Shown: in pieces, positions 1 to 64,000 of the stretch
Layout of the letters: the number at the start of each line of letters is the position of its first letter
Position numbering within the stretch: position 1 is the stretch's first letter
Origin: Limihaloglobus sulfuriphilus
GTDB taxonomy: Bacteria; Planctomycetota; Phycisphaerae; Sedimentisphaerales; Sedimentisphaeraceae
Assembly: GCF_001999965.1 (NCBI RefSeq)
Contig: NZ_CP019646.1
Location: 3,596,001-3,660,000, forward strand
Length of the DNA: 64,000 nt
Reading direction: 5' to 3'
Notes under the pieces: model-generated
What the model saw: the letters and a program-made list of their open reading frames with translations, nothing else
Told to the model about the DNA's origin: nothing
The model's database searches: none
Made by a program: the position numbers and the translations under genes

Positions 1-2
1 GT

Positions 3-872
3 GCAAGAGTGTCCAATCTCGCCGTCTCTGGAAGCAGTATTGTCTCGGGCTGGTCAAGCAACTATGCAGGCATAATAGCAGGCTGCGTAAATCTCGCTGA
101 GGTTTCAGGTTGCGATGTTAGAGGCAGCTCTATATCTGCCGGCAGCTATTCACGCTACACCGGCGGAATCTGCGGCTGTCTCGATGAGGGCAGGATAACA
201 CGAAGTATGGCGGCGATTTCAATCCAGTCCCAGTCATACGTCGGCGGAATCTGCGGCTATAATGACCGCGGCAACGTTGATTTCTGTTTCAGCACGGGAA
301 CCGTTCGCGGGAGTGAACGAGCCGGCGGAATATGCGGCTCAAATTATTACTCAAACCTGTCGTATTCATATTCACAGGCAGAAACTTCAGCGACCAAATA
401 TGTCGGCGGTGTGAGCGGGTACAATTCGAACACGTCTCTAAGCCAGGTTTACGCAAAAGGTAAAGTTACCGGCTCATTATACACAGGCGGCCTTTGCGGG
501 TTTGCCCTTTTCGGCAGCGCAGAGGCGTGTTTCTGGTGTCCGGAAACAACAACACAGGCTAAAAGCGTATTGGGCAGCCCCTCTACCAAACAGGAGATGA
601 GTTTATTATCAACCTTTGAAAACGCCGGCTGGGATTTTGCCTCTGACCAGAGAAACTGGTATATGCCCGCTTCCGGCTCGCCGCTGCTGAACTGGCAGAT
701 GCGTGTGGAGGATTTCAGGCGTTTATCCTTGATGTCGAAATACTGGCATGAAGATTGCGGCGGTAATTGCGGCTGTCTGGGTTATGATTATTCCGGCAAC
801 GGCAGTATAAGCGCTGAAGACCTCTCAATCCTGGCAACGAACTGGCTGTATTCTGTAAATGCCTATGAATAA
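3..872 (+). CDS. GLUG-repeat secreted protein with C-terminal dockerin-like domain (5' truncated)
   Basis: The reading frame is open at the window edge, so the true start lies upstream. The visible part holds repeated glycine-rich units of the form GGICGxN/GGVSGYN followed by a Ser/Tyr-rich strand, the pattern of GLUG-motif surface proteins of planctomycetes and gut anaerobes. The last ~55 residues (LMSKYWHEDC..., then DYSGNGSISAEDLSILATNW) form an EF-hand-like dockerin segment with D-x-S-G-N-G-x-I spacing. It is probably exported and anchored or assembled through the dockerin; the ligand is unknown. It converges on accA with only 3 bp between stop codons. The opposite-strand gene at 2255-5374 is an evident paralogue, so accA sits between two members of one surface family. 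The family is clear; the function is not. Confidence 0.8.
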   Translation, partial: ARVSNLAVSGSSIVSGWSSNYAGIIAGCVNLAEVSGCDVRGSSISAGSYSRYTGGICGCLDEGRITRSMAAISIQSQSYVGGICGYNDRGNVDFCFSTGTVRGSERAGGICGSNYYSNLSYSYSQAETSATKYVGGVSGYNSNTSLSQVYAKGKVTGSLYTGGLCGFALFGSAEACFWCPETTTQAKSVLGSPSTKQEMSLLSTFENAGWDFASDQRNWYMPASGSPLLNWQMRVEDFRRLSLMSKYWHEDCGGNCGCLGYDYSGNGSISAEDLSILATNWLYSVNAYE

Positions 873-875
873 GAG

Positions 876-1883
876 TTATACACTGGCTGGGCCGGCGTTA
901 GCTGTTTGCGCCTCAAGCTGGCGGGGGTTACCGATTGAGCGGATTTTTTTGTAGCGGTTCTCAATCAGCGTTTCCATATCCTGCATTTTCAGCTGACGCA
1001 GTGCGGTGGTGATGTATCTGCTGACGTTTGATATAGTGTCCCGGGGGTTTCTGTGCGCTCCGCCGAGAGGCTCTTTGATGCTGCTGTCAACCACGCCCAG
1101 CTCTGTGAGGCTTTTGCTGGTAAGGCCCAAAGCGGTCGCCGCTTCGCCGGCCTTGGTGCCGTCTCGCCACAGGATAGCCGCGCAGCCCTCGGGGGAGATT
1201 ACCGAGTAGTACGAGTGTTCAAGCATGGCGAGCCTGTCGCCTACTCCGATGCCCAGTGCGCCGCCGCTGCCGCCTTCGCCGATAACGATGCAGATGATCG
1301 GCGTTCTGATGCGGGACATCTCCATCAGGTTGACAGCGATTGCCTGTGCCTGCCCGCGTTCTTCGGCACCTATGCCCGGATATGCCCCGGGAGTGTCGAT
1401 AAGCGTTACAATCGGCAGGCCGAATTTCTCGGCCATACGCATTTTCAGCAGTGCCTTGCGGTAGCCTTCCGGGTTGGCGCATCCGAAATTACAGCGGATT
1501 TTGTCTTTGGTATCTTTGCCCTTGTTCTGGCCGATTAACATTATCCGCTCATAGCCGATCTGGCCCAGGCCGGTTACTATGGCGTTGTCGTCGCCGAACG
1601 TCCGGTCGCCGTGCAGTTCACGGAAGCCGGATACCATATGCTGCAAATAATCGCTTAGAATAGGGCGTGAAGGGTGCCGCGATACCTGAACGGTCTGCCA
1701 GGGGTTGAGGTTGGAGTATATCTCCTTGAGCATCTCTGCCTTGCGTGACTGGAGCCGGCGAAGTTCCATATTGCGCTGCGTGGACTCATCAGCCTCGCTT
1801 CGAAGGTTCTGGATCTGCTCATCAATTACTTTTATATCCTGCTCAAAGGGCAGGTATTCTACTATATTCTCTAATTCTGACAT
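876..1883 (-). CDS. accA: Acetyl-CoA carboxylase, carboxyltransferase subunit alpha
   Basis: Cytoplasmic AccA subunit, which with AccD transfers the carboxyl group from carboxybiotin to acetyl-CoA to make malonyl-CoA, the first step of fatty acid synthesis. The 335-residue product is close to the usual 315-325. An N-terminal helical region (res ~1-60) precedes a crotonase-fold carboxyltransferase core with IDTPGAYPGIGAEERGQ (~res 161-178), GEGGSGGALGIGVGD (~200) and SPEGCAAILW (~229), all diagnostic of AccA. The start codon lies just inside TCTGACATCGCTGCC with no strong Shine-Dalgarno. There is no accD in the window, as is common when the subunits are unlinked. No other family fits. Confidence 0.97.
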   Translation of the reverse strand: MSELENIVEYLPFEQDIKVIDEQIQNLRSEADESTQRNMELRRLQSRKAEMLKEIYSNLNPWQTVQVSRHPSRPILSDYLQHMVSGFRELHGDRTFGDDNAIVTGLGQIGYERIMLIGQNKGKDTKDKIRCNFGCANPEGYRKALLKMRMAEKFGLPIVTLIDTPGAYPGIGAEERGQAQAIAVNLMEMSRIRTPIICIVIGEGGSGGALGIGVGDRLAMLEHSYYSVISPEGCAAILWRDGTKAGEAATALGLTSKSLTELGVVDSSIKEPLGGAHRNPRDTISNVSRYITTALRQLKMQDMETLIENRYKKIRSIGNPRQLEAQTANAGPASV

Positions 1884-2254
1884 CGCTGCCTCATAAATTT
1901 ATTTTTGTTATTAAAGCAGTATATTAGCTGTTTTCCGCTCAAAATCAAACTATTTTCGTAATGCACCGATTTACAGAGGCTTTTGTGTTTCCGCGGCGGT
2001 GTTTAGAGTGCTGTTCGTTATGCGAGTTGACAGTTTTGAGAGAATTAGTGGATAAACTATGAAACCGGAGTTTCTTTACGGTGGGGTAGGCAAATGGTAT
2101 TATGGTATTTTGCCGGTTTTTCCGCAGTTTGAGTTTTTTAAAAAAAAGACACAAGCTGAATCTTGAATTCTAATGATATCGAGGCGGCGTGAGCCTTGTA
2201 TTCTGGTGGGCCATAAAGCGAGTTGGGCCGTATAAGGTCATTTACAGCATATAG
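1884..2254. other. Intergenic region with no supported gene
   Basis: This 371-bp stretch lies between the 5' end of accA and the 3' end of the GLUG gene. A 69-codon leftward frame (1945-2154) exists, but it has biased composition, no start signal and no recognisable motif. The segment presumably holds the accA promoter. No terminator or repeat was recognised. Confidence 0.5.
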
Positions 2255-5200
2255 TTAGGTTTTATCCAGCCAGCTTTGAGAGAGCTTGATTAAATCCAGA
2301 ATATCAATCACACCGTCCATATAGAAATCCGCCTGGCTGCACGATTGCGGTTCCCAGCATCCGTTCTGCTGCCAGTATTTCGAAAGCAGGGCAAAGGAAT
2401 CATAACCAAGATAAAATTCCTGCCAGCTCAGAATCGGGTAGCTCTTATAAGGCATAAACCAGTCCGCAGGGTCTCCGTCCTGCTCAGTAAAATCCCAGCC
2501 TGCGACACAGAAGTTGCCTATTGTCTGCATTTGCAGTGTTGTTGCTCCTATTGCCCCGTAATTGTAATCTCCAGGATTGCCAATCCCGGAAGTTTCAATA
2601 TCCCAGAAACAGCCTGTTGCGGTGTATTGGCTAGATTCATAGCCTCCGATAAAACCTCTTATTGCGTAATAAAGGCCGCTGACCGGGCCGGCTGAATAAC
2701 ATTTCTCGACATATCCGGAATTTTCTCCAAGCAGTCCGCCGGTATGTGTTTGTCCGCTGACCGAACAGGTAGAATAGCAGTTTATAACATCGCCGCGGTT
2801 ATCGCCGGCCAGACCGCCAATAAATGTATCGTACCCGGAGGATTGCACGCTGCCTGTAGAGAAGCAGCTCGATAGTTTTCCGCTATTTACACCGGCTAAG
2901 CCCCCAATATATGCGATGCCGTTTATAGACGCATTTTCCACGCCAAGACTGCTGACATCTGCTCCGCGTCCAAGAGAGGCAATGAGGCCCAGATATGTGC
3001 TCCCGTTTATATTCATGTTGCGTATAATATGGCCGTCACCGTCAAAATATCCATTAAAGAAGGGGATAACCGCCGTTGCCCATTGTATCCCGGTCAAATC
3101 TATATCATCAGTCATTCTGTAGAAAGCATAAGTACCCCAGTGATATAAAGCGCCAAGTTCTTGTGGGCTGCTGATCAGGTATGGGTTTGCCTGTGTGCCC
3201 TCGCCGCTCAGTACTGGAGGAATGTAACCGCTCAAAGTACTCAATACAGGGCAGCCACCCTCTGAAGGCATTGTCCAGGCATCATTGGTGCCGTTAGCCG
3301 TTTCGCCGACAAAATCCCAGCCGGCGTCAATAAAGGTACTTTCTTCGTGCATCTGGTCGGTCGTTTTGCCGACACCGCCGCTGCTTGTTTCAGTGCCGGA
3401 TGTTACTGTATCCCATAATCCATACTTTACATTTTCCCGATTTTCTGTGTAGCCGACTAAACCGCCAACCTGCTGTACTCCATTGACATGCCCTGTGGAA
3501 TAACAACATGTTACACTTCCATTATCCTCATCGTCGAGGTATCCCACCAGGCCGCCAACGCTGGATTCTCCGGAAACGGAACCGGTGGAATAGCAGTTTG
3601 TTACACTGCCGCTGTTATAGCCTGCCAGACCGCCTGCAAAAGTTGAGCCGATTATATCGCCGCTCGAGAAGCAATCTCTCACTAAGCCGCGTTCAATCCT
3701 GCCCGCCAGACCGCCGGTAAATTGCATACCTGAAACTACTCCGGAAAAATGACAGTTTGTTACAATGCCTCTGCAATCTGCAACCAAACCGCCCGTAATG
3801 TCACCAGTGCTGATAATCGAAACGTTTTCTAAGCCCAGAGATTTTATCTGGCCGCCGGCGTCAAGAATACCGAACAAACCGATGCAGCCGGAGCCGGAGA
3901 TAGCGAGGTTGCTGATAATATGGCCGCCGCCATCGAACGAACCTGTAAAGGCGTTCAAAGAGTCATAGCCGATCAGTGCGCGGTTGTATTCTTCGCCGGA
4001 CATATCTATGTTGATATTCAGCATATAGTTCTTCTTCCAGAAAAACGTTCCCGAACATACTGATAGAAAATCGCTTTTAGATTCAATGATCCATGGGTCC
4101 AGCGGCTGCCCCGAACCTTCCATGCTGACAACCGGATCGACTATAGCTTCTCCGGGTAAGTTTTCCCAGTACAGGTGCGGATAATCGCTGCCCTGGTCAA
4201 TTGTCCATGTTCCGCCGGCCCAGTTGTTTGCACTATAGAAATGCATATCCTTCATCTGCTGTGTCCTGAGACCGATTCCTCCGTAACTTATGAGAAGATT
4301 GGAGGTTTGAGTATCCCAGAAACTATTGGCCGCACCCATACCGGTTCCAATCAGGCCGCCTGTAAAGCTGGTTCCTGTAACATCGCCGGTAGAAAAACAG
4401 TTTGTTACACTTCCTCTGCTGTTATCACCTATCAGACCTCCAATGAAAATTTTACCGCCAACCGGGCCCGTTGAGTAACAATTTGAGATGATCCCTCCAT
4501 TGTTCCTTCCGGCAAGCCCCCCTGCGTTGGTGCCGTATGCACCAGTTAGAGAGACTGCTCCTGTAGCGTAACTGGCAGTTATGTTTCCATCGTTGCAGCC
4601 AACAAGACCGCCGGCAGAGTTACCGCTGCCGCTGACCCCGCCTGCAGAAAAGCTGGTTTCTATGCTGCCGGTATTGAGGCCGACCATCCCGCCGACATCA
4701 GAATTTCCGATGACCGATATTTCTCCCACGACCATACTGACTGCATAGCTGTTCGTTACAATCCCGTCATTGTAACCCACCAGTCCTCCGGCGTGGTAAC
4801 TCGTTCCTGTAACTGTACTCATGGAATAACAACGTTCTATCTTGCCCTGGTAGTTATACCCTGCAAGTCCCCCGATGTAAAAATCGCCGTTGACCGAGCC
4901 GGTAGAATAACTGTTCGATACATTACCCTTGTTATATCCACAGAGGCCGCCGGCATATTTGGTGCCGTTCACAGCGGTACTTACAAGCCTGACATTGTTG
5001 ATTTCCGCATCAGGGCCGATCATGCCAAACAGCCCGCAGTAAGATGCACCATTGACTTTGAGATTTGTTATTGGATACGAATTGCCGTCTAAAGAACCGC
5101 TGAATTCTGTGCCCTGGTACCCCTGGTCTGTCGATGTGTCAGGCGCAATTACTGCCCTGGCATAGGTTTTGGATGTCAGGTCTATATAGTTTTTTAAGAT

Positions 5201-5374
5201 ATAATGGGCGGTAAGGTCGTTGTTAACCGCCTCAAGGTCAGACCTGTTGTAAATATGCCAGGGGTTTTCAGGAGTGCCGGTGCCCCCTGAGAATCCAAAA
5301 ACAGGATTTGGGAAAAATGATAAAATAGTAATTACCGTACAAACCCGTTTGAGAAAATCCTTGGAACTGTTCAT
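2255..5374 (-). CDS. Large GLUG-repeat secreted protein with dockerin-like C-terminus
   Basis: A 1039-residue exported protein. An N-terminal signal peptide (~res 1-28, KRVCTVITILSFF then a small-residue cleavage region) precedes three similar blocks. Each block opens with a GTxxNPYLI/NPWHI motif and a D-L-T strand, followed by tandem GLUG-type units (GGLAGYN, GGLVGYN, CYSTGSVSG). The C-terminal ~55 residues (LLSKYWQQNG..., DFYMDGVIDILDLIKLSQSW) form a dockerin-like EF-hand pair. GLUG proteins are thought to be surface adhesins or carbohydrate-contact proteins; the ligand is unknown. The architecture repeats that of the truncated protein at 3-872, so the two are likely duplicates separated by accA. 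Upstream DNA (5375-5570) is AT-rich and holds only the presumed promoter. Confidence 0.85.
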   Translation of the reverse strand: MNSSKDFLKRVCTVITILSFFPNPVFGFSGGTGTPENPWHIYNRSDLEAVNNDLTAHYILKNYIDLTSKTYARAVIAPDTSTDQGYQGTEFSGSLDGNSYPITNLKVNGASYCGLFGMIGPDAEINNVRLVSTAVNGTKYAGGLCGYNKGNVSNSYSTGSVNGDFYIGGLAGYNYQGKIERCYSMSTVTGTSYHAGGLVGYNDGIVTNSYAVSMVVGEISVIGNSDVGGMVGLNTGSIETSFSAGGVSGSGNSAGGLVGCNDGNITASYATGAVSLTGAYGTNAGGLAGRNNGGIISNCYSTGPVGGKIFIGGLIGDNSRGSVTNCFSTGDVTGTSFTGGLIGTGMGAANSFWDTQTSNLLISYGGIGLRTQQMKDMHFYSANNWAGGTWTIDQGSDYPHLYWENLPGEAIVDPVVSMEGSGQPLDPWIIESKSDFLSVCSGTFFWKKNYMLNINIDMSGEEYNRALIGYDSLNAFTGSFDGGGHIISNLAISGSGCIGLFGILDAGGQIKSLGLENVSIISTGDITGGLVADCRGIVTNCHFSGVVSGMQFTGGLAGRIERGLVRDCFSSGDIIGSTFAGGLAGYNSGSVTNCYSTGSVSGESSVGGLVGYLDDEDNGSVTCCYSTGHVNGVQQVGGLVGYTENRENVKYGLWDTVTSGTETSSGGVGKTTDQMHEESTFIDAGWDFVGETANGTNDAWTMPSEGGCPVLSTLSGYIPPVLSGEGTQANPYLISSPQELGALYHWGTYAFYRMTDDIDLTGIQWATAVIPFFNGYFDGDGHIIRNMNINGSTYLGLIASLGRGADVSSLGVENASINGIAYIGGLAGVNSGKLSSCFSTGSVQSSGYDTFIGGLAGDNRGDVINCYSTCSVSGQTHTGGLLGENSGYVEKCYSAGPVSGLYYAIRGFIGGYESSQYTATGCFWDIETSGIGNPGDYNYGAIGATTLQMQTIGNFCVAGWDFTEQDGDPADWFMPYKSYPILSWQEFYLGYDSFALLSKYWQQNGCWEPQSCSQADFYMDGVIDILDLIKLSQSWLDKT

Positions 5375-5584
5375 AATGCCATACCTCGAAAAAAGTTAAA
5401 ATGGCAGAATCTTGCACGAATAACCATCTTAGAATGCTAGTTAAACACAAGATGTATATTTTCCTTTTCAGTCATGTTATAACTTAATGACATTCATTGA
5501 ATTGCGCAAATCATTGTAATTATTTTAAGTCCTGTTGTCAATTTAAATAAATAAATAACCGAAGACGCAGCAGGGCAATCGCAT

Positions 5585-6736
5585 CTAAAGTCCTTTATTT
5601 TGTTGTGTCAGCACGCGATATAGGTATTGCTCGTTCCAGCCGCAGCACAGCCTTCTGGTCTTTATGCCGACCTTGTGCTTGGTTTGCTGTTTTAGCAGAT
5701 TCAGTGCTATTCGTGAGAGCCTTGCAAAATTTTCTGCTCCATAACCTTTTCTTATTCTCCTTTCATCGTCGGCAAAGCTGATATCTAAACACCAGTGCAA
5801 GGAGTTCTCTACCCCCCAGTGGCCCCTGATATATTTGAGTAAATTTGGCGGATTTTTGCAAGTCAGGCTTGATATGTAATACCGTTTCTCTACGCTTGTT
5901 TCATCTCCTATGCTCCTCTTTGCCTCCACACATATCAGGCTCTTGAGCCCGACCCAGTTCTTCTTTTCAGAGTTAAGGAATCCTACATTTGAAACAGCCC
6001 GCAATGTGCGTTCTTCAACCCTGCCGTGGCCTCCATCAGTTTCACTTGCAACAGTATATTGAATATTATAGACATTATCGTCTATACATTCATCAAAAAG
6101 GGTAACTGCATTTTTATGCAGGCCGGTCTGATTTGCCTTTAGCTGCAAGATATAGTCCCCATCATTTTCAATTACAGCATTAGCAATTTCCTTTTGGCAG
6201 CCCATAGCATCAGTTGTTACAACTGCACCATCTAAATCAATTAACTCCAAGAGCTTAGGTATAGCCGTTATCTCATTGCTCTTGGTTTCTGTTGCAATCT
6301 GCCCAATGACCATTTTGTTGGTGTCGCACCAGGCATTTACCATGTGAACAGCCGCTTTTTCAGATGCATAATCAACGCTTCTACGCATAGTCTTGCCGTC
6401 AATGGCTATGAGCCTGCCTTCACTCTTTTGGGCTAAGGCATTGACCCATTCAAGGAAGCATTGTTCAAATGAGTCGGGTTTGAGAGAAGAAAATACTCGT
6501 CCAAATGTGTCGTGAGATGGAATGCCATTAGGCAAAGAAAGAAAACTTTTAAACCACTCTTCTTTGCACTGAGCGAACTCTTCAACCTGTGTCCATCCAT
6601 CAGCGCCACAAATTATTGCACAAATTGCAATGGATAAAATATCACTAAGCTCATGCTTGCGAGTACGCTCGACTCTGGGGTCTTCAATTGTCGAAAAATA
6701 GTCCATTAATCTGCGTTGGTTTTGTTCTTTTTTCAT
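5585..6736 (-). CDS. ISAs1-family DDE transposase
   Basis: A 383-residue RNase H-fold transposase. The N-terminal region (RRLMDYFSTIEDPRVERTRKH, res ~8-28) is the typical DDE_Tnp_1-associated leader. Catalytic acidic residues fit D113 in AIDGKTMRRS, D176 in VVTTDAMGCQKEIA and a Glu in HWGVENSLHWCLDISFADD (~res 310). This is full length for ISAs1, with no frameshift. The stop lies inside the left inverted repeat, as is usual for this family. The start is ATG at 6734-6736 after an AGGAAA-like signal. Confidence 0.95.
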   Translation of the reverse strand: MKKEQNQRRLMDYFSTIEDPRVERTRKHELSDILSIAICAIICGADGWTQVEEFAQCKEEWFKSFLSLPNGIPSHDTFGRVFSSLKPDSFEQCFLEWVNALAQKSEGRLIAIDGKTMRRSVDYASEKAAVHMVNAWCDTNKMVIGQIATETKSNEITAIPKLLELIDLDGAVVTTDAMGCQKEIANAVIENDGDYILQLKANQTGLHKNAVTLFDECIDDNVYNIQYTVASETDGGHGRVEERTLRAVSNVGFLNSEKKNWVGLKSLICVEAKRSIGDETSVEKRYYISSLTCKNPPNLLKYIRGHWGVENSLHWCLDISFADDERRIRKGYGAENFARLSRIALNLLKQQTKHKVGIKTRRLCCGWNEQYLYRVLTQQNKGL

Positions 6737-6846
6737 AATTTTCCTCGTTTTAACGTTGCAAAGATATAGAATACTATATATTATACTATAATGAAAAAGA
6801 CAAAAAAGCTATAAAATTATTAGAAAAAATCGCAAAAATAGAGCGA

Positions 6847-7077
6847 ATGGAACGAGGGAAAATATGTCAGATGAAAAACCGGCAGCATTTCAACCACCAA
6901 ACGTGGAAAAATGGAGCCAATGTTGTGCGATATGTCCCAAAGGATGAGCTTGAAGCACTGCAGGCTGACATAGATAGTTACAACCAATTCATGGACTTAG
7001 TGCAACAATATGCTGACGAAATCATACGGATAACACGCCTTGAAAGAAAAAAACTAACCGAAAAGCCTAAAAAATGA
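6847..7077 (+). CDS. Small ORF inside the IS (passenger or remnant)
   Basis: A 76-residue basic, helical protein. The part after residue ~20 (NGANVVRYVPKDELEALQADI, then a QFMDLVQQYADEIIRITRLERKK helix) resembles the small proteins often found beside transposases, in which a YVPxxE strand leads into a long helix (DUF6788-like; recognised by eye, tentative). The N-terminal half of that family is missing here. It is transcribed away from the transposase and ends 3 bp before the right inverted repeat. The first ATG has only a weak ribosome site. It may be a decayed passenger. Confidence 0.45.
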   Translation: MERGKICQMKNRQHFNHQTWKNGANVVRYVPKDELEALQADIDSYNQFMDLVQQYADEIIRITRLERKKLTEKPKK

Positions 7078-7099
7078 TATTTTAGATGCGATTGCCCTG

Positions 7100-7410
7100 T
7101 TTCCAGGCAGGGAGCCTGCCCTGCGATTGCCGCCGCAAGAGTTCGGGCTTTAGCCTGTAAACGCTTAAAAGACAACAAGCACGCTAAAGCGTGTACTCTT
7201 GCGGTGATAAATGTATTAGAAATAATAATCCTGTTTATCCTGTAATCCTGTCAGAGGAGTTAATTAAGAATTAGGCAATAGGCAATAGGCATTAGGCAAT
7301 AGGCATTAGGCATTAGGCATAAGGCATAAGGTAGGGCAATAGGCATATTTACGGGGCGGGGGATCTCTTGTCTTGAATAGTTTGTATGCTGATGATATAA
7401 TAAGGCTCAA
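7100..7410. repeat. REP-like hairpins and ggcaataggcattagg low-complexity tract
   Basis: There is no gene in these 311 bp. GCAAGAGTTCGGGCTTTAGC (7135-7154) and GCACGCTAAAGCGTG followed by tactcttgc (~7179-7202) are REP-type hairpins related to those around the RAYT at 62.8 kb. Next comes aatcctgtttatcctgtaat (a dispersed repeat also at 15.2 and 41.0 kb). An imperfect tandem tract of ggcaatag/ggcattag units (7268-7337) follows. The promoter of the protease gene must lie near its end. Confidence 0.7.
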
Positions 7411-8985
7411 ATGGGAAAAAATATTAAAATCCGCCATGTTCTGGTTTTGCTGGTACTCACAAGTGCCGGCTATTTTCTGATGAGCCAGAGCCTCTCTCAC
7501 CGCCAGAGAAAGATATCAGTCTATGTGATAGACAGCCTCAAGGAAGTAACCTCCGGGCAGCAGGGCGGGGGCATCAGGATATCGCAGGGCAAGTCGCACG
7601 GGGAGGTTGTCGAATCTCTGATATTTGCCTACGCCAACCCTGACAATTATGAGTTCAGGATCGCCGATTTGCTAAGTGTCGGCCAGATATACGAGCGTTT
7701 CTATTACGTTTACCTTGAGTCTATCCTGGATTATCAACTTGCCAACCGGGGTGACTGGGTGATTGTGAATCTCAGCTTCGGCCGCGGCGAGCCGGACGAG
7801 CGGGAACGGGTGCTGATTTCAAGGCTCATAGGCGAGGGTGTGATAATCGTTGCCGCGGCGGGCAATGACGGCAGCGAGGAGAAGAGTTATCCGGCCGCGT
7901 ATGACGGGGTGATCGCCGTGGGTGCGTGTAAAAACGGCAAAAAGGCCGGCTATTCAAATTACGGCGGCTGGGTGGATATATGTGCCGAGGGGCATTACGA
8001 TTATAATGAAATCCGCGGTTTTCCCGGCGGCGGGGGGATCAGCAGTGTTAACATGAGCTACAAGCTCGGCGGCACGTCATATTCGACGGCGAGGGTTACC
8101 GCCCGTATAATCGAGATGATCAGGTTCGCCAATGACAGAGATATCGATGTTGCCGGTATCCTGGAAGGTGGGGCTGCCCCTCTGGATGATCCCCTGTTTT
8201 ACAAGGGCAAGCTCGGCAGCGGCGCTGTCAGCGCGGCTTCTTTGCGGGCGGTTGATAGGTTTTATTATCTGGCGAAATGGCCGGGGATTTTGATCCCCTG
8301 GTTCGGTGTGCTTGCCGGCGTTTGTATTTTGCTCCAGCGGGGCCTGAGACGTGCCTGGACGAGGGGGCATGTGCGGGCGTCGAGATGGGTGTTCTACGCA
8401 GCGGCTCTTTCACTGGCGGCGGGGTTTGCCGCGGCGTATATGAGTGTCACGCAATCCGGCTTAAAGGGCGGTGTGCTGATGGTCTTCGCGGCTGTGCCTC
8501 TGGCTTGGATTATGCCCCTTTGCGGCGGGCTGACGGTGTTTTGCCGGCGGCCGGCGATGGTCTTCACCCGCTATCGGATCAACCGATACAGCGAACGCGG
8601 TAATTGCGGCGGCCTGCTCAAAGAGCTCCTGGGGTTCAGGTTTAAAACAGACTTGATGATGGCTGCACTGGAGAAGCTGCTTGACTGCCGCGGGAACCCG
8701 TCGCGGCAGGTTTGCCGGTTTTTGGTCTTGACAAGGGTTTATATTGACGGGCAGATAATAGATATGATTAAATCCAGGGGGCTTGCTCTGGAGAATGAAT
8801 TTGTTGAAATGGCGGCCGGGGGAAATTCACAGATTGCCCGCAGAGCCGTTGACAGGGCCGTAAGGCTCTCCGATAACAAGCCGGCAACTATTGAAAGGTT
8901 CCTGGCAGAAGTTGACGTGATTGACGATGATAATATCGCCGAATCCGTAAGACTACAGGCTTTGGCGTGTAAAAAGAGGATTTAG
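7411..8985 (+). CDS. Membrane-anchored subtilisin-like (S8) serine protease homologue
   Basis: A 524-residue protein with an N-terminal signal/anchor (res 8-25), a reduced subtilase domain (res ~35-235), three transmembrane segments (~291-308, 326-345, 353-377) and a ~145-residue helical C-terminal cytoplasmic or periplasmic tail. Triad candidates are D41 (VYVIDS in place of DTG), H63 (KSHGEVVESL), the oxyanion N152 (AAAGNDG) and S223 (GGTSYSTA). All are present, but the motif surroundings are degenerate, and the Asp-His spacing (~22 residues) is much shorter than in typical subtilisins. Activity is therefore plausible but not assured. The gene converges on glucokinase (11-bp gap). The substrate is unknown. 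Confidence 0.75.
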   Translation: MGKNIKIRHVLVLLVLTSAGYFLMSQSLSHRQRKISVYVIDSLKEVTSGQQGGGIRISQGKSHGEVVESLIFAYANPDNYEFRIADLLSVGQIYERFYYVYLESILDYQLANRGDWVIVNLSFGRGEPDERERVLISRLIGEGVIIVAAAGNDGSEEKSYPAAYDGVIAVGACKNGKKAGYSNYGGWVDICAEGHYDYNEIRGFPGGGGISSVNMSYKLGGTSYSTARVTARIIEMIRFANDRDIDVAGILEGGAAPLDDPLFYKGKLGSGAVSAASLRAVDRFYYLAKWPGILIPWFGVLAGVCILLQRGLRRAWTRGHVRASRWVFYAAALSLAAGFAAAYMSVTQSGLKGGVLMVFAAVPLAWIMPLCGGLTVFCRRPAMVFTRYRINRYSERGNCGGLLKELLGFRFKTDLMMAALEKLLDCRGNPSRQVCRFLVLTRVYIDGQIIDMIKSRGLALENEFVEMAAGGNSQIARRAVDRAVRLSDNKPATIERFLAEVDVIDDDNIAESVRLQALACKKRI

Positions 8986-8996
8986 TTTTATTGGCA

Positions 8997-10109
8997 TTAT
9001 CCGACAAATTCTGGGCTGAAGCCTTTGGGCATTTTTCCTGCGCAGTGTGCGGCGTTTGCCGCTCCGTAGAGTGATACGGAGTAGTCGCGTATGATATATA
9101 CCGGGATCGCCTTTAGAACCTCTCTGATCACCGGGTTGTAGTTCTGCTCGAAGTAGTGCATGAAGAGGTTTTCCTCGAGGAAGAATTTTTCCGTTCTGGT
9201 TACGATACCGCCTGCGAGGTAGAGTCCGACGGTGGGCAGCAGGCTGGCGGCGATGTTTGATGCGAATTTTCCGTAAAGTTTGATGAACAGCCGGACAATA
9301 TCGCCGCAAATCGGGTTTTGCGGGGCGTATTTTGTTATCAGGCCGGGCTTGTTCGTGTCGCCGGCCTGGTCTATTTCTTCGAGAACGCCTGTGATGGGGA
9401 TCCGCTTATATTCTTTGAAAAACCTGAAGATGTTCACGATTCCCATGCCGGAGACAATCGGCTCAACGCCCGGGCTGTAGTAGTCCACAATCTTGCCGAC
9501 AAAGTCTTTCAGGCGGCGTGTTTCGGAGTCAAAGCCGGCGAAATTGATGTGTCCTGCCTCGGAGGGGCAGGCGACGTAGTTTCCTTTCTGGCCGATTAGA
9601 AAGCCTGTTCCCAGTCCCGTGCCCGCGCCGACGATGGCACGCATATTGCCCACCTGCGGCGATACGAGCCCTGTTGTGTGAGGCAGCTGGAGTATCTGGC
9701 CGGGATTGTTTACGTCGAGCAGCGGCAGGCTGTAACTAATTGCCATGAAGTCGTTTATGACCATTGTTGGTATTTTGAGAAGCTGGTTTATCTCATAGGC
9801 GTTTATGTCCCATTTGATATGCGAGGGGGTGCAGATATTCTCAACCACAGGTCCCGCGGCGCTGATACAGCATTTGTCCGCTTTTAGTTGGGGGGCCTTT
9901 TGGGCTACGGCTTTGAGTGTGTGGCGGACGGCTTCTACGCAGCTTGAGAGCCTCTGTGTCTCAAAGACGCACTCGACAATCACTTCGAAATTGCCGTTAT
10001 GATGGCCGACAAAGGCGATGTTTGTGTTTGTGCCGCCGATATCGCCGGCAAGTGTTATGTTTTCGAATTCTATCTTATCTGTTTTCCAGTTAATCGTAAA
10101 ATCGGTCAT
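8997..10109 (-). CDS. glk: Glucokinase (ROK-independent, E. coli Glk type)
   Basis: A 370-residue cytoplasmic ATP-dependent hexokinase of the Glk family (PF02685), which phosphorylates glucose to glucose 6-phosphate. The N-terminal phosphate-binding motif LAGDIGGTNTNIAFVG (~res 21-36), a VINDFMAISYSLP segment (~118) and GAGTGLGTGFLIG (~163) are clear. E. coli Glk has 321 residues; the extra length here lies in the N-terminus and internal loops. It is the last gene of a leftward cluster, 13 bp downstream of dctM, so it is probably co-transcribed with the TRAP transporter. That suggests the imported solute may be a neutral hexose or yield one. The specificity of the enzyme has not been shown. 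Confidence 0.9.
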   Translation of the reverse strand: MTDFTINWKTDKIEFENITLAGDIGGTNTNIAFVGHHNGNFEVIVECVFETQRLSSCVEAVRHTLKAVAQKAPQLKADKCCISAAGPVVENICTPSHIKWDINAYEINQLLKIPTMVINDFMAISYSLPLLDVNNPGQILQLPHTTGLVSPQVGNMRAIVGAGTGLGTGFLIGQKGNYVACPSEAGHINFAGFDSETRRLKDFVGKIVDYYSPGVEPIVSGMGIVNIFRFFKEYKRIPITGVLEEIDQAGDTNKPGLITKYAPQNPICGDIVRLFIKLYGKFASNIAASLLPTVGLYLAGGIVTRTEKFFLEENLFMHYFEQNYNPVIREVLKAIPVYIIRDYSVSLYGAANAAHCAGKMPKGFSPEFVG

Positions 10110-10122
10110 GTCAAGTGCCTCA

Positions 10123-11439
10123 TTATTTTATCAAAGTATCCATAAACGCCGGAAGCAGCGTAATAATTTTTGGAAACGCTGTCATGAGTATTATACACAA
10201 AACATAGGTGGGAATAAAGTAAAGAACACCCTTAAAAACAGTTTTGAGGTTTTCGTCCTTTGCCATCGCCCCGACAACGAATGTTGTAGCGCCTACCGGC
10301 GGCGTGATAGCTCCGAGTGTAGTGATAACGGTAATTATTACGCCGAACCACAGCGGGTCGTAGCCGAGCTTGTCCGCTACGGGGAAGAAAATCGGTATCG
10401 TGATAAGCAGAAGCCCCAGCGAGTCCATCATTGCTCCGCCAAGTATGTAGAGCGAGAAAATCGCCGCCATAACGACAAATGAGGGCACCGCAAGCGAAGA
10501 TACCCATTCGGCCAGCTCGTACGGTATGCGTGTTACGGCGAGAAATCTGCCGAAAATCATCGCGCCGGCAACCAGTGTTATGACCATACATGATGCCCTG
10601 ATGGTTTCTTCTATGGCTTTTATCAGGCCTTTGAGGGTCAGGTTTCGCTGTACAATTCCCAGAAGCATAGCCAGAAACGCCCCTACGGCGCCGGCTTCGG
10701 TAGGTGTGAAAACGCCGAAATGCAGCCCGAGTATTACCAGCAGAAACAGTATTATCATCTCATAAGCGCTGAGCAGGGCGGTTATCCTTTCTTTGAAGCT
10801 GAATTTCGGCCCGGCAGGCCCGCCGGCGGGGTTTACTCTGCAGATTATGTAAACTGTCAGCACAAGGGCCAGACTCACAAACAGCCCTGCACCTATGCCG
10901 CCGTAGAAGAGCTTTGTAACTGATTGCTCTGTTGAGAGGCCTATGATTATCAGCACAACACTTGGCGGAATGACAACGCCCAGCGTCGAGCCGCACGCGA
11001 TCGAGCCTAAGCTGAGCATTGAGTCGTACTTGTATTTTTTCATTTCGGGGTATGCCACGGTAGTCATTGTCGCGGCGGTGGCGGTGTTTGAACCGCAGAT
11101 TGAGGCGAAGGCTGCGCAGGCGGCGATTGTCGCCATTGCCAGGCCGCCGGATATATGCCCGATGCACTTATACGCGGCGTTGTAGAGCTTCTGGTTTACG
11201 CCGGAATGGAAAACGATCTGTCCCATGAATATAAACAGCGGTATCAGGGTGAAGCTGTATTTGCTGAAAGTTCCCCACAGGACGGTACTTACCATGCTGG
11301 TGCCCGCGTCGAGCGATGTTACCGCGGAGAAGCCGATAAAGCCGACAACCGCCATCGCGAAACTTACCGGCGTTGCCAGCAGAAAAAGCATTGCAACCAG
11401 TGCGATTATTCCCGTGATTCCAATCATGGTCAGGCTCAT
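10123..11439 (-). CDS. dctM: TRAP transporter large permease subunit
   Basis: A 438-residue polytopic inner-membrane protein of the DctM family, the Na+-coupled translocation subunit of TRAP transporters. It has about 11-12 hydrophobic segments, with the family signatures SICGSNTATAATMTTVAYPEM (~res 112-132), TPTEAGAVGAFLAMLLG (~235) and the PPVGATTFVVGAMA region near the C-terminus. Its ATG overlaps the dctQ stop by 4 bp, so translation is coupled. It is full length and intact. Confidence 0.95.
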   Translation of the reverse strand: MSLTMIGITGIIALVAMLFLLATPVSFAMAVVGFIGFSAVTSLDAGTSMVSTVLWGTFSKYSFTLIPLFIFMGQIVFHSGVNQKLYNAAYKCIGHISGGLAMATIAACAAFASICGSNTATAATMTTVAYPEMKKYKYDSMLSLGSIACGSTLGVVIPPSVVLIIIGLSTEQSVTKLFYGGIGAGLFVSLALVLTVYIICRVNPAGGPAGPKFSFKERITALLSAYEMIILFLLVILGLHFGVFTPTEAGAVGAFLAMLLGIVQRNLTLKGLIKAIEETIRASCMVITLVAGAMIFGRFLAVTRIPYELAEWVSSLAVPSFVVMAAIFSLYILGGAMMDSLGLLLITIPIFFPVADKLGYDPLWFGVIITVITTLGAITPPVGATTFVVGAMAKDENLKTVFKGVLYFIPTYVLCIILMTAFPKIITLLPAFMDTLIK

Positions 11440-11963
11440 ATCGCGTCCTCCAGGTGGGGGTTTTTGCCGGTGGTATGGGCCTTTATCACGAGGATAATGT
11501 CAACAAGATACGCTGCGGCAAGTACCGCGAAACCGATACCGGTTATATATATAAACGGGTGGAAAATTATTCTAAGCGTCTCTGTAACTTCGTTTGAAGC
11601 CTGTATTGTCATGGCATATTTGATGATAAATACCGCCGCGATCAGCGAAAAAGCCATACATATCAGATCGTTGAGAGATTTTAGAATCCTTGATATTACC
11701 GGCGGCATCAGGTCAACCAGGACGGTGACGGCTATAAAGTCCTTTTTCATCTGGGCGTATCCCAGACCCATGGCGGCAGTTACTGCGCCGAGAAGACCCA
11801 TAAGCTCCACACTGCCCTTAAGGGGGCTGCCCAGCCATCTTGAGACGATTGCCGCACAGGTGAGCAGCATCATTGAAATCAGAGAAATACCGGCGATTGC
11901 GAGTATCAGCGTATTAAATCTAAGAAGCAGTGTTTCTAAGCGGCTGTTTTTGTTTTCTTGCAT
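11436..11963 (-). CDS. dctQ: TRAP transporter small permease subunit
   Basis: A 175-residue four-helix membrane protein of the DctQ family, which partners DctM in the membrane. Four hydrophobic stretches are visible (around res 15-35, 55-75, 98-118 and 137-157), with the family-typical WLGSPLKGSVELMGLLGA region in the first loop/second helix. Its start overlaps the dctP stop and its end overlaps dctM. The subunit order P-Q-M is standard. Confidence 0.92.
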   Translation of the reverse strand: MQENKNSRLETLLLRFNTLILAIAGISLISMMLLTCAAIVSRWLGSPLKGSVELMGLLGAVTAAMGLGYAQMKKDFIAVTVLVDLMPPVISRILKSLNDLICMAFSLIAAVFIIKYAMTIQASNEVTETLRIIFHPFIYITGIGFAVLAAAYLVDIILVIKAHTTGKNPHLEDAI

Positions 11964-13009
11964 TATTCAGAGGAGATGTATTCTTTTATTGCGGTTATTA
12001 TGGCCTGTGTGTCTATTTCTGCGGAGTTCTGCTGTATCCATTCCACTACCATTGGCGCCAGCATCGCGTCGAGTTCGGCTTTGTCCTGGGCAGAGAGCTC
12101 GATCACCTCAACACCCTGCTCGCCGGTCGAGTACTCCATAGATTCGTTTACATGCTCGTCCATATACTCGCCTGTCCAGAGGGATTGCTCCTCGATCATA
12201 TCTTCCATGACGGCCTTGACATCTTCGGGCAGACTCTGCCATTTCTGCCTGTTCATCACTACGGCGAATGGGTACACAACTGTGTCTGTCATGGTAACGT
12301 ATTTGCAGATGTCGGCGTATTTGAAGTCTTTCATCACTTCCAGCGAGGAGAAAAGCCCCTCGACAACGCCTTTCTGCAGTGCCTCGGGCGTTTCGGACAT
12401 CGGCATCCCGACCTGGTTGGCTCCCCAGGCTTCGAGGATTCTCGCCGCGCCGCCGCTGGCCCGCAGGTTAACGCCCTTCATATCGGCGGCTGTGCGGACT
12501 GGCTTTTTGCTCATGATGTTAGACGGTGCGGTGGTAAACATGGCAAGCACCTTTACGTCGGCGAATTCCTCGGGCTCAAACTGCTGATACAGCTTGAGCA
12601 GCGCCTTTGAGCCTGTCGCGGCGTCTTCTATGCCCAGAGGCAGGCTCAGAGCGTTTGTAACGACAAACCTGCCCGGCTGATATGCCATGCACAGGCAGCC
12701 GATGTCGGCCTGGCCGCTTATAACGCCGTCCATCATGTCCTTTGCCTCGAGCAGTGAGCCGCCCGGGTAGGTGTTTATCTCAACAGCTCCGCCAGTGCGT
12801 TTTTCTACCTCGTCTTTCCACCTTTCCATCTGGACACAGGGGAATGTCGGTGCCGGCGGGAAGTTGGCATAAGAAAGTTTGATCGCCTTAACCGGCGCAG
12901 CATCAGAGCCCTCGCCGGCGGCAGGTGCATCGTCCTTTTTACAGCCGCAAACGGCAATAATTAAAGCCATGGCAACAACCAGAGTTTTTAATGTAACATC
13001 AGCTTTCAT
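11963..13009 (-). CDS. dctP: TRAP transporter solute-binding lipoprotein
   Basis: A DctP-family periplasmic solute-binding protein, tethered as a lipoprotein. The start chosen is the ATG at 13007-13009, because GGAGAG sits 4-6 bp upstream in ATAAGGAGAGTCTTATG. A TTG six codons earlier is less likely. The signal peptide TLKTLVVAMALIIAVCGC has a lipobox Cys at about residue 23. The core shows PPAPTFPCVQMERWKDEVEKRT and the hallmark LRASGGAARILEAWGANQVG, followed by MSETPEALQKGVVEG. DctP homologues bind organic acids through a conserved Arg, here probably the LRASG Arg, whereas the operon partner is a glucokinase. The substrate is unknown. Confidence 0.92.
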   Translation of the reverse strand: MKADVTLKTLVVAMALIIAVCGCKKDDAPAAGEGSDAAPVKAIKLSYANFPPAPTFPCVQMERWKDEVEKRTGGAVEINTYPGGSLLEAKDMMDGVISGQADIGCLCMAYQPGRFVVTNALSLPLGIEDAATGSKALLKLYQQFEPEEFADVKVLAMFTTAPSNIMSKKPVRTAADMKGVNLRASGGAARILEAWGANQVGMPMSETPEALQKGVVEGLFSSLEVMKDFKYADICKYVTMTDTVVYPFAVVMNRQKWQSLPEDVKAVMEDMIEEQSLWTGEYMDEHVNESMEYSTGEQGVEVIELSAQDKAELDAMLAPMVVEWIQQNSAEIDTQAIITAIKEYISSE

Positions 13010-13143
13010 AAGACTCTCCTTATTCAAAAGCCCTTTAATTATTTTGTATTTATAAACGGTTAAGTTTCTCTACGCAGAAACAATCTTGGATTTTAACCGA
13101 AAAACAACTAAATGTAAAGGGGAATTAGTTAAGAATTAAGATT

Positions 13144-14886
13144 GAGCAATTCCGTTTGTAAGGCTTTTCAGAAAATTTGCCACAAAATACTATTGATACC
13201 CAGTAGGTTAATGCGGATTAATCGGCGTTTCCTCGGCTTGCGGGCGTGCTTTGGGGGAGCAGTCGGGGCGAGCCTGGTGTGTGTTTCTTCTGGTCGTGTG
13301 ATTTTAGGCGCACCGATAGTGTGGCAGGTAGTTTGTTGGTTTGTATTTGCGTTGTTATGCGGCTGATATTTTGATCGACTCTGATTTAACCAGTGAGCGT
13401 ATGTAGTGCGGCTGCTTGGTTTTCACGTACCCCAATGCCGTGCCTAACATCGTGATCAGTGCCAGGTCTACTCGCATCTGCATTTTTTTAAGGCCTCGAA
13501 TATAGTGAGTTTCAAAACCAAAGGAGACATCGAGCCGACTGTTGACCCTCTCGACAGAAGTCCGTTTTTTGTATTCGTCTTTCCATTTATAGCTGTCCCG
13601 CGGCAAAGCCATAAAGATACGCGGGTCTTTTTCCAACCCGATCCTGATACTCTTGCCAATTGGACAACTCCCTGATGCGGGGCATGTCAGCCCTTGATGG
13701 TGTGCCGGGCAACCGAACTTGATACTGTCTCTATCCTTCTCAAAACCCCTGTTGCACATCTTGTTGAGTTCTCCCCCCTTGCAGCACTTGCAGAACACCT
13801 CACCCTGCTGGTTGTAATATATCCTGTCAAGGCCTTCAACCGGGCTATGTTCCAACTGCGTCATATTGCGAGTATCAACAACAGCACGTATATCGTGCTC
13901 CTTCCATAACCATAGCTTGAAATCGCCGCAATCATAGCCTTTGTCTGCCGAGAGATATTCGCACTTCTCAAGAGCCTTTGAGGGACAGGCGTCAACCAGA
14001 TTGTACGCCTCTAACATATCATTGTCATTACCCGGCGTTACGATACGTGCTATCGGCAGTTCATAATTGGCATCCACTGCCAGATGAACCTTGTAACCAA
14101 ATATCGTTGTTTTTTTGATAATCTTACCGTTTTTATCTGTGTAAGTTTTTGTTGCCCAGCCGCCGTCAGTATCCCTTCTGCCGTCAGGCTTATTTTCTGA
14201 ACCGGAGTTTGCCGCACTCTGGATGACTTTGCTGTCAATCGCTATACGCTGACCAAAGCCGGGCAGTTCCCGGGCAAGACACTCCAGAAGATTCTGGAAA
14301 ATACCGGCTACTTCTGCCGGATACTCCATAAGCGACTTGAGCAGGTTGGTATAGGCGTTTGATGATGGTACCGGGTGCTCTTTGAGAGGATCAAAACCGC
14401 AGATATCCCTGAGCTGACCGTTGCGAGAAAGCTCCCGGCGAAGAGCTTCGATGGTGTTGTGCCCAAATACGATGCCGGCAAGCATTGAGTTCCAACTGGC
14501 CCGTATCGGGTAGTCATCACGTCCATTGCCGCGGCGTTTTTCGAGTGTTTGCATTAGTTGTTCATCGTCGAGCGTCTTGAGTAACAGGTCGAGCCGCTCT
14601 AAATCTCCGAGATTTTCAACATTTTGGTAGCAAAACAAGCTGGGTTGTGGTATATTAGCCATTGGTAAATCCTTTTGTAGAATATAATATAAGTTCTTTT
14701 GGTTTAATGTCTTATATTATATCACATGCAAAATGATTTACCATTTTTCTATGGGGGCAATTTGAGGTTTTTTAATGTTTTTTTCGCTCGAATCAGGCCT
14801 GAAGCCAGAGAAAAAGGGGGAAAATCGGTTTCACTGCCGTTGCTAAATCCACCCGCTCAACAACTTACAAACAAACGGAATAGCTC
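13144..14886. mobile_element. IS5/IS1182-like insertion sequence
   Basis: The transposase gene is enclosed by imperfect inverted ends: GAGCAATTCCGTTTGT at 13144-13159 and its near complement ACAAACGGAATAGCTC at 14871-14886, differing at one position. The flanks are gaattaagatt on the left and gaattaggaatt on the right. Both are the genomic AATTAG low-complexity repeat, so a target duplication cannot be told from background. The rightward ORF (13142-13366) overlapping the left end has no family features and is not called. Family placement within IS4/IS5 relatives is tentative. Confidence 0.75.
13355..14662 (-). CDS. DDE transposase (DUF772/IS1182-like)
   Basis: A 435-residue transposase. The N-terminal third contains the DUF772-like pattern (PIRASWNSMLAGIVFGHNTI, LSRNGQLRDICGFDP, VPSSNAYTNLLKSL). 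Catalytic candidates follow: D in QRIAIDSKVIQSAAN (~res 142), D in EYLSADKGYDCGDF (~243) and E in KRTSVERVNSRL (~373). A Cys-rich insert (FCKCCKGGELNKMC, GCPAHHQGLTCPASGSCP; res ~285-335) may bind zinc and is typical of this subgroup. It is full length, with AAAGGA upstream of ATG 14662. Confidence 0.92.
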   Translation of the reverse strand: MANIPQPSLFCYQNVENLGDLERLDLLLKTLDDEQLMQTLEKRRGNGRDDYPIRASWNSMLAGIVFGHNTIEALRRELSRNGQLRDICGFDPLKEHPVPSSNAYTNLLKSLMEYPAEVAGIFQNLLECLARELPGFGQRIAIDSKVIQSAANSGSENKPDGRRDTDGGWATKTYTDKNGKIIKKTTIFGYKVHLAVDANYELPIARIVTPGNDNDMLEAYNLVDACPSKALEKCEYLSADKGYDCGDFKLWLWKEHDIRAVVDTRNMTQLEHSPVEGLDRIYYNQQGEVFCKCCKGGELNKMCNRGFEKDRDSIKFGCPAHHQGLTCPASGSCPIGKSIRIGLEKDPRIFMALPRDSYKWKDEYKKRTSVERVNSRLDVSFGFETHYIRGLKKMQMRVDLALITMLGTALGYVKTKQPHYIRSLVKSESIKISAA

Positions 14887-15479
14887 GAATTAGGAATTAG
14901 GAATTAAGAATTAAGAATTATGAACTAGGAATGAAAACCACGGATGGACGAGAATTGACACTAATCAGGCAATATGAATCAGGCATAAGAAATTCTGACA
15001 GGATTACAGGAATAACAGGATTTTATTTAAGTATTTTATTTTGTTCAACTTGCGAATTTTCTTCATTGCCTTCAATGCCTTCATGGTAAATAATAATCAA
15101 TTATGCTCTCCGTGCCCTCCGTGTCCTCCGTGGTGGATTAAAGCATTTGAGCCACAGAAAACCGGAATCAGGCATTAGGCAATAGGCAATAGGCATAAGG
15201 CATAAGAAATTCTGACAGGATTTTATTGAATTTTTTAATCCTGTTTATCCTGTAATCCCGTCGGATGTTTTAATTGGGAATTAAGCAAAAGCGGCGCCGC
15301 CTCGCTGTGCTCGTTGTCGCGCGCACTGCAAAGTGTTTAACATTGACAGGCTGGAGAAAAGTGGACGGGGTTGTGCGGGGAATGTTTTGGGAGGATTCTG
15401 CCGCGTTTAATTACTCTTGACATTTGACTTATTGGGAGTTCTAATAATGTTTTAGCAATATGTTTCAAAGGACGTAAAA
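14887..15479. repeat. Repeat-filled intergenic region
   Basis: There is no gene. The segment opens with tandem gaattagg/gaattaag units (14887-14932). Next come the phrase-like repeats gacaggattacaggaataac, tgccctccgtgtcctccgtg (~15113-15132) and ggcattaggcaataggc (15174-15205). A second copy of the gacaggatt...aatcctgtttatcctgtaat unit lies at ~15216-15260. These same motifs recur at 7.2, 35.7, 37.8-38.2, 41.0 and 50.0 kb. The GGACG ribosome site of the esterase is at its end. Confidence 0.7.
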
Positions 15480-17027
15480 ATGAGATATTTATTATTTGTT
15501 ATGTTAACAGGTTCATTAGGATTTTGTCAATTGGAGCTTCCTTCGCTTATTTCGGATAATATGGTCGTTCAGCAGTCTTCCAGCGTTAAGCTGTGGGGCC
15601 GGGGCAGCGGTGAAATCACAATCAAAACCGGCTGGGGCGGCCAAACCGTCAAGACGAGAGCGGACGAGAACGGAAAGTGGCAGGCCCAGATAAAGACTCC
15701 GGCCGCGGGCAAAAGCTGGAATATGACGATAGCCGACGCCGACGGTTCTGTAGAGATACAGAATGTTACCCCAGGCGAGATCTGGTTATGTTCCGGCCAG
15801 TCGAACATGCAGTTCCCGATGCTCCGCGATGAGCATTATAAACTCCATAAGTCGGAGAGCAACCCTGATATTCGATTCTTTACGGTAGAACCTGATACGT
15901 CTGAGACGCCCATGGAAAACTGCGGCGGCCGGTGGCAGGAGTGCACGCCGGAGACGCTTTCAACCTTCAGCGCGGTCGGCTATTACTTCGGAAAGCTGCT
16001 GCATGCCAACACCGGATACCCTATCGGGCTTATCGACAACAGCTGGGGCGGCACGCCGGCGGAGGCGTGGACAAAGGTTTCTGTGCTTGAAAACGATGAG
16101 CGTTTTGTCTCGATACTTGAAGAAGACAAGGTGATTCTGGCAAACCAGGACAAATACCAGAAGGAATACGACCAGATGCTTGAGCAGTGGGGCCGCGAGG
16201 TTGAAGATGCGAAAAAGCTGGGCAAACGGCCGCCGTCAAAGCCGTTTCCGCCGTTCGGGCTCAGGCCGCAGAACCGCGCTGGCAGGCTCTACAATGCTAT
16301 GCTGCATCCGCTGATGCCCTACACAATCAAGGGCGCGATCTGGTATCAGGGCGAATCGAATTCCGGCAGGGCCAGGCAATATGCAAGCCTGTTTCCGGCG
16401 ATGATAAACAACTGGAGAGACGACTGGGGACAGGGTGATTTTCCGTTCTACTTTGTGCAGTTGACCAATTATCTCAAGAACGACCCACAGACAGTTTATC
16501 CGCTCTGGCCGCAAGTTGCAGAGCCTGGCCCGAGCAGCTGGGCCGAGCTTCGCGAGAGCCAGTTTAAGACGCTTTCACTGCCCAGTACCGCGATGGCGGT
16601 TACGATCGATATCGGTATGCCCTACGATATACACCCTAAAAATAAGCTGGATGTGGGGTACCGGCTCGGCCTGGCGGCGCTGGCAAAGGAATACGGTTTC
16701 GATGATATTGTGTACTCCGGGCCGCTTTATAAGGGGTACAAGCTCGAGGGCGAAAAGATACGTATATCTTTTGAACATACCGCGGCGGGGCTTTCTTTTC
16801 ACGCAGACGCGGCGAAGGGGTTCCAGATAGCCGGCAGGGATCAGGAATTTGTATGGGCAGAGGCGGAGATTGACGGCGATACCGTGCTGGTGTATTCAGA
16901 CAAGGTCGCCGAGCCCGCCGCCGTGCGGTACGGCTGGTCAGACTGGACATACGCGAATCTGTTTAACAGCGAGGGACTGCCGGCAAGCCCGTTCAGAACC
17001 GATGACTGGGGATATACGACGAAATAA
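15480..17027 (+). CDS. Sialate O-acetylesterase-like (SASA/SGNH) carbohydrate esterase
   Basis: A 515-residue secreted esterase. The signal peptide is res 1-16 (MRYLLFVMLTGSLGFC). The N-terminal region LPSLISDNMVVQQSSSVKLWG is characteristic of the 9-O-acetyl sialate esterase family (PF03629). The SGNH block GEIWLCSGQSNMQFPM carries the likely nucleophile S108, and GAIWYQGESNSGRA (~res 280) is the second conserved block. It removes acetyl groups from sugars; in environmental bacteria the substrate is usually an acetylated polysaccharide rather than sialic acid, so the name is by family only. A GGACG ribosome site precedes ATG. The next gene, a beta-helix protein, starts 74 bp downstream in the same direction and may be co-transcribed. 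Confidence 0.88.
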   Translation: MRYLLFVMLTGSLGFCQLELPSLISDNMVVQQSSSVKLWGRGSGEITIKTGWGGQTVKTRADENGKWQAQIKTPAAGKSWNMTIADADGSVEIQNVTPGEIWLCSGQSNMQFPMLRDEHYKLHKSESNPDIRFFTVEPDTSETPMENCGGRWQECTPETLSTFSAVGYYFGKLLHANTGYPIGLIDNSWGGTPAEAWTKVSVLENDERFVSILEEDKVILANQDKYQKEYDQMLEQWGREVEDAKKLGKRPPSKPFPPFGLRPQNRAGRLYNAMLHPLMPYTIKGAIWYQGESNSGRARQYASLFPAMINNWRDDWGQGDFPFYFVQLTNYLKNDPQTVYPLWPQVAEPGPSSWAELRESQFKTLSLPSTAMAVTIDIGMPYDIHPKNKLDVGYRLGLAALAKEYGFDDIVYSGPLYKGYKLEGEKIRISFEHTAAGLSFHADAAKGFQIAGRDQEFVWAEAEIDGDTVLVYSDKVAEPAAVRYGWSDWTYANLFNSEGLPASPFRTDDWGYTTK

Positions 17028-17101
17028 TAATTCTAAACGAAAGCAGGTAAATTTAATATATAACTGTCCGCTATTTATGGCGGAACTCCAAAACGGATAA
17101 T

Positions 17102-20100
17102 ATGAATAATACTTTCAAAAAATTCAAATTGAGCAATTGTAACTTTATGAAAATAAAGGAAATATGTAGAAATGTCAAAACAAAGAGACCTCGACCCTTA
17201 ATTATCTCCGCTTTTTGCCTGACAATAAGTTCGCTCTGTTATGCAGTTAGTCTTGACGATCTGGTAGTTTCCAGCGGCGGCAAGCTCACTGGCAATCATC
17301 CGAACTATACTTTACATGAGAATGTGTTTGTTGGTGATTATCTGTACATCGCTCCGGGCACCACAATCCTTTGCGACACCTCAGCAGGCAAAAGACCAAC
17401 CCTGGTGATTGACGAAGGAAAAATATTTGCAGATGGCGAACCTGACAGTCCGATTACGTTTACCGCTCCTGATAATGACCTGACCGATGACGATGCGACT
17501 CCTGATTACTGGCGTTTGCTGGAAATTCATGACACTTCTGAACCAAATTCCGTCATGGAACATTGCATTTTTGAAAAAGCAAAGATTGGTTTGTACACAA
17601 AAAGCCCCAACCTCCAAGTTACTGACAGTCTGTTCAGAAACTGCAAAAGAGGTGTAGCAGTCTACGACGGCCAAGCAACTTTCACCGGTTGTGAATTTTA
17701 CAATAACAGTTATCCGGATAATTCAGGTGCTGGCTTAGATGCCGATGGCTCAGGAGTTGAACTAACAATCGACTCCTGTCACTTCCACAATAACCAATCC
17801 AAATATGGCGGTGGCATTTCTGTTGAAAATGTTGCATCTTCATCGATTGTTGGATGTATAATAGAAAATAATCTCGCTGAATATGGGGGAGGATTGGAAG
17901 TTGACGATGCTCCTATGACTATCAGCCAGTCCACCGTTATAAATAACGAAGCTGAATATGGCGGTGGAATAATTTCCCATGGCACGTCCGCTTGTACGAT
18001 CACGGACTGCACTTTAGAGTCTAACTCGGCAGCTATTAGTGGGGGAGCCGTTTACAGCGATAGTACTTTGAATATCAGTGCATCTATATTTAGCACCAAT
18101 ACTGCCCTGAGCGGAGGCGCTATCCTCAATGATACTGGCAATATAATAGTGTCAGATAGTGAATTTGAGTATAATATAGCAACTCAATCTGAAGATATCG
18201 GTGGAGGTGGCGGTGCGATATGTTCACTATCTGGTGTACATATCACCTATTCTACTTTTGTAGGAAATGAGTCCATTTGGGGTGGTGCTGTTGAAGTGAC
18301 TGCTGGCCAATCAACAATTGCATGGTGTGAATTTGATAACAATGTAGCGGATTGGGGGGGAGCTGTCTATTGCAACGAACAAAACGGCGAAGCAGACTTA
18401 TATTTGCACAGTTCACTGCTATCAAACAACAATGCCAAAGCCGGCGGTTCCGCAATTTACGGTCATAGCGGCAGTCTAACTCTTCGCCAGAATACGATTT
18501 CCAGAAATTTCAGCCAGTACGAATATGCAGCGGTCGAAGCGGTATCAGCTACGATAAGGATGGACAACAGTATCGTTGCTGATAATAGTCCAGCAGATGT
18601 TGGCGGAGCATTTGACCCGGCCAGCACGAACAATCTTATCGGCACTATCGAAGGTGCAAGTGGTTTTGATTCCCCTGCGAATCTAATCGGAACGGAATCT
18701 TCTCCAATCGACCCGCGTTTTATAAATGCGGAGGACGGAGTTTTTCGCCTGCTTCTTGATTCTCCAGCGATAGACGCTGCTCTCAATTCTTGTGCCGTTG
18801 ATAAAAACGGCAGTTCTCTTCTCTCTGATTTAGGGGAGCGGGGACGTGTCATTGATGCTGTAGTGGATATTGGAGCATACGAATGCCAAAAAGCGGATGT
18901 CCCCTCTGTGGTTGTTACCACATCATCAGATTCTGATCCTGATGACGGGAAAATCTCATTACGAGAAGCAATTTATTATAGCAAAATCAATCAAGGAGTT
19001 TCCGGTTTTAACACAATCAGCATATTGGGTTTTCATAGCCCAGACTTTGCACTTTACATTACACTTGGCCCTCTCGTAATTACTCATGATGTTACAATAC
19101 ATGGAGGTGTTGTTTACCGCCCAATTACGATAAATGGCAATGATAATAGTAATGTGATATCTATTTTGGGGTCCGATACCAATGTTTGTTTGAGGTACAT
19201 GGATATTACTGGAGGAAAGGGCTGTATTTACAACGAAGGCAACTTGACATTAGAAGGTGTCAAAATTCACAACAATTCAGGTGATGGTATTTATAGTTCT
19301 GGTTCTTTGACTCTAAATAGCTACAAGTACTATGGTAGATATAAACAGTTTGATATATCTGACAATACAGGTGATGGTATATACATAGAAAACGCCGAAC
19401 TGAAGGCCAGTAATGGGTATATTGGTCGAAATGCTGTTCTTGCCCGAAATTCACGTTCAGAAATTACTAATGTTAATGTGGAGGGTCAAGATGCATCCCT
19501 TTCCTTTTTAGGTAGTGATGCACTTCTATCTGATATTAACTTACAAAACGCAGGCCCCAAATCTCCTGGTTTTTGGGAAGGCGCAATGACTGTATCTGAG
19601 GGAGTTGTCTCCATAACAAATAGCAACATAATAGATAGCAGTTGCCTTGGAGTTCTGGCAGGATATGGAGGCAGTATAAGCATATCCGGTTGTACGATAA
19701 GCGGTAACCAATGGAGCGGGATAATGCCGTTTGAACGTGGAAATGGAGCCAATATAAATGTATCGCATTCTGTGATAAGTGATAATGGACATCATGGCAT
19801 CTGGAGTCGAAATAATGAAGATACAATAATGGTTACTAACAGCCAGATAAACTGCAACGATTGGAGTGGCATTACTACTGTAGGAGATGTTAAGATATCT
19901 AATGTGCTTATGATTGGTAATGGCCAGAGAGATTATCCGTATGGCTCGTGGCAGGGAGGAGTAAGAAATGAGGGCGGAAACATTGAAATCAATAATTGCA
20001 CTATTTCGGATTCCATAGGTTTTGGAGTACGTGGTGAATCAGGATCAACCGTTTTAAACAACACAATTGTTTCTATGACAGATAGTTCGGATGGATCAGA

Positions 20101-23100
20101 TGGAGATGATATTTCATACTCAGGTGGAACATTGTCGGGCTCTAATAATCTGATTGGCGACGGTTCTGGGCAAGGTGGTCTCGTAAATGGAATAAACGGA
20201 AACATTATCGGGACATCTCAATTTCCCATAAATCCCAACTTCAGGCGTCGCATTTCTTTTGGTTCTGATGGTGTTTGGGGAGAAGGCTTTGATGATCTGG
20301 GAGATTATAGACTCGCAGATGTAAGTCCTGCTATTAACGCTGGTAATAATACTTTCGCTGTAAACCCCGATGGCTCCGCCTTGTCTGAAGACCTATCGGG
20401 ATCAAATAGAATTGTTAATTCAACTGTAGATATTGGTGCCTACGAATATGTTTTAGAGGAGATGGTTTATGAAGTAAACAGCAACCTTGATGAAATCGCC
20501 ATTGACGGCAACGTAACATTTCGAGAGGCATTAACTGCCGCCAATACCAATTCGCCGTGTGGAGATGCTTCTGCAGGAAATGCCTTCTTCACAGATAGAA
20601 TAATTTTGTCTGAGGATTTTGATGATATAATTTCCCTAAGCGGAGCTCCCCTGGAAATATTTGACTCCGTAAACATTGTTGGTCGCGGACAAGATATATC
20701 GACCATAGATGCTCAGGGCAATAGCAGAGCCATTCATATATACAATCAGGCAGAGGTGAATTTATCGGGACTAAATATTATTAACGGTCAGGCTGATTTT
20801 GGAGGAGGAATACTTATCGAATCGGGCTCTCTGAATTTAACCGATTCTTTCGTTGCATCCAATAATGCTATTAGTGGCGGAGGCAACTATGCAGAAGTTG
20901 GAACAGTATCAATTAGTGACTGTAATTTTTCCAGCAACTACGCTGACTTAGGAGGCGGGATTTATATGGCTGCAGGTTCATTGCAATTGAACAACAGCAG
21001 TATAACTGGTCATTCTGGTGAATCCGGTGCAGGGGTATTTGTTGAATCAGGTACAGCCCAATTGACAGACTGTGACATTTCACATAACTCCGCAAGTTAT
21101 TCCGGCGGTGGGCTCTATGCACAATCCGGCGAAATAACACTTCGCAAAACGGATTTTCTCCGTAATTCTGCTGAATCCGGAGGCGGCGTTTATTCTGAAG
21201 CTGGAACCATTGTAACACATAACAGTTTCATACAGGGTAATACTTCCACTTTTGGAGGGGGCTTGTGTGCTGAAGGTGGATCAGCTTTTTATTATAATAC
21301 GGTATTTGCAGGCAATGAGTCTGTTGATTCTGGCGGTGCGATCTATGTCAATACAAGTCAGGTAGATTTATTCAATGTTTCTGTTGCGGGTAACTCTGCA
21401 GGAACTGACGGTGGCGGAGTTTTCATTAACACGGATGGTTCAGTTGCTCTTTATAATAGTATATTCGCCGACAATAATGCTCCAGGTGGCAAGAACATAT
21501 ACGATTTGAGTAATAACATTACTGGTGAGCACAATATTCTTTCTGATGGCTCCGGTCAGTCAGCCTTGACCAATGGCGTAAACGGCAATCTTGTTGGTAC
21601 TGCCACTGCCCCTATTGATCCGCTGTTTATGGCGATCCCATATTCTGGTGTAGATGGTATTTGGGGAACTGATGATGATGACTATGGTAATTTGCGGCTT
21701 GAACAAGGCACTCCTGCCTTTGAAGCAGGATCAGGTGCGTATGTCTTTGATAATCAGGGTAATCCACTGGTAGCGGATGCTTATGGCAATCCACGGATCA
21801 TGGGAGACACTGTCGATATTGGTGCATTTGAATATCCGCTGGAAACACCGTCCACTGTTGTCAATACCCTCGCCGATATAGTTGATTCTGAAGACGGGCA
21901 TGTATCTCTGCGGGAAGCATTGATATATCAGAAAGCTCTGGGAACAGAGATAACTTTTTTACCGGGGCTTTCAGGGACGATCGTTCTCAACGGAACCCAT
22001 CTTGTGATAGACAGTTCTGTTACAATTACGGGGCCGGACCCCGATTTACTGACGATCAGTGGTAATCAGGAGAGCCGAATATTTACGATCACAGGTACGG
22101 CGGTGACAATTACCAATTTAACTATTTCAAATGGCTATTCTGACAACGGTGGAGGAGTAGCATGTGAAAATGCCAGGCTAATGATGAAAAATTGCATTAT
22201 ACGAGAGTGTTTTGGTGATTATCGTGATGTCAAAGGGACAGGGATTAGTGCGGTTAACAGCATAGTTAATTTAACGGATTGTTGCATAACCAAGAACGGT
22301 TCACGACACAATATGTATGGGACTTTATATTGCGGTGAAGGAACTCGTTTAGAGGTTAATAGATGCTTGATAGTTCAAAATGTTGCTGCTTATGGTGCAG
22401 GACTTTTCGTCGAGAGTAATTGCGATCACGTAGAGGTTAATAACTGCCTTATTATAGGAAATTGTGCCACATCAGGAGCAGGAATGTTTACAATGGCTGG
22501 CACTTTGGTAATAAACAATTCGTCGATTAGTCGAAACAAATCAGTAAATGGAGGAGGAGGCTTGAGTGGATTTATGGGGAGTACTTACATTGTAAACAAT
22601 TCTATCATAGCCAAAAATGAATCCGATGATGACGCATACATTGATGTCTCTTTCAAAGAAGAAGATACCGTTGAAGTTAATGCCAGTTTGGTCGGTGTGG
22701 GAATTGAAGGATTAATTGATGGTGTCAGCAATATTACGGGTACGCTAAGCCAACCGGCAGATCCACTGTTTATCCGTAATCCTTCTGCTGGGCCTGATGG
22801 TGTTTGGGGCACCGAAGATGATGACCTTGGCGACTTGAGATTGCAATCCAACAGTCCAGCAAGAGATGCAGGCAGTAATGCTTTAGCTATTGATTCGGAA
22901 GGCAATCCGCTGGAATTCGATCTGGATGGCAAAACTCGAATTGTTGGGACGGCTGTAGATATGGGGGCTTATGAATTTATAACTGGAGATTTTGTCGGTA
23001 ACGACGGAGTGAATCTTCGGGATTTTGCTGTTCTGGCAAATGCATGGCAGTCGACAGTGGAAGATATCAATTTTAACGAACAATGTGATTTGCATGAGGA

Positions 23101-23161
23101 TGGAGTTGTAGACATTTTCGACTTGGCACTTTTTGCCGAATACTGGCTTGAGGAGAAATAA
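17102..23161 (+). CDS. Giant parallel beta-helix surface protein with CSLREA repeats and dockerin-like C-terminus
   Basis: A 2019-residue exported protein. A long basic N-terminus and hydrophobic segment (PLIISAFCLTISSLCYAVS, res ~38-56) act as signal peptide. The body consists of four blocks of right-handed beta-helix repeats (GGGIxxxxxxxTIxxCxFxxNxAxxGGG), each ending with an LIGDGSG...PIDPxF...GDLRLxxxSPAIDAG...DIGAYE module (choice-of-anchor Q type). Intervening blocks carry the CSLREA-type signature SxDGxxSLREAL (DPDDGKISLREAI, GNVTFREALTAANT, EDGHVSLREALIY). The C-terminal ~55 residues (VNLRDFAVLANAW, EDGVVDIFDLALFAEYW) form a dockerin-like EF-hand pair. Such proteins are surface adhesins or polysaccharide-contacting proteins. 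No catalytic motif was seen. Codon use is more AT-rich than in neighbours. Confidence 0.85.
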   Translation: MNNTFKKFKLSNCNFMKIKEICRNVKTKRPRPLIISAFCLTISSLCYAVSLDDLVVSSGGKLTGNHPNYTLHENVFVGDYLYIAPGTTILCDTSAGKRPTLVIDEGKIFADGEPDSPITFTAPDNDLTDDDATPDYWRLLEIHDTSEPNSVMEHCIFEKAKIGLYTKSPNLQVTDSLFRNCKRGVAVYDGQATFTGCEFYNNSYPDNSGAGLDADGSGVELTIDSCHFHNNQSKYGGGISVENVASSSIVGCIIENNLAEYGGGLEVDDAPMTISQSTVINNEAEYGGGIISHGTSACTITDCTLESNSAAISGGAVYSDSTLNISASIFSTNTALSGGAILNDTGNIIVSDSEFEYNIATQSEDIGGGGGAICSLSGVHITYSTFVGNESIWGGAVEVTAGQSTIAWCEFDNNVADWGGAVYCNEQNGEADLYLHSSLLSNNNAKAGGSAIYGHSGSLTLRQNTISRNFSQYEYAAVEAVSATIRMDNSIVADNSPADVGGAFDPASTNNLIGTIEGASGFDSPANLIGTESSPIDPRFINAEDGVFRLLLDSPAIDAALNSCAVDKNGSSLLSDLGERGRVIDAVVDIGAYECQKADVPSVVVTTSSDSDPDDGKISLREAIYYSKINQGVSGFNTISILGFHSPDFALYITLGPLVITHDVTIHGGVVYRPITINGNDNSNVISILGSDTNVCLRYMDITGGKGCIYNEGNLTLEGVKIHNNSGDGIYSSGSLTLNSYKYYGRYKQFDISDNTGDGIYIENAELKASNGYIGRNAVLARNSRSEITNVNVEGQDASLSFLGSDALLSDINLQNAGPKSPGFWEGAMTVSEGVVSITNSNIIDSSCLGVLAGYGGSISISGCTISGNQWSGIMPFERGNGANINVSHSVISDNGHHGIWSRNNEDTIMVTNSQINCNDWSGITTVGDVKISNVLMIGNGQRDYPYGSWQGGVRNEGGNIEINNCTISDSIGFGVRGESGSTVLNNTIVSMTDSSDGSDGDDISYSGGTLSGSNNLIGDGSGQGGLVNGINGNIIGTSQFPINPNFRRRISFGSDGVWGEGFDDLGDYRLADVSPAINAGNNTFAVNPDGSALSEDLSGSNRIVNSTVDIGAYEYVLEEMVYEVNSNLDEIAIDGNVTFREALTAANTNSPCGDASAGNAFFTDRIILSEDFDDIISLSGAPLEIFDSVNIVGRGQDISTIDAQGNSRAIHIYNQAEVNLSGLNIINGQADFGGGILIESGSLNLTDSFVASNNAISGGGNYAEVGTVSISDCNFSSNYADLGGGIYMAAGSLQLNNSSITGHSGESGAGVFVESGTAQLTDCDISHNSASYSGGGLYAQSGEITLRKTDFLRNSAESGGGVYSEAGTIVTHNSFIQGNTSTFGGGLCAEGGSAFYYNTVFAGNESVDSGGAIYVNTSQVDLFNVSVAGNSAGTDGGGVFINTDGSVALYNSIFADNNAPGGKNIYDLSNNITGEHNILSDGSGQSALTNGVNGNLVGTATAPIDPLFMAIPYSGVDGIWGTDDDDYGNLRLEQGTPAFEAGSGAYVFDNQGNPLVADAYGNPRIMGDTVDIGAFEYPLETPSTVVNTLADIVDSEDGHVSLREALIYQKALGTEITFLPGLSGTIVLNGTHLVIDSSVTITGPDPDLLTISGNQESRIFTITGTAVTITNLTISNGYSDNGGGVACENARLMMKNCIIRECFGDYRDVKGTGISAVNSIVNLTDCCITKNGSRHNMYGTLYCGEGTRLEVNRCLIVQNVAAYGAGLFVESNCDHVEVNNCLIIGNCATSGAGMFTMAGTLVINNSSISRNKSVNGGGGLSGFMGSTYIVNNSIIAKNESDDDAYIDVSFKEEDTVEVNASLVGVGIEGLIDGVSNITGTLSQPADPLFIRNPSAGPDGVWGTEDDDLGDLRLQSNSPARDAGSNALAIDSEGNPLEFDLDGKTRIVGTAVDMGAYEFITGDFVGNDGVNLRDFAVLANAWQSTVEDINFNEQCDLHEDGVVDIFDLALFAEYWLEEK

Positions 23162-23694
23162 AGGACTGCGGGACCTTTTATTTATAATATCTTGTTATAT
23201 ATAGCTTTATTGGAATTTTGATGTCATTTGGTTTTGGTTTGAGAGAAATAAAGGAACTTGGTCTTTTTTGTTAATAAGTCCTTTTAGATCAAAATGTTAT
23301 ATGTGTGGTTGAAAAGTGTTATAGGCTTGAAATCGGAAAATCTGTGGTATGATTCAATAGACGGTGGATAATGAACAATAGACGATAAGCAGCTTAGCCG
23401 TACCGTTTTACATATATACGGTATGCGGATTATGAAGGACGACAATACGATGGGTTATCCCTGGATGTATTATTATGACAACAAGGGGCGGAAGCCCATA
23501 AGTAGGTCAACCGTCTCGGTTGACATTGGCAGAGCGGGCCGGAATGCCCGCTTTGAATGGCAAGCAGGATGCTTGCTCCACTTTGGGGTGCGGCGGCAAA
23601 CGCAGCGTGGAACCGCTTTTAAAACTGCTTTGTCCGAAAGGCCGCTGAAATTTTTAACGCCGCTCAACGGACAAAAAGCGATTAACTTTCTGTA

Positions 23695-23716
23695 GAGAAA
23701 ATTCATGAATTTTCTC
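23695..23716. repeat. 22-bp palindrome, variant A
   Basis: GAGAAAATTC + AT + GAATTTTCTC is a perfect palindrome. A near-identical copy lies at 47040-47061. Both are flanked by tgta on one side. Confidence 0.8.
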
Positions 23717-23812
23717 AAAACGCCAACTTCCCGAAACAACATTAAAATAACCAAAACAGGGTACCAGCGTTAGCCGGGGGTAATTGTGCGTTTAAATGAT
23801 GTTGAACGGTTG

Positions 23813-23834
23813 GAGCAAATTCGTGAATTTGCTC
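23813..23834. repeat. 22-bp palindrome, variant B
   Basis: GAGCAAATTC + GT + GAATTTGCTC, followed by tac. The same unit occurs at 47269-47290 and 49896-49917. The core swaps AAAA/TTTT of variant A for CAAA/TTTG on both arms, so pairing is kept. Confidence 0.8.
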
Positions 23835-24059
23835 TACAAATGCAAGACCGACGCGTAGTGCAATCAGAACCTCGGCACCGTGATAGGCAGGGCAGGCATC
23901 CCTGCCTGGCGGGCAGTCTGAGAAGTTCGGGCTTGATATTTTATGCTACTGCTTGATGATCAATCATATTTTAGTAAAATGGAGTAAATAGCAGGCAGAC
24001 GATTCTGGCCATTGCCGGTCGAAATGCCAAAAAAAAACGAAAAAGAAAGCAGGTAACAA

Positions 24060-25055
24060 ATGAGATACCAAGCAGACGACAAACGTTACGAAAAAATGGT
24101 ATATAACCGCTGCGGCAGAAGCGGGCTTAAACTGCCGGCGACCTCGCTGGGGCTGTGGCACAATTTCGGCGATTCTGATGATATCGAAAACGCCCGCAAG
24201 ATGGTTTGCAGGGCGTTTGATCTGGGAATCACTCATTTTGACCTTGGCAACAATTACGGCCCGCCGCCAGGGGCCGCGGAGGAGAACTTCGGCAAAATAC
24301 TCAGCGGCGAGCTTGGCGGCTACCGCGATGAGCTGGTGATCTCTACCAAGGCGGGCTATCTGATGTGGCCGGGGCCGTACGGCGAGTGGGGCAGCCGCAA
24401 GTATCTTACCGCATCCCTCGATCAGTCCCTGAAACGCATGGGGCTTGAGTATGTCGATATCTTTTACTCACACCGGCCCGACCCTGATACGCCGCTGGAG
24501 GAGACGATGGGGGCTCTGGATAATGCCGTGCGGCAGGGAAAGGCACTTTACGCGGGTATATCGAGCTATCCGCCGGATATGACCAGACGTGCCGCCGAGA
24601 TACTCCGCGATATGGGCACGCCGTGCCTGATACATCAGCCGAATTACTCGATGCTCAACCGCTGGATTGAGGACGGGCTTCTCGATGTGCTCGAAAAAGA
24701 GGGTATCGGCTGTATCCCGTTCTGTCCGCTGGCTCAGGGGCTTCTTACGGATAAGTACCTCAAGGGGATTCCCCGGGATTCACGCGCTGCCAAAGACGGC
24801 ACCGGCCTGCCGGAGGATGCTGTGACAGAAGAGGTTCGCAAAAAACTCGTCAGCCTTAACGATATCGCCGGAGATCGCGGCCAGTCGCTCGCTCAGATGT
24901 CGCTGGCATGGACACTGCGGGACAGCCGCGTTACAAGCGCTCTTATAGGAGCCAGCCGCGTCGAGCAGATAGAGCAGAACATCGCCGCACTGGACAAGCT
25001 CGAGTTCAGCGATGATGAGCTTGCCCGTATTGACGCGATTCTAAAGGGTAAATAA
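24060..25055 (+). CDS. Aldo/keto reductase (YghZ/L-glyceraldehyde 3-phosphate reductase-like)
   Basis: A 331-residue NADPH-dependent TIM-barrel oxidoreductase. The opening segment MVYNRCGRSGLKLPATSLGLWHNFG is typical of the YghZ/AKR14 group. Catalytic tetrad candidates are D61 and Y66 (FDLGNNYGPPPGAAEE), K97 (VISTKAGY) and the His in DIFYSHRPDPDTPLEE (~res 145). The C-terminal NADP-binding loop is TSALIGASRVEQIEQN. Family members reduce short aldehydes, including L-glyceraldehyde 3-phosphate and methylglyoxal. Because fucU and sulfatases lie nearby, a role in deoxy-sugar catabolism (for example reducing a lactaldehyde) is conceivable but not shown. It converges on the sulfatase gene. Confidence 0.9.
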   Translation: MRYQADDKRYEKMVYNRCGRSGLKLPATSLGLWHNFGDSDDIENARKMVCRAFDLGITHFDLGNNYGPPPGAAEENFGKILSGELGGYRDELVISTKAGYLMWPGPYGEWGSRKYLTASLDQSLKRMGLEYVDIFYSHRPDPDTPLEETMGALDNAVRQGKALYAGISSYPPDMTRRAAEILRDMGTPCLIHQPNYSMLNRWIEDGLLDVLEKEGIGCIPFCPLAQGLLTDKYLKGIPRDSRAAKDGTGLPEDAVTEEVRKKLVSLNDIAGDRGQSLAQMSLAWTLRDSRVTSALIGASRVEQIEQNIAALDKLEFSDDELARIDAILKGK

Positions 25056-25072
25056 CAAACCTTAGGTGTTTG

Positions 25073-26512
25073 CTACTTGCTGTATCTGGCACGCTGTTTT
25101 TCCAGTTCTGCGCGTAATTTGTTCAAGAGTTTTTTGTCTTTGAACCCCTTGATCAGGTTTGACATTTCATACGGGTCATTTTCCAGATCGTAGAGCTCTT
25201 CAAACGTATATGGTTTGTCCTTGCCGTTTTCAAAGGTCTGGATATATTTCCAGCGTTTTGAGCGGATTGTGTATGCCGGATTCGTCTCAAGCATCTCATT
25301 GTAGTCGGGAAGTTCAAAGAGGACGTATTCGCGGTTAAGCGGCTTTTGTCTGAGAAGAGTCTTCTTGAGACTTTCGCCGTGCATATTCCCGGGTACGCTT
25401 ATGCCTGCAAGATCAAGGATTGTCGGGGCGATGTCCGCATTGGTAACCATTGAGTCTTCATAGCCTTTGGGGATTCCGGGCCCGACCGCGAACATGGGTA
25501 CCCTGATAGACTCTTCGTAATGCAGCGCCTTGCTCATCAGGCCGTGTTCGCCGAGAAACAGTCCGTTGTCACTCATAAATATAACGTAGGTGTTTTCTCT
25601 GAGGTTCATCTCGTCCAGAGCGGAAAACAGTTTGCCCAGCGATTTATCCATCTCGGTAATCTGGCCGAAATATCCCTGGCGGTCCCGGTATCTCTCGTCC
25701 GTCATGGGGCCCTTGTTCATTATGTTTCTGCGTGCGCGGAAAGTTTTGAGGTAGGGCGGTTTTCCGCTCAGGTCGTCGTTGATGTTCGGCGGTACGGGCA
25801 GCTGAGAAAGCCTTTGTTCGTTATATATCGCTTTTGTCTCATCGCTTAGCCAGTTTCCGCCTTTATCTACGCTGCGGTCGTGCGGCGCCTGTGTGCAGAG
25901 CCAGATACAGAACGGTTTCTCCTGCTGCTGAGATGTTTTGATTATATCGATTGTCTGTTCAGCGCAATAGTCTGTGCTGTAGCCTTCGTACTGCCGCCGC
26001 TTGCCGTCCTCAAGAACTGATGGATTCCAGTACGGAGCGCCGTTTCCAAGCTGTCTGACAATCTGAAATTCAAATGCTCTGGGCCCTTTTTCGGGTATGT
26101 GCCATTTGCCTACATGGCCGGTGAGGTAGCCTGCTTCGTTGAAGTACCGGGCAAAGCCGACTTCCTGCTCATCCATTGGATTGTGGTATGTTGTTACGCC
26201 GTTGGCTTTTGTATAGCGGCCGGTTACCGCGGTTGCCCTTGCCGGTGAACATACGGGCAGAGTTATAAAAGCGTTATTAAAACGCAGGCCCTGAGCAGAG
26301 AAGCGGTCGAGGTTTGGGGTGTGTAAGACGGGGTTTGCATAGCCGATAGCGTCCCATCGCTGGTCGTCAGTAAAAATGAAGATGATGTTCTTCTTTTCTT
26401 TACTGTTTTTGAACCTGTCTATGCCGGCACAGCCTGCGCATAGAGATGCAAGGCAAATGCCGCTGCTTACAAGGAAGTTTCGTCTGTTGAGTGAGCTGAA
26501 ATGTTCTGACAT
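25073..26512 (-). CDS. Family S1 sulfatase (Cys-type)
   Basis: A 479-residue exported sulfatase. The N-terminus carries a twin-arginine motif (SLNRRNFLVSSG) and a lipobox-like LCAGC (~res 25-28), suggesting export with lipid anchoring. The core begins with NIIFIFTDDQRWD (metal-binding D49/D50). The formylglycine-forming motif C88-S-P-A-R is intact, so a radical-SAM anSME maturase is needed; none is in the window. Later metal residues occur in FMSDNGLFLGEHG (~res 315). It hydrolyses sulfate esters of a polysaccharide or glycan; substrate assignment needs subfamily analysis. An AGGAG site lies before ATG 26512. Two more sulfatases lie on the other strand nearby. Confidence 0.93.
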   Translation of the reverse strand: MSEHFSSLNRRNFLVSSGICLASLCAGCAGIDRFKNSKEKKNIIFIFTDDQRWDAIGYANPVLHTPNLDRFSAQGLRFNNAFITLPVCSPARATAVTGRYTKANGVTTYHNPMDEQEVGFARYFNEAGYLTGHVGKWHIPEKGPRAFEFQIVRQLGNGAPYWNPSVLEDGKRRQYEGYSTDYCAEQTIDIIKTSQQQEKPFCIWLCTQAPHDRSVDKGGNWLSDETKAIYNEQRLSQLPVPPNINDDLSGKPPYLKTFRARRNIMNKGPMTDERYRDRQGYFGQITEMDKSLGKLFSALDEMNLRENTYVIFMSDNGLFLGEHGLMSKALHYEESIRVPMFAVGPGIPKGYEDSMVTNADIAPTILDLAGISVPGNMHGESLKKTLLRQKPLNREYVLFELPDYNEMLETNPAYTIRSKRWKYIQTFENGKDKPYTFEELYDLENDPYEMSNLIKGFKDKKLLNKLRAELEKQRARYSK

Positions 26513-26523
26513 TTAATTCTCCT

Positions 26524-26715
26524 TTATTTCTTGATCTCTATAATCTTGTGGATGTCAACGTCGGCGGGGTCAACCGTGATGCTCAGCATTGAGCCTTTGT
26601 AATCAAAATCGTAATCCGCGTTGTCCGGCTGAATCTTCACTGATTCAGGTTTCGCCGTAAGTGGTAATGCAATCTTTATCGGCATATCTTTGCCGGCGGT
26701 CTGCTTCCAGTTCAT
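26524..26715 (-). pseudogene. C-terminal remnant of a carbohydrate-active protein (leftward)
   Basis: A 63-codon frame reads PIKIALPLTAKPESVKIQPD...LSITVDPADVDIHKIIEIKK. It looks like the all-beta C-terminal domain that ends many glycoside hydrolases (strand-rich, closing with a V-D-I-H-K-I-I-x-I motif). It has no start region and no upstream domain. The same frame stays open rightward into DNA that codes on the other strand. It is best read as the tail of a gene whose body was deleted. It lies 12 bp from the sulfatase start codon. Confidence 0.5.
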
Positions 26716-27640
26716 GCGGCGGTTTATGCAGTGCCCGTGGAATATATGGGCAGGGGATGGGCCGCGGCTTTACAGTCACTGGGACAATCACGGCGCGTTT
26801 ACCCATTTCGTTAGAAATCACAGGGAGCTGTTTGACGATTACAGGGCATATTCCCAGGTCGGCCTGCTCTGGAATACCGACAGCGTTATGGACGAGCTGG
26901 ACAGCTTTGGGGCGGCTCTCTATGATATGAAGATAGCCTTCGACATTGTACCGCTGGGAGAGAGGTACCCCCGCAGGACTATAGATGTCAATGAGACGGC
27001 ATCTAAGTATGATAAGATAGTCCAGGCAAGTGATCTTTCAAGCTGGAGCCAGGAAAATCAGGTTCTGGTTAATGAGCTTGGCGAAGAGGTGGATATTGTC
27101 TCGCACCCCAACGGTTTGAGCCTTGATAACGGCTGGATAAACGTTACGCCGCTGAATGCCCCGAAAATATGGGTTCTGCCCCGAAAACATACATCTGATA
27201 TCTTGGCTCCAATAGTAGTGCATGTTCTTAACAGGGATTACGACAGCTCAACTGATTCGGTAGATAATACCGGCTGTTCGATTGAATTCGACAGGCAGAT
27301 GCTCAAAGGTATGGATCTGGAATCCGTAGAATGGCTTGGGCCGCAGAACCCCACAACAGAGCTCGCGGTAACAGAGACCGGTTCGGGTTTCCAGGTCTCA
27401 CTGCCGCAGACACCCGCGTGGTCGCTGCTTAAGATAAATGTTTCATACATACCGGGCGATTTCAACGCCGACGGCAGTGTAGATATGCTTGATCTTGACG
27501 TTATAGCCGCAGAATGGCTCTCGTGCAGTGACGCTTCTAACCCGCAGTGCCAGGGACAGATATTACAGAGCGATTCAAACAGCGATGGATATATCAGCTA
27601 TCTCGATTTTGTGAGCCTCTGGCAGGGATGGCAGCAGTAA
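26690..27640 (+). pseudogene. 5'-truncated enzyme-like protein with dockerin C-terminus
   Basis: This 316-codon frame can only begin at a TTG with no ribosome site. Its recognisable protein begins abruptly at about IWAGDGPRLYSHWDNHGAFT, so the N-terminal part is missing. The central region is strand-rich (DNGWINVTPLNAPKIWVLPR, IVVHVLNRDYDSSTDSVD), like the C-terminal beta domains of glycoside hydrolases. The last ~65 residues hold a dockerin-like pair (FNADGSVDMLDLDVIAAEWL, DSNSDGYISYLDFVSLWQGW). Its 5' edge overlaps the leftward remnant at 26524-26715, so a deletion or rearrangement joined two gene tails there. The original function is unknown. Confidence 0.6.
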
Positions 27641-27669
27641 TACTAAACAGACTAAGATAAGGTAAAATT

Positions 27670-29052
27670 ATGTTATCAAGAAGAAAATTTCTGCTTTCAG
27701 CAGGTTTGACCGCCGCCTGCGGCCTTGTACTCACCGGCTGCAAGACAGGTTTTAAACGTAAATCATACGCAGGGAAAAATCAACAGAAACCCAATGTTCT
27801 TTTTATTATTTTAGACGATCTCAACGACTGGGTCGGCTGTCTTGGCGGCCATCCAAACGCCAAAACGCCAAACCTCGATAGATTCGCCGCCGAGAGTATG
27901 CTCTTTACCAGTGCGTATTGCACATCTCCGCTGTGCGGGCCTTCAAGGGCGGCATTTCTCTCCGGCATGAGAGCGTCCACCACGGGCGTTTACAATAACA
28001 CTGACCATTATCATGAAATAATACCTGATGCGCTCAATATGCCTCTGTTTTTCAAGAATAACGGTTACTTCTCCTGTGGAGCGGGTAAAATCTTTCACGG
28101 CATGTACCCCGAGTACTGGCATGAGTTTATTCCCAAATCAGACAGAATGTACCACGCCGGCGAGCCTAAAATGAACGGCACGGATATACCTGGGATATTT
28201 GACTGGGGCGCTCTTGATGTGGACGATTCTGAGATGGACGACTACAAAATGGCGCAGTTTGCTGTTGATAAGCTCAAGGCTGAACATGACAAGCCGTTTT
28301 TCCTGGCCTGCGGAATTTACCGGCCGCACGCGCCGTGGTATGCTCCGAAAAAATATTTCGACATGCACCATATCGACAAAATATCTATGCCGATTGTCAA
28401 AAAAGATGATCTTGATGATGTTCCGCCGGCGGGTGTGCGCGTGGCTAACCTGGGATACACAAAGCATGTAGATGCAGCCGGTGCCGCTAAAAAACGAGAG
28501 GCTGTTCAGGCGTACCTGGCCTCGGTCACGTTTGCTGATGCACAGGTGGGCAGAGTGCTTAAGGCACTTGATGAAAGCCCATACAAAGATAATACTATTG
28601 TAGTAATTCTCGGCGACCACGGTTTGCATCTGGGCGAGAAAAATAAATGGCATAAGGATTCGCTGTGGGAGGAATCCTGCCGTGCTCCGCTGATGATACG
28701 GGTGCCCGGCATGACAGAAGCAGGTTCTGTATGTGAGAGGACAGTGAGCTTTCTTGACCTCTACCCGACACTTCTCAGCCTGTGCGGGCTTGACATGCCT
28801 TCTCATCTTGAGGGCAGGGATATAACCACAATCCTCAAGGATCCCGATTCTGAATGGAATTACCCCGCGGTTACGCAAAGAAGGGCTAACCAGGTTACAA
28901 TCCGTGACAGCCGCTGGAGGTATATACTATATGAGAACGGCGATGAAGAGCTGTATGATCACTCCAAAGATCCAAACGAGTGGCACAATCTCGCCGCGGA
29001 CAAGAAGTATGACAGCGTAAAAGAAAAATTAAGTCTTTACATCCCAAAATAG
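27670..29052 (+). CDS. Family S1 sulfatase (iduronate-2-sulfatase-like)
   Basis: A 460-residue exported sulfatase. The signal peptide MLSRRKFLLSAGLTAACGLVLTGC combines a Tat-like RRKF and a lipobox Cys at 24. The core PNVLFIILDDLNDWVGCLGG and the maturation motif C89-G-P-S-R are intact. The wording LNDWVGCLGGHPNAKTPNLD resembles the iduronate-2-sulfatase/S1_7 group. The second metal motif is VVILGDHGLHLGEK (~res 318). An AAGGT site precedes ATG. It opens a tight rightward cluster (11-15 bp gaps) with the unknown gene at 29064 and the sulfatase at 29906, so the three are probably one operon. Confidence 0.93.
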   Translation: MLSRRKFLLSAGLTAACGLVLTGCKTGFKRKSYAGKNQQKPNVLFIILDDLNDWVGCLGGHPNAKTPNLDRFAAESMLFTSAYCTSPLCGPSRAAFLSGMRASTTGVYNNTDHYHEIIPDALNMPLFFKNNGYFSCGAGKIFHGMYPEYWHEFIPKSDRMYHAGEPKMNGTDIPGIFDWGALDVDDSEMDDYKMAQFAVDKLKAEHDKPFFLACGIYRPHAPWYAPKKYFDMHHIDKISMPIVKKDDLDDVPPAGVRVANLGYTKHVDAAGAAKKREAVQAYLASVTFADAQVGRVLKALDESPYKDNTIVVILGDHGLHLGEKNKWHKDSLWEESCRAPLMIRVPGMTEAGSVCERTVSFLDLYPTLLSLCGLDMPSHLEGRDITTILKDPDSEWNYPAVTQRRANQVTIRDSRWRYILYENGDEELYDHSKDPNEWHNLAADKKYDSVKEKLSLYIPK

Positions 29053-29063
29053 GATAGATACAG

Positions 29064-29891
29064 ATGGCTTCTAATAAGAGTAATGTAAGAAGACGCATAG
29101 GAGAGCCGCTGACCCTGCCGGCACTCGAAGAGCTTGGATATATAAAAAAGGGCTTTGAGTGTTTGCCCGGGCCAATGTCGGCAGACAAATGGTCGGGGCA
29201 ATACCAGATTTTCATCAGCAAGGGTATGACGACACTTCCGACGTCTCCGGTCGGCAAGGTGTTTATCTCGGCCCTGAGCGATTCGAAAGAGGTAAACCTT
29301 AAGGTAGAGAGTTTTCTGATTAACGAAAATCCCGGCTCTGAACCGACTCTGCATAGAACCAAAGCCGTTCTGGTCTGCAATAATGACCCCGTTTGCTCAC
29401 TCAAAGATTACTCTGCTTCTATTGAGTTTCGCACTCCGGAAGGCAAATTGATAGAAGCCTTATCTCATGATGTAGAGGCCCGATATCGCTGGGGAAGATG
29501 CAAATGCCGGGCGGGAAAAATCTCTGTTTCAAACAAGGTTAAAGGGCCTTTGAGCAGCTACTGGTCACTGATGCACGCTGCAAGAGGTTTGGCAGAGGAT
29601 GAACTGCCGGAAAAGGCATTCAGTGTCTTTGAGGACTCGGGTCTAATACGTTCAGGTCAGTATTTGCGTCTTAAAGAATGCCGCGAGCTTCAAACAGGTT
29701 CTGGCAATTTACGTCTGAAATGCTGCTCCCGCAGGGGAGCTGGAATTTTGCCGGTGGAATACTGGACAGACACTCAGGGCAGATTCATAGCCATGATATC
29801 AAGCTCCCTGGTTTATGTCTTTGATTCGATGGCGGCGGAGGCTTTGCCCCCGGCGGTAGAAGCTCAAATACAGAAAATGCGTGAAGAATAA
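29064..29891 (+). CDS. Uncharacterised 275-residue protein between two sulfatases
   Basis: No family was recognised. The 275-residue product lacks a signal peptide and membrane segments and is predicted cytoplasmic. It is moderately Cys-rich in the middle and C-terminal part (VCNNDPVCSLKD, GRCKCRAG, LKCCSRRGAG). Strand-rich content and YRWGRCKCRAGKISVSNKVKG do not match a known enzyme motif I can name. It has an AGGAT ribosome site and sits 11 bp after one sulfatase and 14 bp before the next, so co-transcription is likely. Context suggests a part in handling a sulfated substrate or regulating that pathway. Confidence 0.8.
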   Translation: MASNKSNVRRRIGEPLTLPALEELGYIKKGFECLPGPMSADKWSGQYQIFISKGMTTLPTSPVGKVFISALSDSKEVNLKVESFLINENPGSEPTLHRTKAVLVCNNDPVCSLKDYSASIEFRTPEGKLIEALSHDVEARYRWGRCKCRAGKISVSNKVKGPLSSYWSLMHAARGLAEDELPEKAFSVFEDSGLIRSGQYLRLKECRELQTGSGNLRLKCCSRRGAGILPVEYWTDTQGRFIAMISSSLVYVFDSMAAEALPPAVEAQIQKMREE

Positions 29892-29905
29892 CAGGCAGAT
29901 TTAAA

Positions 29906-31348
29906 ATGAAGAATAAAATAAATCGTCGTGATTTAATTAAAACAGGAATAACAGCCGGTGCCGCGGCATCGATTGTCGCGGGCTGCTCCAGATTGAATTA
30001 TGCCGGCAGCGGGTCATCAGGAAGGCCCAACATTCTGGTTATAATGACTGACCAGCAGCATGTAGATACCATCAGAAGCGCAGGCTGTAAATATCTCAAA
30101 ACGCCGGGCCTTGACAGGCTTTATCAATCGGGCACGAGTTTTGCGAATTCCTATACCACAAACCCTGTCTGCATACCGGCCCGCAGTTCACTCTGGACGG
30201 GCAGAATGCCCAGCGAGACTGGTATGTGGTTCAACAGTGCCCGCGCCGGCAATGTAGAGCCGGGCATGCCCAACATCGGCCAGTGGCTAAGGGAAAAAGG
30301 CGGTTATGATACGGTTTATGCCGGAAAATGGCATGTTCCCCAGTGCCATACGTATAATATACCCGGTTTTGAAGTGCTCGCCTCCGGAAGCTCACATTGG
30401 GGCGAAAATTCTGATGATACGGTTTCTCAGGCCTGTTCACAGTATTTGATGAACAGAAATGATGAAAAACCGTTCCTGATGGTCTGCTCTTTGATTCAGC
30501 CGCATGATATATGTGTCTGGCTGAGCCTGAATATGCACAAAAAAGACTCGCTTCCATATCCGGAAATCGCCGGAGAGCTTCCGCCCCTGCCCGCCAATTT
30601 TGCCCACAATCCCAATGAGGCAGGCCCGCATGTCCGGCTTCGCGAAAGCCAGCAGCCGGCGGAAGGCAGCTGGCAGGAGCTTGACTGGCGATATTACAGA
30701 TGGGCGTATTACCGCCACGTAGAGATGGTTGACGCCCAGATACAAAGGGTCCTTGAGGCACTTGACCAGTCAGGGTACAGAGATGATACCATTATTATTT
30801 TCACTTCCGACCACGGCGAGGGCATGGGCGAGCATCAGATGGTCAGAAAAGATTTTCTCTATGATGCCTCGGCGAGGGTTCCTTTGATATTTAACTATCC
30901 CGGCAGAATCAAATCTTCTGTTGACAGGGATAATCTTGTCTCGGGTGTGGATATCACGCCTACGATATGTGATTTTGTCGGCGTTGAGCCGCCTGAACGC
31001 ATGGTGGGTGTAAGCCTGAAAAATCTGCTTCTTGGCAAAGAGAATCATCTGCAAAGGCCGCTCGGCGATTTTATTGTTACTGAAATCGGAAGCACAAGCA
31101 GAAATTTAAATCAGACCGGCAGGATGGTTCGTTCCAAACGGTACAAATTCATCAAGTATTACAACGATGATAACGAGCTGCTGTTCGATATGAAAACAGA
31201 TCCTGGTGAAACCAAAAATCTCGCAGCCGACCCGGCGTTTAAGAATATAATTGCCGAGCATAAAGACATGCTCCGCCGCTGGGAGAGGTCGCTTCAGATC
31301 GCTCCTCGCTTTGCTAAAGAGGGCGGCGATAAGTGGAAAGAAATTTAG
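29906..31348 (+). CDS. Family S1 sulfatase
   Basis: A 480-residue exported sulfatase. Twin-arginine-type N-terminus (KINRRDLIKTGITAGAAASI) with a lipobox AGC at res 25-27. The core PNILVIMTDQQHVDTI provides metal ligands. The C89-I-P-A-R motif is intact for formylglycine conversion. The distal motif is IIIFTSDHGEGMGEHQMVRK (~res 293). It belongs to the same fold class as its neighbours but not to the same subfamily as the 27670 protein, judging by motif wording. Third gene of the 27670-31348 cluster. Substrate not assignable by eye. Confidence 0.93.
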   Translation: MKNKINRRDLIKTGITAGAAASIVAGCSRLNYAGSGSSGRPNILVIMTDQQHVDTIRSAGCKYLKTPGLDRLYQSGTSFANSYTTNPVCIPARSSLWTGRMPSETGMWFNSARAGNVEPGMPNIGQWLREKGGYDTVYAGKWHVPQCHTYNIPGFEVLASGSSHWGENSDDTVSQACSQYLMNRNDEKPFLMVCSLIQPHDICVWLSLNMHKKDSLPYPEIAGELPPLPANFAHNPNEAGPHVRLRESQQPAEGSWQELDWRYYRWAYYRHVEMVDAQIQRVLEALDQSGYRDDTIIIFTSDHGEGMGEHQMVRKDFLYDASARVPLIFNYPGRIKSSVDRDNLVSGVDITPTICDFVGVEPPERMVGVSLKNLLLGKENHLQRPLGDFIVTEIGSTSRNLNQTGRMVRSKRYKFIKYYNDDNELLFDMKTDPGETKNLAADPAFKNIIAEHKDMLRRWERSLQIAPRFAKEGGDKWKEI

Positions 31349-31470
31349 AAAAGTTTTTTCATAAATCCGGCTTGAGATTTTGGCTAATGCGGGTATATTT
31401 TTAGATTGTGGATATAGAAAAAGGCAGTTTGCCTGTTATTTTAGTCTTTTAGAAAACGAGAGATATAACA

Positions 31471-31899
31471 ATGCTGAAGAATATACCGTCAATATTAAGC
31501 CCAGAGCTGCTGAAAATTCTTATGGAAATGGGCCATGGTGATGAGATTGTTATCGCCGACGGCAATTTCCCCGCCGCATCACTTGCTCAAAGGCTTGTCC
31601 GTTTGGACGGGCACGGCGCGGTCGGCGTTCTCGAGGCAGTTCTCAAGCTGATGCCGCTGGATATCTATGTGGAAAAACCCGCCGCCTTGATGCAGGTTGT
31701 AGCCGGCGACACCGTTGAAACTCCTATCTGGGATGAATACGCAAGCATAATAAAGACCTCCGGCGAGAAATTTGACGGTTTTGAGCATATTGACCGTTTT
31801 GATTTCTATGACAGGGCAAAAGAAGCCTATGCCGTAGTTGCTACCGGCGAGAAGGCCTTATACGCGAATATAATCCTCAAAAAGGGCGTTGTTGCTTAG
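31471..31899 (+). CDS. fucU: L-fucose mutarotase / RbsD-FucU family
   Basis: A 142-residue RbsD/FucU-family protein that interconverts alpha and beta anomers of fucose (or ribose/other pyranoses) before kinase or isomerase action. Motifs: ILSPELLKILMEMGHGDEIVIADGNFP, with catalytic H22 and D30, and a C-terminal AVVATGEKALYANIILKKGVV. Length matches FucU (~140). Its own AGAGAT ribosome site and a 122-bp gap from the last sulfatase leave open whether it has a separate promoter. It supports fucose-containing glycans as the pathway substrate. No fucose isomerase or kinase is in the window. Confidence 0.88.
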   Translation: MLKNIPSILSPELLKILMEMGHGDEIVIADGNFPAASLAQRLVRLDGHGAVGVLEAVLKLMPLDIYVEKPAALMQVVAGDTVETPIWDEYASIIKTSGEKFDGFEHIDRFDFYDRAKEAYAVVATGEKALYANIILKKGVVA

Positions 31900-31912
31900 G
31901 ATACGGGCCTGA

Positions 31913-33051
31913 CTAAAATTCGGCCTGGGCGATCTGTGAGACGTGGCGAAACATAGCTCTAATTCTGGTGTCATAGCCGAGAAGGGCTGTTTCTGTATGA
32001 TATAGCGTTGGTTTTATGCCGGCGCTTGTGATTTCGCGGTTGATGTCAGCGGTTCCCGCGGCTCCGAGCAGTTTCGGTGCGCTGTATATCACGGCCTCAT
32101 CAGCGAGGTTGTCCTGCATAAACGCAGTCAGAAGCCTTGGACCGGCCTCAACAAGCAAACGCTGTATCTTGCGGCTTCCCAGCTCTTTGAGTACCGTCTG
32201 GAGCCTGATTTTACCATCTGCCGGCTCAATGCCCATCACTTCAATTCCCTTTTCTCGCAAAACAGGGGTCTTTTCGCTGTTTTTCTCCGCTTTGACTGAA
32301 GTTATGACCAGAACTGGAAATTCGCCGGCGGTTTTAACCATATTGCTCTCTATCGGGATTTTGAGCTCTCTGTCAAGTACCACACGCAGCGGTTTTTTTC
32401 CTTTGTCCGGCCGCGGGGTTAGCAGCGGGTCATCCGCAAGGAGTGTGCCCGTTCCGGTTAGTACCGCCTGGCAGCTTCGGCGGAGCTTGTGCACGTCTTT
32501 ACGGGCAGCGTCACCGGAAATCCAGCGGTTTTCATCATTTATCTCCGCCGCGGCGAGTTTGCCGTCGAGAGTCTGCGCCCATTTGAGTATAACCCAGGGC
32601 AGGCCGGTTTTGCTGTATTTTATGAACGCCGGGTTTAGAAGCATCGCCTGTTTCCGGCATGTGCCTACTGATACCCTGATTCCGGCCTGCGAGAGGGCGG
32701 CAAGGCCTTTGCCGGCGACCTTGTCGGAGGGGTCTTCCATCGCGGCTATAACCTTGGCGGCTTTCGCGTTGATAATAGCGTCAGTGCAGGGGCCGGTTTT
32801 CCCGGTATGACAGCACGGCTCAAGGGTTACGCAAATGGTGGAGCCTGCCGGGTCATGGCCGTTTTTTAGACAGTCCTCGAGTGCGTTAATTTCAGCGTGA
32901 GGGCCGCCGTAATTTTTGTGCCAGCCGCGGCCGATTATCCTGTCGTCTTTAACGATAACGCAGCCTACCATTGGGTTTGGCTCTACATCGCCATAGCCTC
33001 TGCGTGCCAGCTCAAGTGCCAGCTCCATATATTTTTTGTTAGACTTTGCCA

Positions 33052-33052
<1 letters not shown>
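31913..33052 (-). CDS. ribD: Riboflavin biosynthesis deaminase/reductase
   Basis: A 379-residue bifunctional enzyme: the N-terminal zinc deaminase acts on 2,5-diamino-6-ribosylamino-pyrimidinone 5'-phosphate, and the C-terminal NADPH reductase acts on the deaminated product. Zinc/catalytic residues are H52-A-E54 and the PCCHTGKTGPC block (res 79-89). The reductase half begins near VILKWAQTLDGKLA (~res 155) and includes DENRWISGDAARKDVHKLR. Its ATG overlaps the ligA stop by a few bases, so translational coupling is likely. No FMN riboswitch was recognised upstream, since the leader is the ligA gene itself. Confidence 0.94.
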
Positions 33053-35577
<2,525 letters not shown>

Positions 35578-35699
35578 CTCTTTCTCCCTTTTCCCTAATT
35601 TTTCAGAAGAGTACACCGAAGACCTCAACTGTTTGAGGTTTTCCCGAACTCATCAGACAGAGCCGGCTCTGGGCCGCGGGTCTTCAGGTGTCTCCTGAA
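35578..35699 (+). ncRNA. Structured module M1 (CU box + hairpin)
   Basis: CTCTTTCTCC (35578-35587) is followed by a 98-bp closed structure (35602-35699). The outer arms TTCAGAAGAGTACACCGAAG and TCTTCAGGTGTCTCCTGAA pair with a few bulges. Two inner hairpins are visible: CCTC...GAGG (35623-35638) and AGAGCCGGCTCT (35660-35671). No ORF. The strand is assumed from the box orientation; expression is not shown. Confidence 0.4.
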
Positions 35700-35841
35700 C
35701 CTTATTAAGAATTAGGAATTAAGAATTAGGAATTAGGAAGAAGAGAATTGGATACGATAATATATTAAAAAGTTAATAAGATAGACCATAACTATTAGTT
35801 TTTAGTTAATAGTTATTAGTTTAATAAGACCACTAACACAA

Positions 35842-35916
35842 CTTCTTTCTCCTTTCACAAGGAAAGTCCAGTGAGGTCTTGAGGGCCCAAATTCAAGACC
35901 TCCTGACTTTCTTTAA
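35842..35916 (+). ncRNA. Structured module M2 (CU box + hairpin)
   Basis: CTTCTTTCTCC (35842-35852), spacer tttcacaag, then a long hairpin 35862-35911. The 5' arm GAAAGTCCAGTGAGGTCTTGA pairs with TCAAGACCTCCTGACTTTC around the loop gggcccaaat, and tttaaa follows. M3 is a near copy. The orientation, and whether it is transcribed, are inferred. Confidence 0.45.
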
Positions 35917-36120
35917 ACTACAAAGGACAAAGCAGAGTTGATTTGTGATACATTTTACAAGTAAATATCGAAGAATAAGAAGAAGTCGAAGAAAAAGCAG
36001 CGTTTTTGAGTCCCGAAGAAGCTCATAGACGCAGGTAGCAAGATATTTCAGCCGCAAGGCTGAAGTGAGTAACTGTTAGTTTTATTTAACAGTTATTAGT
36101 TAATACGACCACTAACACAA

Positions 36121-36195
36121 CTTCTTTCTCCTTTCACAAGGAAAGTCCAGCGGGGTCTTGAGGGCCCAAATTCAAGACCTCCGGACTTTCTTTAA
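36121..36195 (+). ncRNA. Structured module M3 (near copy of M2)
   Basis: Same box (36121-36131) and spacer as M2; hairpin at 36141-36190. Substitutions relative to M2 occur on both arms (CAGTGAGG to CAGCGGGG, CCTCCTGAC to CCTCCGGAC). The stem can still form by shifting one bulge. The 20 bp before the box (gaccactaacacaa) also match M2. The downstream sequence is entirely different. Confidence 0.45.
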
Positions 36196-36322
36196 ATGAA
36201 CAGACCCAGCAGCGCAAGATAAGCGCGCATATAAAATTATCTGTTCAGAAGTGCAAAGGCGGCGTGAAGTGCGTGGATAACATGATTTCCGGCTTAACAG
36301 CCGGACGGAGTGTGGTACAGGT

Positions 36323-36359
36323 CCGTGTGCCCGGGGAGGTTATTGAGCCGGGCACACGG
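36323..36359. terminator. Very stable hairpin within module M3 tail
   Basis: CCGTGTGCCCGG and CCGGGCACACGG form a perfect 12-bp GC-rich stem around a 13-nt loop, followed by gtcatttt. It may terminate a rightward transcript from M3. The T-run is weak, so a structural RNA role is equally possible. Confidence 0.45.
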
Positions 36360-36500
36360 GTCATTTTAAACTAATAACTAATAGTGAAAAACTAATAGTT
36401 GTGGAGGCGGCTGACGCCGCGATTTAAACAACTATCCGCCGCAGGCGGATTCATCAACTATTAGTTAATAGTTAATAGTTTTTCACTTAATTCAGAACGA

Positions 36501-36641
36501 CTTCTTTCTCCAATCTTCAGACCTGGGGCATGGTGCGCTGATGTTTAGCGGCATTGGCAGCCCGGCCCGATACCAAAGGAAAAGAGCCGGCAGGCTCGTA
36601 TATAATGAGCCTGCCGTTTTTCCCTTTAATATGGCCAGGTC
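36501..36641 (+). ncRNA. Structured module M4 (CU box + closed multi-hairpin)
   Basis: CTTCTTTCTCC (36501-36511), spacer aatcttca, then a structure closed by GACCTGG (36520-36526) and CCAGGTC (36635-36641). Inside, AAAGGAAAA/TTTCCCTTT arms carry a perfect GGCAGGCTC...GAGCCTGCC hairpin (36589-36615). No ORF of substance. Several further hairpins follow downstream (36780-37125). Confidence 0.4.
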
Positions 36642-37168
36642 GATGAGTCGTTACCAGTTGAAGGTATGGAGAGAGGATAAGTTATATATATGGTTTGAAG
36701 AAAAAACGAGAAATGAAGTTAAATTTACGAAAGGTATGATTGGAACGAAGAAGTTAGAACAAAATACCCAGGCTTAGCCGGGATCATAAGGTTGGAGAGC
36801 CTTACCGGTCCCTGATGAGCTGCTGACAATTGAATATGTAATGCGTATTACCGGATGAGCGGCCTTAGAAGAGGCTAAATACAAGGCCGTGGTTAGTCTG
36901 GGGATGCGTATCCTGTATCTGAAATGCGGTATATGTATATACCTGTTCGGAGCGGGAGCTGATTACACGCGGCGAAGGTGCGGCGGTGGAGCGTATCAGT
37001 GCGGACATATAGACATGGCCGCCTCGGATACCTGCACAGAGAGTGTGTGCGGAAGCATACACGGCGGCGCCGATGTTGTATGCGTAGAGAGACGCATGTT
37101 CCGATGTTCTTCGGGGCGTCTCTACTATTGCCTATTGCCTAATGCCTATTGCCTGTAACAAAGTACAG

Positions 37169-37273
37169 CTTCTTTCTCCAATTTCTCAGACCAGAAAAAT
37201 GAAAGCATGGGGCCTCTGCGCGGGCGGCCACCTGCCGCGGAGCCCCTTTACGCTTTCATTTACAGATTCTGGT
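37169..37273 (+). ncRNA. Structured module M5 (CU box + long hairpin)
   Basis: CTTCTTTCTCC (37169-37179), spacer aatttctcag, then a near-continuous hairpin 37190-37273. Nested arms are ACCAGAA/TTCTGGT, AAATGAAAGC/GCTTTCATTT and GGGGC-CTCTGCGCGG/CCGCGGAGCCCC. A separate perfect hairpin GCGGACGG...CCGTCCGC follows at 37319-37345. Confidence 0.45.
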
Positions 37274-37734
37274 TATGTTAGATATTGGCAGAGAGTTAAT
37301 GATAAAGATATGGCTTCTGCGGACGGTGGAGAGACCGCCGTCCGCGGCAGAGCCGGCTTTATCGCAGAGCGTGTAACGGCAAAGAAGTGTAAATTTAAAA
37401 TATTGGTCGAGAAATTGTTAATTACGGAGAATTATTAACGAAGCAGAACAAGATACGAGTAAAGCTCAATCGGCCCTGTGTTGTCAGGGCTCACAATTGA
37501 ATAATTAAAAGCTGTTCGGCGCAGAGTTTTCCTGCGTTGCAGAGCGGAAGTTTAACGCCGCATATTTGATGCCGCGATCCGTGCTGCACGCTGGGATATT
37601 GAAACCTGCCCGCCGGGTTGTCCGCGGCTGCTTATCCGCCGCGTAAAAGAGACCCGTCCGCGGCGAAGTCTAAGCATCTCTGAGAGATGCCCCGAAGACT
37701 CCGCGCAAGATGACAGCTTATTAGAAACGAACGA

Positions 37735-37808
37735 CTTCTTTCTTCGATTTCAGGATACAGGCCTCGGGGGATTAGCACGGGCCAACGCGAAGCCCCCGGA
37801 CCTCCTGA
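37735..37808 (+). ncRNA. Structured module M6 (CU box + hairpin)
   Basis: CTTCTTTCTTC (37735-37745), spacer gatt, then TCAGGA (37750) to TCCTGA (37808). The stem continues through GG-CC pairs to CGGGGG/CCCCCG around the loop attagcacgggccaacgcgaag. Tandem gaattagg repeats follow immediately (37813-37862). Confidence 0.45.
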
Positions 37809-37810
37809 TT

Positions 37811-37862
37811 CTAATTAAGAATTAGGAATTAGGAATTAGGAATTAGGAATTAGGAATTAGGA
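37811..37862. repeat. Tandem gaattagg low-complexity repeat
   Basis: Seven or so imperfect copies of the 7-8 bp unit gaattag(g). Shorter runs of the same unit occur at 14887-14932, 35703-35741, 38113-38150 and 50023-50070, always intergenic and often next to hairpins. Confidence 0.85.
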
Positions 37863-38031
37863 ATGACGAATCAGGCGGTGCCCGGCAAAACTATTGCCTG
37901 ATGCCTATTGCCTAATGCCTGAAATACAGAAGAGAGGTTAAAGATATAATTTACAAGTTAATAAGAAACAGTGAATGGTTAACGGCTGCTCTGCGGCACG
38001 ATTATTACCCGTTCACTCTGAAAACGAACGA

Positions 38032-38106
38032 CTTCTTTCTTCGATTTCAGGATACAGGCCTCGGGGGCATTAGCACGGGCCAACGCGAAGCCCCCGGACC
38101 TCCTGA
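38032..38106 (+). ncRNA. Structured module M7 (near copy of M6)
   Basis: Same as M6 except for one extra base beside the loop (ggggg-c-attag). Box at 38032-38042, hairpin at 38047-38106. The preceding acgaacga and the following gaattagg tract, ggcggtgcccggcaaaac segment and gcctattgcctaatgcct tract are also shared, so M6-M7 is a ~300-bp tandem duplication with drift. Confidence 0.45.
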
Positions 38107-38385
38107 TTCTAATTACGAATTAGGAATTAAGAATTAGGAATTAAGAATCAGGCGGTGCCCGGCAAAACTATTGCCTGATGCCTATTGCCTAATGCCTAAT
38201 GCCTGGAATACAGAAGAGAGGTTAAAGATATAATATTTACAAGTTAATAATGAAGTACTTAGAGAATTACGAATTACGAATTAGGACAGCCGTGAGCGAA
38301 GCGAACTCCAAAATTCTTAATTCTGCATTCCTAATTCCTGATTATAAGAAAACGTCCGTAAACCGTTTTTCTTCAACTTTTTTAA

Positions 38386-38435
38386 ACAGACATTACCGGG
38401 GCCTGCCGGTTTGGCTCGCCCCGATAAAAGTCTGT
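38386..38435 (+). ncRNA. Possible divergent module M8
   Basis: A weaker CU tract (tttttcttcaactttttt, 38366-38383) precedes ACAGAC...GTCTGT arms enclosing CGGGGC/GCCCCG (38386-38435). It lies 113 bp before the PEP-CTERM start codon, so it could instead be that gene's leader structure. Confidence 0.3.
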
Positions 38436-38547
38436 CCGAGGTTTTGGAAGACGGAATAACTAATAAGATTTTAAGTTGTATCCTGCAGGATAGTCTTGCG
38501 GGTCTTACATGAAGAAGAACGTATTTAAGTAAAGTGAGGAAAGTATC

Positions 38548-39186
38548 ATGAAGAAGACAGTTTTTACCTTAGCCCTTGCAGCGGTATTTATCGCAGCATC
38601 CCCGGCAGCGGTTGTCGATTTCGGCAATGTCAGCGACTGGGAGAGCAGCACCTTTACCCTTGGCGGCCTTGAGTTCGGCAGCTTTACCGTCCTCTCCAGC
38701 GCAACCGGCGGCGGCTCGGAAGTAGATGCTTCCGGCGTAGCGATCAAAGGTGAAGTTGACGGCGACAAAGTACGCCTCTACTTCAGCGGCGGCTGGACGG
38801 CAGACCAGGGTGAGACCGTGGATACGCTGATAAACTTTGATGTTACATCATTATCAGCCCCCATAGTCGGCAATACCCTGAGACTGGACGCTTATGGCGT
38901 AACCGGCACAGGCAGAGCCCTTATCACAGAAAATTCAATAGATGATATGGACAATATAATCGCCAACAAGCTGGTTTACAGCCGTCCCTCTGGCGTACAG
39001 AACAGAGACACAGCCGACTACAGCCCCGGCCAGATGCATGTAGAGATAACCAAGAATGTATTTGTCGGCGGCGGCACCGACGGCCTTGCCCACATAAGCG
39101 GCTTCAGCCAGAGCTTTGTGGTTCCCGAGCCTGTAACGCTTGCAATGCTTGCCCTTGGCGGTCTGATGATACGCCGCAGACGCTAA
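38548..39186 (+). CDS. PEP-CTERM sorting-domain protein
   Basis: A 212-residue secreted protein. The signal peptide MKKTVFTLALAAVFIAASPAAV is followed by a beta-rich, Gly/Ser-rich body. The C-terminal tail VPEPVTLAMLALGGLMIRRRR (res 191-212) is a textbook PEP-CTERM signal: VPEP, a transmembrane helix, then an Arg cluster. PEP-CTERM proteins are processed by an exosortase and delivered to the envelope or exopolysaccharide matrix. No exosortase is in the window. A GTGAGG-rich ribosome region precedes ATG. The cargo domain was not recognised. Confidence 0.9.
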   Translation: MKKTVFTLALAAVFIAASPAAVVDFGNVSDWESSTFTLGGLEFGSFTVLSSATGGGSEVDASGVAIKGEVDGDKVRLYFSGGWTADQGETVDTLINFDVTSLSAPIVGNTLRLDAYGVTGTGRALITENSIDDMDNIIANKLVYSRPSGVQNRDTADYSPGQMHVEITKNVFVGGGTDGLAHISGFSQSFVVPEPVTLAMLALGGLMIRRRR

Positions 39187-39686
39187 GAGTACTGTAAAAA
39201 AATGATCCGCGGGGCGGGTCAGTAAATACCTGCCCCGCATAATCCTGACACGACTTAAACAGTTCTTTAATACAACTTTAAAAAATGTTATCCGGCTGAT
39301 GAAAGGCCGGTCAAGTAGAAGAAAGCTCTTTAGAAACTTTATAACGGAATGCAGGTATGATGTTCCCAACGGCAAAATAAGAACGTTGTGCGGCATATCC
39401 GTTAAGCAAGTGCGGCTGTTTACCCTGCATAAGGCTTAAAAGAAAGGATTCACGTTCCCGTTAGAGGCATTGCGTTGCCGGAAAGATATGGGAGCGTCAG
39501 ATGTAAGCCCAAAAGAGTGTGTTGCTCGGGCTTTCATCAGTAAAAGGGCCTTGCCGCCTGTGCGGGCGGTGGGTACAGAACAGTAAAGCAAAAGAAGACT
39601 CACCCGCGGTGTATGTGCAAAAGATTCCGCGTCTGAGTCAAAAACAAAAAGAAGAAGAAACAATCAGAAACAAAAGGAAGATTACC
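39187..39686. other. Intergenic region with hairpins between PEP-CTERM genes
   Basis: No ORF. GCGGGGCGGGT...ACCTGCCCCGC (39212-39238) is a stable hairpin and a likely transcript end for the upstream gene. ATCCGGC...GCCGG (~39290-39311) and GCCC...GGGC (~39507-39534) are further stems. The last 45 bp are purine-rich (caaaaagaagaagaaac), giving a leader complementary to the CTTCTTTCTTC boxes of the array. Confidence 0.5.
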
Positions 39687-40265
39687 ATGAAGAAGACACT
39701 TATCACATTAGCAGCAGTATTAATCGCAGTATCCGCAGTATCAGCAATCCCTGTAAAAACGGCAGCCCTCTCCTCGGCAGGCAATATCGACCTGTTCGCG
39801 GACGATACAATGATTGAGCTTAAAGACCCTGAGATGGGCGAGCTCTATCAGGTTGACGAGAGTGCGGTTATCTCCGGCGTTCTTACGAATAACTGCCTGT
39901 ACTGGGCACTTGGCCTCGAGGTTGAAGGTTCAGAGATGCCGGTAGCAGTATCGGCCGAAGGCTATGAAGCCTCAGGCGGACTTGAATTTGTCCTTGAAGG
40001 CTTTATGCCGGCGTCAGGCGTAGAAGTAAACGCAGCGAGTTCATCATATATCTCTCTGAGCGACAGCGGCAGCTGGTTCCGTCCTTTAGCGGCCCGCACC
40101 GTGTTTGAAGGCCTTGGCCTCTCTGGAGCAGGCATCGTGAATGTTTACGGCTACACCGACAACGGCAGTGCCTACCTTGGCAGCTTCGAAGTAGTTCCGG
40201 AACCCTCAATGCTTGCACTGTTTGGAATCGGCGGACTGATCCTTAGCCGCCGCCGCAAGGCATAA
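39687..40265 (+). CDS. PEP-CTERM sorting-domain protein
   Basis: A 192-residue secreted protein. The start is set at ATG 39687, because a signal peptide (MKKTLITLAAVLIAVSAVSA) begins there and AGGAAG lies 7 bp upstream. A longer frame runs upstream but has no signal features. The tail VVPEPSMLALFGIGGLILSRRRKA is a PEP-CTERM signal. The body is strand-rich and acidic with no recognised domain. It is a neighbour of a similar gene at 38548 but is not a close sequence duplicate. Followed by hairpins at 40311-40346 and 40527-40556. Confidence 0.88.
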   Translation: MKKTLITLAAVLIAVSAVSAIPVKTAALSSAGNIDLFADDTMIELKDPEMGELYQVDESAVISGVLTNNCLYWALGLEVEGSEMPVAVSAEGYEASGGLEFVLEGFMPASGVEVNAASSSYISLSDSGSWFRPLAARTVFEGLGLSGAGIVNVYGYTDNGSAYLGSFEVVPEPSMLALFGIGGLILSRRRKA

Positions 40266-40310
40266 CCAGAATAACAAAAGGCCGCGAGAGCCTTTTAAGA
40301 TAAAACCACG

Positions 40311-40346
40311 GCCCGCCGGGGAGCCGAAAATCCCCGGCCTCTGTTT
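40311..40346 (+). terminator. Hairpin after PEP-CTERM gene
   Basis: GGCCCGCCGGGGA and TCCCCGGCC pair, followed by tctgtttt. It lies 46 bp after the stop codon of the 39687 gene and reads as a likely intrinsic terminator. Confidence 0.5.
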
Positions 40347-40366
40347 TAGAGAGTGGAGAGTAGAGA

Positions 40367-40525
40367 GTGGAAAGTAGAGAGTGGAAGGCGGAGAGCAGAA
40401 GAATTGAGATTGCAGATTTAGAGATTATCAGCCTGGAAGAAGACCTTAAAAGAGAAGAAAAACGTAAACGAGCAAAATACCAATCGGTAACAAAAATCGA
40501 TAAGATTGTCTTCTTCTTCAAATAG
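40367..40525 (+). CDS. Possible 52-residue basic peptide (weak)
   Basis: A GTG-initiated frame reads through a tandem gagagtgga/gagagtaga repeat, then IEIADLEIISLEEDLKREEK, a KRKRAKYQ stretch and a VFFFK end. The last 40 codons look protein-like (an acidic helix followed by a basic segment), and a terminator follows 2 bp after the stop. The start lies inside simple repeats and no homologue is known to me. Confidence 0.2.
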   Translation: MESREWKAESRRIEIADLEIISLEEDLKREEKRKRAKYQSVTKIDKIVFFFK

Positions 40526-40526
40526 A

Positions 40527-40556
40527 AAGCCCCCGACGCACACGGGGGCTTTTTTT
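40527..40556 (+). terminator. Intrinsic terminator
   Basis: AAGCCCCCG and CGGGGGCTT arms around acgcaca, followed by a run of T. A classical rho-independent terminator on the + strand, upstream of tRNA-Arg. Confidence 0.8.
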
Positions 40557-40633
40557 TACACGAAGTTTTACTAAAAATGCTGGACAGCGGCCGCGATAGA
40601 GGCATAATGTCAGTTTAGCAATAAATTGCGATT

Positions 40634-40707
40634 GTTCCCGTGGCTCAATTGGATAGAGCGTCGGCCTCCGGAGCCGAAGGTTGCAGGTTCGAATCCTGCC
40701 GGGAACG
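40634..40707 (+). tRNA. tRNA-Arg (anticodon CCG)
   Basis: A 74-nt cloverleaf. Acceptor GTTCCCG pairs with CGGGAAC, followed by discriminator G. D-arm GCTC...GAGC, anticodon arm TCGGC-CTCCGGA-GCCGA with anticodon CCG, short variable loop, and T-arm GCAGG-TTCGAAT-CCTGC. The CCA end is not encoded. Reads CGG arginine codons. The 3' end adjoins an integrase remnant, marking a likely island attachment site. Confidence 0.97.
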
Positions 40708-40985
40708 TTCAAAAACCGCGTTTACAATGCCGTTAACGCGGTTTGACTGTTCGCCCCAGTTCGCAGTAGTTCGTTGTTTTCCGCCTGAAAACGGTAAGTT
40801 TTCCGGTAAGTCCTTTATTTCATTACCATCAGTTCCTGTTGAGGCACCGATATTTTCTTGTGGAAAATCTGGGAATTTCGAAACAGCTTCAAATTCCTGG
40901 CCATTCAATACGTGGGTATCACGTGACATAGTTAAGTTGATGTCGCTGTGCCGCATGATCTTTTGTGCAATTTTGGGATGAACCC
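40708..40985 (-). pseudogene. C-terminal remnant of a tyrosine recombinase (integrase)
   Basis: A leftward frame reads GVHPKIAQKIMRHSDINLTM, then SRDTHVLNGQEFEAVSKFPD, the end of a phage-type integrase. Related planctomycete integrases have the nucleophile Tyr in SRYTH; here it is SRDTH, so the catalytic tyrosine is lost. Everything upstream of GVHPK is replaced by the dispersed repeat aatcctgtaaatcttgtaaa. The frame then runs into the antisense of tRNA-Arg, the typical position of a tRNA-targeting integrase. The element it once mobilised has gone or decayed. Confidence 0.75.
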
Positions 40986-41239
40986 CAAAATCCTGTAAAT
41001 CTTGTAAATCCTGTCCAGTGAATTAAAATCAGGATAAAAAACGATAAAAAACCTGCTGTTTTTACGGAAATTTTTAAAAATATTGCTGTTTTTTTGTTTT
41101 TTTTTGTTGAATTTCTGTACGGAATTTTGTAAAAAAGTTATAAAGCCTTACGGGAAATAGGCTTTCGAGTATAAATTAACTTTGTGCTCAGTTTTTTATT
41201 TTAGGGAAATGACAACAAGAGATTTACAGGGAGATTCTT
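40986..41239. other. Intergenic region upstream of a PEP-CTERM gene
   Basis: Begins with the dispersed aatcctgtaaatcttgtaaa repeat, then T-rich DNA with short runs of TTTT. CAGGGAGA near the end is the ribosome site of the next gene. No ORF. Confidence 0.5.
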
Positions 41240-42031
41240 ATGAGAACTGGAATTCTAATTCTTCTCGCCGCCGCGACCGTTTCATTTGCATGGGATGAGA
41301 TTCGTGTTAGTTTTAGTGGCGATGCATCTTTGATTGAGAGCAATTGGAACACTATAACAAATAATGATATGGCGACATATTCAATGAAAGATCACAAAGA
41401 TGGATCGCCAACAGGAATATCATTCTATACAGGTCAGCTTGTTGAACCCAACGGCTCAGGAAACCCTAACGGGGCATACGAAAGGTCATATTGGACGAGT
41501 GTTTTAGATTCGAGTTGGACTATTGATGAGTCTTCACCATGGATATCCACGCTAGCCGTAAGCAAATGTATTGCTGGACAACCTGGCGGCGGTGGTTCGT
41601 TTGGACCGGTAATTATGAGGTTTCAGGGTTTAGATTTTGACCAGGAATATTCCGTTGAAATAGCTGCCGCCCGCGATCATTCTTTTATAGCCGATATAAG
41701 AGTTGGAGGCACGTTTAGGACAACATCAATTGGGACTGTATTTGAACACACAGTTGATGACAGTGACACTGCTGACAGAAACCGCTTTAATACCATAACT
41801 GATAAAGAATCTCTTTCTGCATGGAATTATCAAACTGCTTTGCAGAACGACGATTGGCTAGTCTGGGATTCCGTGTCACCAAATGAAGATGGTGAATTGC
41901 TGATAAGTTCTTTCACTGAAGATTCCTACGTTTTTGTCAACGCCATACGGCTTACGCCGGTTCCAGAGCCGGCGACGTTTGTTGTGTTTTTTATTGGCGG
42001 TCTGATTGCCCGTCGTCATCTGGCTGGGTGA
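41240..42031 (+). CDS. PEP-CTERM sorting-domain protein
   Basis: A 263-residue secreted protein. Signal peptide MRTGILILLAAATVSFA. The body carries DGSPTGISFYTGQLVEPNGSG and GLDFDQEYSVEIAAARDHSF, resembling beta-sandwich domains of planctomycete PEP-CTERM proteins. The tail VPEPATFVVFFIGGLIARRHLAG has the VPEP, helix and basic end, though the basic cluster (RRH) is weak and followed by LAG. A strong GGGAGA site precedes ATG. Codon use is more AT-rich than that of the FabH-like gene that follows. Confidence 0.85.
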   Translation: MRTGILILLAAATVSFAWDEIRVSFSGDASLIESNWNTITNNDMATYSMKDHKDGSPTGISFYTGQLVEPNGSGNPNGAYERSYWTSVLDSSWTIDESSPWISTLAVSKCIAGQPGGGGSFGPVIMRFQGLDFDQEYSVEIAAARDHSFIADIRVGGTFRTTSIGTVFEHTVDDSDTADRNRFNTITDKESLSAWNYQTALQNDDWLVWDSVSPNEDGELLISSFTEDSYVFVNAIRLTPVPEPATFVVFFIGGLIARRHLAG

Positions 42032-42208
42032 GGTGCTGGGTTGGCCCTTTATCTGCGGTTTCGGGGCTTAGTCCTGCCGCCGGTTTAAATTACTGCTGAT
42101 ATAACAATATTTTTCCCCGCGGCAAAACTCTGTTTGATAATCTTGCCGAATTCACTATAATAACGCCCTTTATTGGAATTTATTTACTTTTTTTAGCGAA
42201 TCTTATAA

Positions 42209-43213
42209 ATGGGCGCACGAATACGCAGTATAGTATATTACCTGCCGACGAAGACCTTAGGCAACGATGAGCTTGAGCGTGAGCTTCCCGGCTTCGACAG
42301 AGACAAAGTGGAGCGACGGCTGGGCATACGCAACCGCCACATTGCCGCTGAGGGTGAAACCTCGCTGGACATGGGCGAAAAGGCATGTCAAAAGCTCTTC
42401 GACGAAGAGGGTTTCGACCGCGGCAAGATAGATTTCCTGCTGCTATGTACCCAAAGCCCCGATTATTTCCTCCCGACAAGCGCCTGTATCCTCCAGGATC
42501 GTCTCGGACTGCGGACTGACATCGGCGCCCTGGACTACAATCTCGGCTGTTCCGGCTATGTCTATGGGCTCGCCATGGCAAAATCATTCGTCGAGACCGG
42601 CATCGCCCAGAACGTATTGCTGGTAACATCAGAGACTTACAGCAAGCACCTTTATCAGGGCGACCGCGGCAACCGCACGCTCTTCGGAGATGCCGCCGCC
42701 GCGACAATCATCGAAAAAGCACCGAGCGATCACTTTCACGAGTTCGTTCTCGGCACAGACGGCTCCGGCGCGCAGAATCTCATCGTTGATAACGGCGGTT
42801 TTCGAAACCCGACCGATCCCCAGGCGAAGCCGTTCGAGTATTCACCGGGCAACTGGAGGACGAAAAACCACCTGTATATGAACGGGCCAAAGCTGTTTAC
42901 GTTCGCGATCAACACCGTACCGGTTGCTGTTCGTGAGGTGCTCAGGAAAAACCAGATGACGATTGAAGACGTTGATTATGTCATCTGCCATCAGGCCAAC
43001 AAGCACATGCTCAACTACATCTGCCGCGAAATCGGTGCCGATGAGAGCAAATTCCATATTGACGTTGCCGATGTTGGCAACACCGTATCGGCGACTATCC
43101 CGATCGCCCTCAAAGACGCTATGGATCAGGGCGTTGTCCAGCGAGGCGACCGCGTCCTGCTTGTAGGCTTCGGCGTGGGATATTCATGGGGGGCGGTTGT
43201 CGTTGAATTGTAG
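42209..43213 (+). CDS. 3-oxoacyl-ACP synthase III-like enzyme
   Basis: A 334-residue thiolase-fold KAS III family protein. The triad is intact: C114 (YNLGCSGYVYG), H261 (VICHQANKHM) and N291 (DVADVGNTVSATIP), with the terminal GFGVGYSWGAVVVEL block. FabH condenses acetyl-CoA with malonyl-ACP; paralogues act on other acyl groups in secondary lipid pathways. The wording RNRHIAAEGETSLDMGEKAC is closer to the paralogue group than to E. coli FabH, so the exact substrate is open. No clear ribosome site. It is not in an obvious fab operon. Confidence 0.88.
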   Translation: MGARIRSIVYYLPTKTLGNDELERELPGFDRDKVERRLGIRNRHIAAEGETSLDMGEKACQKLFDEEGFDRGKIDFLLLCTQSPDYFLPTSACILQDRLGLRTDIGALDYNLGCSGYVYGLAMAKSFVETGIAQNVLLVTSETYSKHLYQGDRGNRTLFGDAAAATIIEKAPSDHFHEFVLGTDGSGAQNLIVDNGGFRNPTDPQAKPFEYSPGNWRTKNHLYMNGPKLFTFAINTVPVAVREVLRKNQMTIEDVDYVICHQANKHMLNYICREIGADESKFHIDVADVGNTVSATIPIALKDAMDQGVVQRGDRVLLVGFGVGYSWGAVVVEL

Positions 43214-43264
43214 ATCCTACGCGGCGATTGACGAATATGCGTCTCTACGGGTTGGGGGGCGGCA

Positions 43265-44407
43265 ATGTTGATTCTTGCGATGATATATGTATTCGCGATT
43301 GGCTGCTGTGTCGGCAGTTTTCTCAACGTCGTGATATACCGCAGCCCGCGGGGGCTCTCGCTTATCAAACCGCCCTCATCGTGTCCGGGCTGTAATTACC
43401 GCATACCGGCGTATCTCAACATCCCGCTCGTTTCCTGGCTGATGCTTCGCGGCAGATGCCGCAACTGCGGATATGCGATATCGCCGCGGTACTTCATCGT
43501 GGAACTCTTTACCGGCATAATCTTCGCCGGATTATTCTACCTGTATTTCGTGTATGGAATCCGCGAGATGGGTTTTGCCGACACCGGCGGGGCTTTAAGC
43601 GGCTTCACCGAGGGCGGCTGGATCATTTTTCTGCTGCACATAATACTCATCTCAACATTTCTGGCGGCCTCAGCGATTGACCTTGAACTTTACATAATCC
43701 CGCTGAGTTTGTGTTATTTTGTGTTTATCTCCGCTATCATCATCGCCGGCGTAGCACCGGCCGTTATCCCCTATGAACAGATAGTCAGCTACAAACTCCT
43801 GCCGGCGGCTTCTCCCGCGGCGGCGGCTGTCACAACCGGCTCGCTGCTTGGGCTGTTTTTGTCGTTTTATCTTTTGAAAAAGGGCATAATAAAACGCAGT
43901 TACCCGCTCGATGACCAGGGAAATGAGCTCGAAGAGTACAATCACCGCAAAGAAGCCATGTTGGAGGTTGCATTTCTGCTGCCGGTTATAGTCCTGGGTG
44001 TTTTATCGCTGGTTCTTTATAAAAATCTCTCATCAGCTGCCGCCTTCTGGGACAGGCTCGGCGAAATCCCCTCGATTTCCTGCATTATGGGGGCTCTGTG
44101 GGGGTATCTCGTGGGCTGTGCGGTTGTATGGGCGGCTCGAATCGGAGGCACGCTGGCATTCGGCAAAGAGGCGATGGGCCTTGGTGATGTTCATCTGCTC
44201 GGTGCCGCGGGCGCGGTCATTGGCGGCGGCGGGGCGGTGCTGGCATTTCTCATTTCACCTTTTTCCGGCATCTTATGTTCTGTATTGTATCTTGTATTTA
44301 AAAAAACTAATCAAATTCCTTACGGTCCGTTCTTGTCTTTTTCAGTTATTTTGGTTATCATATTCAATGATCAGATACAACAGATACTTAATCTGTACTT
44401 TTATTGA
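43265..44407 (+). CDS. Prepilin peptidase (A24 family)
   Basis: A 380-residue integral membrane aspartic peptidase that cleaves and usually N-methylates type IV prepilins/pseudopilins. The N-terminal domain has two CxxC pairs (C40/C43, C65/C68). Catalytic Asp candidates are D139 (ASAIDLELYIIP) and D308 in GLGDVHLLG, the conserved GxGD motif. A ~140-residue segment between them, including a basic cytoplasmic loop (KKGIIKRSYPLDDQGNELEE), is longer than in PilD (about 290 residues in total). A GGGGG stretch precedes ATG. Pilin or secretin genes are not nearby. Confidence 0.92.
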   Translation: MLILAMIYVFAIGCCVGSFLNVVIYRSPRGLSLIKPPSSCPGCNYRIPAYLNIPLVSWLMLRGRCRNCGYAISPRYFIVELFTGIIFAGLFYLYFVYGIREMGFADTGGALSGFTEGGWIIFLLHIILISTFLAASAIDLELYIIPLSLCYFVFISAIIIAGVAPAVIPYEQIVSYKLLPAASPAAAAVTTGSLLGLFLSFYLLKKGIIKRSYPLDDQGNELEEYNHRKEAMLEVAFLLPVIVLGVLSLVLYKNLSSAAAFWDRLGEIPSISCIMGALWGYLVGCAVVWAARIGGTLAFGKEAMGLGDVHLLGAAGAVIGGGGAVLAFLISPFSGILCSVLYLVFKKTNQIPYGPFLSFSVILVIIFNDQIQQILNLYFY

Positions 44408-44488
44408 CATGTATTAACTATAAGCTCATTGTTTATAGCTATTTAAATAACAAAACGAAATCTTTTATATTATTTGTGGAGGCTCAAA

Positions 44489-45166
44489 ATGCGTAACACA
44501 GGGAAATCAGTAATCGTTATGCTGCTCGGCGTTTTTGTAATCACCATGTTTACAGGCTGTACAAACTGGAAAAAAAGGTACGAGGGGCTCGAAGTTGAAC
44601 ACGAAAACCTCAAGAGCAGATACCAGGTATGCGTTGGCTCTCTCGATTCTGCCAAGGCTGAAACCGGCTCGCTTGCCGGCCGCATCCAGAGTTATGAATC
44701 CACCATCGCCGAGCTTGAGGATCAGCTTGCTCAGAACAAAAGCACCGGCGAGGCTTCGGGTTTTGGCGACCAGTACGACGTGGCGTATGACGCTGAAAAG
44801 GGAACGCTCACTGTAACGCTGCCTAACGCCATACTGTTTGCACCGGGCAAGGCTTCGCTCAAGAGCGCAAGAAACGCCGACCTGAACCACATCATCAGCG
44901 TGCTGCAGGGCAAGTACCAGGGCAAGGATATCGACATTGTCGGGCATACCGACTCTGACCCGATCAGCAAATCCAGCTGGGCGGACAACTGGCAGCTCTC
45001 AGCCGAAAGGGCGCTTTCGGTACTGCGTTACCTCAAAAATAACGGTATTGACCAGGCCAAAATCCGCGCGGTTGCCTGCGGGCCGGCACGTCCGGTTGCC
45101 AGCAACGCGACAGCTTCGGGCAAGGCCGAAAACAGACGCGTTGAGATCGTCGTCAATATGAAGTAA
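44489..45166 (+). CDS. OmpA-like peptidoglycan-binding lipoprotein
   Basis: A 225-residue envelope protein. The start is ATG 44489, with GTGGAGG 8 bp upstream; a longer frame has no signal features. The signal peptide ends in a lipobox (FTGC, res ~21). A coiled-coil region (RYEGLEVEHENLKSR ... QSYESTIAELEDQL) is followed by an OmpA C-terminal domain with FAPGKASLKSA, DIVGHTDSDPISKS and ENRRVEIVV, the peptidoglycan-binding signature. It likely ties the outer membrane to the wall, Pal-like. It ends before an intrinsic terminator. Similar in plan to the protein at 57091. Confidence 0.92.
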   Translation: MRNTGKSVIVMLLGVFVITMFTGCTNWKKRYEGLEVEHENLKSRYQVCVGSLDSAKAETGSLAGRIQSYESTIAELEDQLAQNKSTGEASGFGDQYDVAYDAEKGTLTVTLPNAILFAPGKASLKSARNADLNHIISVLQGKYQGKDIDIVGHTDSDPISKSSWADNWQLSAERALSVLRYLKNNGIDQAKIRAVACGPARPVASNATASGKAENRRVEIVVNMK

Positions 45167-45200
45167 ACGCCGCGGATACCGCCGCACTGAAATAAACATA

Positions 45201-45234
45201 AAGCCCTATTCCTAAGCGAGTAGGGCTTTTTTTT
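45201..45234 (+). terminator. Intrinsic terminator
   Basis: AAGCCCTA and TAGGGCTT arms around ttcctaagcgag, followed by eight T. It lies 35 bp after the OmpA-like gene. Confidence 0.85.
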
Positions 45235-45264
45235 ACGACTTCACTTCCGGGCAGGAGGCCATCA

Positions 45265-46230
45265 TCAGCCGCCTTTTTTCAGGTGCAGCATTATCAGTGC
45301 CTGGCGCATCACGCTTTTTATTATCCGCGGCAGGGTAAACCGAAGGGGCGTCTGCTCTGCTTTGGTAAAGTCCGGGCAGCTGTAATCCCGCGGCAGGTCT
45401 GAATCTGTTTCACATTCGCCGTATTCGGGCAGAAGCCCCATTGTTTGAGCTTCTTTGAGTATTGGTATCTCATCGGGCTTATACCCCACCAGTCCCGAAC
45501 AGGCCAGGTCGCACGTAAACGCGTTTTCGCCGGCAGCCAGAAAGCCGGTATCGATGCCGCTGCCGCGTATCGGGCCCTGGCCGTGCATCGATATCACCGC
45601 GTCAACTATGTTCAGCGTCGGCCGCACGCTCATATGCAGGGCGATCACAAAGCCGGAAAATTCGCTCAGGCTGTGTCCCTTGCGGTAATGCCAGAGAGAT
45701 TTGCGCTTGTCCGTCATAACGCCGTACATGTTCTTCACCGCACAGCTGAATACCATCTGCTGATGTGCCTTTAGCTTGGCGAGGTTGAATATTCTGTCCG
45801 CTTCCAGGGCATACCGGCTGACATACGGGCGGGCGTCGCAGCCTTCAAGCCGTATCTTGACCGGTTTACCCAGGCTTACCGTCTCCACGCCCATGTCCTT
45901 GAGCTCGTCTAATATGCCCAGAGCCTCAACGCATCGCGGTGCGGACGACCAGGCGGAGGAATCACCCACAAAGGGTCTGGCGCCGGCGTCTAATAGCAGC
46001 CTGGCAGTCTCTACGATGACCGCGGGGTGTGTCTGGGCGGGAGTCTGGGGCCCCTGGGGAAGTATCAGGTTGGGCTTTATCAGCACCCTATCGCCCCGGC
46101 GGACAAAGTTGTCTATGCCGCCAAGTCCGTCAATAAGTGAAATCAGCCTCTCACGTACCAGCTCGCGGCTGTAGCCGGCGCAGCGGCGAATGCAGACTTT
46201 GTCCGAATATCCACTGGAGCCGCCGGTCAT
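45265..46230 (-). CDS. DUF362 domain protein
   Basis: A 321-residue DUF362-family protein, recognised by RGDRVLIKPNLILPQGP (~res 43-59), the THPAVIVETARLLLDAG block, VGDSSAW and LAKLKAHQQMVFSCAVKNMYG. The family is widespread and its chemistry is poorly defined; many members are fused to ferredoxin domains, which this one lacks. The last ~40 residues are basic and helical, without a clear anchor. The start codon lies close to the stop of the upstream lipoprotein gene (46227), with a 4-bp overlap, so the two are translationally linked. Confidence 0.85.
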   Translation of the reverse strand: MTGGSSGYSDKVCIRRCAGYSRELVRERLISLIDGLGGIDNFVRRGDRVLIKPNLILPQGPQTPAQTHPAVIVETARLLLDAGARPFVGDSSAWSSAPRCVEALGILDELKDMGVETVSLGKPVKIRLEGCDARPYVSRYALEADRIFNLAKLKAHQQMVFSCAVKNMYGVMTDKRKSLWHYRKGHSLSEFSGFVIALHMSVRPTLNIVDAVISMHGQGPIRGSGIDTGFLAAGENAFTCDLACSGLVGYKPDEIPILKEAQTMGLLPEYGECETDSDLPRDYSCPDFTKAEQTPLRFTLPRIIKSVMRQALIMLHLKKGG

Positions 46231-47012
46231 TGTGATACCTTTGTAAAAACAAAACAGAATATACGCAGGCTTTGGGAGTCACCGGCGGAGAAAATGTGTT
46301 CAGCCAAATCATCGTAGGCAACCGGCCAGTGGCAGGGGGATAATACCACGAAACCGCCGGATTGTGCCAGGCCCTCAATCCCCGCCCAGTCAAAGCGTGT
46401 GTTCTCGGCAATTTTATATCGCTTTTCGATCAGCGATTGGGGTTTTCTGATTCTGGGGATTATTGAATATTTCAGGGATTGGGCCTCCGCGGCAGTGACA
46501 GATATATACCACTCAAGCACGGCGTTTTGCAGACGAAGCTGCACGCGTTCGCCGTTCTGGTCGGTATAATTTATGTATTCTTCTGTGCTGCAAGTCTTTA
46601 TTGGTGCGGCGAGGCCATCTTCATCAAAAAGCAGGATGTTGGTGCGTTTGCTGAGCCTTGCCCCGGCAGAATCAAGTACCGCCAGCAACTTTTCTAACTG
46701 CCCGGAATCTCCTCTGCCTGCGGATAAGCAGTTGTGTTTAAAGAGCTCTGTCTGTATCTCGCTTGTTTCTAACGGCTTAAGCACCTTTTGCACAGCCCAC
46801 AGCAGCTCGGTGTCTCTGCCGCGAAAGGTAAACTCCAGCAATACCGCTTCCGCCCGGGGCTCCAGTTCCGCGGCAGAGGGGTCTGCCAGCTCCTCCAGCG
46901 TTACCGGCTCACCGTCCCGCTCATGCTCAACTGGCAGAGGCCGCCCGGCAGCGCAGCCAAAGAGCAGGCTCAGAGAGATAACCAGTATTGGATATGTTAT
47001 GTGTTTTAGCAT
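46227..47012 (-). CDS. Lipoprotein of unknown function
   Basis: The start was set at ATG 47010-47012, since MLKHITYPILVISLSLLFGC begins a lipoprotein signal peptide with a lipobox Cys at 20. A 13-codon extension upstream has no ribosome site. The mature ~240 residues contain no recognised domain. Features: EAVLLEFTFRGRDTELLWAV, NILLFDEDGLAAPIKTC, and a C-terminal WPVAYDDLAEHIFSAGDSQ segment, with acidic and hydrophobic strands alternating. It overlaps DUF362 by 4 bp, so the pair is likely co-expressed. Probably an envelope protein. Confidence 0.75.
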   Translation of the reverse strand: MLKHITYPILVISLSLLFGCAAGRPLPVEHERDGEPVTLEELADPSAAELEPRAEAVLLEFTFRGRDTELLWAVQKVLKPLETSEIQTELFKHNCLSAGRGDSGQLEKLLAVLDSAGARLSKRTNILLFDEDGLAAPIKTCSTEEYINYTDQNGERVQLRLQNAVLEWYISVTAAEAQSLKYSIIPRIRKPQSLIEKRYKIAENTRFDWAGIEGLAQSGGFVVLSPCHWPVAYDDLAEHIFSAGDSQSLRIFCFVFTKVSQ

Positions 47013-47039
47013 TCTATGTTTTAGTTTTATTAAATTGTA

Positions 47040-47061
47040 GAGAAAATTCACGAATTTTCTC
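47040..47061. repeat. 22-bp palindrome, variant A
   Basis: GAGAAAATTC + AC + GAATTTTCTC; compare 23695-23716. Confidence 0.8.
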
Positions 47062-47099
47062 AGAATATGTTAATCCGCAGCGACATTGGCGATTTATAG

Positions 47100-47341
47100 A
47101 CAGGATTTACAAGATGAACAAGATTAATTTTTTATTAACCATGAAGTTATTGAAGAAATTGAAGTTTTTATTATATGTATTCTTCATGTCCTTCATGCTC
47201 TTCATGGTAAATTCAAATCCTGTAAATCATGTCTATTTGATTACTTTTAGTTATTAACTTTTTAAACTGAGCAAATTCGTGAATTTGCTCTACATGGCTG
47301 CATTTGTCTGAACCAACCGCTCTATAATTCTTCACTTGTTT
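47100..47341. repeat. 242-bp direct repeat, left copy
   Basis: Nearly identical to 49728-49968. The first ~140 bp are bounded by inverted ends (ATAGACAGGATTTACA and its near complement TGTAAATCATGTCTAT), giving a MITE-like unit rich in ttcatgtccttcatgctctt phrases. The rest contains the 22-bp palindrome 47269-47290. Together with the right copy it brackets the IS110 region. Confidence 0.8.
47269..47290. repeat. 22-bp palindrome, variant B
   Basis: GAGCAAATTC + GT + GAATTTGCTC, followed by tac; it is part of the 242-bp repeat. Confidence 0.8.
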
Positions 47342-47501
47342 GGCAATCTGATATTATTGATAAACAAGTGAAGAACGGCTCTGATTGCGTTCTGTGATAT
47401 TGCCTAAATCTTAACTTTTAAATCTTCGTAGGTCGCCCTTCCAGCCCGACACAAGTCCAATTCCCCCTTCTTTAGAGGGCTGCCCGAAAGACGGGGTGTT
47501 T

Positions 47502-47583
47502 TGCACGCTAAAGCGTGTACTCATACTAAGTAGGTCAACCGTCCTCGGTTGACATTGAAATGGCAAGCGGGGACGCTTGCCCT
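47502..47583. repeat. REP-like hairpin cluster at the left IS edge
   Basis: GCACGCTAAAGCGTG followed by tactcatac, GTAGGTCAACC...GGTTGACATTG (47530-47557) and GGCAAGCGGGGACGCTTGCC (47562-47581) are consecutive hairpins. The truncated IS110 copy begins 3 bp after the last one, so a hairpin may have been the insertion target. Confidence 0.6.
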
Positions 47584-47584
47584 G

Positions 47585-48084
47585 ATATGGAACGACCTTT
47601 GTCAATAGTTTTAATGAGATTATATTTACTTTTTTTTAAATTTTACATATCTTATTTTAATGACGCATGATAGCGTGGGATTCTTCGACGTTGATTCAGT
47701 CTGATATACGTGGATTAGCTTTTGGCCAGAGCCGACATTGAAATACTCCGTCGCAAACCTTGCTTTCTACGGGCATGAGTCAGACTTACCGATAAGGCAT
47801 ATCTGTCATATAGGACAATCGCAAGTGGTTTTTTCGTACCCACGCCACCATTTGTCATGTTTTTCTGTATTAAATTTTAAATGTTTTTTTCCCAGGGTGA
47901 TAAAAAGTATATGAACTAAACTTTCTGCGGCTGAGCCTGTTTTCTTGCGTAATACTGGGTTGCTGTGAACCATATGAACCCGGCCAGCTCTCTGGCAACT
48001 GCGATGTTGGCCTTTACCAGAATCTTGCCCCTGGCCCGAAGGTACCTGTGCCGGTAACTCAAACGCTGCCCGGCCCTGTCAGCT
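47585..48084. mobile_element. Truncated IS110-type copy (transposase 3' part and end)
   Basis: 500 bp that match 48086-48586 with a single T-run length difference. It contains the left end ATATGGAACGACC and the last ~160 bp of the transposase reading frame, then stops abruptly at tcagct, where the intact copy begins. The rest of this copy is not found beyond the intact element. Confidence 0.9.
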
Positions 48085-48085
48085 G

Positions 48086-48417
48086 ATATGGAACGACCTT
48101 TGTCAATAGTTTTAATGAGATTATATTTACTTTTTTTTAAATTTTACATATCTTATTTTAATGACGCATGATAGCGTGGGATTCTTCGACGTTGATTCAG
48201 TCTGATATACGTGGATTAGCTTTTGGCCAGAGCCGACATTGAAATACTCCGTCGCAAACCTTGCTTTCTACGGGCATGAGTCAGACTTACCGATAAGGCA
48301 TATCTGTCATATAGGACAATCGCAAGTGGTTTTTTTCGTACCCACGCCACCATTTGTCATGTTTTTCTGTATTAAATTTTAAATGTTTTTTTCCCAGGGT
48401 GATAAAAAGTATATGAA
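48086..48417 (-). ncRNA. Candidate bridge-RNA region of the IS110-type element
   Basis: This 332-bp non-coding stretch follows the transposase stop on the minus strand. It has no ORF of quality and is conserved almost base for base in the truncated copy (47585-47915). IS110-family recombinases use a bridge RNA encoded in a non-coding end. Location is the only evidence here; loops were not defined. Confidence 0.4.
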
Positions 48418-49545
48418 CTAAACTTTCTGCGGCTGAGCCTGTTTTCTTGCGTAATACTGGGTTGCTGTGAACCATATGAACCCGGCCAGCTCTCTGGCAA
48501 CTGCGATGTTGGCCTTTACCAGAATCTTGCCCCTGGCCCGAAGGTACCTGTGCCGGTAACTCAAACGCTGCCCGGCCCTGTCAGCTATTTCTATTCCCCA
48601 TTGCGGCCGGCTCTCTCTACGTTTTTTAAGGGCCTTAGATGGAACATATCGATGCCGGTAGTGGTGGGCAGTTTCATTGAGCAGCCGCCTTACCCGCTTA
48701 TTGCCGGCCTTGGTTATCGGGCCTTTTTTTTCTGATTCTCCACTGGAGTCCTCTTTAGGGGTTAAACCGAGGTATGACATAAAAGCCGGGGCTGATTCAA
48801 AACGGGCAAAATCAAAAATTTCCACCAGAATGGATATTGCCGTGATGGTCTTGATGCCGTGAAAACAACTCAAAATACCTACCATTTCGCGGTAGTCATC
48901 CGTTTCTGCCAGCGCCTCAACACGCCGATCACACCTGTCGAGCCTTTCACAACAGTTTATGTACTGGGCGAAATATGCCTCAAAGACTTCATTCAGGGCG
49001 GGCTCTTCGAAGTTTATACCACGCAGCCAGGTTATATGCTTATCTGTCCAGTGATTGCCCTGATGGTAAATATAGCTATGACGATTGAGAAACTTGAGTA
49101 TGTGATGTTGTGCTCTCTGGACATCCTTTCGGGCTGTCTCACGAAGACGCACCAGCTCTCTATCTGCCTCCTGTTTCTCATTGGGAGCGTGAACCTCGGT
49201 CAACAGGCCCGCACTGTAGTACTCCTGAAGCTTCTTTGCGTCCCTGCGGTCTGTTTTTATACGAACTCCGGGTTTTACCGGTACCAGAGATGGGGCGATT
49301 ACCGCACATTTAAAGCCCAGAGCCTCAATCCTGCGCTTGAGAGAAAAGCCGCAAACGCCGGCTTCATAGCAGAATTCAACCGGCCCAGGTGCCTGACGGG
49401 CTATCTTTTTTACTGCCCGTTTAATATCAGAGGGCGTATTTTTGATTGTAAATTCAACAACATTATCCCGATCAGGGTATTTTATGGCAGCTTTATGTTG
49501 TTTTTTGTGTGTATCCATTCCTACATATGTTATAATATTGTTCAT
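48418..49545 (-). CDS. IS110-family DEDD transposase (serine-dependent recombinase)
   Basis: The start was set at ATG 49543-49545 (MNNIITYVGMDTHKKQHKAA); a 14-codon extension to 49587 lacks typical features. Residues: D in YVGMDTHKK, E in VEFCYEAGVCG and DxxD in IKTDRRDAKKLQEYY form the RuvC-like DEDD site. The C-terminal Tnp20 domain begins near MVGILSCFHGIKTITAISIL and contains the SYLGLTPKEDSSGES segment with the catalytic Ser. Intact. Length of ~375 residues is normal for IS110/IS1111. Confidence 0.93.
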   Translation of the reverse strand: MNNIITYVGMDTHKKQHKAAIKYPDRDNVVEFTIKNTPSDIKRAVKKIARQAPGPVEFCYEAGVCGFSLKRRIEALGFKCAVIAPSLVPVKPGVRIKTDRRDAKKLQEYYSAGLLTEVHAPNEKQEADRELVRLRETARKDVQRAQHHILKFLNRHSYIYHQGNHWTDKHITWLRGINFEEPALNEVFEAYFAQYINCCERLDRCDRRVEALAETDDYREMVGILSCFHGIKTITAISILVEIFDFARFESAPAFMSYLGLTPKEDSSGESEKKGPITKAGNKRVRRLLNETAHHYRHRYVPSKALKKRRESRPQWGIEIADRAGQRLSYRHRYLRARGKILVKANIAVARELAGFIWFTATQYYARKQAQPQKV

Positions 49546-49727
49546 AACGACCGGTACCTTTCGTATTGTATGCGGCTCTGTTGCCACAGTGTAATAACCC
49601 GCGATTGGCAGGTGCTACGTACACCTTATCGCATAAACCGTAATTATCCGGCTTATGACGAGATTTGCAACCGTTGGGGCCGGTCGTTCCATATTTTCTA
49701 CTTAAATCTTAACTTTTTAATTATTGG

Positions 49728-49968
49728 ACAGGATTTACAAGATGGACAAGATTAATTTTTTATTAACCATGAAGTTATTGAAGAAATTGAAGTTTTTATT
49801 ATATGTATTCTTCATGTCCTTCATGCTCTTCATGGTAAATTCAAATCCTGTAAATCATGTCTATTTGATTACTTTTAGTTATTAACTTTCAAATTGAGCA
49901 AATTCGTGAATTTGCTCTACATGGCTGCTTATGTCTGAACTAACCGCTCTATAATTCTTCACTTGTTT
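49728..49968. repeat. 242-bp direct repeat, right copy
   Basis: Same orientation as 47100-47341, with a few substitutions (gatggacaag for gatgaacaag; gcttatgtctg for gcatttgtctg). It contains the palindrome at 49896-49917. Followed by gaattaag low-complexity repeats (50023-50070). Confidence 0.8.
49896..49917. repeat. 22-bp palindrome, variant B
   Basis: GAGCAAATTC + GT + GAATTTGCTC, followed by tac. Confidence 0.8.
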
Positions 49969-50071
49969 AACTTATAACGATTTAGAAAAACAAGTGCCGG
50001 GTAAATCATGTCTATTGTCGTTTTCAATTCCTAATTCCTAATTCTTAATTCTTAATTCTTAATTCTTAATT

Positions 50072-50105
50072 AAAAAAAGGCACACCCTTGATAAGGATGT
50101 GCCTT
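50072..50105 (-). terminator. Intrinsic terminator of the 50180 PEP-CTERM gene
   Basis: On the minus strand, AAGGCACATCC...GGGTGTGCCTT arms are followed by seven T. It lies 75 bp beyond the stop codon of the leftward PEP-CTERM gene. Confidence 0.85.
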
Positions 50106-50179
50106 AATGTTTGAATTGTAGTCAAATATCGCTATTTGACATCTGGTTTAGTGTCCCAGGTTTTCTTCATGCAGAAAAA

Positions 50180-50683
50180 TTATTTCCTGCGGCGGAGAAC
50201 GAGACCACCCAGACCGAGCAATGCCATTGTCATCGGCTCAGGTACTACGTTAATGTTTGACCACTCAGCTGGCCTAGTGCCATCACCATGGTAACCAGGG
50301 TTTGATATGGCAATTGTGCTGCCAGCTACTGCGTCAAAAGAAATCCTGAAAAGTTCAGATGCTTCTGTAATTGCAGTAGATGCTGCACCAGAGGCCAGAC
50401 CATCAACAGTGTTTCCTGTTACAGTTACCGTAGGTGCTATACTATAGCTAGCTTCTGTAACTTGTGCTGCAACATTCTTGGCATCTTCACTAATGGTATA
50501 AGCATAGCCAAAACCATCTAATGGCATTCCGCCACTGCCATATGTTGCAACTAGAGTAAAAGTACCTTCCATGGCATCCATGTCGCTACTGATTTCATTT
50601 CCAGCGCCATCTGTAAGTGTGTACAATGCACCAAAAGAAACGCTTGCTACTAATGCCATTGCTAAAACTAATGCCTTTTTCAT
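50180..50683 (-). CDS. PEP-CTERM protein, twin copy 1
   Basis: A 167-residue secreted protein. Signal peptide MKKALVLAMALVASVSFGA, then a small beta-rich domain (LYTLTDGAGNEISSDMDAM, SYSIAPTVTVTGNTVDG, FRISFDAVAGSTIAISN), ending in VVPEPMTMALLGLGGLVLRRRK. The DNA from about 50222 to the start codon is identical, as far as I can read, to copy 2 at 50866-51369. Only the last ~14 codons and the flanks differ. The leader has GAAGGAGAAC. Its cargo domain is reminiscent of cohesin-like PEP-CTERM proteins but was not assigned. Confidence 0.92.
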   Translation of the reverse strand: MKKALVLAMALVASVSFGALYTLTDGAGNEISSDMDAMEGTFTLVATYGSGGMPLDGFGYAYTISEDAKNVAAQVTEASYSIAPTVTVTGNTVDGLASGAASTAITEASELFRISFDAVAGSTIAISNPGYHGDGTRPAEWSNINVVPEPMTMALLGLGGLVLRRRK

Positions 50684-50770
50684 GATTTGTTCTCCTTCTT
50701 TACTTCGAACAACATTTTCACACCTATCAAGAAATTAGGCCAACTTAAATAGATGCATATACTTTTTTCG

Positions 50771-50826
50771 TTTGAACTTTTTTTATGCCGGAGGGATTCT
50801 TCATTTCCCTCCGGCGTAAGTTCAAA
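50771..50826. terminator. Long hairpin between the twin genes
   Basis: TTTGAACTT and AAGTTCAAA outer arms and GCCGGAGGGA/TCCCTCCGGC inner arms form a stable stem 40 bp after the stop of copy 2. No T-run follows on the minus strand, so termination is likely but not certain. Confidence 0.6.
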
Positions 50827-50865
50827 TCACTTCGTCTTCGTCTTCTTCTTGCTTCTGTGCCAGGT

Positions 50866-51369
50866 TTATTTCTTGCGGCGAATTAGCATTCCGCCAAGAC
50901 CCAGCAGAGCCATTGTCATCGGCTCAGGTACTACGTTAATGTTTGACCACTCAGCTGGCCTAGTGCCATCACCATGGTAACCAGGGTTTGATATGGCAAT
51001 TGTGCTGCCAGCTACTGCGTCAAAAGAAATCCTGAAAAGTTCAGATGCTTCTGTAATTGCAGTAGATGCTGCACCAGAGGCCAGACCATCAACAGTGTTT
51101 CCTGTTACAGTTACCGTAGGTGCTATACTATAGCTAGCTTCTGTAACTTGTGCTGCAACATTCTTGGCATCTTCACTAATGGTATAAGCATAGCCAAAAC
51201 CATCTAATGGCATTCCGCCACTGCCATATGTTGCAACTAGAGTAAAAGTACCTTCCATGGCATCCATGTCGCTACTGATTTCATTTCCAGCGCCATCTGT
51301 AAGTGTGTACAATGCACCAAAAGAAACGCTTGCTACTAATGCCATTGCTAAAACTAATGCCTTTTTCAT
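50866..51369 (-). CDS. PEP-CTERM protein, twin copy 2
   Basis: A 167-residue protein identical to copy 1 in the signal peptide and body, with the tail VVPEPMTMALLGLGGMLIRRKK in place of GGLVLRRRK. Around the start the two leaders (TTCGAAGTAAAGAAGGAGAAC) agree for ~20 bp and then diverge. It is encoded upstream of copy 1 in the same direction with 182 bp between them, including a hairpin. Processed by an exosortase outside the window. Confidence 0.92.
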   Translation of the reverse strand: MKKALVLAMALVASVSFGALYTLTDGAGNEISSDMDAMEGTFTLVATYGSGGMPLDGFGYAYTISEDAKNVAAQVTEASYSIAPTVTVTGNTVDGLASGAASTAITEASELFRISFDAVAGSTIAISNPGYHGDGTRPAEWSNINVVPEPMTMALLGLGGMLIRRKK

Positions 51370-51771
51370 AATTTGTTCTCCTTCTTTACTTCGAACAATT
51401 TTTATTAATCACCGGACAAAAAGAAATTAGGCCAACTCTTTGCCGGATCACACGCTTGCTTTAAGCGTATTACCGCTGTAACCGTTACAGCAAATAAACA
51501 ATTAACAAACACGGCTCAATCTGTGCTCAAAAGACACAACGAACCTCGTGTGATCAAAGAATGAAAAGGATGTGCGCAATGATACCCCGTGATAAGGATA
51601 TAAGGGGAAGTGGTAGAAAAGGTGGTAACGACTCCGTCTTTTGTGACTTCCTTCTTTCTTCGACCGTTTTTTAAAAAGAGCTTAGATTACCGAAAAAGTC
51701 GGCAAAATGAAAACTCGGGGCTATAAGGGCCATAGCCCCGAGTTATTTTGAATTCTAATTTGTATCAAATA
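51370..51771. other. Intergenic region with terminator and a further CU box
   Basis: ACTCGGGGCTA...TAGCCCCGAGT (51711-51746) is an intrinsic terminator for the minus-strand gene at 51772. At 51650-51664 the + strand reads CTTCTTTCTTCGACC and is followed by CGAC...GTCG arms (to 51699), the plan of the 35.6-38.4 kb modules. A promoter for the twin genes must lie here too. No ORF. Confidence 0.55.
51711..51746 (-). terminator. Intrinsic terminator of the double-dockerin gene
   Basis: ACTCGGGGCTATGGCCC/TATAGCCCCGAGT arms on the minus strand, followed by tttt, 26 bp past the stop codon. Confidence 0.8.
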
Positions 51772-52623
51772 TTATTGTTGAATACATGGGGCGTCTCCGC
51801 CACCTGCATCAATAATAGCAGCTACTATAGCGTTAATGTCGTTAACATTGACTTGACCATCAGTGACAAAGCCACCCTCAATTGGATTGAAAGTAGGAAC
51901 GTCAGCACAATAAAGTTCAGCTGCTTCATCGACTGCAAAGGGACCACCAGCAGTAACATACGCATCTATCACTCTATTTAAGTCATTTACGTTAACTACA
52001 CCATCTCTGACAAAACCACCTTCTATAGGGTTGAATGTCGGGACATCGCCATAGCAGTCACATTCAGCGCCAGCTGAAACTTCAACTGTGATTGTTGTAC
52101 CAACAACGTCGAATGCACCGGCTTCGCTTACAACACCGCCGCGAACATCGTCAGCAGCGATAGCGATTTCGTATGTGCCTTCTGCCAGACTGCCGAAATC
52201 AGCGATCTGGAGTGTGAAGAACTGTTCAGCCTCTGTTTGAGGAGGAAGATCAGTTTCGCCGTCTTTTAGACCGCCTGCACTGATAGCGAAATCAGTTGCG
52301 GGCAGAGCCAGCTCGCCTGCTACGCCAACCTGAGCAGTGGGGATACCAGTGCTGGTACCTTCGCCCGGGTATGTGTAGCCATCACCCAGTGTATAAGCTG
52401 AGTCGATGAATACGTCGTAGAAAGCCGGAACTGCTACAGCGCTGATGCTTACATCAGAGTCAACAACAAGGCCGAATGCTACAGGAGCGTCTTCGCCGTC
52501 ATAGGTGTAGCCTACAGTTACGAGGCCGTTCTCGTCCACGCCGCCGTCAGTCAATGTGACTGTCGCAGCCATGGCGCCTGTTACAAATGTGAGTACAGCA
52601 ACGATTGCTAACATCTTTTTCAT
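51772..52623 (-). CDS. Secreted protein with cohesin-like domain and two dockerin repeats
   Basis: A 283-residue exported protein. Signal peptide MKKMLAIVAVLTFVTGAMAA. The first ~180 residues are a beta-sandwich like those of cohesin-related planctomycete proteins (VTLTDGGVDENGLVTVGYTY, FFTLQIADFGSLAEGTYEIA). The C-terminal part has two near-identical dockerin-like units, each built as DVPTFNPIEGGFV-x-DG-x-VNVNDL/I (~res 195-280). That spacing gives D-x-D/N calcium loops. A protein with both domain kinds could polymerise or link other dockerin-bearing proteins here. No PEP-CTERM tail. Confidence 0.85.
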   Translation of the reverse strand: MKKMLAIVAVLTFVTGAMAATVTLTDGGVDENGLVTVGYTYDGEDAPVAFGLVVDSDVSISAVAVPAFYDVFIDSAYTLGDGYTYPGEGTSTGIPTAQVGVAGELALPATDFAISAGGLKDGETDLPPQTEAEQFFTLQIADFGSLAEGTYEIAIAADDVRGGVVSEAGAFDVVGTTITVEVSAGAECDCYGDVPTFNPIEGGFVRDGVVNVNDLNRVIDAYVTAGGPFAVDEAAELYCADVPTFNPIEGGFVTDGQVNVNDINAIVAAIIDAGGGDAPCIQQ

Positions 52624-52955
52624 TTGCGTTTCCTTTCGATTAAAATATTACATTTTCTTTTAAACTTTCAGGACACGTTCCCGAAAGCAGGTTTTGGCAT
52701 TAACACTAATCCTCTTTTTAAGGAGGAATTACAATTTGTAATATACATGATTTAACAAAGCATTTCAAGAACTTTTGCGTCAAATTTAAAAATTTCTTTT
52801 TGGCTCGCGCAACTACATACCGTGCAGGTGTTTATATAGCAAGGTCTGCTGCGGTTTGATGAGTTTTGATGCTTTCTAACAAAAATCTAATCTTATAAAC
52901 TTTATAAATTACCACTAACAGGGACGTGTGCCCCGAGGTTTCTAACAGGCTAAAT
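52624..52955. other. Intergenic region
   Basis: AT-rich promoter region of the double-dockerin gene; a short aaggagg...ctttttaagg stretch was noted. No ORF, hairpin or repeat of note. Confidence 0.5.
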
Positions 52956-54308
52956 CTAACTCAAAGAGAGAGTTGTGTCAAGATAATTTTTTGCGGTTTT
53001 ATCATTTTCCGCCTCTACAATAACCCTGACTATCGGCTCTGTATTGCTTGCGCGGAGGTGTATCCAGCCTTCGGGCAGGTCAAACCGGCAGCCGTCAGAT
53101 TCGTTAACTCTCGCTTGTGCAAAGGCTTGCTTCGCTTTGTCGAGCATGGCTTCGAGTTTGTCTTTGTTGACTGTTATTTTGGCCTTGTGCATGACGAACG
53201 GCTGAATCCCGGCGACAAGCTCACTTATCGCAAGTCCGGTTTCCGCGGCGTATTGCAGTACAAGTGCCATAGCGACGAGGCTGTCGCGTACCGGGCCTAC
53301 ACGCATGTCGATAATCCCGCCGTTACCCTCTCCTCCGATTGTGCAGCCGTTTTTGAGCATTGCCGATGCGACGTTAGCCTCGCCTACGGGTGTTCTGATA
53401 ACGCGGCAGCCGTATTCGTCGGCGATCGTATCGATCATTCTGGAGGTTGAGAGGTTCACCGCGACATCGCCGGGCGTTTTAGAGAGCACATACTTTGCCG
53501 CCAGGGCAAGCGTGTATTCCTCGCCAATATAAGTGCCCCTCTCATCTACAATTGCGAGCCTGTCGGCGTCGGGGTCCTGGGCGAATCCCGCATCCGCTTT
53601 GTGTTGGGGCACCGCCTCGCAGAGGCCTGTGAGGTTTTCGGCGGTCGGCTCTGGAGTATGGGCGAATATGCCTGTCGGTTCGAGGTTCATGCCGACAACT
53701 TCACAGCCGAGCGTTTCGAGCAGCTTAGAGCCGATTCGCCCGCCGGCGCCGTTCACTGCGTCGAGCACGATTTTATAGCCGCGGGAGGCGATTTTGTCCC
53801 TGTCGCACAGGGCGAGCACCTTATCTATATGGATATCATCAGTGCGGCCCTCATCCTCTGCCTTGCCGCAGTCGATCGACGCGGTGTATTTTATGTCTTT
53901 ATCGAAGTACATCCGGCGAATCAGTGCGGTCTTGTCGGCGGGCGGGGCGATACCGTTATCGAGCAGCAGTTTTATGCCGTTATAGGGGATAGGGTTATGA
54001 GATGCGGTTATCACGATCCCGCCGGTGCATTTTAGATGCCGCAGCATCACGCCCACGCACGGCGTTGTAACGATTCCCAGCCGGATTACGTTCACCCCCG
54101 CGCTGCACAGTCCCGCGGCGACGGCAGACTCGAGCATCATGCCCGAGGGCCTGGAATCCCTGCCCAGGGCTACCGATATCCCCTCGCCGGCGGTGCGTCT
54201 TAGGTATGTACCGAACGCCGCGGCGTATTCTGCCGCTGTTGAAGGAAAAAGGTTCTCGCCGATAATGCCTCTCATGCCGCTTATGCTTATAATAAGTTCC
54301 TGTGCCAT
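52956..54308 (-). CDS. Phosphoglucosamine/phosphohexose mutase
   Basis: A 450-residue alpha-D-phosphohexomutase that moves a phosphate between C1 and C6 of a hexose phosphate. The phosphoserine loop TASHNPIPYNG (S103), metal loop DPDADRLAIVDE (~res 241) and sugar loop GGEGNGGIID (~322) are present. The C-terminal phosphate loop is ASNTEPIVRVIVEAE. The length fits the GlmM/ManB group, and the specificity between glucosamine, mannose and glucose cannot be set by eye. A GGAATAA site precedes ATG. It follows the topoVI B gene with a 65-bp gap. Confidence 0.9.
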   Translation of the reverse strand: MAQELIISISGMRGIIGENLFPSTAAEYAAAFGTYLRRTAGEGISVALGRDSRPSGMMLESAVAAGLCSAGVNVIRLGIVTTPCVGVMLRHLKCTGGIVITASHNPIPYNGIKLLLDNGIAPPADKTALIRRMYFDKDIKYTASIDCGKAEDEGRTDDIHIDKVLALCDRDKIASRGYKIVLDAVNGAGGRIGSKLLETLGCEVVGMNLEPTGIFAHTPEPTAENLTGLCEAVPQHKADAGFAQDPDADRLAIVDERGTYIGEEYTLALAAKYVLSKTPGDVAVNLSTSRMIDTIADEYGCRVIRTPVGEANVASAMLKNGCTIGGEGNGGIIDMRVGPVRDSLVAMALVLQYAAETGLAISELVAGIQPFVMHKAKITVNKDKLEAMLDKAKQAFAQARVNESDGCRFDLPEGWIHLRASNTEPIVRVIVEAENDKTAKNYLDTTLSLS

Positions 54309-54373
54309 AATGTGTTATTCCTTTTTATACTGCATCTTGCAATTTCTGGTTATTATCTGCTGCTGCCGCGGGC

Positions 54374-56266
54374 TTAGAATTTCCTTGACCGCTCTAAAAC
54401 GTCTCTGAGTTTTTCTACCACGTCGGTAACCTCGTTATCCTTGAGTGCGAGAATATCCCGCAGGGCTTCTCCGATATGCGGCAGGTATGTCTGTATATAG
54501 CTGCGTTTCTGGAGTTCCTGTTTTACTCTCCGCTGCCGTTTGAGGTGGCGGCCGAGCTTTCTGCCGCACTCCTGCACCGCCAGCTTGATTTCTTTTATGA
54601 TTTCAGGGTAATGCGCCACGGCTTCCTTACTCTCTGATGTAAACGGCACCCAGACCGAGCCGATATGCACCATCAGCAGCAGCGGCCCCGACGGCAATGC
54701 GCCGCGGCTCTGGCTTACGCCGTAGTTCCGCCAGTTAACATCGAGCACGGCTTTATATATAGCACCGGCGCTCTGCTGATAGAGCAGGGGTACCCTGTTG
54801 GCAACGCGTTTGAGCTGCATCAGCGGCTGGCGGTCATCATCGTCTTTTTTGCTGTCATTATCCTTGAATCCGTATGCAAGGGCGGCCTCGACGAGGAACG
54901 GGTTTCCGCGGTAAACGCTTGGTTTACGGCTGCATACGGCATAAAACTCCGCCTCGACAACGCGTTTTAGGCCTTCTTCGAGCCGCTCTTCGCCGATAGG
55001 GCCGATGCAGTCGGTAGAAGGAGCCATAATCTTTGTCTTGTTGACGGCTTTGTGCACAGCCTCCATTTCCTGCAGCGTGCATTTCGACGGGCGAAGCTGA
55101 ATGCTCAGGCCCGCATCCTTTACAATCTGTTTTGCAAGATTGAGGCTTACGCGTGAAAAATCTTCGTGGAGGAACTGCGGCAGTTTTTTTGCCCTGCTCT
55201 CACGTGCCATCTTGTAGAGCATTCCCAGCTCAACGCCGTAGGGGTGGGGCTTTATCTCAACGGGGATAAAGGGCATCTCCTCGCTTTGGCGCTCATACAC
55301 ATAGCTGCTGCCGTCGGGGGCATTGTAAGTCATTGCAACGTGCGGGTTTGCCATTGCAGTTTGCTCAATGTACTCATCGACTGACTGTTTGCCTTTGAGG
55401 TAGCGGCCCTCCAGCGTGATCGTAACCTTTGTGCCGGTGGGCAGCTCGAAATCACACTCTTCGTCCATGACTACATCAGGTACGTTTTTGGCGGTGTCGA
55501 TCTGCACGTGGCAGTGATAGGCGGGCTTTTTGGGGTTGGTTCGGGAGATTACCTGTACCGGCTCGCCCGTGGTGAGCAGTCCGTACATGCCCGCGGCGCT
55601 GATGCCGATACCCTGCTGGCCGCGGCTCATCTTGAGCGAATGGAACTTACTGCCGTAGAGAAGGCGGGCAAAAATGTTGGGTACCTGGCGTTTTACGATG
55701 CCGGGACCGTTGTCCATTACGGTTACACGGTACTTGTTCTCATCGAGCTGTTCGATCGTAACTGTTATCGCAGGAAGGACATACGCTTCTTCACATGCGT
55801 CAAGTGAGTTGTCAACCGCTTCTTTTATGGTTGTAAGCAACGCCTTTCGGGGATTGTCGAAGCCGAGAAGGTGGCGGTTTTTGGCGAAAAACTCACTGAT
55901 ACTGATATCCCGCTGCTTGCCGGCCATGCTTTCGGCGGTGGCGGCTTTGCCGTTTTTCTTGCCCGAGCGTTTTGAGCGGGGCTGTTTTTCCGCCGCGGGT
56001 TTATTATCCTCTGCCGCGGGCTCGGGGGTCTCCTCTGCCGGTTCCGGTTGTTCCTTGGCGGATGGTTCCGGCTCGGATTCATCAAACAGAGATACCGTTT
56101 GGGTCTTTGCGGGGGACTTTTTCGGTTTTGGCGGCTGTTTTTTTTCTTTGGCTGGTTTTTCGGCGGCTTCTTCCCGCGGCTTTTTAGCGGGTGTTTTCAG
56201 CTCTTCTGCCGGCTCGTCAAACAGAGACGGCCCCTTATCCTGTTTATCAATAATTCGTATTGCCAT
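54374..56266 (-). CDS. top6B: DNA topoisomerase VI subunit B (bacterial)
   Basis: A 630-residue GHKL-ATPase subunit of a type IIB topoisomerase. Bergerat motifs: N-box EAVDNSLDACEEA (res 149-161), DNGPGI (185-190), RGQQGIGISAAGMYG (215-229) and PTGTKVTITLEG (~278). A transducer domain and the conserved VNKTKIMAPSTDCIGPIGEE follow, and PLLYQQSAGAIYKAVLDVNWRNYG matches the family core. An extra N-terminal ~117 residues, rich in Lys/Glu/Pro, carry two SLFDE motifs (res 14-18 and 59-63). No subunit A gene is beside it, unlike the usual adjacent arrangement. The archaeal-type topoVI is rare in bacteria but known in some planctomycetes. Confidence 0.95.
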   Translation of the reverse strand: MAIRIIDKQDKGPSLFDEPAEELKTPAKKPREEAAEKPAKEKKQPPKPKKSPAKTQTVSLFDESEPEPSAKEQPEPAEETPEPAAEDNKPAAEKQPRSKRSGKKNGKAATAESMAGKQRDISISEFFAKNRHLLGFDNPRKALLTTIKEAVDNSLDACEEAYVLPAITVTIEQLDENKYRVTVMDNGPGIVKRQVPNIFARLLYGSKFHSLKMSRGQQGIGISAAGMYGLLTTGEPVQVISRTNPKKPAYHCHVQIDTAKNVPDVVMDEECDFELPTGTKVTITLEGRYLKGKQSVDEYIEQTAMANPHVAMTYNAPDGSSYVYERQSEEMPFIPVEIKPHPYGVELGMLYKMARESRAKKLPQFLHEDFSRVSLNLAKQIVKDAGLSIQLRPSKCTLQEMEAVHKAVNKTKIMAPSTDCIGPIGEERLEEGLKRVVEAEFYAVCSRKPSVYRGNPFLVEAALAYGFKDNDSKKDDDDRQPLMQLKRVANRVPLLYQQSAGAIYKAVLDVNWRNYGVSQSRGALPSGPLLLMVHIGSVWVPFTSESKEAVAHYPEIIKEIKLAVQECGRKLGRHLKRQRRVKQELQKRSYIQTYLPHIGEALRDILALKDNEVTDVVEKLRDVLERSRKF

Positions 56267-56553
56267 ATGATTCTTTGACTAAAATATTATGTTTAGAATA
56301 ATTCCAGGTTGCTGGCCTGCCGGGGGTATTTTTTATGAATACCGGCAAACCTGATTAAAGACAACAGTATCTCTTTTTAGAGGTCTTTGTAAAGGATAAA
56401 ATACCAGCTTGAGGCTGCGTCTTAACAAGCCGGTAGGAGTTCACGCTTTAGCGTGTATTTTTTTAACAAGCTGAAGCTTGTACTCTTACGGCGGACTCTT
56501 ACTTAGCTCGTGGTCTTACTCTCGCGGGGCCGGAATTTCTGACGTGTTTATCT
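56267..56553. repeat. REP hairpins between topoVI B and ndk
   Basis: GTAGGAGTTCACGCTTTAGC (56433 on, 23 bp) and AACAAGCTGAAGCTTG followed by tactcttac (56465-56489) are the two REP hairpin types flanking the RAYT, here in opposite orientation to each other. They lie between two leftward genes. No ORF. Confidence 0.7.
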
Positions 56554-57027
56554 TTATCGGATTTTTTCGTGGTATGTGCCCGATAACCAGGGCTCGATGG
56601 TCAGCTCGTAATCAACGATTTCATCTTCATTGAAAAACAGCGATATTTCAGATTCAGCCGATTCGGGCGAATCCGAGCCGTGTACAATGTTGTAGTTCTC
56701 CGCCGTGCTGAAATCGCCCCTGATGGTGCCCGGGCGGGCCTGACTGGCTAAGGTTTCGCCCATTAGGTTTCTGCTCAGCTTTATGATGTTCTCGCCCTGC
56801 CATACCATAACCAGAGACGGCGATGAAGAAATGTAGCGGCAGAGCCGGTCGTAATAAGGCTGCCCCTTGTGTTCCTGGTAATGTTTCTCTGCCAGCTCGA
56901 GGCTTATGTGCATCATTTTGGCCCCGGTAACCCTGAAGCCCTTCATCTCTAAGCGGTCTATTACCCTGCCGATTATCTGACGCTGAACGGCGTCGGGTTT
57001 TATGATTATTAAAGTTCTCTCTTGCAT
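56554..57027 (-). CDS. ndk: Nucleoside diphosphate kinase
   Basis: A 157-residue cytoplasmic enzyme balancing NTP pools. RTLIIIKPDAVQRQIIGRVI opens the fold, and the phosphorylated His is H116 in NIVHGSDSPESAESEI. The ~15-residue extension after DELTIEPWL is usual in some lineages. Separated from the OmpA-like gene by an intrinsic terminator, so it has its own promoter. Confidence 0.96.
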   Translation of the reverse strand: MQERTLIIIKPDAVQRQIIGRVIDRLEMKGFRVTGAKMMHISLELAEKHYQEHKGQPYYDRLCRYISSSPSLVMVWQGENIIKLSRNLMGETLASQARPGTIRGDFSTAENYNIVHGSDSPESAESEISLFFNEDEIVDYELTIEPWLSGTYHEKIR

Positions 57028-57042
57028 CTTATATTATACCAA

Positions 57043-57073
57043 TTAAAAAAGCGGGCTTGTATAAAACCCGCTT
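57043..57073 (-). terminator. Intrinsic terminator of the OmpA-like gene
   Basis: AAGCGGG/CCCGCTT arms around ttttatacaag on the minus strand, followed by six T, 18 bp past the stop. Confidence 0.85.
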
Positions 57074-57090
57074 GAATGATTTTGAATAAA

Positions 57091-57873
57091 TTATTTACCT
57101 TTTGGCACGATGTAAATCTCAACCCTGCGGTTTTTCTCGTTGCCGCGGTTGTTTGGCTTGTTCTCGGCTATCGGGCGGTATTCACCAAAGCCCCTTGCAC
57201 TGAGCCTCTGGGGTGCGATTCCGTTATCAGTCATTTCCTGGATAACCGATATAGCCCTGTTTGTAGAGAGATGCCAGTTTGTCGGGTGTTTCTGCCTGGT
57301 CGCGGGTTTGGCGATACGCATGTCATCGGTATGGCCGGCGATAATCGCGTCAAAATCAGCCGCTTCCTGTGAGTTGAGGATCGCACAAAGCGTTTCTATT
57401 GACTTGACGGCACTAGAACTAAGTTTGTCGCTGCCGGGCTCAAACAGCAGGTCGCTCTTGAACTTGAGCGAGCCGGTTTCCTCGTCGAATTCCACCATAT
57501 CGGTACCGGCGGCAAATTCCTCAAGCAGCATATTGAGCTCTGTCGGCAGGACGCCGCCGCTCTTTAGCAGCTGATCCTGAAGCTGTTTAATCAGCTCGTT
57601 TTTCTCTGCGATTGCGGTTTCCAGCAGTGCTATTTCTTCTGAACAGGCACCCTTGCCCGCGGCCTGGGACTGCCTGATAGCGTCTAACTGCTTCTGGAGT
57701 TTTTCGACCTCGAGTTTTGCAGTTCTCAGCTCGCTTTCAGCGTTTGAAAGCTGCTGGGCCTGGAGACGGTTCTGCATCCTGAGGCTGTCGTAATCTTTTT
57801 TAGCTACACAGCCGGAGGTCATTAAAGCCGCGGCCGCAATACTGACAACAATTAAAAATCTCGTTTTATTCAT
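57091..57873 (-). CDS. OmpA-like coiled-coil lipoprotein
   Basis: A 260-residue envelope lipoprotein. Signal peptide and lipobox MNKTRFLIVVSIAAAALMTSGC (Cys 22). A coiled coil follows (res ~30-110, SLRMQNRLQAQQLSNAESEL..., KLEVEKLQKQLDAIRQ), then an OmpA domain with FEPGSDKLSSSAVKS, IIAGHTDDMRIAKP and KNRRVEIYIVPKGK. Peptidoglycan contact is expected from the OmpA motif. Same plan as 44489-45166 but not a close copy. Confidence 0.93.
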   Translation of the reverse strand: MNKTRFLIVVSIAAAALMTSGCVAKKDYDSLRMQNRLQAQQLSNAESELRTAKLEVEKLQKQLDAIRQSQAAGKGACSEEIALLETAIAEKNELIKQLQDQLLKSGGVLPTELNMLLEEFAAGTDMVEFDEETGSLKFKSDLLFEPGSDKLSSSAVKSIETLCAILNSQEAADFDAIIAGHTDDMRIAKPATRQKHPTNWHLSTNRAISVIQEMTDNGIAPQRLSARGFGEYRPIAENKPNNRGNEKNRRVEIYIVPKGK

Positions 57874-57931
57874 GCCTTATGCCCTTCATTTTATTTGGTA
57901 GATTGGTTTATTATTTTAGATACCGTCTGGG

Positions 57932-58960
57932 CTATTTTTTAGCCTTTTTGGGTTTCTTCTCTTTTTTCTTTTTTTCTTTTTTGGTTTTAGTTTTAGCCTT
58001 CTTGGGCTTATCGCTTGATGAGCTCATCATTGCACTTATGCCCAGCAGCAGTAGAGACAAGACCGCCAGGGCAATGACCACGTACCAGATGTACTTCTGG
58101 AGCATCTCAAAGATACCCGGGGTTACGCCTGAAACCGCGGCACTGACAACGATAGCGGCTATAACAACGCCGATAACCGGCAGCAGAAGCATTGCGCCGT
58201 AAGCGCCTGAAGTGGAATCAACATCGGCGGGCGTTTCAGCGGGGCCGGCCGCGGCGGGAGCAGAGAAAGCGACCGCTTCGCGTGTGAGATCTTTCTGCAT
58301 ATCAGGGCTTTGCTCTTCCTCTATCGCCGGAGTTTCTTCCAGCTTCAGTCCGGATTCCTCTGCCGGCTTTTCTTCCTGTCCCGGCTCATCGAAATTGAAG
58401 TCGTCGATCCCCTCAACCTGGTTTTCGTCATCTCCGGGCATTATATCGTCAAGGACAGCTCCAAAAGATGTGTCGTCTGCCTGAATAGACAAATCCAGCA
58501 GGCCAGAGCCGCTTTCGGCGGACTCGAGGTTTGCATCACCTGCCAGGTCTAAATCTGTCTTCTCCTCTGCCTGGCCGTCATTGAGCTCGGCATCGAGGTC
58601 CTCAAGCGGGTCAACAGTTGACCCTGCCATAGTGTCACCGTCAACGTTCATGGTGTCAGCGAGTCCGAGAATGCTCGACATCTCATTGTCGGCTGTGTTG
58701 TCGAAATCATCCATGTCCGTCTGGTCGGAGACGTTTGTTCCGCCGGCAAGGGTATCGTCTGTAATTGAAAATACAGAATCATCAGCCTCTGCGGTCTTAT
58801 CGGAGTTTGCAAGCCGGTCAATTTCCTTTTTATCAAAAACGACCTCGGAACCGTTGTTCATCCCGATCAAATCGCCTTCTTTCGACATCGCTTTGATCTC
58901 GTCTTCCGTTTTTCCCAGCTTCTTAGCTGCCTGGGCAATCGTGTAATACTCGTCAGCCAT
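57932..58960 (-). CDS. HTH-like N-terminus, acidic linker, membrane segments, Lys-rich tail
   Basis: A 342-residue protein. The N-terminal ~52 residues (EYYTIAQAAKKLGKTEDEIKAM, VVFDKKEIDRLAN) look like a MerR/excisionase-type HTH_17 domain. Then a ~190-residue acidic, Asp/Glu-rich, disordered linker follows. Two transmembrane helices come next (AMLLLPVIGVVIAAIVVSAAV, then YIWYVVIALAVLSLLLLGISAM; ~res 258-310), and the protein ends in a ~25-residue run mostly of Lys, Glu and Thr. Possibly a membrane-tethered DNA- or protein-binding factor. The same layout occurs in other planctomycetes, as I recall, but without a role. The reverse strand has a shadow ORF that is not a gene. Confidence 0.8.
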   Translation of the reverse strand: MADEYYTIAQAAKKLGKTEDEIKAMSKEGDLIGMNNGSEVVFDKKEIDRLANSDKTAEADDSVFSITDDTLAGGTNVSDQTDMDDFDNTADNEMSSILGLADTMNVDGDTMAGSTVDPLEDLDAELNDGQAEEKTDLDLAGDANLESAESGSGLLDLSIQADDTSFGAVLDDIMPGDDENQVEGIDDFNFDEPGQEEKPAEESGLKLEETPAIEEEQSPDMQKDLTREAVAFSAPAAAGPAETPADVDSTSGAYGAMLLLPVIGVVIAAIVVSAAVSGVTPGIFEMLQKYIWYVVIALAVLSLLLLGISAMMSSSSDKPKKAKTKTKKEKKKKEKKPKKAKK

Positions 58961-59142
58961 TAGGCTTAATCCTTTTAGATAAAATATTTATATGTATTAA
59001 AACAATTATTCAGATTCCAAATATTCAAATTATATAGACTTATCAAATTCTTTCAAGAAATTTTACGACAGGAAAACTCCCAGGGCGGCCATTATTACCA
59101 AAAAAAACGCAAAAACCTCTGCCAAAAGGGTTTGTAAATCTG

Positions 59143-59649
59143 TCAGTTGATGTGTTTTTTGATTGCATCTGCCAGTTTTTCCGGATCTTGTGAGCCAATG
59201 AGAATTTTTTTGCCGTTTTTTAATGTAATCTGTAAACCCTTGTTTCCTTTGGCGTTGTACGCTTTGCCGTTTCTAAAGCTGTAACGTATGCCCCAGCCGC
59301 CGTATTCGAATACCGGTCTGTATTTGCGGGGGCAGTATTCCCGGATATCTTCGAACGGAATCTTTTTAAACCACGGCATAAAGGGCAGCAGGCGAACCCA
59401 TACAGCGTCTTTATACACACGCGTCTGCATTTGAAATGTTACTAAAAGAGCCAATAACACTAAATTGATTATTATTGTAAAAAGCATCATTCCCGGCTCC
59501 AAAGGTTCTTCTTCGCTCTTGCCGGCTGCGGTTAATGCCGCCGCGGCGGCAGCGAAAGAGATGATAATCACGGCGATAAAAATCAAATTTATAATCCAGC
59601 TGAATCGCTGCACTTCTGAATATATAATTTCGCGGTCGGTGTTTTTCAT
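59143..59649 (-). CDS. Small membrane protein with PH-like C-terminal part
   Basis: A 168-residue protein with two membrane helices (res ~17-42 and 53-73) and a C-terminal ~95-residue soluble part (RLLPFMPWFKKIPFEDIREYC, GGWGIRYSFRNGKAYNAKGNKGLQITLKNGKKILIGSQDPEKLADAIKKH). That pattern resembles bacterial PH-like/DUF6141-type domains. No catalytic motif. It is 12 bp from the start side of the hydrolase gene's end. Confidence 0.75.
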   Translation of the reverse strand: MKNTDREIIYSEVQRFSWIINLIFIAVIIISFAAAAAALTAAGKSEEEPLEPGMMLFTIIINLVLLALLVTFQMQTRVYKDAVWVRLLPFMPWFKKIPFEDIREYCPRKYRPVFEYGGWGIRYSFRNGKAYNAKGNKGLQITLKNGKKILIGSQDPEKLADAIKKHIN

Positions 59650-59661
59650 TTTTTTCCTTAA

Positions 59662-60804
59662 TTATCGCGGAAAATGATTATACAAAGATTTTTCCAGCCA
59701 ATCAAATATTTTATCTCTGAGATCGTAAATGTCATTGCAGCCCAGGTTCATATGGTGTTTGCCTTCCTTGATAATGAGCGTGCTGTTTGCGGCTGCCTCG
59801 TGGAGTCTGAAGCTGTGCTCAGCCGTGACGTGCCGGTCATCACTGCCGTGAATCACCAGCAGGGGAGTCTCAAGCCCGCCGGCGGCATCGAGCGCGGTAT
59901 CTCTGCGGGCATCAAAACCGGCTATCTTTCCCCCGTCTTCGACCGCTTTTTCTATGATTTTGCGGGAGGTAAACATCGATATAACAGGGTGTTCGAGCCT
60001 GGCAAAGTCGTAAGCCGTCTCGAGCAGCGAGGAAAACGGCTCGAGAGCTATTACCGCATCTACGCGGCTGTCTTTCGCGGCGGTTTGTATAGCGGTTGAG
60101 CCGCCAAGCGAAGTGCCAAAGAGTATAACCGGCCGCTCCACCGGCAGCGGTCCCCAGAGCCGATCAAGAAGTCTGCTGACATCCTCTGCTTCACGCCGGC
60201 CGTATGTCACATAATCTCCGGTTGTCCTGCCGTGCCCCCGCAAGTCCGGCAGGATACAGCGGTAACCGTGCGAAGCCATAAGCTGCGCCCAGCTTGAGGC
60301 ATAGAACATCTTGTCAACCCCGAGACCGTGGAGAAAAACTACAGTGCCTTTGAACCGCGGCCCTGATCGCGGCGGCGTTTGTCTCTCCGCGGTGAACTTC
60401 AGTCCCATGTTGTTAAAATCGCCTTTATCGGGGTATTGGTCCAGATACATGATTTCAGGGATTTCTGCCCACTCCTGCGAGGGTATGCCGCTGTTGTGCA
60501 GGTCAAACTCCATTGAAAGTTTATCGTGTATGGCTGTGCCTTTGGCCGCCGCCCATTCATTTCTCGGTTCAATTACAACATAGTGCATTGAAATTTCAGG
60601 CGAGCCGATTGTGATCCTGCCCTGGGAATCGAACTGCCGGTAAGCCATCTGCTCCTCGCTTAGCTCGCCAAGTTCGTCAGCGGTTTTGCCGAAATTCGGG
60701 GCCTTGACAACCTTTTCAGCGAGATATTTGCTGCAGCCGGTAAATTGTAATAAAAATAATAACATAATCAGCAGAGTAACTTTTCTAAAGTAAAATGGAT
60801 CCAT
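59662..60804 (-). CDS. Alpha/beta-hydrolase lipoprotein
   Basis: The start was set at ATG 60802-60804 (MDPFYFRKVTLLIMLLFLLQFTGC), since AGGG lies 8 bp upstream and the first residues form a lipoprotein signal; an 8-codon extension exists. Mature protein: a ~120-residue N-terminal part of its own, then an alpha/beta-hydrolase core with HGLGVDKMFYASSW (oxyanion region), LPDLRGHGRTTGDYV, nucleophile Ser in ILFGTSLGGSTAIQ (~res 230), and the charge-relay pair DDRHVTAEHSF and HHMNLGC. Substrate unknown; it may be an esterase or peptidase. It is 10 bp beyond rpoN's stop, so it may share its transcript. Confidence 0.85.
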   Translation of the reverse strand: MDPFYFRKVTLLIMLLFLLQFTGCSKYLAEKVVKAPNFGKTADELGELSEEQMAYRQFDSQGRITIGSPEISMHYVVIEPRNEWAAAKGTAIHDKLSMEFDLHNSGIPSQEWAEIPEIMYLDQYPDKGDFNNMGLKFTAERQTPPRSGPRFKGTVVFLHGLGVDKMFYASSWAQLMASHGYRCILPDLRGHGRTTGDYVTYGRREAEDVSRLLDRLWGPLPVERPVILFGTSLGGSTAIQTAAKDSRVDAVIALEPFSSLLETAYDFARLEHPVISMFTSRKIIEKAVEDGGKIAGFDARRDTALDAAGGLETPLLVIHGSDDRHVTAEHSFRLHEAAANSTLIIKEGKHHMNLGCNDIYDLRDKIFDWLEKSLYNHFPR

Positions 60805-60837
60805 GAACTTTACCCTTACACGGTACAATCAAATCAA

Positions 60838-62322
60838 TTAGTAGAGCTTTCGCATCTTTGCTGTTGGGATGTTCATTTGCTGACGGTACTTAACGATTGT
60901 TCGGCGGGCTATCTTGATGCCTTTCTGTTCGAGTTTTTTCATTATCTTCTCATCGCCGAGCGGTTTTGATTTGTCCTCGTTGTCGATAATTTCTTTTATA
61001 ACCGCCTTTATAGAATCGGTGCTCTGGCTGCTGCCGTCAGCCTGTTTCTGGGCGGTGCTGAAGAAATCGTGCAGCGGTATTACGCCCCTGTTGCACTGCA
61101 CGTATTTCTCTGCCACGGCTCGGGATACGGTTGAGACGTGCATTTCTATCTCCTCGGCAATCGACACCATTGTCAGGGGTTTAAGATGCATTATGCCCTT
61201 TTCGAAAAACTCCTGCTGGCGGTTGACTACCGCCGTGGCGACCTTCATCAGCGTCTGTTTACGCTGCATAATCGCCTCTATCAGCCAGTTGGCGGAGTTT
61301 ATATTGCGTTTAAGATAATTCTTCGTCTTACCGTCAACGGTTTTATCACTTGCCATGCGGCTGTAATAGCTGTTTATGTACAAATCAGGCAGGCTCGTGT
61401 CCGCCAGGCGCGGCTCATATACGCCGTCTTCATTTTTTTCAACGATAATGTCCGGCCTTATCGCCAGGTTAGGCCCCTGGCTGAATTTATCGCCGGGGGC
61501 AATATTGAACCTGCCAAGTTGTTTTATCGCGTCTGCAATTTCTTCGGGTGCTTTGCCCAGTTTTTTGGCGATATCAGCCCGCCGGTTGGCCAGCAAAAGC
61601 TCGTAACACTCTGTGAGTATTCTTCTTGCGGTTTCGAATCTCCGGGGCTCCTCCTGGTTGTCGATCTGGATTTTAAGGCATTCGGGGATGTCACGTGCGC
61701 CGACGCCTGCCGGCTCAAGCTGCTGTATCATCTCTAATGCTTTTTCGCAGGTCTTTCTCTCCAGCGGTTCATTTTCGTAGCCGCGGAGCTCATCGAGGCT
61801 GCCGGTGAAATACCCCTTGTTGTCAATCTGCTCAAGTATCGCGAAGCCCGCCTCGAGAAGTTTTTCGTCCTCGGTTGTCACGCTCCATTGCCGCACAAGG
61901 TACTCGTAAAGAGAGATATGGGTATCGGCGGTATTCTGAAGAGCCTCGTATTTAGGGTCTTCGTCCTGGTTTACGTTTCGTGTTTCACGGATTGGCCCGG
62001 TCTGGTTGACGGCGTCTTTGAAACCCTCATCAAGGCTGTCAAGCCGGTTGAAATCGTCGACGCCGTCGGTGTTATCGACAACGAGGTCTCTTTCGTCATA
62101 ATTTTTGTCCGGCACCTGGTCGGAATTGTCGGCTTCGGGGGCGTCAGGGTCAGCGTATTCGGCTTCGAGTACGGGGTTTTTGCTCAGCTCGGCATCTATT
62201 CTCTGCATGAGTTCCATCGCGGGAAGCTGGAGAATCTCCATCGACTGGATCATCTTGGGAGCCAGAAGCATCTTCTGCTCCATCCGCATCTGGTTGCCTA
62301 ACTCTAGTCTCATTGCGCTCAT
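60838..62322 (-). CDS. rpoN: RNA polymerase sigma-54 factor
   Basis: A 494-residue sigma-54. Region I (MRMEQKMLLAPKMIQSMEILQLP, activator contact), acidic region II (~res 50-130), core-binding region III, and the DNA-binding C-terminus with the RpoN box ARRTIVKYRQ (~res 472). It recognises -24/-12 promoters and needs enhancer-binding ATPases. PEP-CTERM regulators in other bacteria are often sigma-54 dependent, but no such promoter was confirmed in this window. Confidence 0.96.
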   Translation of the reverse strand: MSAMRLELGNQMRMEQKMLLAPKMIQSMEILQLPAMELMQRIDAELSKNPVLEAEYADPDAPEADNSDQVPDKNYDERDLVVDNTDGVDDFNRLDSLDEGFKDAVNQTGPIRETRNVNQDEDPKYEALQNTADTHISLYEYLVRQWSVTTEDEKLLEAGFAILEQIDNKGYFTGSLDELRGYENEPLERKTCEKALEMIQQLEPAGVGARDIPECLKIQIDNQEEPRRFETARRILTECYELLLANRRADIAKKLGKAPEEIADAIKQLGRFNIAPGDKFSQGPNLAIRPDIIVEKNEDGVYEPRLADTSLPDLYINSYYSRMASDKTVDGKTKNYLKRNINSANWLIEAIMQRKQTLMKVATAVVNRQQEFFEKGIMHLKPLTMVSIAEEIEMHVSTVSRAVAEKYVQCNRGVIPLHDFFSTAQKQADGSSQSTDSIKAVIKEIIDNEDKSKPLGDEKIMKKLEQKGIKIARRTIVKYRQQMNIPTAKMRKLY

Positions 62323-62778
62323 ATTATCATGCCTGTACTGTTATGCAAAAGTTTGTATCTTGACTGATTGGTGTGGCTTTCTTCTGCCTTCTAAAAGATT
62401 TACCACATTAATTTGTGCGCATTATAACCATAGCGAATGCTATTTTCAACCCATATTGCAAAATTCATACCCAAACCGTTAGTTTTTTTGTAATAGTTAA
62501 AGCTGCGTAAGAGTACAAGCCCCGTAAGAGTACAGGCTTCAGCTTGTTAAGTAAAAAAAGCACGCTAAAGCGTGAACTCCTACAGGGATAGTAAGAGTCC
62601 AAGCTGCGTAAGAGTCCAAGCTTCAGCTTGTTAAAATGCAGATAATGTATAAAATAGAAGCACGCTAAAGCGTGAACTCCTACAGGGAACTCCTACAAGG
62701 AGCTTTTACGGTGAAAGTAAGAGTACAAGCTTCAGCTTGTGTATTTATAAACAATTAAACGTTTAAACGATCATCAGG
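62323..62778. repeat. REP/BIME cluster upstream of the RAYT gene
   Basis: Several alternating copies of the two hairpin types: GTAAGAGTCCAAGC/AGCTTCAGCTTGT (62608-62634 and 62716-62740) and GCACGCTAAAGCGTG followed by aactcctac (62559-62583, 62660-62683). The 76-bp stretch 62608-62683 recurs downstream at 63422-63497 with one mismatch. Confidence 0.85.
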
Positions 62779-63378
62779 ATGTATGACTGGCGAAAAATGA
62801 CACCGCAGGAACGGGCGGAAACGCTGCGGTTGCGGAAACAGCTTATACGGCCCTGGCACAGCCCGCCGCACTGGGACAGCGGGGAGAGCCGGTACTATAT
62901 AGTTTCAGCGGCATGTTATGAGCACAAGCATATCGCGGGTGCAGTATTTTCACGGCTTGCGATGCTTGAAAAGAGCGTTCTGGAAATCTGCGAAAGCTGC
63001 TCTGAGAAGACAATCGCATGGAGCATTTTGCCCAACCATTACCATGTTCTGGTGAAGACCGAACATATTACGGAGCTGCGATATTCGCTTGGACGGATGC
63101 ACGGCAGGCTTTCGCGGCAGTGGAATTTAGAGGACAACTGTCTCGGGCGCAAGGTGTGGCACAACTGCGTAGAGCGTATTATAAGGAGTGAGAGGCATTA
63201 TTGGGCAACGGTGAATTATATTCACCATAATGCCGTAAAGCACGGGTTTGCTCAAAGGTGGGAACAATGGGTTTTCTGCAGTGCGGTACAATTTCTGAAC
63301 GAGGTTGGAAGAGAGAAGGCTAAAGAAATCTGGAAAGCGTATCCTGTCCTTGATTATGGTAAGGAGTGGGATAAATGA
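62779..63378 (+). CDS. REP-associated tyrosine transposase (RAYT, Y1_Tnp)
   Basis: A 199-residue HUH-superfamily nuclease related to IS200/IS605 TnpA. The HUH motif is HYH at 87-89 (ILPNHYHVLVKTEH), and the nucleophile tyrosine is probably Y147 (ATVNYIHHNAVKHG). RAYTs mobilise or maintain REP palindromes. Its flanks carry several REP hairpins, and a 76-bp REP pair brackets the gene, so the system is likely intact. The N-terminal MTPQERAETLRLRKQLIRPWHSPPHW is typical of RAYTs. No terminal structure of an autonomous IS was seen. Confidence 0.92.
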   Translation: MYDWRKMTPQERAETLRLRKQLIRPWHSPPHWDSGESRYYIVSAACYEHKHIAGAVFSRLAMLEKSVLEICESCSEKTIAWSILPNHYHVLVKTEHITELRYSLGRMHGRLSRQWNLEDNCLGRKVWHNCVERIIRSERHYWATVNYIHHNAVKHGFAQRWEQWVFCSAVQFLNEVGREKAKEIWKAYPVLDYGKEWDK

Positions 63379-63550
63379 TTGTAATAAGTAAGAGTCCAAG
63401 CTGCGTAAGAGTACAAGCCCCGTAAGAGTACAAGCTTCAGCTTGTTAAAATGCAGATAATGTATAAAATAGAAGCACGCTAAAGCGTGAACTCCTACGGT
63501 GAACTCCTACGGTGAACTCTTACGGGGAGCTCTTACGGGGAGCTCTTACA
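63379..63550. repeat. REP/BIME cluster downstream of the RAYT gene
   Basis: gtaagagtccaagctgcgta..., GTAAGAGTACAAGCTTCAGC (63422 on), GCACGCTAAAGCGTG followed by aactcctac (63474-63497), then three short gaactcttacgg/gagctcttacgg units. The run ends just before the ribosome site of the next gene. Confidence 0.85.
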
Positions 63551-63596
63551 GAAATTGTAATATAAAAAGTATTTATTTCTACGAAAGGCGGAATAT

Positions 63597-64000
63597 ATGC
63601 GAAAATTAAAATTGAGCATAAAAAAGATATTTGTGCCGGCAATTGTGTTTTTGCTGTTCTCAGGCGGGTCAGAGCTTTTAGCAAAAGAGACAGATACCGT
63701 TCAGGCCTCGGCTGTACTTACCGTTGCCCAGGGTAAGCGGCTGATAGCGAAAGCCGTCGCTCAGATGCCGGAAGTGCAGAAGGCGAAAAAAGACGGGATG
63801 ATAATTATAACACGCGGCACAACCAATACTTATATCGCCCAGGAACTGACGGGTAAAAAGCTGATGCCGCTGGAGTTTGTGCTTGGCGCGGTTTTTCCGC
63901 CGGATAAGCCCGCTCCCAAACGGCCCGAGCAGAAAACAGATGAAATTGTTATTATCAATGGCAAGGTTGACGAGAAGATCAGCTTTGAAGACGCGTTAAA
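63597..64000 (+). CDS. Exported protein of unknown function (3' truncated)
   Basis: Open at the window edge; 134 codons visible. ATG 63597 is preceded by AAGGCGGAA. A signal peptide (LKLSIKKIFVPAIVFLLFSG) is followed by a soluble part: TVAQGKRLIAKAVAQMPEVQ, KKDGMIIITRGTTNTYIAQELTGKKLMP, and a Pro/Lys-rich stretch PPDKPAPKRPEQK. The TRGTTNTYIAQELTGK segment is the only striking motif, and no family was recognised. Its promoter would have to lie within or after the REP cluster. Confidence 0.75.
   Translation, partial: MRKLKLSIKKIFVPAIVFLLFSGGSELLAKETDTVQASAVLTVAQGKRLIAKAVAQMPEVQKAKKDGMIIITRGTTNTYIAQELTGKKLMPLEFVLGAVFPPDKPAPKRPEQKTDEIVIINGKVDEKISFEDAL

Follow-up and report, generated by a model that had tools for sequence, protein, structure and literature searches.

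The two hairpins at 56433-56489 lie on opposite strands with their feet outward and form a single dimer of REP arms (REPIN), a relation absent from the sequence-only reading of this DNA. They are part of the window, i.e., the whole stretch of 64,000 nucleotides of the Limihaloglobus sulfuriphilus genome that was analysed. This dimer and others like it are probably facing REPINs from a small population of REPs whose enzyme is the RAYT of 62779-63378, with one enzyme serving many cores. The analysis shows the anatomy of the arms, the covariation of their stems, their co-location with RAYTs, the pattern found within single loci and the predicted fold of the RAYT; binding, cleavage at CT, mobilisation and the handling of all nine stem types by one enzyme are what we infer.

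The arm at 56433-56455 (+) reads GTAGGAGT-T-CACGC-TTTA-GCGTG and the one at 56489-56467 (-) reads GTAAGAGT-A-CAAGC-TTCA-GCTTG. Both start with GTA(A/G)GAGT(T/A)CA, as the sequence-only reading had observed. The third hairpin that it mentioned, GCAAGAGTTCGGGCTTTAGCCTG, was located at 7135-7157 and has a partner with a CACGC core on the other strand (7202-7180). When folded as single strands, the dimers at 56433-56489 and 7133-7204 were both much more stable than shuffles, with z values of -4.4 and -4.7, respectively, on the + strand and of -2.8 and -4.0 on the - strand. A pattern combining foot and core, with up to three mismatches allowed, matches the window 21 times (4.9 expected; the maximum of 100 shuffles was 13). 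The window contains 12 arms, 7 of which flank the RAYT gene, and all 12 are intergenic relative to the long ORFs, the comparison with genes covering window positions. The features are collected in Table 1.

Table 1. REP arms, dimers, foot ladders and the RAYT gene in the window.
Feature	Positions	Strand	Details
Head-to-head REP dimer	7133..7204	both	CGGGC/GCCTG arm (one G.T; +, foot GCAAGAGT 7135-7142) facing a CACGC arm (-)
Lone REP arm	47504..47522	-	CACGC; within a larger dispersed repeat (about 47123-47583)
Head-to-head REP dimer (REPIN), studied feature	56433..56489	both	spacer 11 nt
REP arm	56433..56455	+	foot GTAGGAGT, guide GGAG, spacer TT, stem CACGC, loop TTTA
REP arm	56467..56489	-	foot GTAAGAGT, guide AGAG, spacer TA, stem CAAGC, loop TTCA
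Foot ladder	56483..56502	-	second foot without hairpin, 13 nt outside the first foot
REP arm	62529..62546	+	CAGGC/GCTTG, one G.T pair; dimer left of the RAYT gene
REP arm	62561..62578	-	CACGC; pairs with 62529-62546
REP arm	62613..62630	+	CAAGC; second dimer left of the RAYT gene
REP arm	62661..62678	-	CACGC; pairs with 62613-62630
REP arm	62722..62739	+	CAAGC; directly upstream of the RAYT start
RAYT (TnpA_REP, HUH Y1 transposase)	62779..63378	+	199 aa, NHYH motif and catalytic-type tyrosine
Foot ladder	63388..63428	+	17-nt steps, without hairpins
REP arm	63427..63444	+	CAAGC; belongs to the dimer on the right side of the RAYT gene, which has the spacer of the 62613-62678 dimer
REP arm	63475..63492	-	CACGC; pairs with 63427-63444
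Foot ladder	63498..63550	-	13-nt steps, without hairpins

A genome-wide pattern, AGTNCNNNCTTYAGNNNG, in which three foot bases, the loop and both stem ends are specified and the middle of the stem may vary, recovers 59 arms, against 2 with the reversed pattern. Each arm consists of a guide, mostly AGAG, followed by TN, a 5-bp stem CNNNC and a loop TT(T/C)A. Nine types of stem occur: CACGC (25 arms), CAAGC (12), CAGGC (7), CACAC (5), CAAAC (4), CGCAC (3), and CCCGC, CATGC and CGGGC with one arm each. The usual REP tetranucleotide is GTAG. Here the guide is AGAG in 49/59 arms and GGAG in 6/59, and AGAG is present in all nine stem types. The foot positions left unfixed by the pattern are also constant, with G at -9 and A at -7 in 53/59 arms each and G at -5 in 57/59; position -6, which like -5 is not selected by the pattern, is A in 49/59 arms and G in 8/59. 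Feet lacking a common motif, the outcome named in the sequence-only reading as refuting it, were looked for in the genome and were absent.

The stems vary in a compensated manner. The three free pairs are fully Watson-Crick in 51/59 arms, five arms have a single G.T and three a mismatch (5/177 and 3/177 of the free stem-pair cells, respectively). The single G.T pairs bridge the stem classes. The covariation score among 23 distinct arms is 0.448, reached by 0/500 shuffles, versus 0.173 in shuffled data. The "different cores" of the sequence-only reading represent compensated changes at three middle pairs. The foot, moreover, is only part of the signal: the TTYA loop, the C-G pair at either end of the stem and the T that follows the guide are equally constant. 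The foot alone was also considered as the unit and rejected: GTARGAGTNC followed by 16 free bases occurs at 57 places in the genome, versus 68 for the reversed pattern.

Neighbouring arms within 100 nt are arranged head-to-head in 15 cases and tail-to-tail in 5, with no head-to-tail case in the genome. All 15 genome dimers have mixed stems (P 0.004, for copies that are not independent). About a dozen of the 25 CACGC arms, including that at 47504 in the window, are copies in larger dispersed repeats, and one spacer recurs in the dimers at 22684, 23014, 23346 and 120766. Any P value computed as if the copies were independent is thus a rough guide only. The base preceding the stem alternates between T and A in 13/15 genome dimers (P 0.007 by re-pairing); given the non-independence of the copies and a frequency of only 13/60 dimers at homologous loci, this alternation is not pressed.

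The reading frame of the RAYT gene is intact. Its product scores 25.5 bits against PF01797 (cut-off 23) and 65.9 bits (E 3.5e-18) against NCBIfam REP_Tyr_transpos, below the curated cut-off of 80; since this places it at a distance from the curated core, RAYT membership rests on fold and REP flanks. The best solved sequence relative is the TnpA_REP 4er8 (E 1.1e-4). An AlphaFold model built from 34 sequences (mean pLDDT 83.8) matches 4er8 with a Foldseek E of 1.3e-7, and 4er8 is also the top structural match of the predicted model (Z 14.3, rmsd 2.8, 153 aligned), the next one having Z 9.0. Among 80 aligned RAYT proteins, N87-H88-Y89-H90 and Y148 are nearly invariant (H88 80/80, H90 79/80, Y148 80/80); the residue after W is H in 45, F in 13, Y in 10 and C in 8. 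A single RAYT with these hairpins adjoining was found in the window genome, and the homologue search lists one strong match and one weak, unplaced match. Other Y1 transposases (L001-L004, of which L001 looks IS200-like) were considered as partners, and none has these hairpins nearby.

A scan with one genome per species gave 346 confirmed relatives of this RAYT, of which the best 80 were kept, several of these loci coming from the same genomes. By record title, these best 80 of 346 belong to Acidobacteriota, Planctomycetota, Verrucomicrobiota, Calditrichota, KSB1 and others. Hairpins at these loci were picked on structural grounds alone (5-bp stem with a 4-base loop). The 74.7 kb lying up to 500 bp from the 80 RAYTs contain 335 hairpins with a TTYA loop, versus 23 in 134 kb of distant flank. 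REPs flank the RAYT at 75/80 loci, those without REP (L079, L083, L105, L120 and L121) being counted as misses. The consensus at the homologous loci is GTTY-[GA][GT]AG-T-N-C-NNN-C-TTYA. Among the 333 foot-bearing hairpins, the loop is TTTA in 162 and TTCA in 159 (321/333 together). Information is high at guide bases 3-4 (1.58 and 1.87 bits), at the T (1.82) and at the stem ends (1.75 and 1.57), and low in the middle of the stem (0.48-0.67); as the latter values indicate that the middle pairs are not random, a degree of preference among stems is possible. When the pattern does not constrain the stem, the middle three pairs are fully paired in 298/325 matches, and reversed flanks give 0 matches.

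Guide and stem behave differently within single loci. Two or more REPs are present at 70 loci, of which 32 show more than one stem and 10 more than one guide; 27 combine several stems with one guide, and 5 several guides with one stem. For 768 pairs of arms at one RAYT, guide agreement is 0.888 (random 0.261) and stem agreement 0.629 (random 0.119), and 242 of the 285 pairs that differ in stem have the guide in common. At 30 loci arms agree more often in guide than in stem, at 6 less often, and at 34 equally often. The 60 distinct facing dimers at homologous RAYTs have mixed stems in 35 cases and mixed guides in 5. On a quick tree of the RAYTs, in which 38/77 inner branches are open, the guide changes 20 times (38.8 when shuffled) and the stem 42 times (49.2 when shuffled), with retention of 0.57 for the guide versus 0.25 for the stem. 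One locus (L149, 69% identical, two in-frame stops) was left out of this tree test. In a Verrucomicrobiaceae branch (L128, L138, L154 and L158), all counted RAYT-side REPs have GTTG and not NNAG.

The REPtron Mb of Marinomonas sp. MWYL1, with a group 3 TnpA_REP, has the tetranucleotide GTAG, 2 nt, a 5-bp stem and the loop TTTA (PMC8266576). SELEX with this system showed that, with a CT site, only the last two guide bases, AG, are strongly selected, that loop positions 1, 2 and 4 (T12, T13, A15) are essential, and that stem positions 2-3 can be swapped, while stem mismatches harmed cleavage (PMC8266576). Window arms are built in the same manner (guide, two spacer bases, 5-bp stem, TTNA loop), and the natural variation seen in this analysis obeys the same rules: the AG of the guide, the T, the TTYA loop and base pairing are retained and the middle letters vary freely. 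However, the window guides are AGAG/GGAG instead of GTAG, and loop position 3, free in the REPtron Mb SELEX (PMC8266576), is a pyrimidine in 321/333 natural arms. The enzymes differ as well. The window RAYT has NHYH, WH and YIHHNA where group 3 (subclass 2.5) has DH[LF]H, WQ and YI[VI]ANP, and it carries N- and C-terminal extensions unlike those proteins (PMC6006769).

By analogy with REPtron Mb, the RAYT would engage folded, single-stranded arms one by one. Three features would be recognised: the guide tetranucleotide (-6 to -3), whose terminal AG would base-pair with CT at the cleavage site; the T that follows the guide; and the loop TT(T/C)A together with its closing C-G pair. Of the stem, the three pairs in the middle would be recognised as a duplex only; this would permit compensated drift, often via G.T, and one enzyme could serve many cores. 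In other words, the window RAYT presumably accepts any paired middle stem, reads guide and loop on the folded strand and cuts at CT. Since the tested Marinomonas enzyme belongs to a different subclass, this mechanism is transferred to the window RAYT by inference. The suggestion that one RAYT may accept several cores if the foot is kept is largely right, in agreement with nine stems under one guide and with a single REP-flanked RAYT; it falls short in that the foot is an incomplete signal. Taken across many phyla, the loci document which features a REP transposase needs to recognise and which it can disregard, and this natural record agrees with in-vitro selection on an enzyme of a different subclass.

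Each stem class might instead once have had its own RAYT, the present enzyme serving the flanking CAAGC/CACGC arms and the rest being fossils whose guide is the same by coincidence. We consider this unlikely, although the RAYT-flanking arms are of CAAGC, CAGGC/GCTTG and CACGC only, and each tnpAREP has its own REP family according to the literature (PMC6006769). Two genomes of the same order also bear on it: G127 and G384 hold 33 and 16 arms, respectively, and no match to the window RAYT at E 1e-3, which means that REPs can persist without a RAYT of the window type. The other 12 of the 14 relatives lacking a RAYT match have 0-5 arms, like the reversed controls (1-8). The most similar PF01797 matches in G127 and G384 by score and frame length (L173 and L174) are not of the window RAYT's subclass; as part of the PF01797 matches was read, it is possible that their RAYT was missed or is unassembled. 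Separate enzymes do not readily account for the mixed stems in 15/15 genome dimers and 35/60 homologous dimers with guides that differ in 5/60, for the intermediate arms with one G.T that link stem classes, or for the several G127 stem classes under GTAG. Some stems could still be relics of lost RAYTs.

The foot is uniform within a genome and varies across relatives, and it can change while the stems stay. In G384, stems CAAGC and CACAC carry the foot GTAAGAGT. The foot of G127 is GTTYGTAGT, and it accompanies both of these stems plus further stems of the window genome; the several stem classes of G127 are all under GTAG, which is the guide of 28/33 arms in G127 and of none in G384 or the window genome. 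With stems of the window genome under GTAG in G127, the foot is not universal. Tentatively, guide and stem may be separate, swappable modules, the enzyme fixing one guide for the REP population of each genome. If so, a shift in enzyme preference, and with it in cleavage site, would re-guide all stem classes together while stems drift freely. The GTAG of G127 versus the guides of the window genome and G384 would be a concerted guide switch with common stems, including CAAGC and CACAC, and the GTTG guides of the Verrucomicrobiaceae branch would mark a changed cleavage dinucleotide. If guides choose the cleavage site, this site should differ in the GTTG-guided branch, and from the clade guides AGAG, GGAG, GTAG, TGAG and GTTG it can be predicted where the cleavage dinucleotide stays the same and where it changes. 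Arm numbers vary widely among RAYT-bearing genomes: the pattern finds just 7 arms in G131, 3 in G272 and 8 in G061, and 1273 in G145, 265 in G081 and 96 in G253. The pattern would miss the REPs of one locus of G272 (L051) because their stems begin with A.

The hairpins are very unlikely to be intrinsic terminators of the ordinary type, or hairpins for RNA processing, with an incidentally common foot. All window arms do lie between long ORFs, and a T run follows the + hairpin at 56442-56455 (one terminator-like site; mean of shuffles 0.5), but this run faces the + strand while both flanking genes read leftward, it is missing at other copies, and no Rfam family matches. Terminators, moreover, need no guide, TTYA loop, facing partner or transposase neighbour. 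Equally improbable is that foot and loop reflect descent only, an ancestral repeat having been copied by homologous recombination and tandem duplication with no enzyme reading it now: several copies do lie within larger mosaic repeats or 330-bp tandem units, but neutral decay does not give stems diverged with compensation next to a fixed guide, T, loop and stem ends, the same constraint is found at 75/80 RAYT loci in many phyla, and the RAYT reading frame is intact.

Part of this organization has already been described for GTAG REPs, namely a common foot with alternative stems, and heterodimers. In the GTAG REP families of Di Nocera et al. (2013), a common terminal tag is accompanied by alternative complementary stem residues, head-to-head heterodimers are common, and these are discussed as keeping the two arms from mutual pairing (PMC3733652). 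Mixed-stem dimers may likewise prevent base pairing between their two arms. Unlike those REPs, the present family has the tag NNAG followed by T and one base, 5-bp stems and a fixed TTYA loop. In E. coli, one TnpA_REP handles the y, z1 and z2 REPs, which have one foot (PMC8266576), and the window genome resembles that system in having several REP types under one foot, with 4er8 as the closest solved fold. However, the E. coli REPs are long and bulged, exact GTAG is needed and the loop is unread (PMC8266576).

The RAYT type was compared by described motifs. TnpA_REP subclass 2.8 of Quentin et al. (2018) was described from 8 proteins of Cyanobacteria with long REPs and GT[AG]G feet (PMC6006769). 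The window RAYT resembles it in its NHYH, its length of 199 aa, the Y motif YIH-N and a proline-rich N-terminus; the full motifs, compared by description, are NHYH, W[YH] and YIHYNP in subclass 2.8 and NHYH, WH and YIHHNA in the window RAYT (PMC6006769). In contrast to that subclass, the stems have 5 bp and the guides are AGAG/GGAG, with GTAG at part of the homologous loci, and the RAYT relatives extend to many phyla beyond Cyanobacteria. The family differs from described REPs in the NNAG guide plus T, the fixed TTYA on 5-bp stems, the RAYT type and the phylum spread. Literature searches, with most subscription journals lying outside them, showed no description of this family in the papers seen, and five 14-base cores had no match in the searched literature. 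The design of the family suggests why REP searches restricted to GT[AG]G feet and stems of at least 7 bp would miss it.

Several further repeats accompany the arms. Foot ladders, i.e., tandem GTAAGAG/GTAGGAG in 9-, 13- or 17-nt steps without hairpins next to true arms, occur at the positions in Table 1, at window 62507-62530 and 62591-62614, and at genome 22742-22766 and 23081-23096. The tandem-foot pattern has 11 matches in the genome versus 0 reversed. As a family-wide trait the ladders were rejected: a second foot is present at 26/333 homologous-locus arms, a weak signal because control 8-mers upstream reach 12/331. Two near-identical direct copies of one REP dimer (62591-62683 and 63405-63497), with the same 30-nt spacer, bracket the RAYT gene.

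A larger dispersed mosaic repeat (window 47123-47583 and 49751-49969; L027-L036) has matches of up to about 480 bp that are 86-98% identical; it contains several palindromes, and many of its copies carry one CACGC arm. Elsewhere (L006 1446-2250, genome 22631-23410), three tandem units of ~330 bp each contain the same REP dimer. Finally, the Y1 transposases L002, L003 and L004 are 237-260-aa open frames with terminal repeats that are GGGTGTCTGACACC-like, GGGGACAGTTACC and GGGTTAATTAAAAGGGTT, respectively; these GGGG-/GGGT-type repeats resemble the GGGGWSAS TIRs of published TIRYTs (PMC3733652).

Follow-up and report, generated by a model that had tools for sequence, protein, structure and literature searches.

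A REPtron with a variant guide tag and an apparent history of horizontal spread in a planctomycete genome

The biochemistry of REP recognition by RAYT (TnpAREP) proteins comes mainly from three gammaproteobacterial systems. The REP of Marinomonas sp. MWYL1 (REP-Mb) consists of a GTAG tag, 2 nt, a perfect 5-bp stem and a TTTA loop, in which T12, T13 and A15 are essential and position 14 is free; the sequence of the stem has little effect, whereas the cleavage dinucleotide is picked by the tag through cross-pairing (PMC8266576). A second point of comparison is subclass 2.8 of the TnpAY1 proteins, which was represented only by Cyanobacteria in the sample of Quentin et al. 2018, with relatives from other phyla in the nr collection mentioned there, and whose REPs are long and canonical with a GT[AG]G tag (PMC6006769). 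The first-pass annotation of the locus described here held RAYT-REP pairs to be known mainly from gammaproteobacteria. By count this is true, but GTAG REP families in Planctomycetes and Verrucomicrobia were published in 2013 (Di Nocera 2013, PMC3733652), and RAYT proteins have been recorded in many phyla (PMC6006769). RAYT-REP pairs, planctomycete REPs and short REPs with a TTTA loop are already published; new, as far as the literature consulted shows, are a uniform REP design over many phyla, an RGAG tag, a possible coupling of this tag to residue 132 of the protein, tandem repeats of the REP head and a duplicated REP-bounded unit.

The RAYT gene and its REP hairpins

The stretch of DNA analysed here, hereafter the window, comprises 64,000 nucleotides of a complete chromosome of 3,868,357 bp. 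It contains a RAYT/TnpAREP gene on the + strand, with its ATG at 62779 and its stop codon ending at 63378, which encodes a protein of 199 aa and is present as a single copy in the host genome. The divergent gene upstream is rpoN (sigma-54; 60838-62322), and the intergenic region shared by the two genes holds the upstream REP array. The protein matched Pfam Y1_Tnp at 1.5e-5, passing the cut-off, and NCBIfam REP_Tyr_transpos at 65.9 bits (E = 3.5e-18), under the 80-bit cut-off, which is a curated threshold and not a defining feature of the RAYT class. The structure of E. coli TnpAREP (4er8) was a match by sequence and also the top PDB match of the AlphaFold model (mean pLDDT 90.3). Pfam, NCBIfam (below its cut-off), the 4er8 sequence and the model agree, and the gene is a TnpAREP/RAYT gene. 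As first annotated, the translated ORF carries its HUH motif at residues 87-89 (H87-Y88-H89) and the catalytic Tyr147; together with N151 (Y+4), these are invariant across 35 aligned members of the subfamily. Trp127-His128 and Glu132 lie between the two motifs, and in the alignment to E. coli TnpAREP residues W127, E132, R136, Y147 and N151 correspond to W94, E100, R104, Y115 and N119. Besides the NCBIfam score, one feature counts against the RAYT reading: at the Y---NP signature, which has NP in most relatives, the window protein reads Y147-IHH-N-A (YIHHNA) where the YIHHNP of the relatives would be expected.

Of the seven REP hairpins around the gene, five stand upstream (A+ B- A+ B- A+) and two downstream (A+ B-). 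Type A (GTAAGAGTACAGGCTTCAGCTTGT), reading GTAAGAGTACAAGC-TTCA-GCTTGT, is found on the + strand at 62524-62547, 62608-62631, 62717-62740 (with the start codon of the RAYT 38 nt on) and 63422-63445. Type B (GTAGGAGTTCACGCTTTAGCGTGC), reading GTAGGAGTTCACGC-TTTA-GCGTGC, is found on the - strand at 62560-62583, 62660-62683 and 63474-63497. A and B form REPIN-like pairs on either side of the gene, at 62608-62683 and 63422-63497 (+), which are the left and right copies of the 76-bp repeat with one mismatch that had been noticed at first pass. Its orientation is direct, not inverted, and it forms part of a longer direct repeat, 124 nt in length and 90% identical. The hairpins are bordered on their outer side by hairpin-less tandem copies of the head, made of GTARGAG and part of the REP, with periods of 13 and 17 at the RAYT. 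Copies of 17 nt lie on the + strand outside the first A (62507-62523; GTAAGAGTACAAGCCCC), outside the second A (62591-62607) and, twice in a row, outside the downstream A (63388-63421); copies of 13 nt lie on the - strand outside the B of 62660-62683 (62684-62696) and, four in a row, outside the downstream B (63498-63549). In sampled stretches of the host genome, head-only copies were 5' of a REP in 19 cases and 3' of it in 3. As guesses at how they arose, we offer slippage or repeated nicking at the head. The span initially assigned to the RAYT/REP unit, 62559-63545, cuts it short, since with heads and hairpins the unit extends from about 62507 to 63549. Its parts look intact, as had been proposed. 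In agreement with the first-pass pairing of the RAYT with its own REPs, we read the locus as a REPtron, in which a RAYT/TnpAREP gene is accompanied by the REPs cognate to it, and assign this reading a probability of roughly 0.8.

Among described systems, the locus resembles REPtron Mb (TnpAREP group 3 / subclass 2.5) in REP geometry, in a TTYA loop that fits the free position 14 and in having REPs near the gene. Unlike the proteins of subclass 2.5 (DH[LF]H, WQ, YI[VI]ANP), the window RAYT reads NHYH, WH and YIHHNA; moreover, the tag is RGAG instead of GTAG, and the hosts of the subfamily are mostly non-proteobacterial. Compared by description, the protein is similar to those of subclass 2.8 (NHYH, W[YH], YIHYNP, median 199 aa; Quentin et al. 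2018, PMC6006769): NHYH, WH, the YIH-N pattern, the length of 199 aa and the single copy match, whereas YIHHNA as a whole differs, and the RGAG tag and stems of 5-6 bp of the window REPs are unlike the long canonical REPs of this subclass. With E. coli TnpAREP (RAYT group 2, PDB 4er8) the window protein shares the fold, HUH, the Tyr and the correspondence of W94/E100/R104 to W127/E132/R136, but identity is 17%, and E. coli REPs are long, bulged and strictly GTAG. The families of Di Nocera 2013 (PMC3733652) likewise feature tagged palindromes, pairs in opposite orientation, a REP-flanked RAYT and planctomycete hosts; they differ in carrying GTAG at the stem foot, where the window REPs have RGAG at the aligned position and GTAR a few bases further out.

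A short REP design and its tag across the subfamily

We found 38 further members of the subfamily, in at least seven phyla, and some genomes hold two or three of them. Eleven of the 38 come from named MAGs of Acidobacteria, Calditrichaeota, Lentisphaerae, Verrucomicrobia, Kiritimatiellaeota, a Beggiatoa relative and an unclassified bacterium; the others are from Planctomycetota, and sampling of the remaining phyla is uneven. Nearly all readable flanks displayed the same REP design, consisting of a head (GTTYR[G/T]AGT in most relatives, GTARGAGT in the window), 1 nt, a 5-bp stem whose sequence varies freely and a TTYA loop. A hairpin search over 37 RAYT loci that presupposed neither head nor loop sequence showed that at 27 of them the two flanks of the gene share a 5-bp/4-nt hairpin with an identical stem (shuffled expectation: 0.0), and 118 of the 131 same-stem hairpins obtained in this way had a TTYA loop or its complement. 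In a first REP extraction with unconstrained stems, 108 of 132 matches were paired at all five positions. From the matches with at least three paired positions, 28 representatives were chosen with the head and loop pattern, so that head and loop conservation in this set is by construction; 96.4% of their stem cells were paired, versus 53.8% in shuffles, and double (compensatory) changes occurred at all five stem pairs. The number and order of the flanking hairpins differed between loci. At one locus, where two genomes of one genus (G796 and G702) have their RAYT at the same place (L173 and L174), flanking REP numbers differ, indicating that REP number turns over there. A further genome (G580) harbours two RAYTs (L165 and L177) with 77.5% nucleotide identity, the homology stopping at the ORF ends; neither the stem nor the tag (GGTG vs GGAG) is the same in their REPs, as if these had been exchanged or had changed fast.

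TTYA loops and free stems are what the biochemistry of REP-Mb predicts. By analogy with that system, the window enzyme, a Y1 HUH nuclease, would most likely act on single-stranded DNA and would recognise a REP by its unpaired head (with the tag RGAG in the canonical GTAG place) and by the TTYA loop on its short stem, the sequence of the stem being irrelevant provided that pairing holds. Its putative activity on the cognate REP would consist of nicking and rejoining the DNA beside the tag via Tyr147, and REPs and inverted REP pairs may thereby be copied or moved over time into intergenic DNA.

The tetranucleotide in the canonical GTAG place is AGAG or GGAG (RGAG) in these REPs of the host genome, which lack the canonical GT[AG]G at 0-2 nt before the stem, a point against the REPtron reading; in relatives this place is occupied by GTAG, GGAG, AGAG or GGTG, GTAG being the tag of other subfamily lineages. 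Position 2 of the tag agreed with residue 132 in 35 of the 37 members that have Glu or Asp there (G with Glu132 in 21 of 21, T with Asp132 in 14 of 16), some of the tags having been read by eye from the flanks; L041 and L042, with neither residue, stand outside this count. The two exceptions were a decayed gene (L038) and the most divergent member (L161). This rule had been framed on the first 13 sequences, before the alignment of 24 more that served as a check. A clean case is found within one genome (G302), in which the nearest neighbours L155 and L164 combine Asp with GTAG and Glu with GGAG, respectively. On a tree built without the tag and residue columns, the tag changed at least four times and residue 132 at least three times. 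Given that these changes provide only two to three independent comparisons, we do not claim the rule as proven and consider a coupling of Glu/Asp132 to the tag, as suggested by the sequences, to be possible. It cannot hold outside the subfamily, since E. coli TnpAREP has Glu100 with GTAG. A wider proposal is more tentative, and we lean against it rather than for it: within the subfamily, the guide tag may have undergone natural switches between GTAG and RGAG (also GGTG) in step with residue 132, which aligns with the GTAG-contacting E100. By the cross-pairing known from REP-Mb, such switches would retarget the cleavage dinucleotide, and the REP-RAYT-REP unit itself would be mobile between loci. 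The subfamily, whose very short REPs follow a single design in many phyla and show natural changes at tag position 2 paired with a change at one protein residue, offers ready-made enzyme/substrate pairs for addressing how a tag selects the cleavage site.

History of the REP-bounded unit

The tree places the window RAYT beside G092, Calditrichaeota and Acidobacteria (93/91) and away from the other planctomycetes, and the four genomes of the same family as the host have neither the RAYT gene nor the REP. This patchy distribution fits horizontal transfer, by which the gene and its REP borders would have been acquired within a subfamily spread over several phyla. Plasmid and viral collections, searched for a transfer vehicle, yielded 0 relatives of the RAYT. 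Judged from sequence data, the locus is best described as a REPtron of a known kind with a variant tag, which has probably spread horizontally and may be mobile. Synonymous sites were saturated between the window RAYT and L044, and selection was assessed in the congeneric pair L173/L174 in place; a dN/dS of 0.15 indicates purifying selection on the RAYT in this pair.

The work on REP-Mb states that there is no evidence for movement of the RAYT gene itself (PMC8266576), a question on which a pair of units in G094 bears. Both are arranged as A+ C- RAYT C+ A- and share 72-79% identity up to the outer REP heads, beyond which their flanks are unrelated. Each of the two RAYT genes is damaged, one having lost the HUH region. 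Two units that sit at unrelated places yet share their borders at the outer hairpins, as well as the two or three members in several genomes, would also be produced by an autonomous IS200/IS605-type insertion sequence. Its terminal hairpins would be REP-like by chance, and its leftover solo ends would be the dispersed hairpins. We regard this as unlikely. IS200/IS605 elements (class 1.1) are characterised by Y---Q and several near-identical copies, whereas the window protein has N151 at Y+4 as in TnpAREP, its gene is present once in the host genome, the copies in multi-copy genomes are diverged (about 68-79% nucleotide identity) rather than near-identical, and the number and order of flanking hairpins vary across loci.

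REP copies in the host genome and in relatives

Pattern searches, on which all genome-wide REP counts given here are based, returned 59 matches with up to three mismatches in the host genome versus 0 for the reversed-pattern control. Only four of the 59 were inside ORFs of at least 100 aa and 55 were outside, compared with 70% inside for random positions in the same stretches. The RAYT is flanked by REPs that are also dispersed in intergenic DNA, as is usual for its class. Most REPs of the host genome belong to sub-types other than the RAYT's own, which also speaks against the REPtron reading. The A+B sub-type of the RAYT accounts for nine copies, seven at the gene and two in a pair at 56433-56489 (+; B on the + strand, A on the - strand), about 6 kb away. 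Given that all of these are within 7 kb of the RAYT, recent dispersal by the RAYT itself is small and local. A composite repeat with at least 14 copies, among them one at 47503-47585, places two canonical GTAG REPs (GGCAAGCG-TCCC-CGCTTGCC and GTCAACCG-TCCT-CGGTTGAC) beside a GTAAGAG-type hairpin, and the copy at 7.18 kb belongs to a third sub-type. The copies listed by the first-pass annotation at 7.18, 47.5 and 56.4 kb thus all exist, but only the pair at 56.4 kb is of the RAYT's own sub-type. Its claim on REP dispersal is likewise borne out only partly: of the 59 copies, nine are of the own sub-type and 14 others are inside the separate composite repeat.

The canonical GTAG REPs of the composite repeat have 8-bp stems and 51 matches genome-wide. 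Another resident Y1 gene was rejected as the owner of this dispersed family: none of the four other Y1 genes is flanked by such REPs, and the family therefore looks orphaned. One of these four, at 3.03 Mb of the host genome (L122; 178 aa), carries YIKSQKQHH like TnpAY1 subclass 1.2 and has flanks without REP. Subclass 1.2 is reported mainly from Cyanobacteria and Bacteroidetes.

Each of seven genomes selected because their RAYT lineage has the CCGCC stem contained 10-262 REPs of this type, compared with 0 in eight genomes lacking that lineage, two of which are from the order of G240. In the same order, six REP-rich genomes without a close RAYT, all from one genus (g49), contain 6-49 REPs (G090, G091, G095-G098); G097, which is 99% complete, has 19. 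Either REPs persist after loss of the RAYT, or the MAGs miss the gene. REPs as abundant in close relatives lacking any RAYT had been named beforehand as evidence against the pairing, and these six genomes partly provide it, yet the four genomes of the host's own family lack both gene and REP. The association of REPs with the RAYT is strong but not strict. The REP-rich genomes, and the 14 copies riding with a GTAG-REP pair in the composite repeat, would also suit hairpins that act mainly on RNA or on chromosome structure (as terminators or mRNA stabilisers) and owe their spread to recombination or to another RAYT, the RAYT beside them being incidental, but this is very unlikely in view of a REP design that flanks both sides of nearly all readable RAYT loci across phyla, a strand-specific head conserved beside the hairpin, and stems that change from genome to genome along with the RAYT lineage.

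Beyond the REPtron of the window, the host genome (G000) holds an array of eight REPs with three stem types and a spacing of ~330 nt at 22.6-23.4 kb (L114). The RGAG-type REP had 0 matches between 0.379 and 2.163 Mb, or 46% of the chromosome, and 29 clusters elsewhere; the unrelated GTAG-REP family had one weak match only between 0.391 and 2.163 Mb. GC skew, calculated for twenty sampled stretches, changed sign near 0.95 and 3.2 Mb. Taken with the REP-poor region of 0.39-2.16 Mb, these sign changes indicate that REPs seem to avoid the terminus side of the chromosome.
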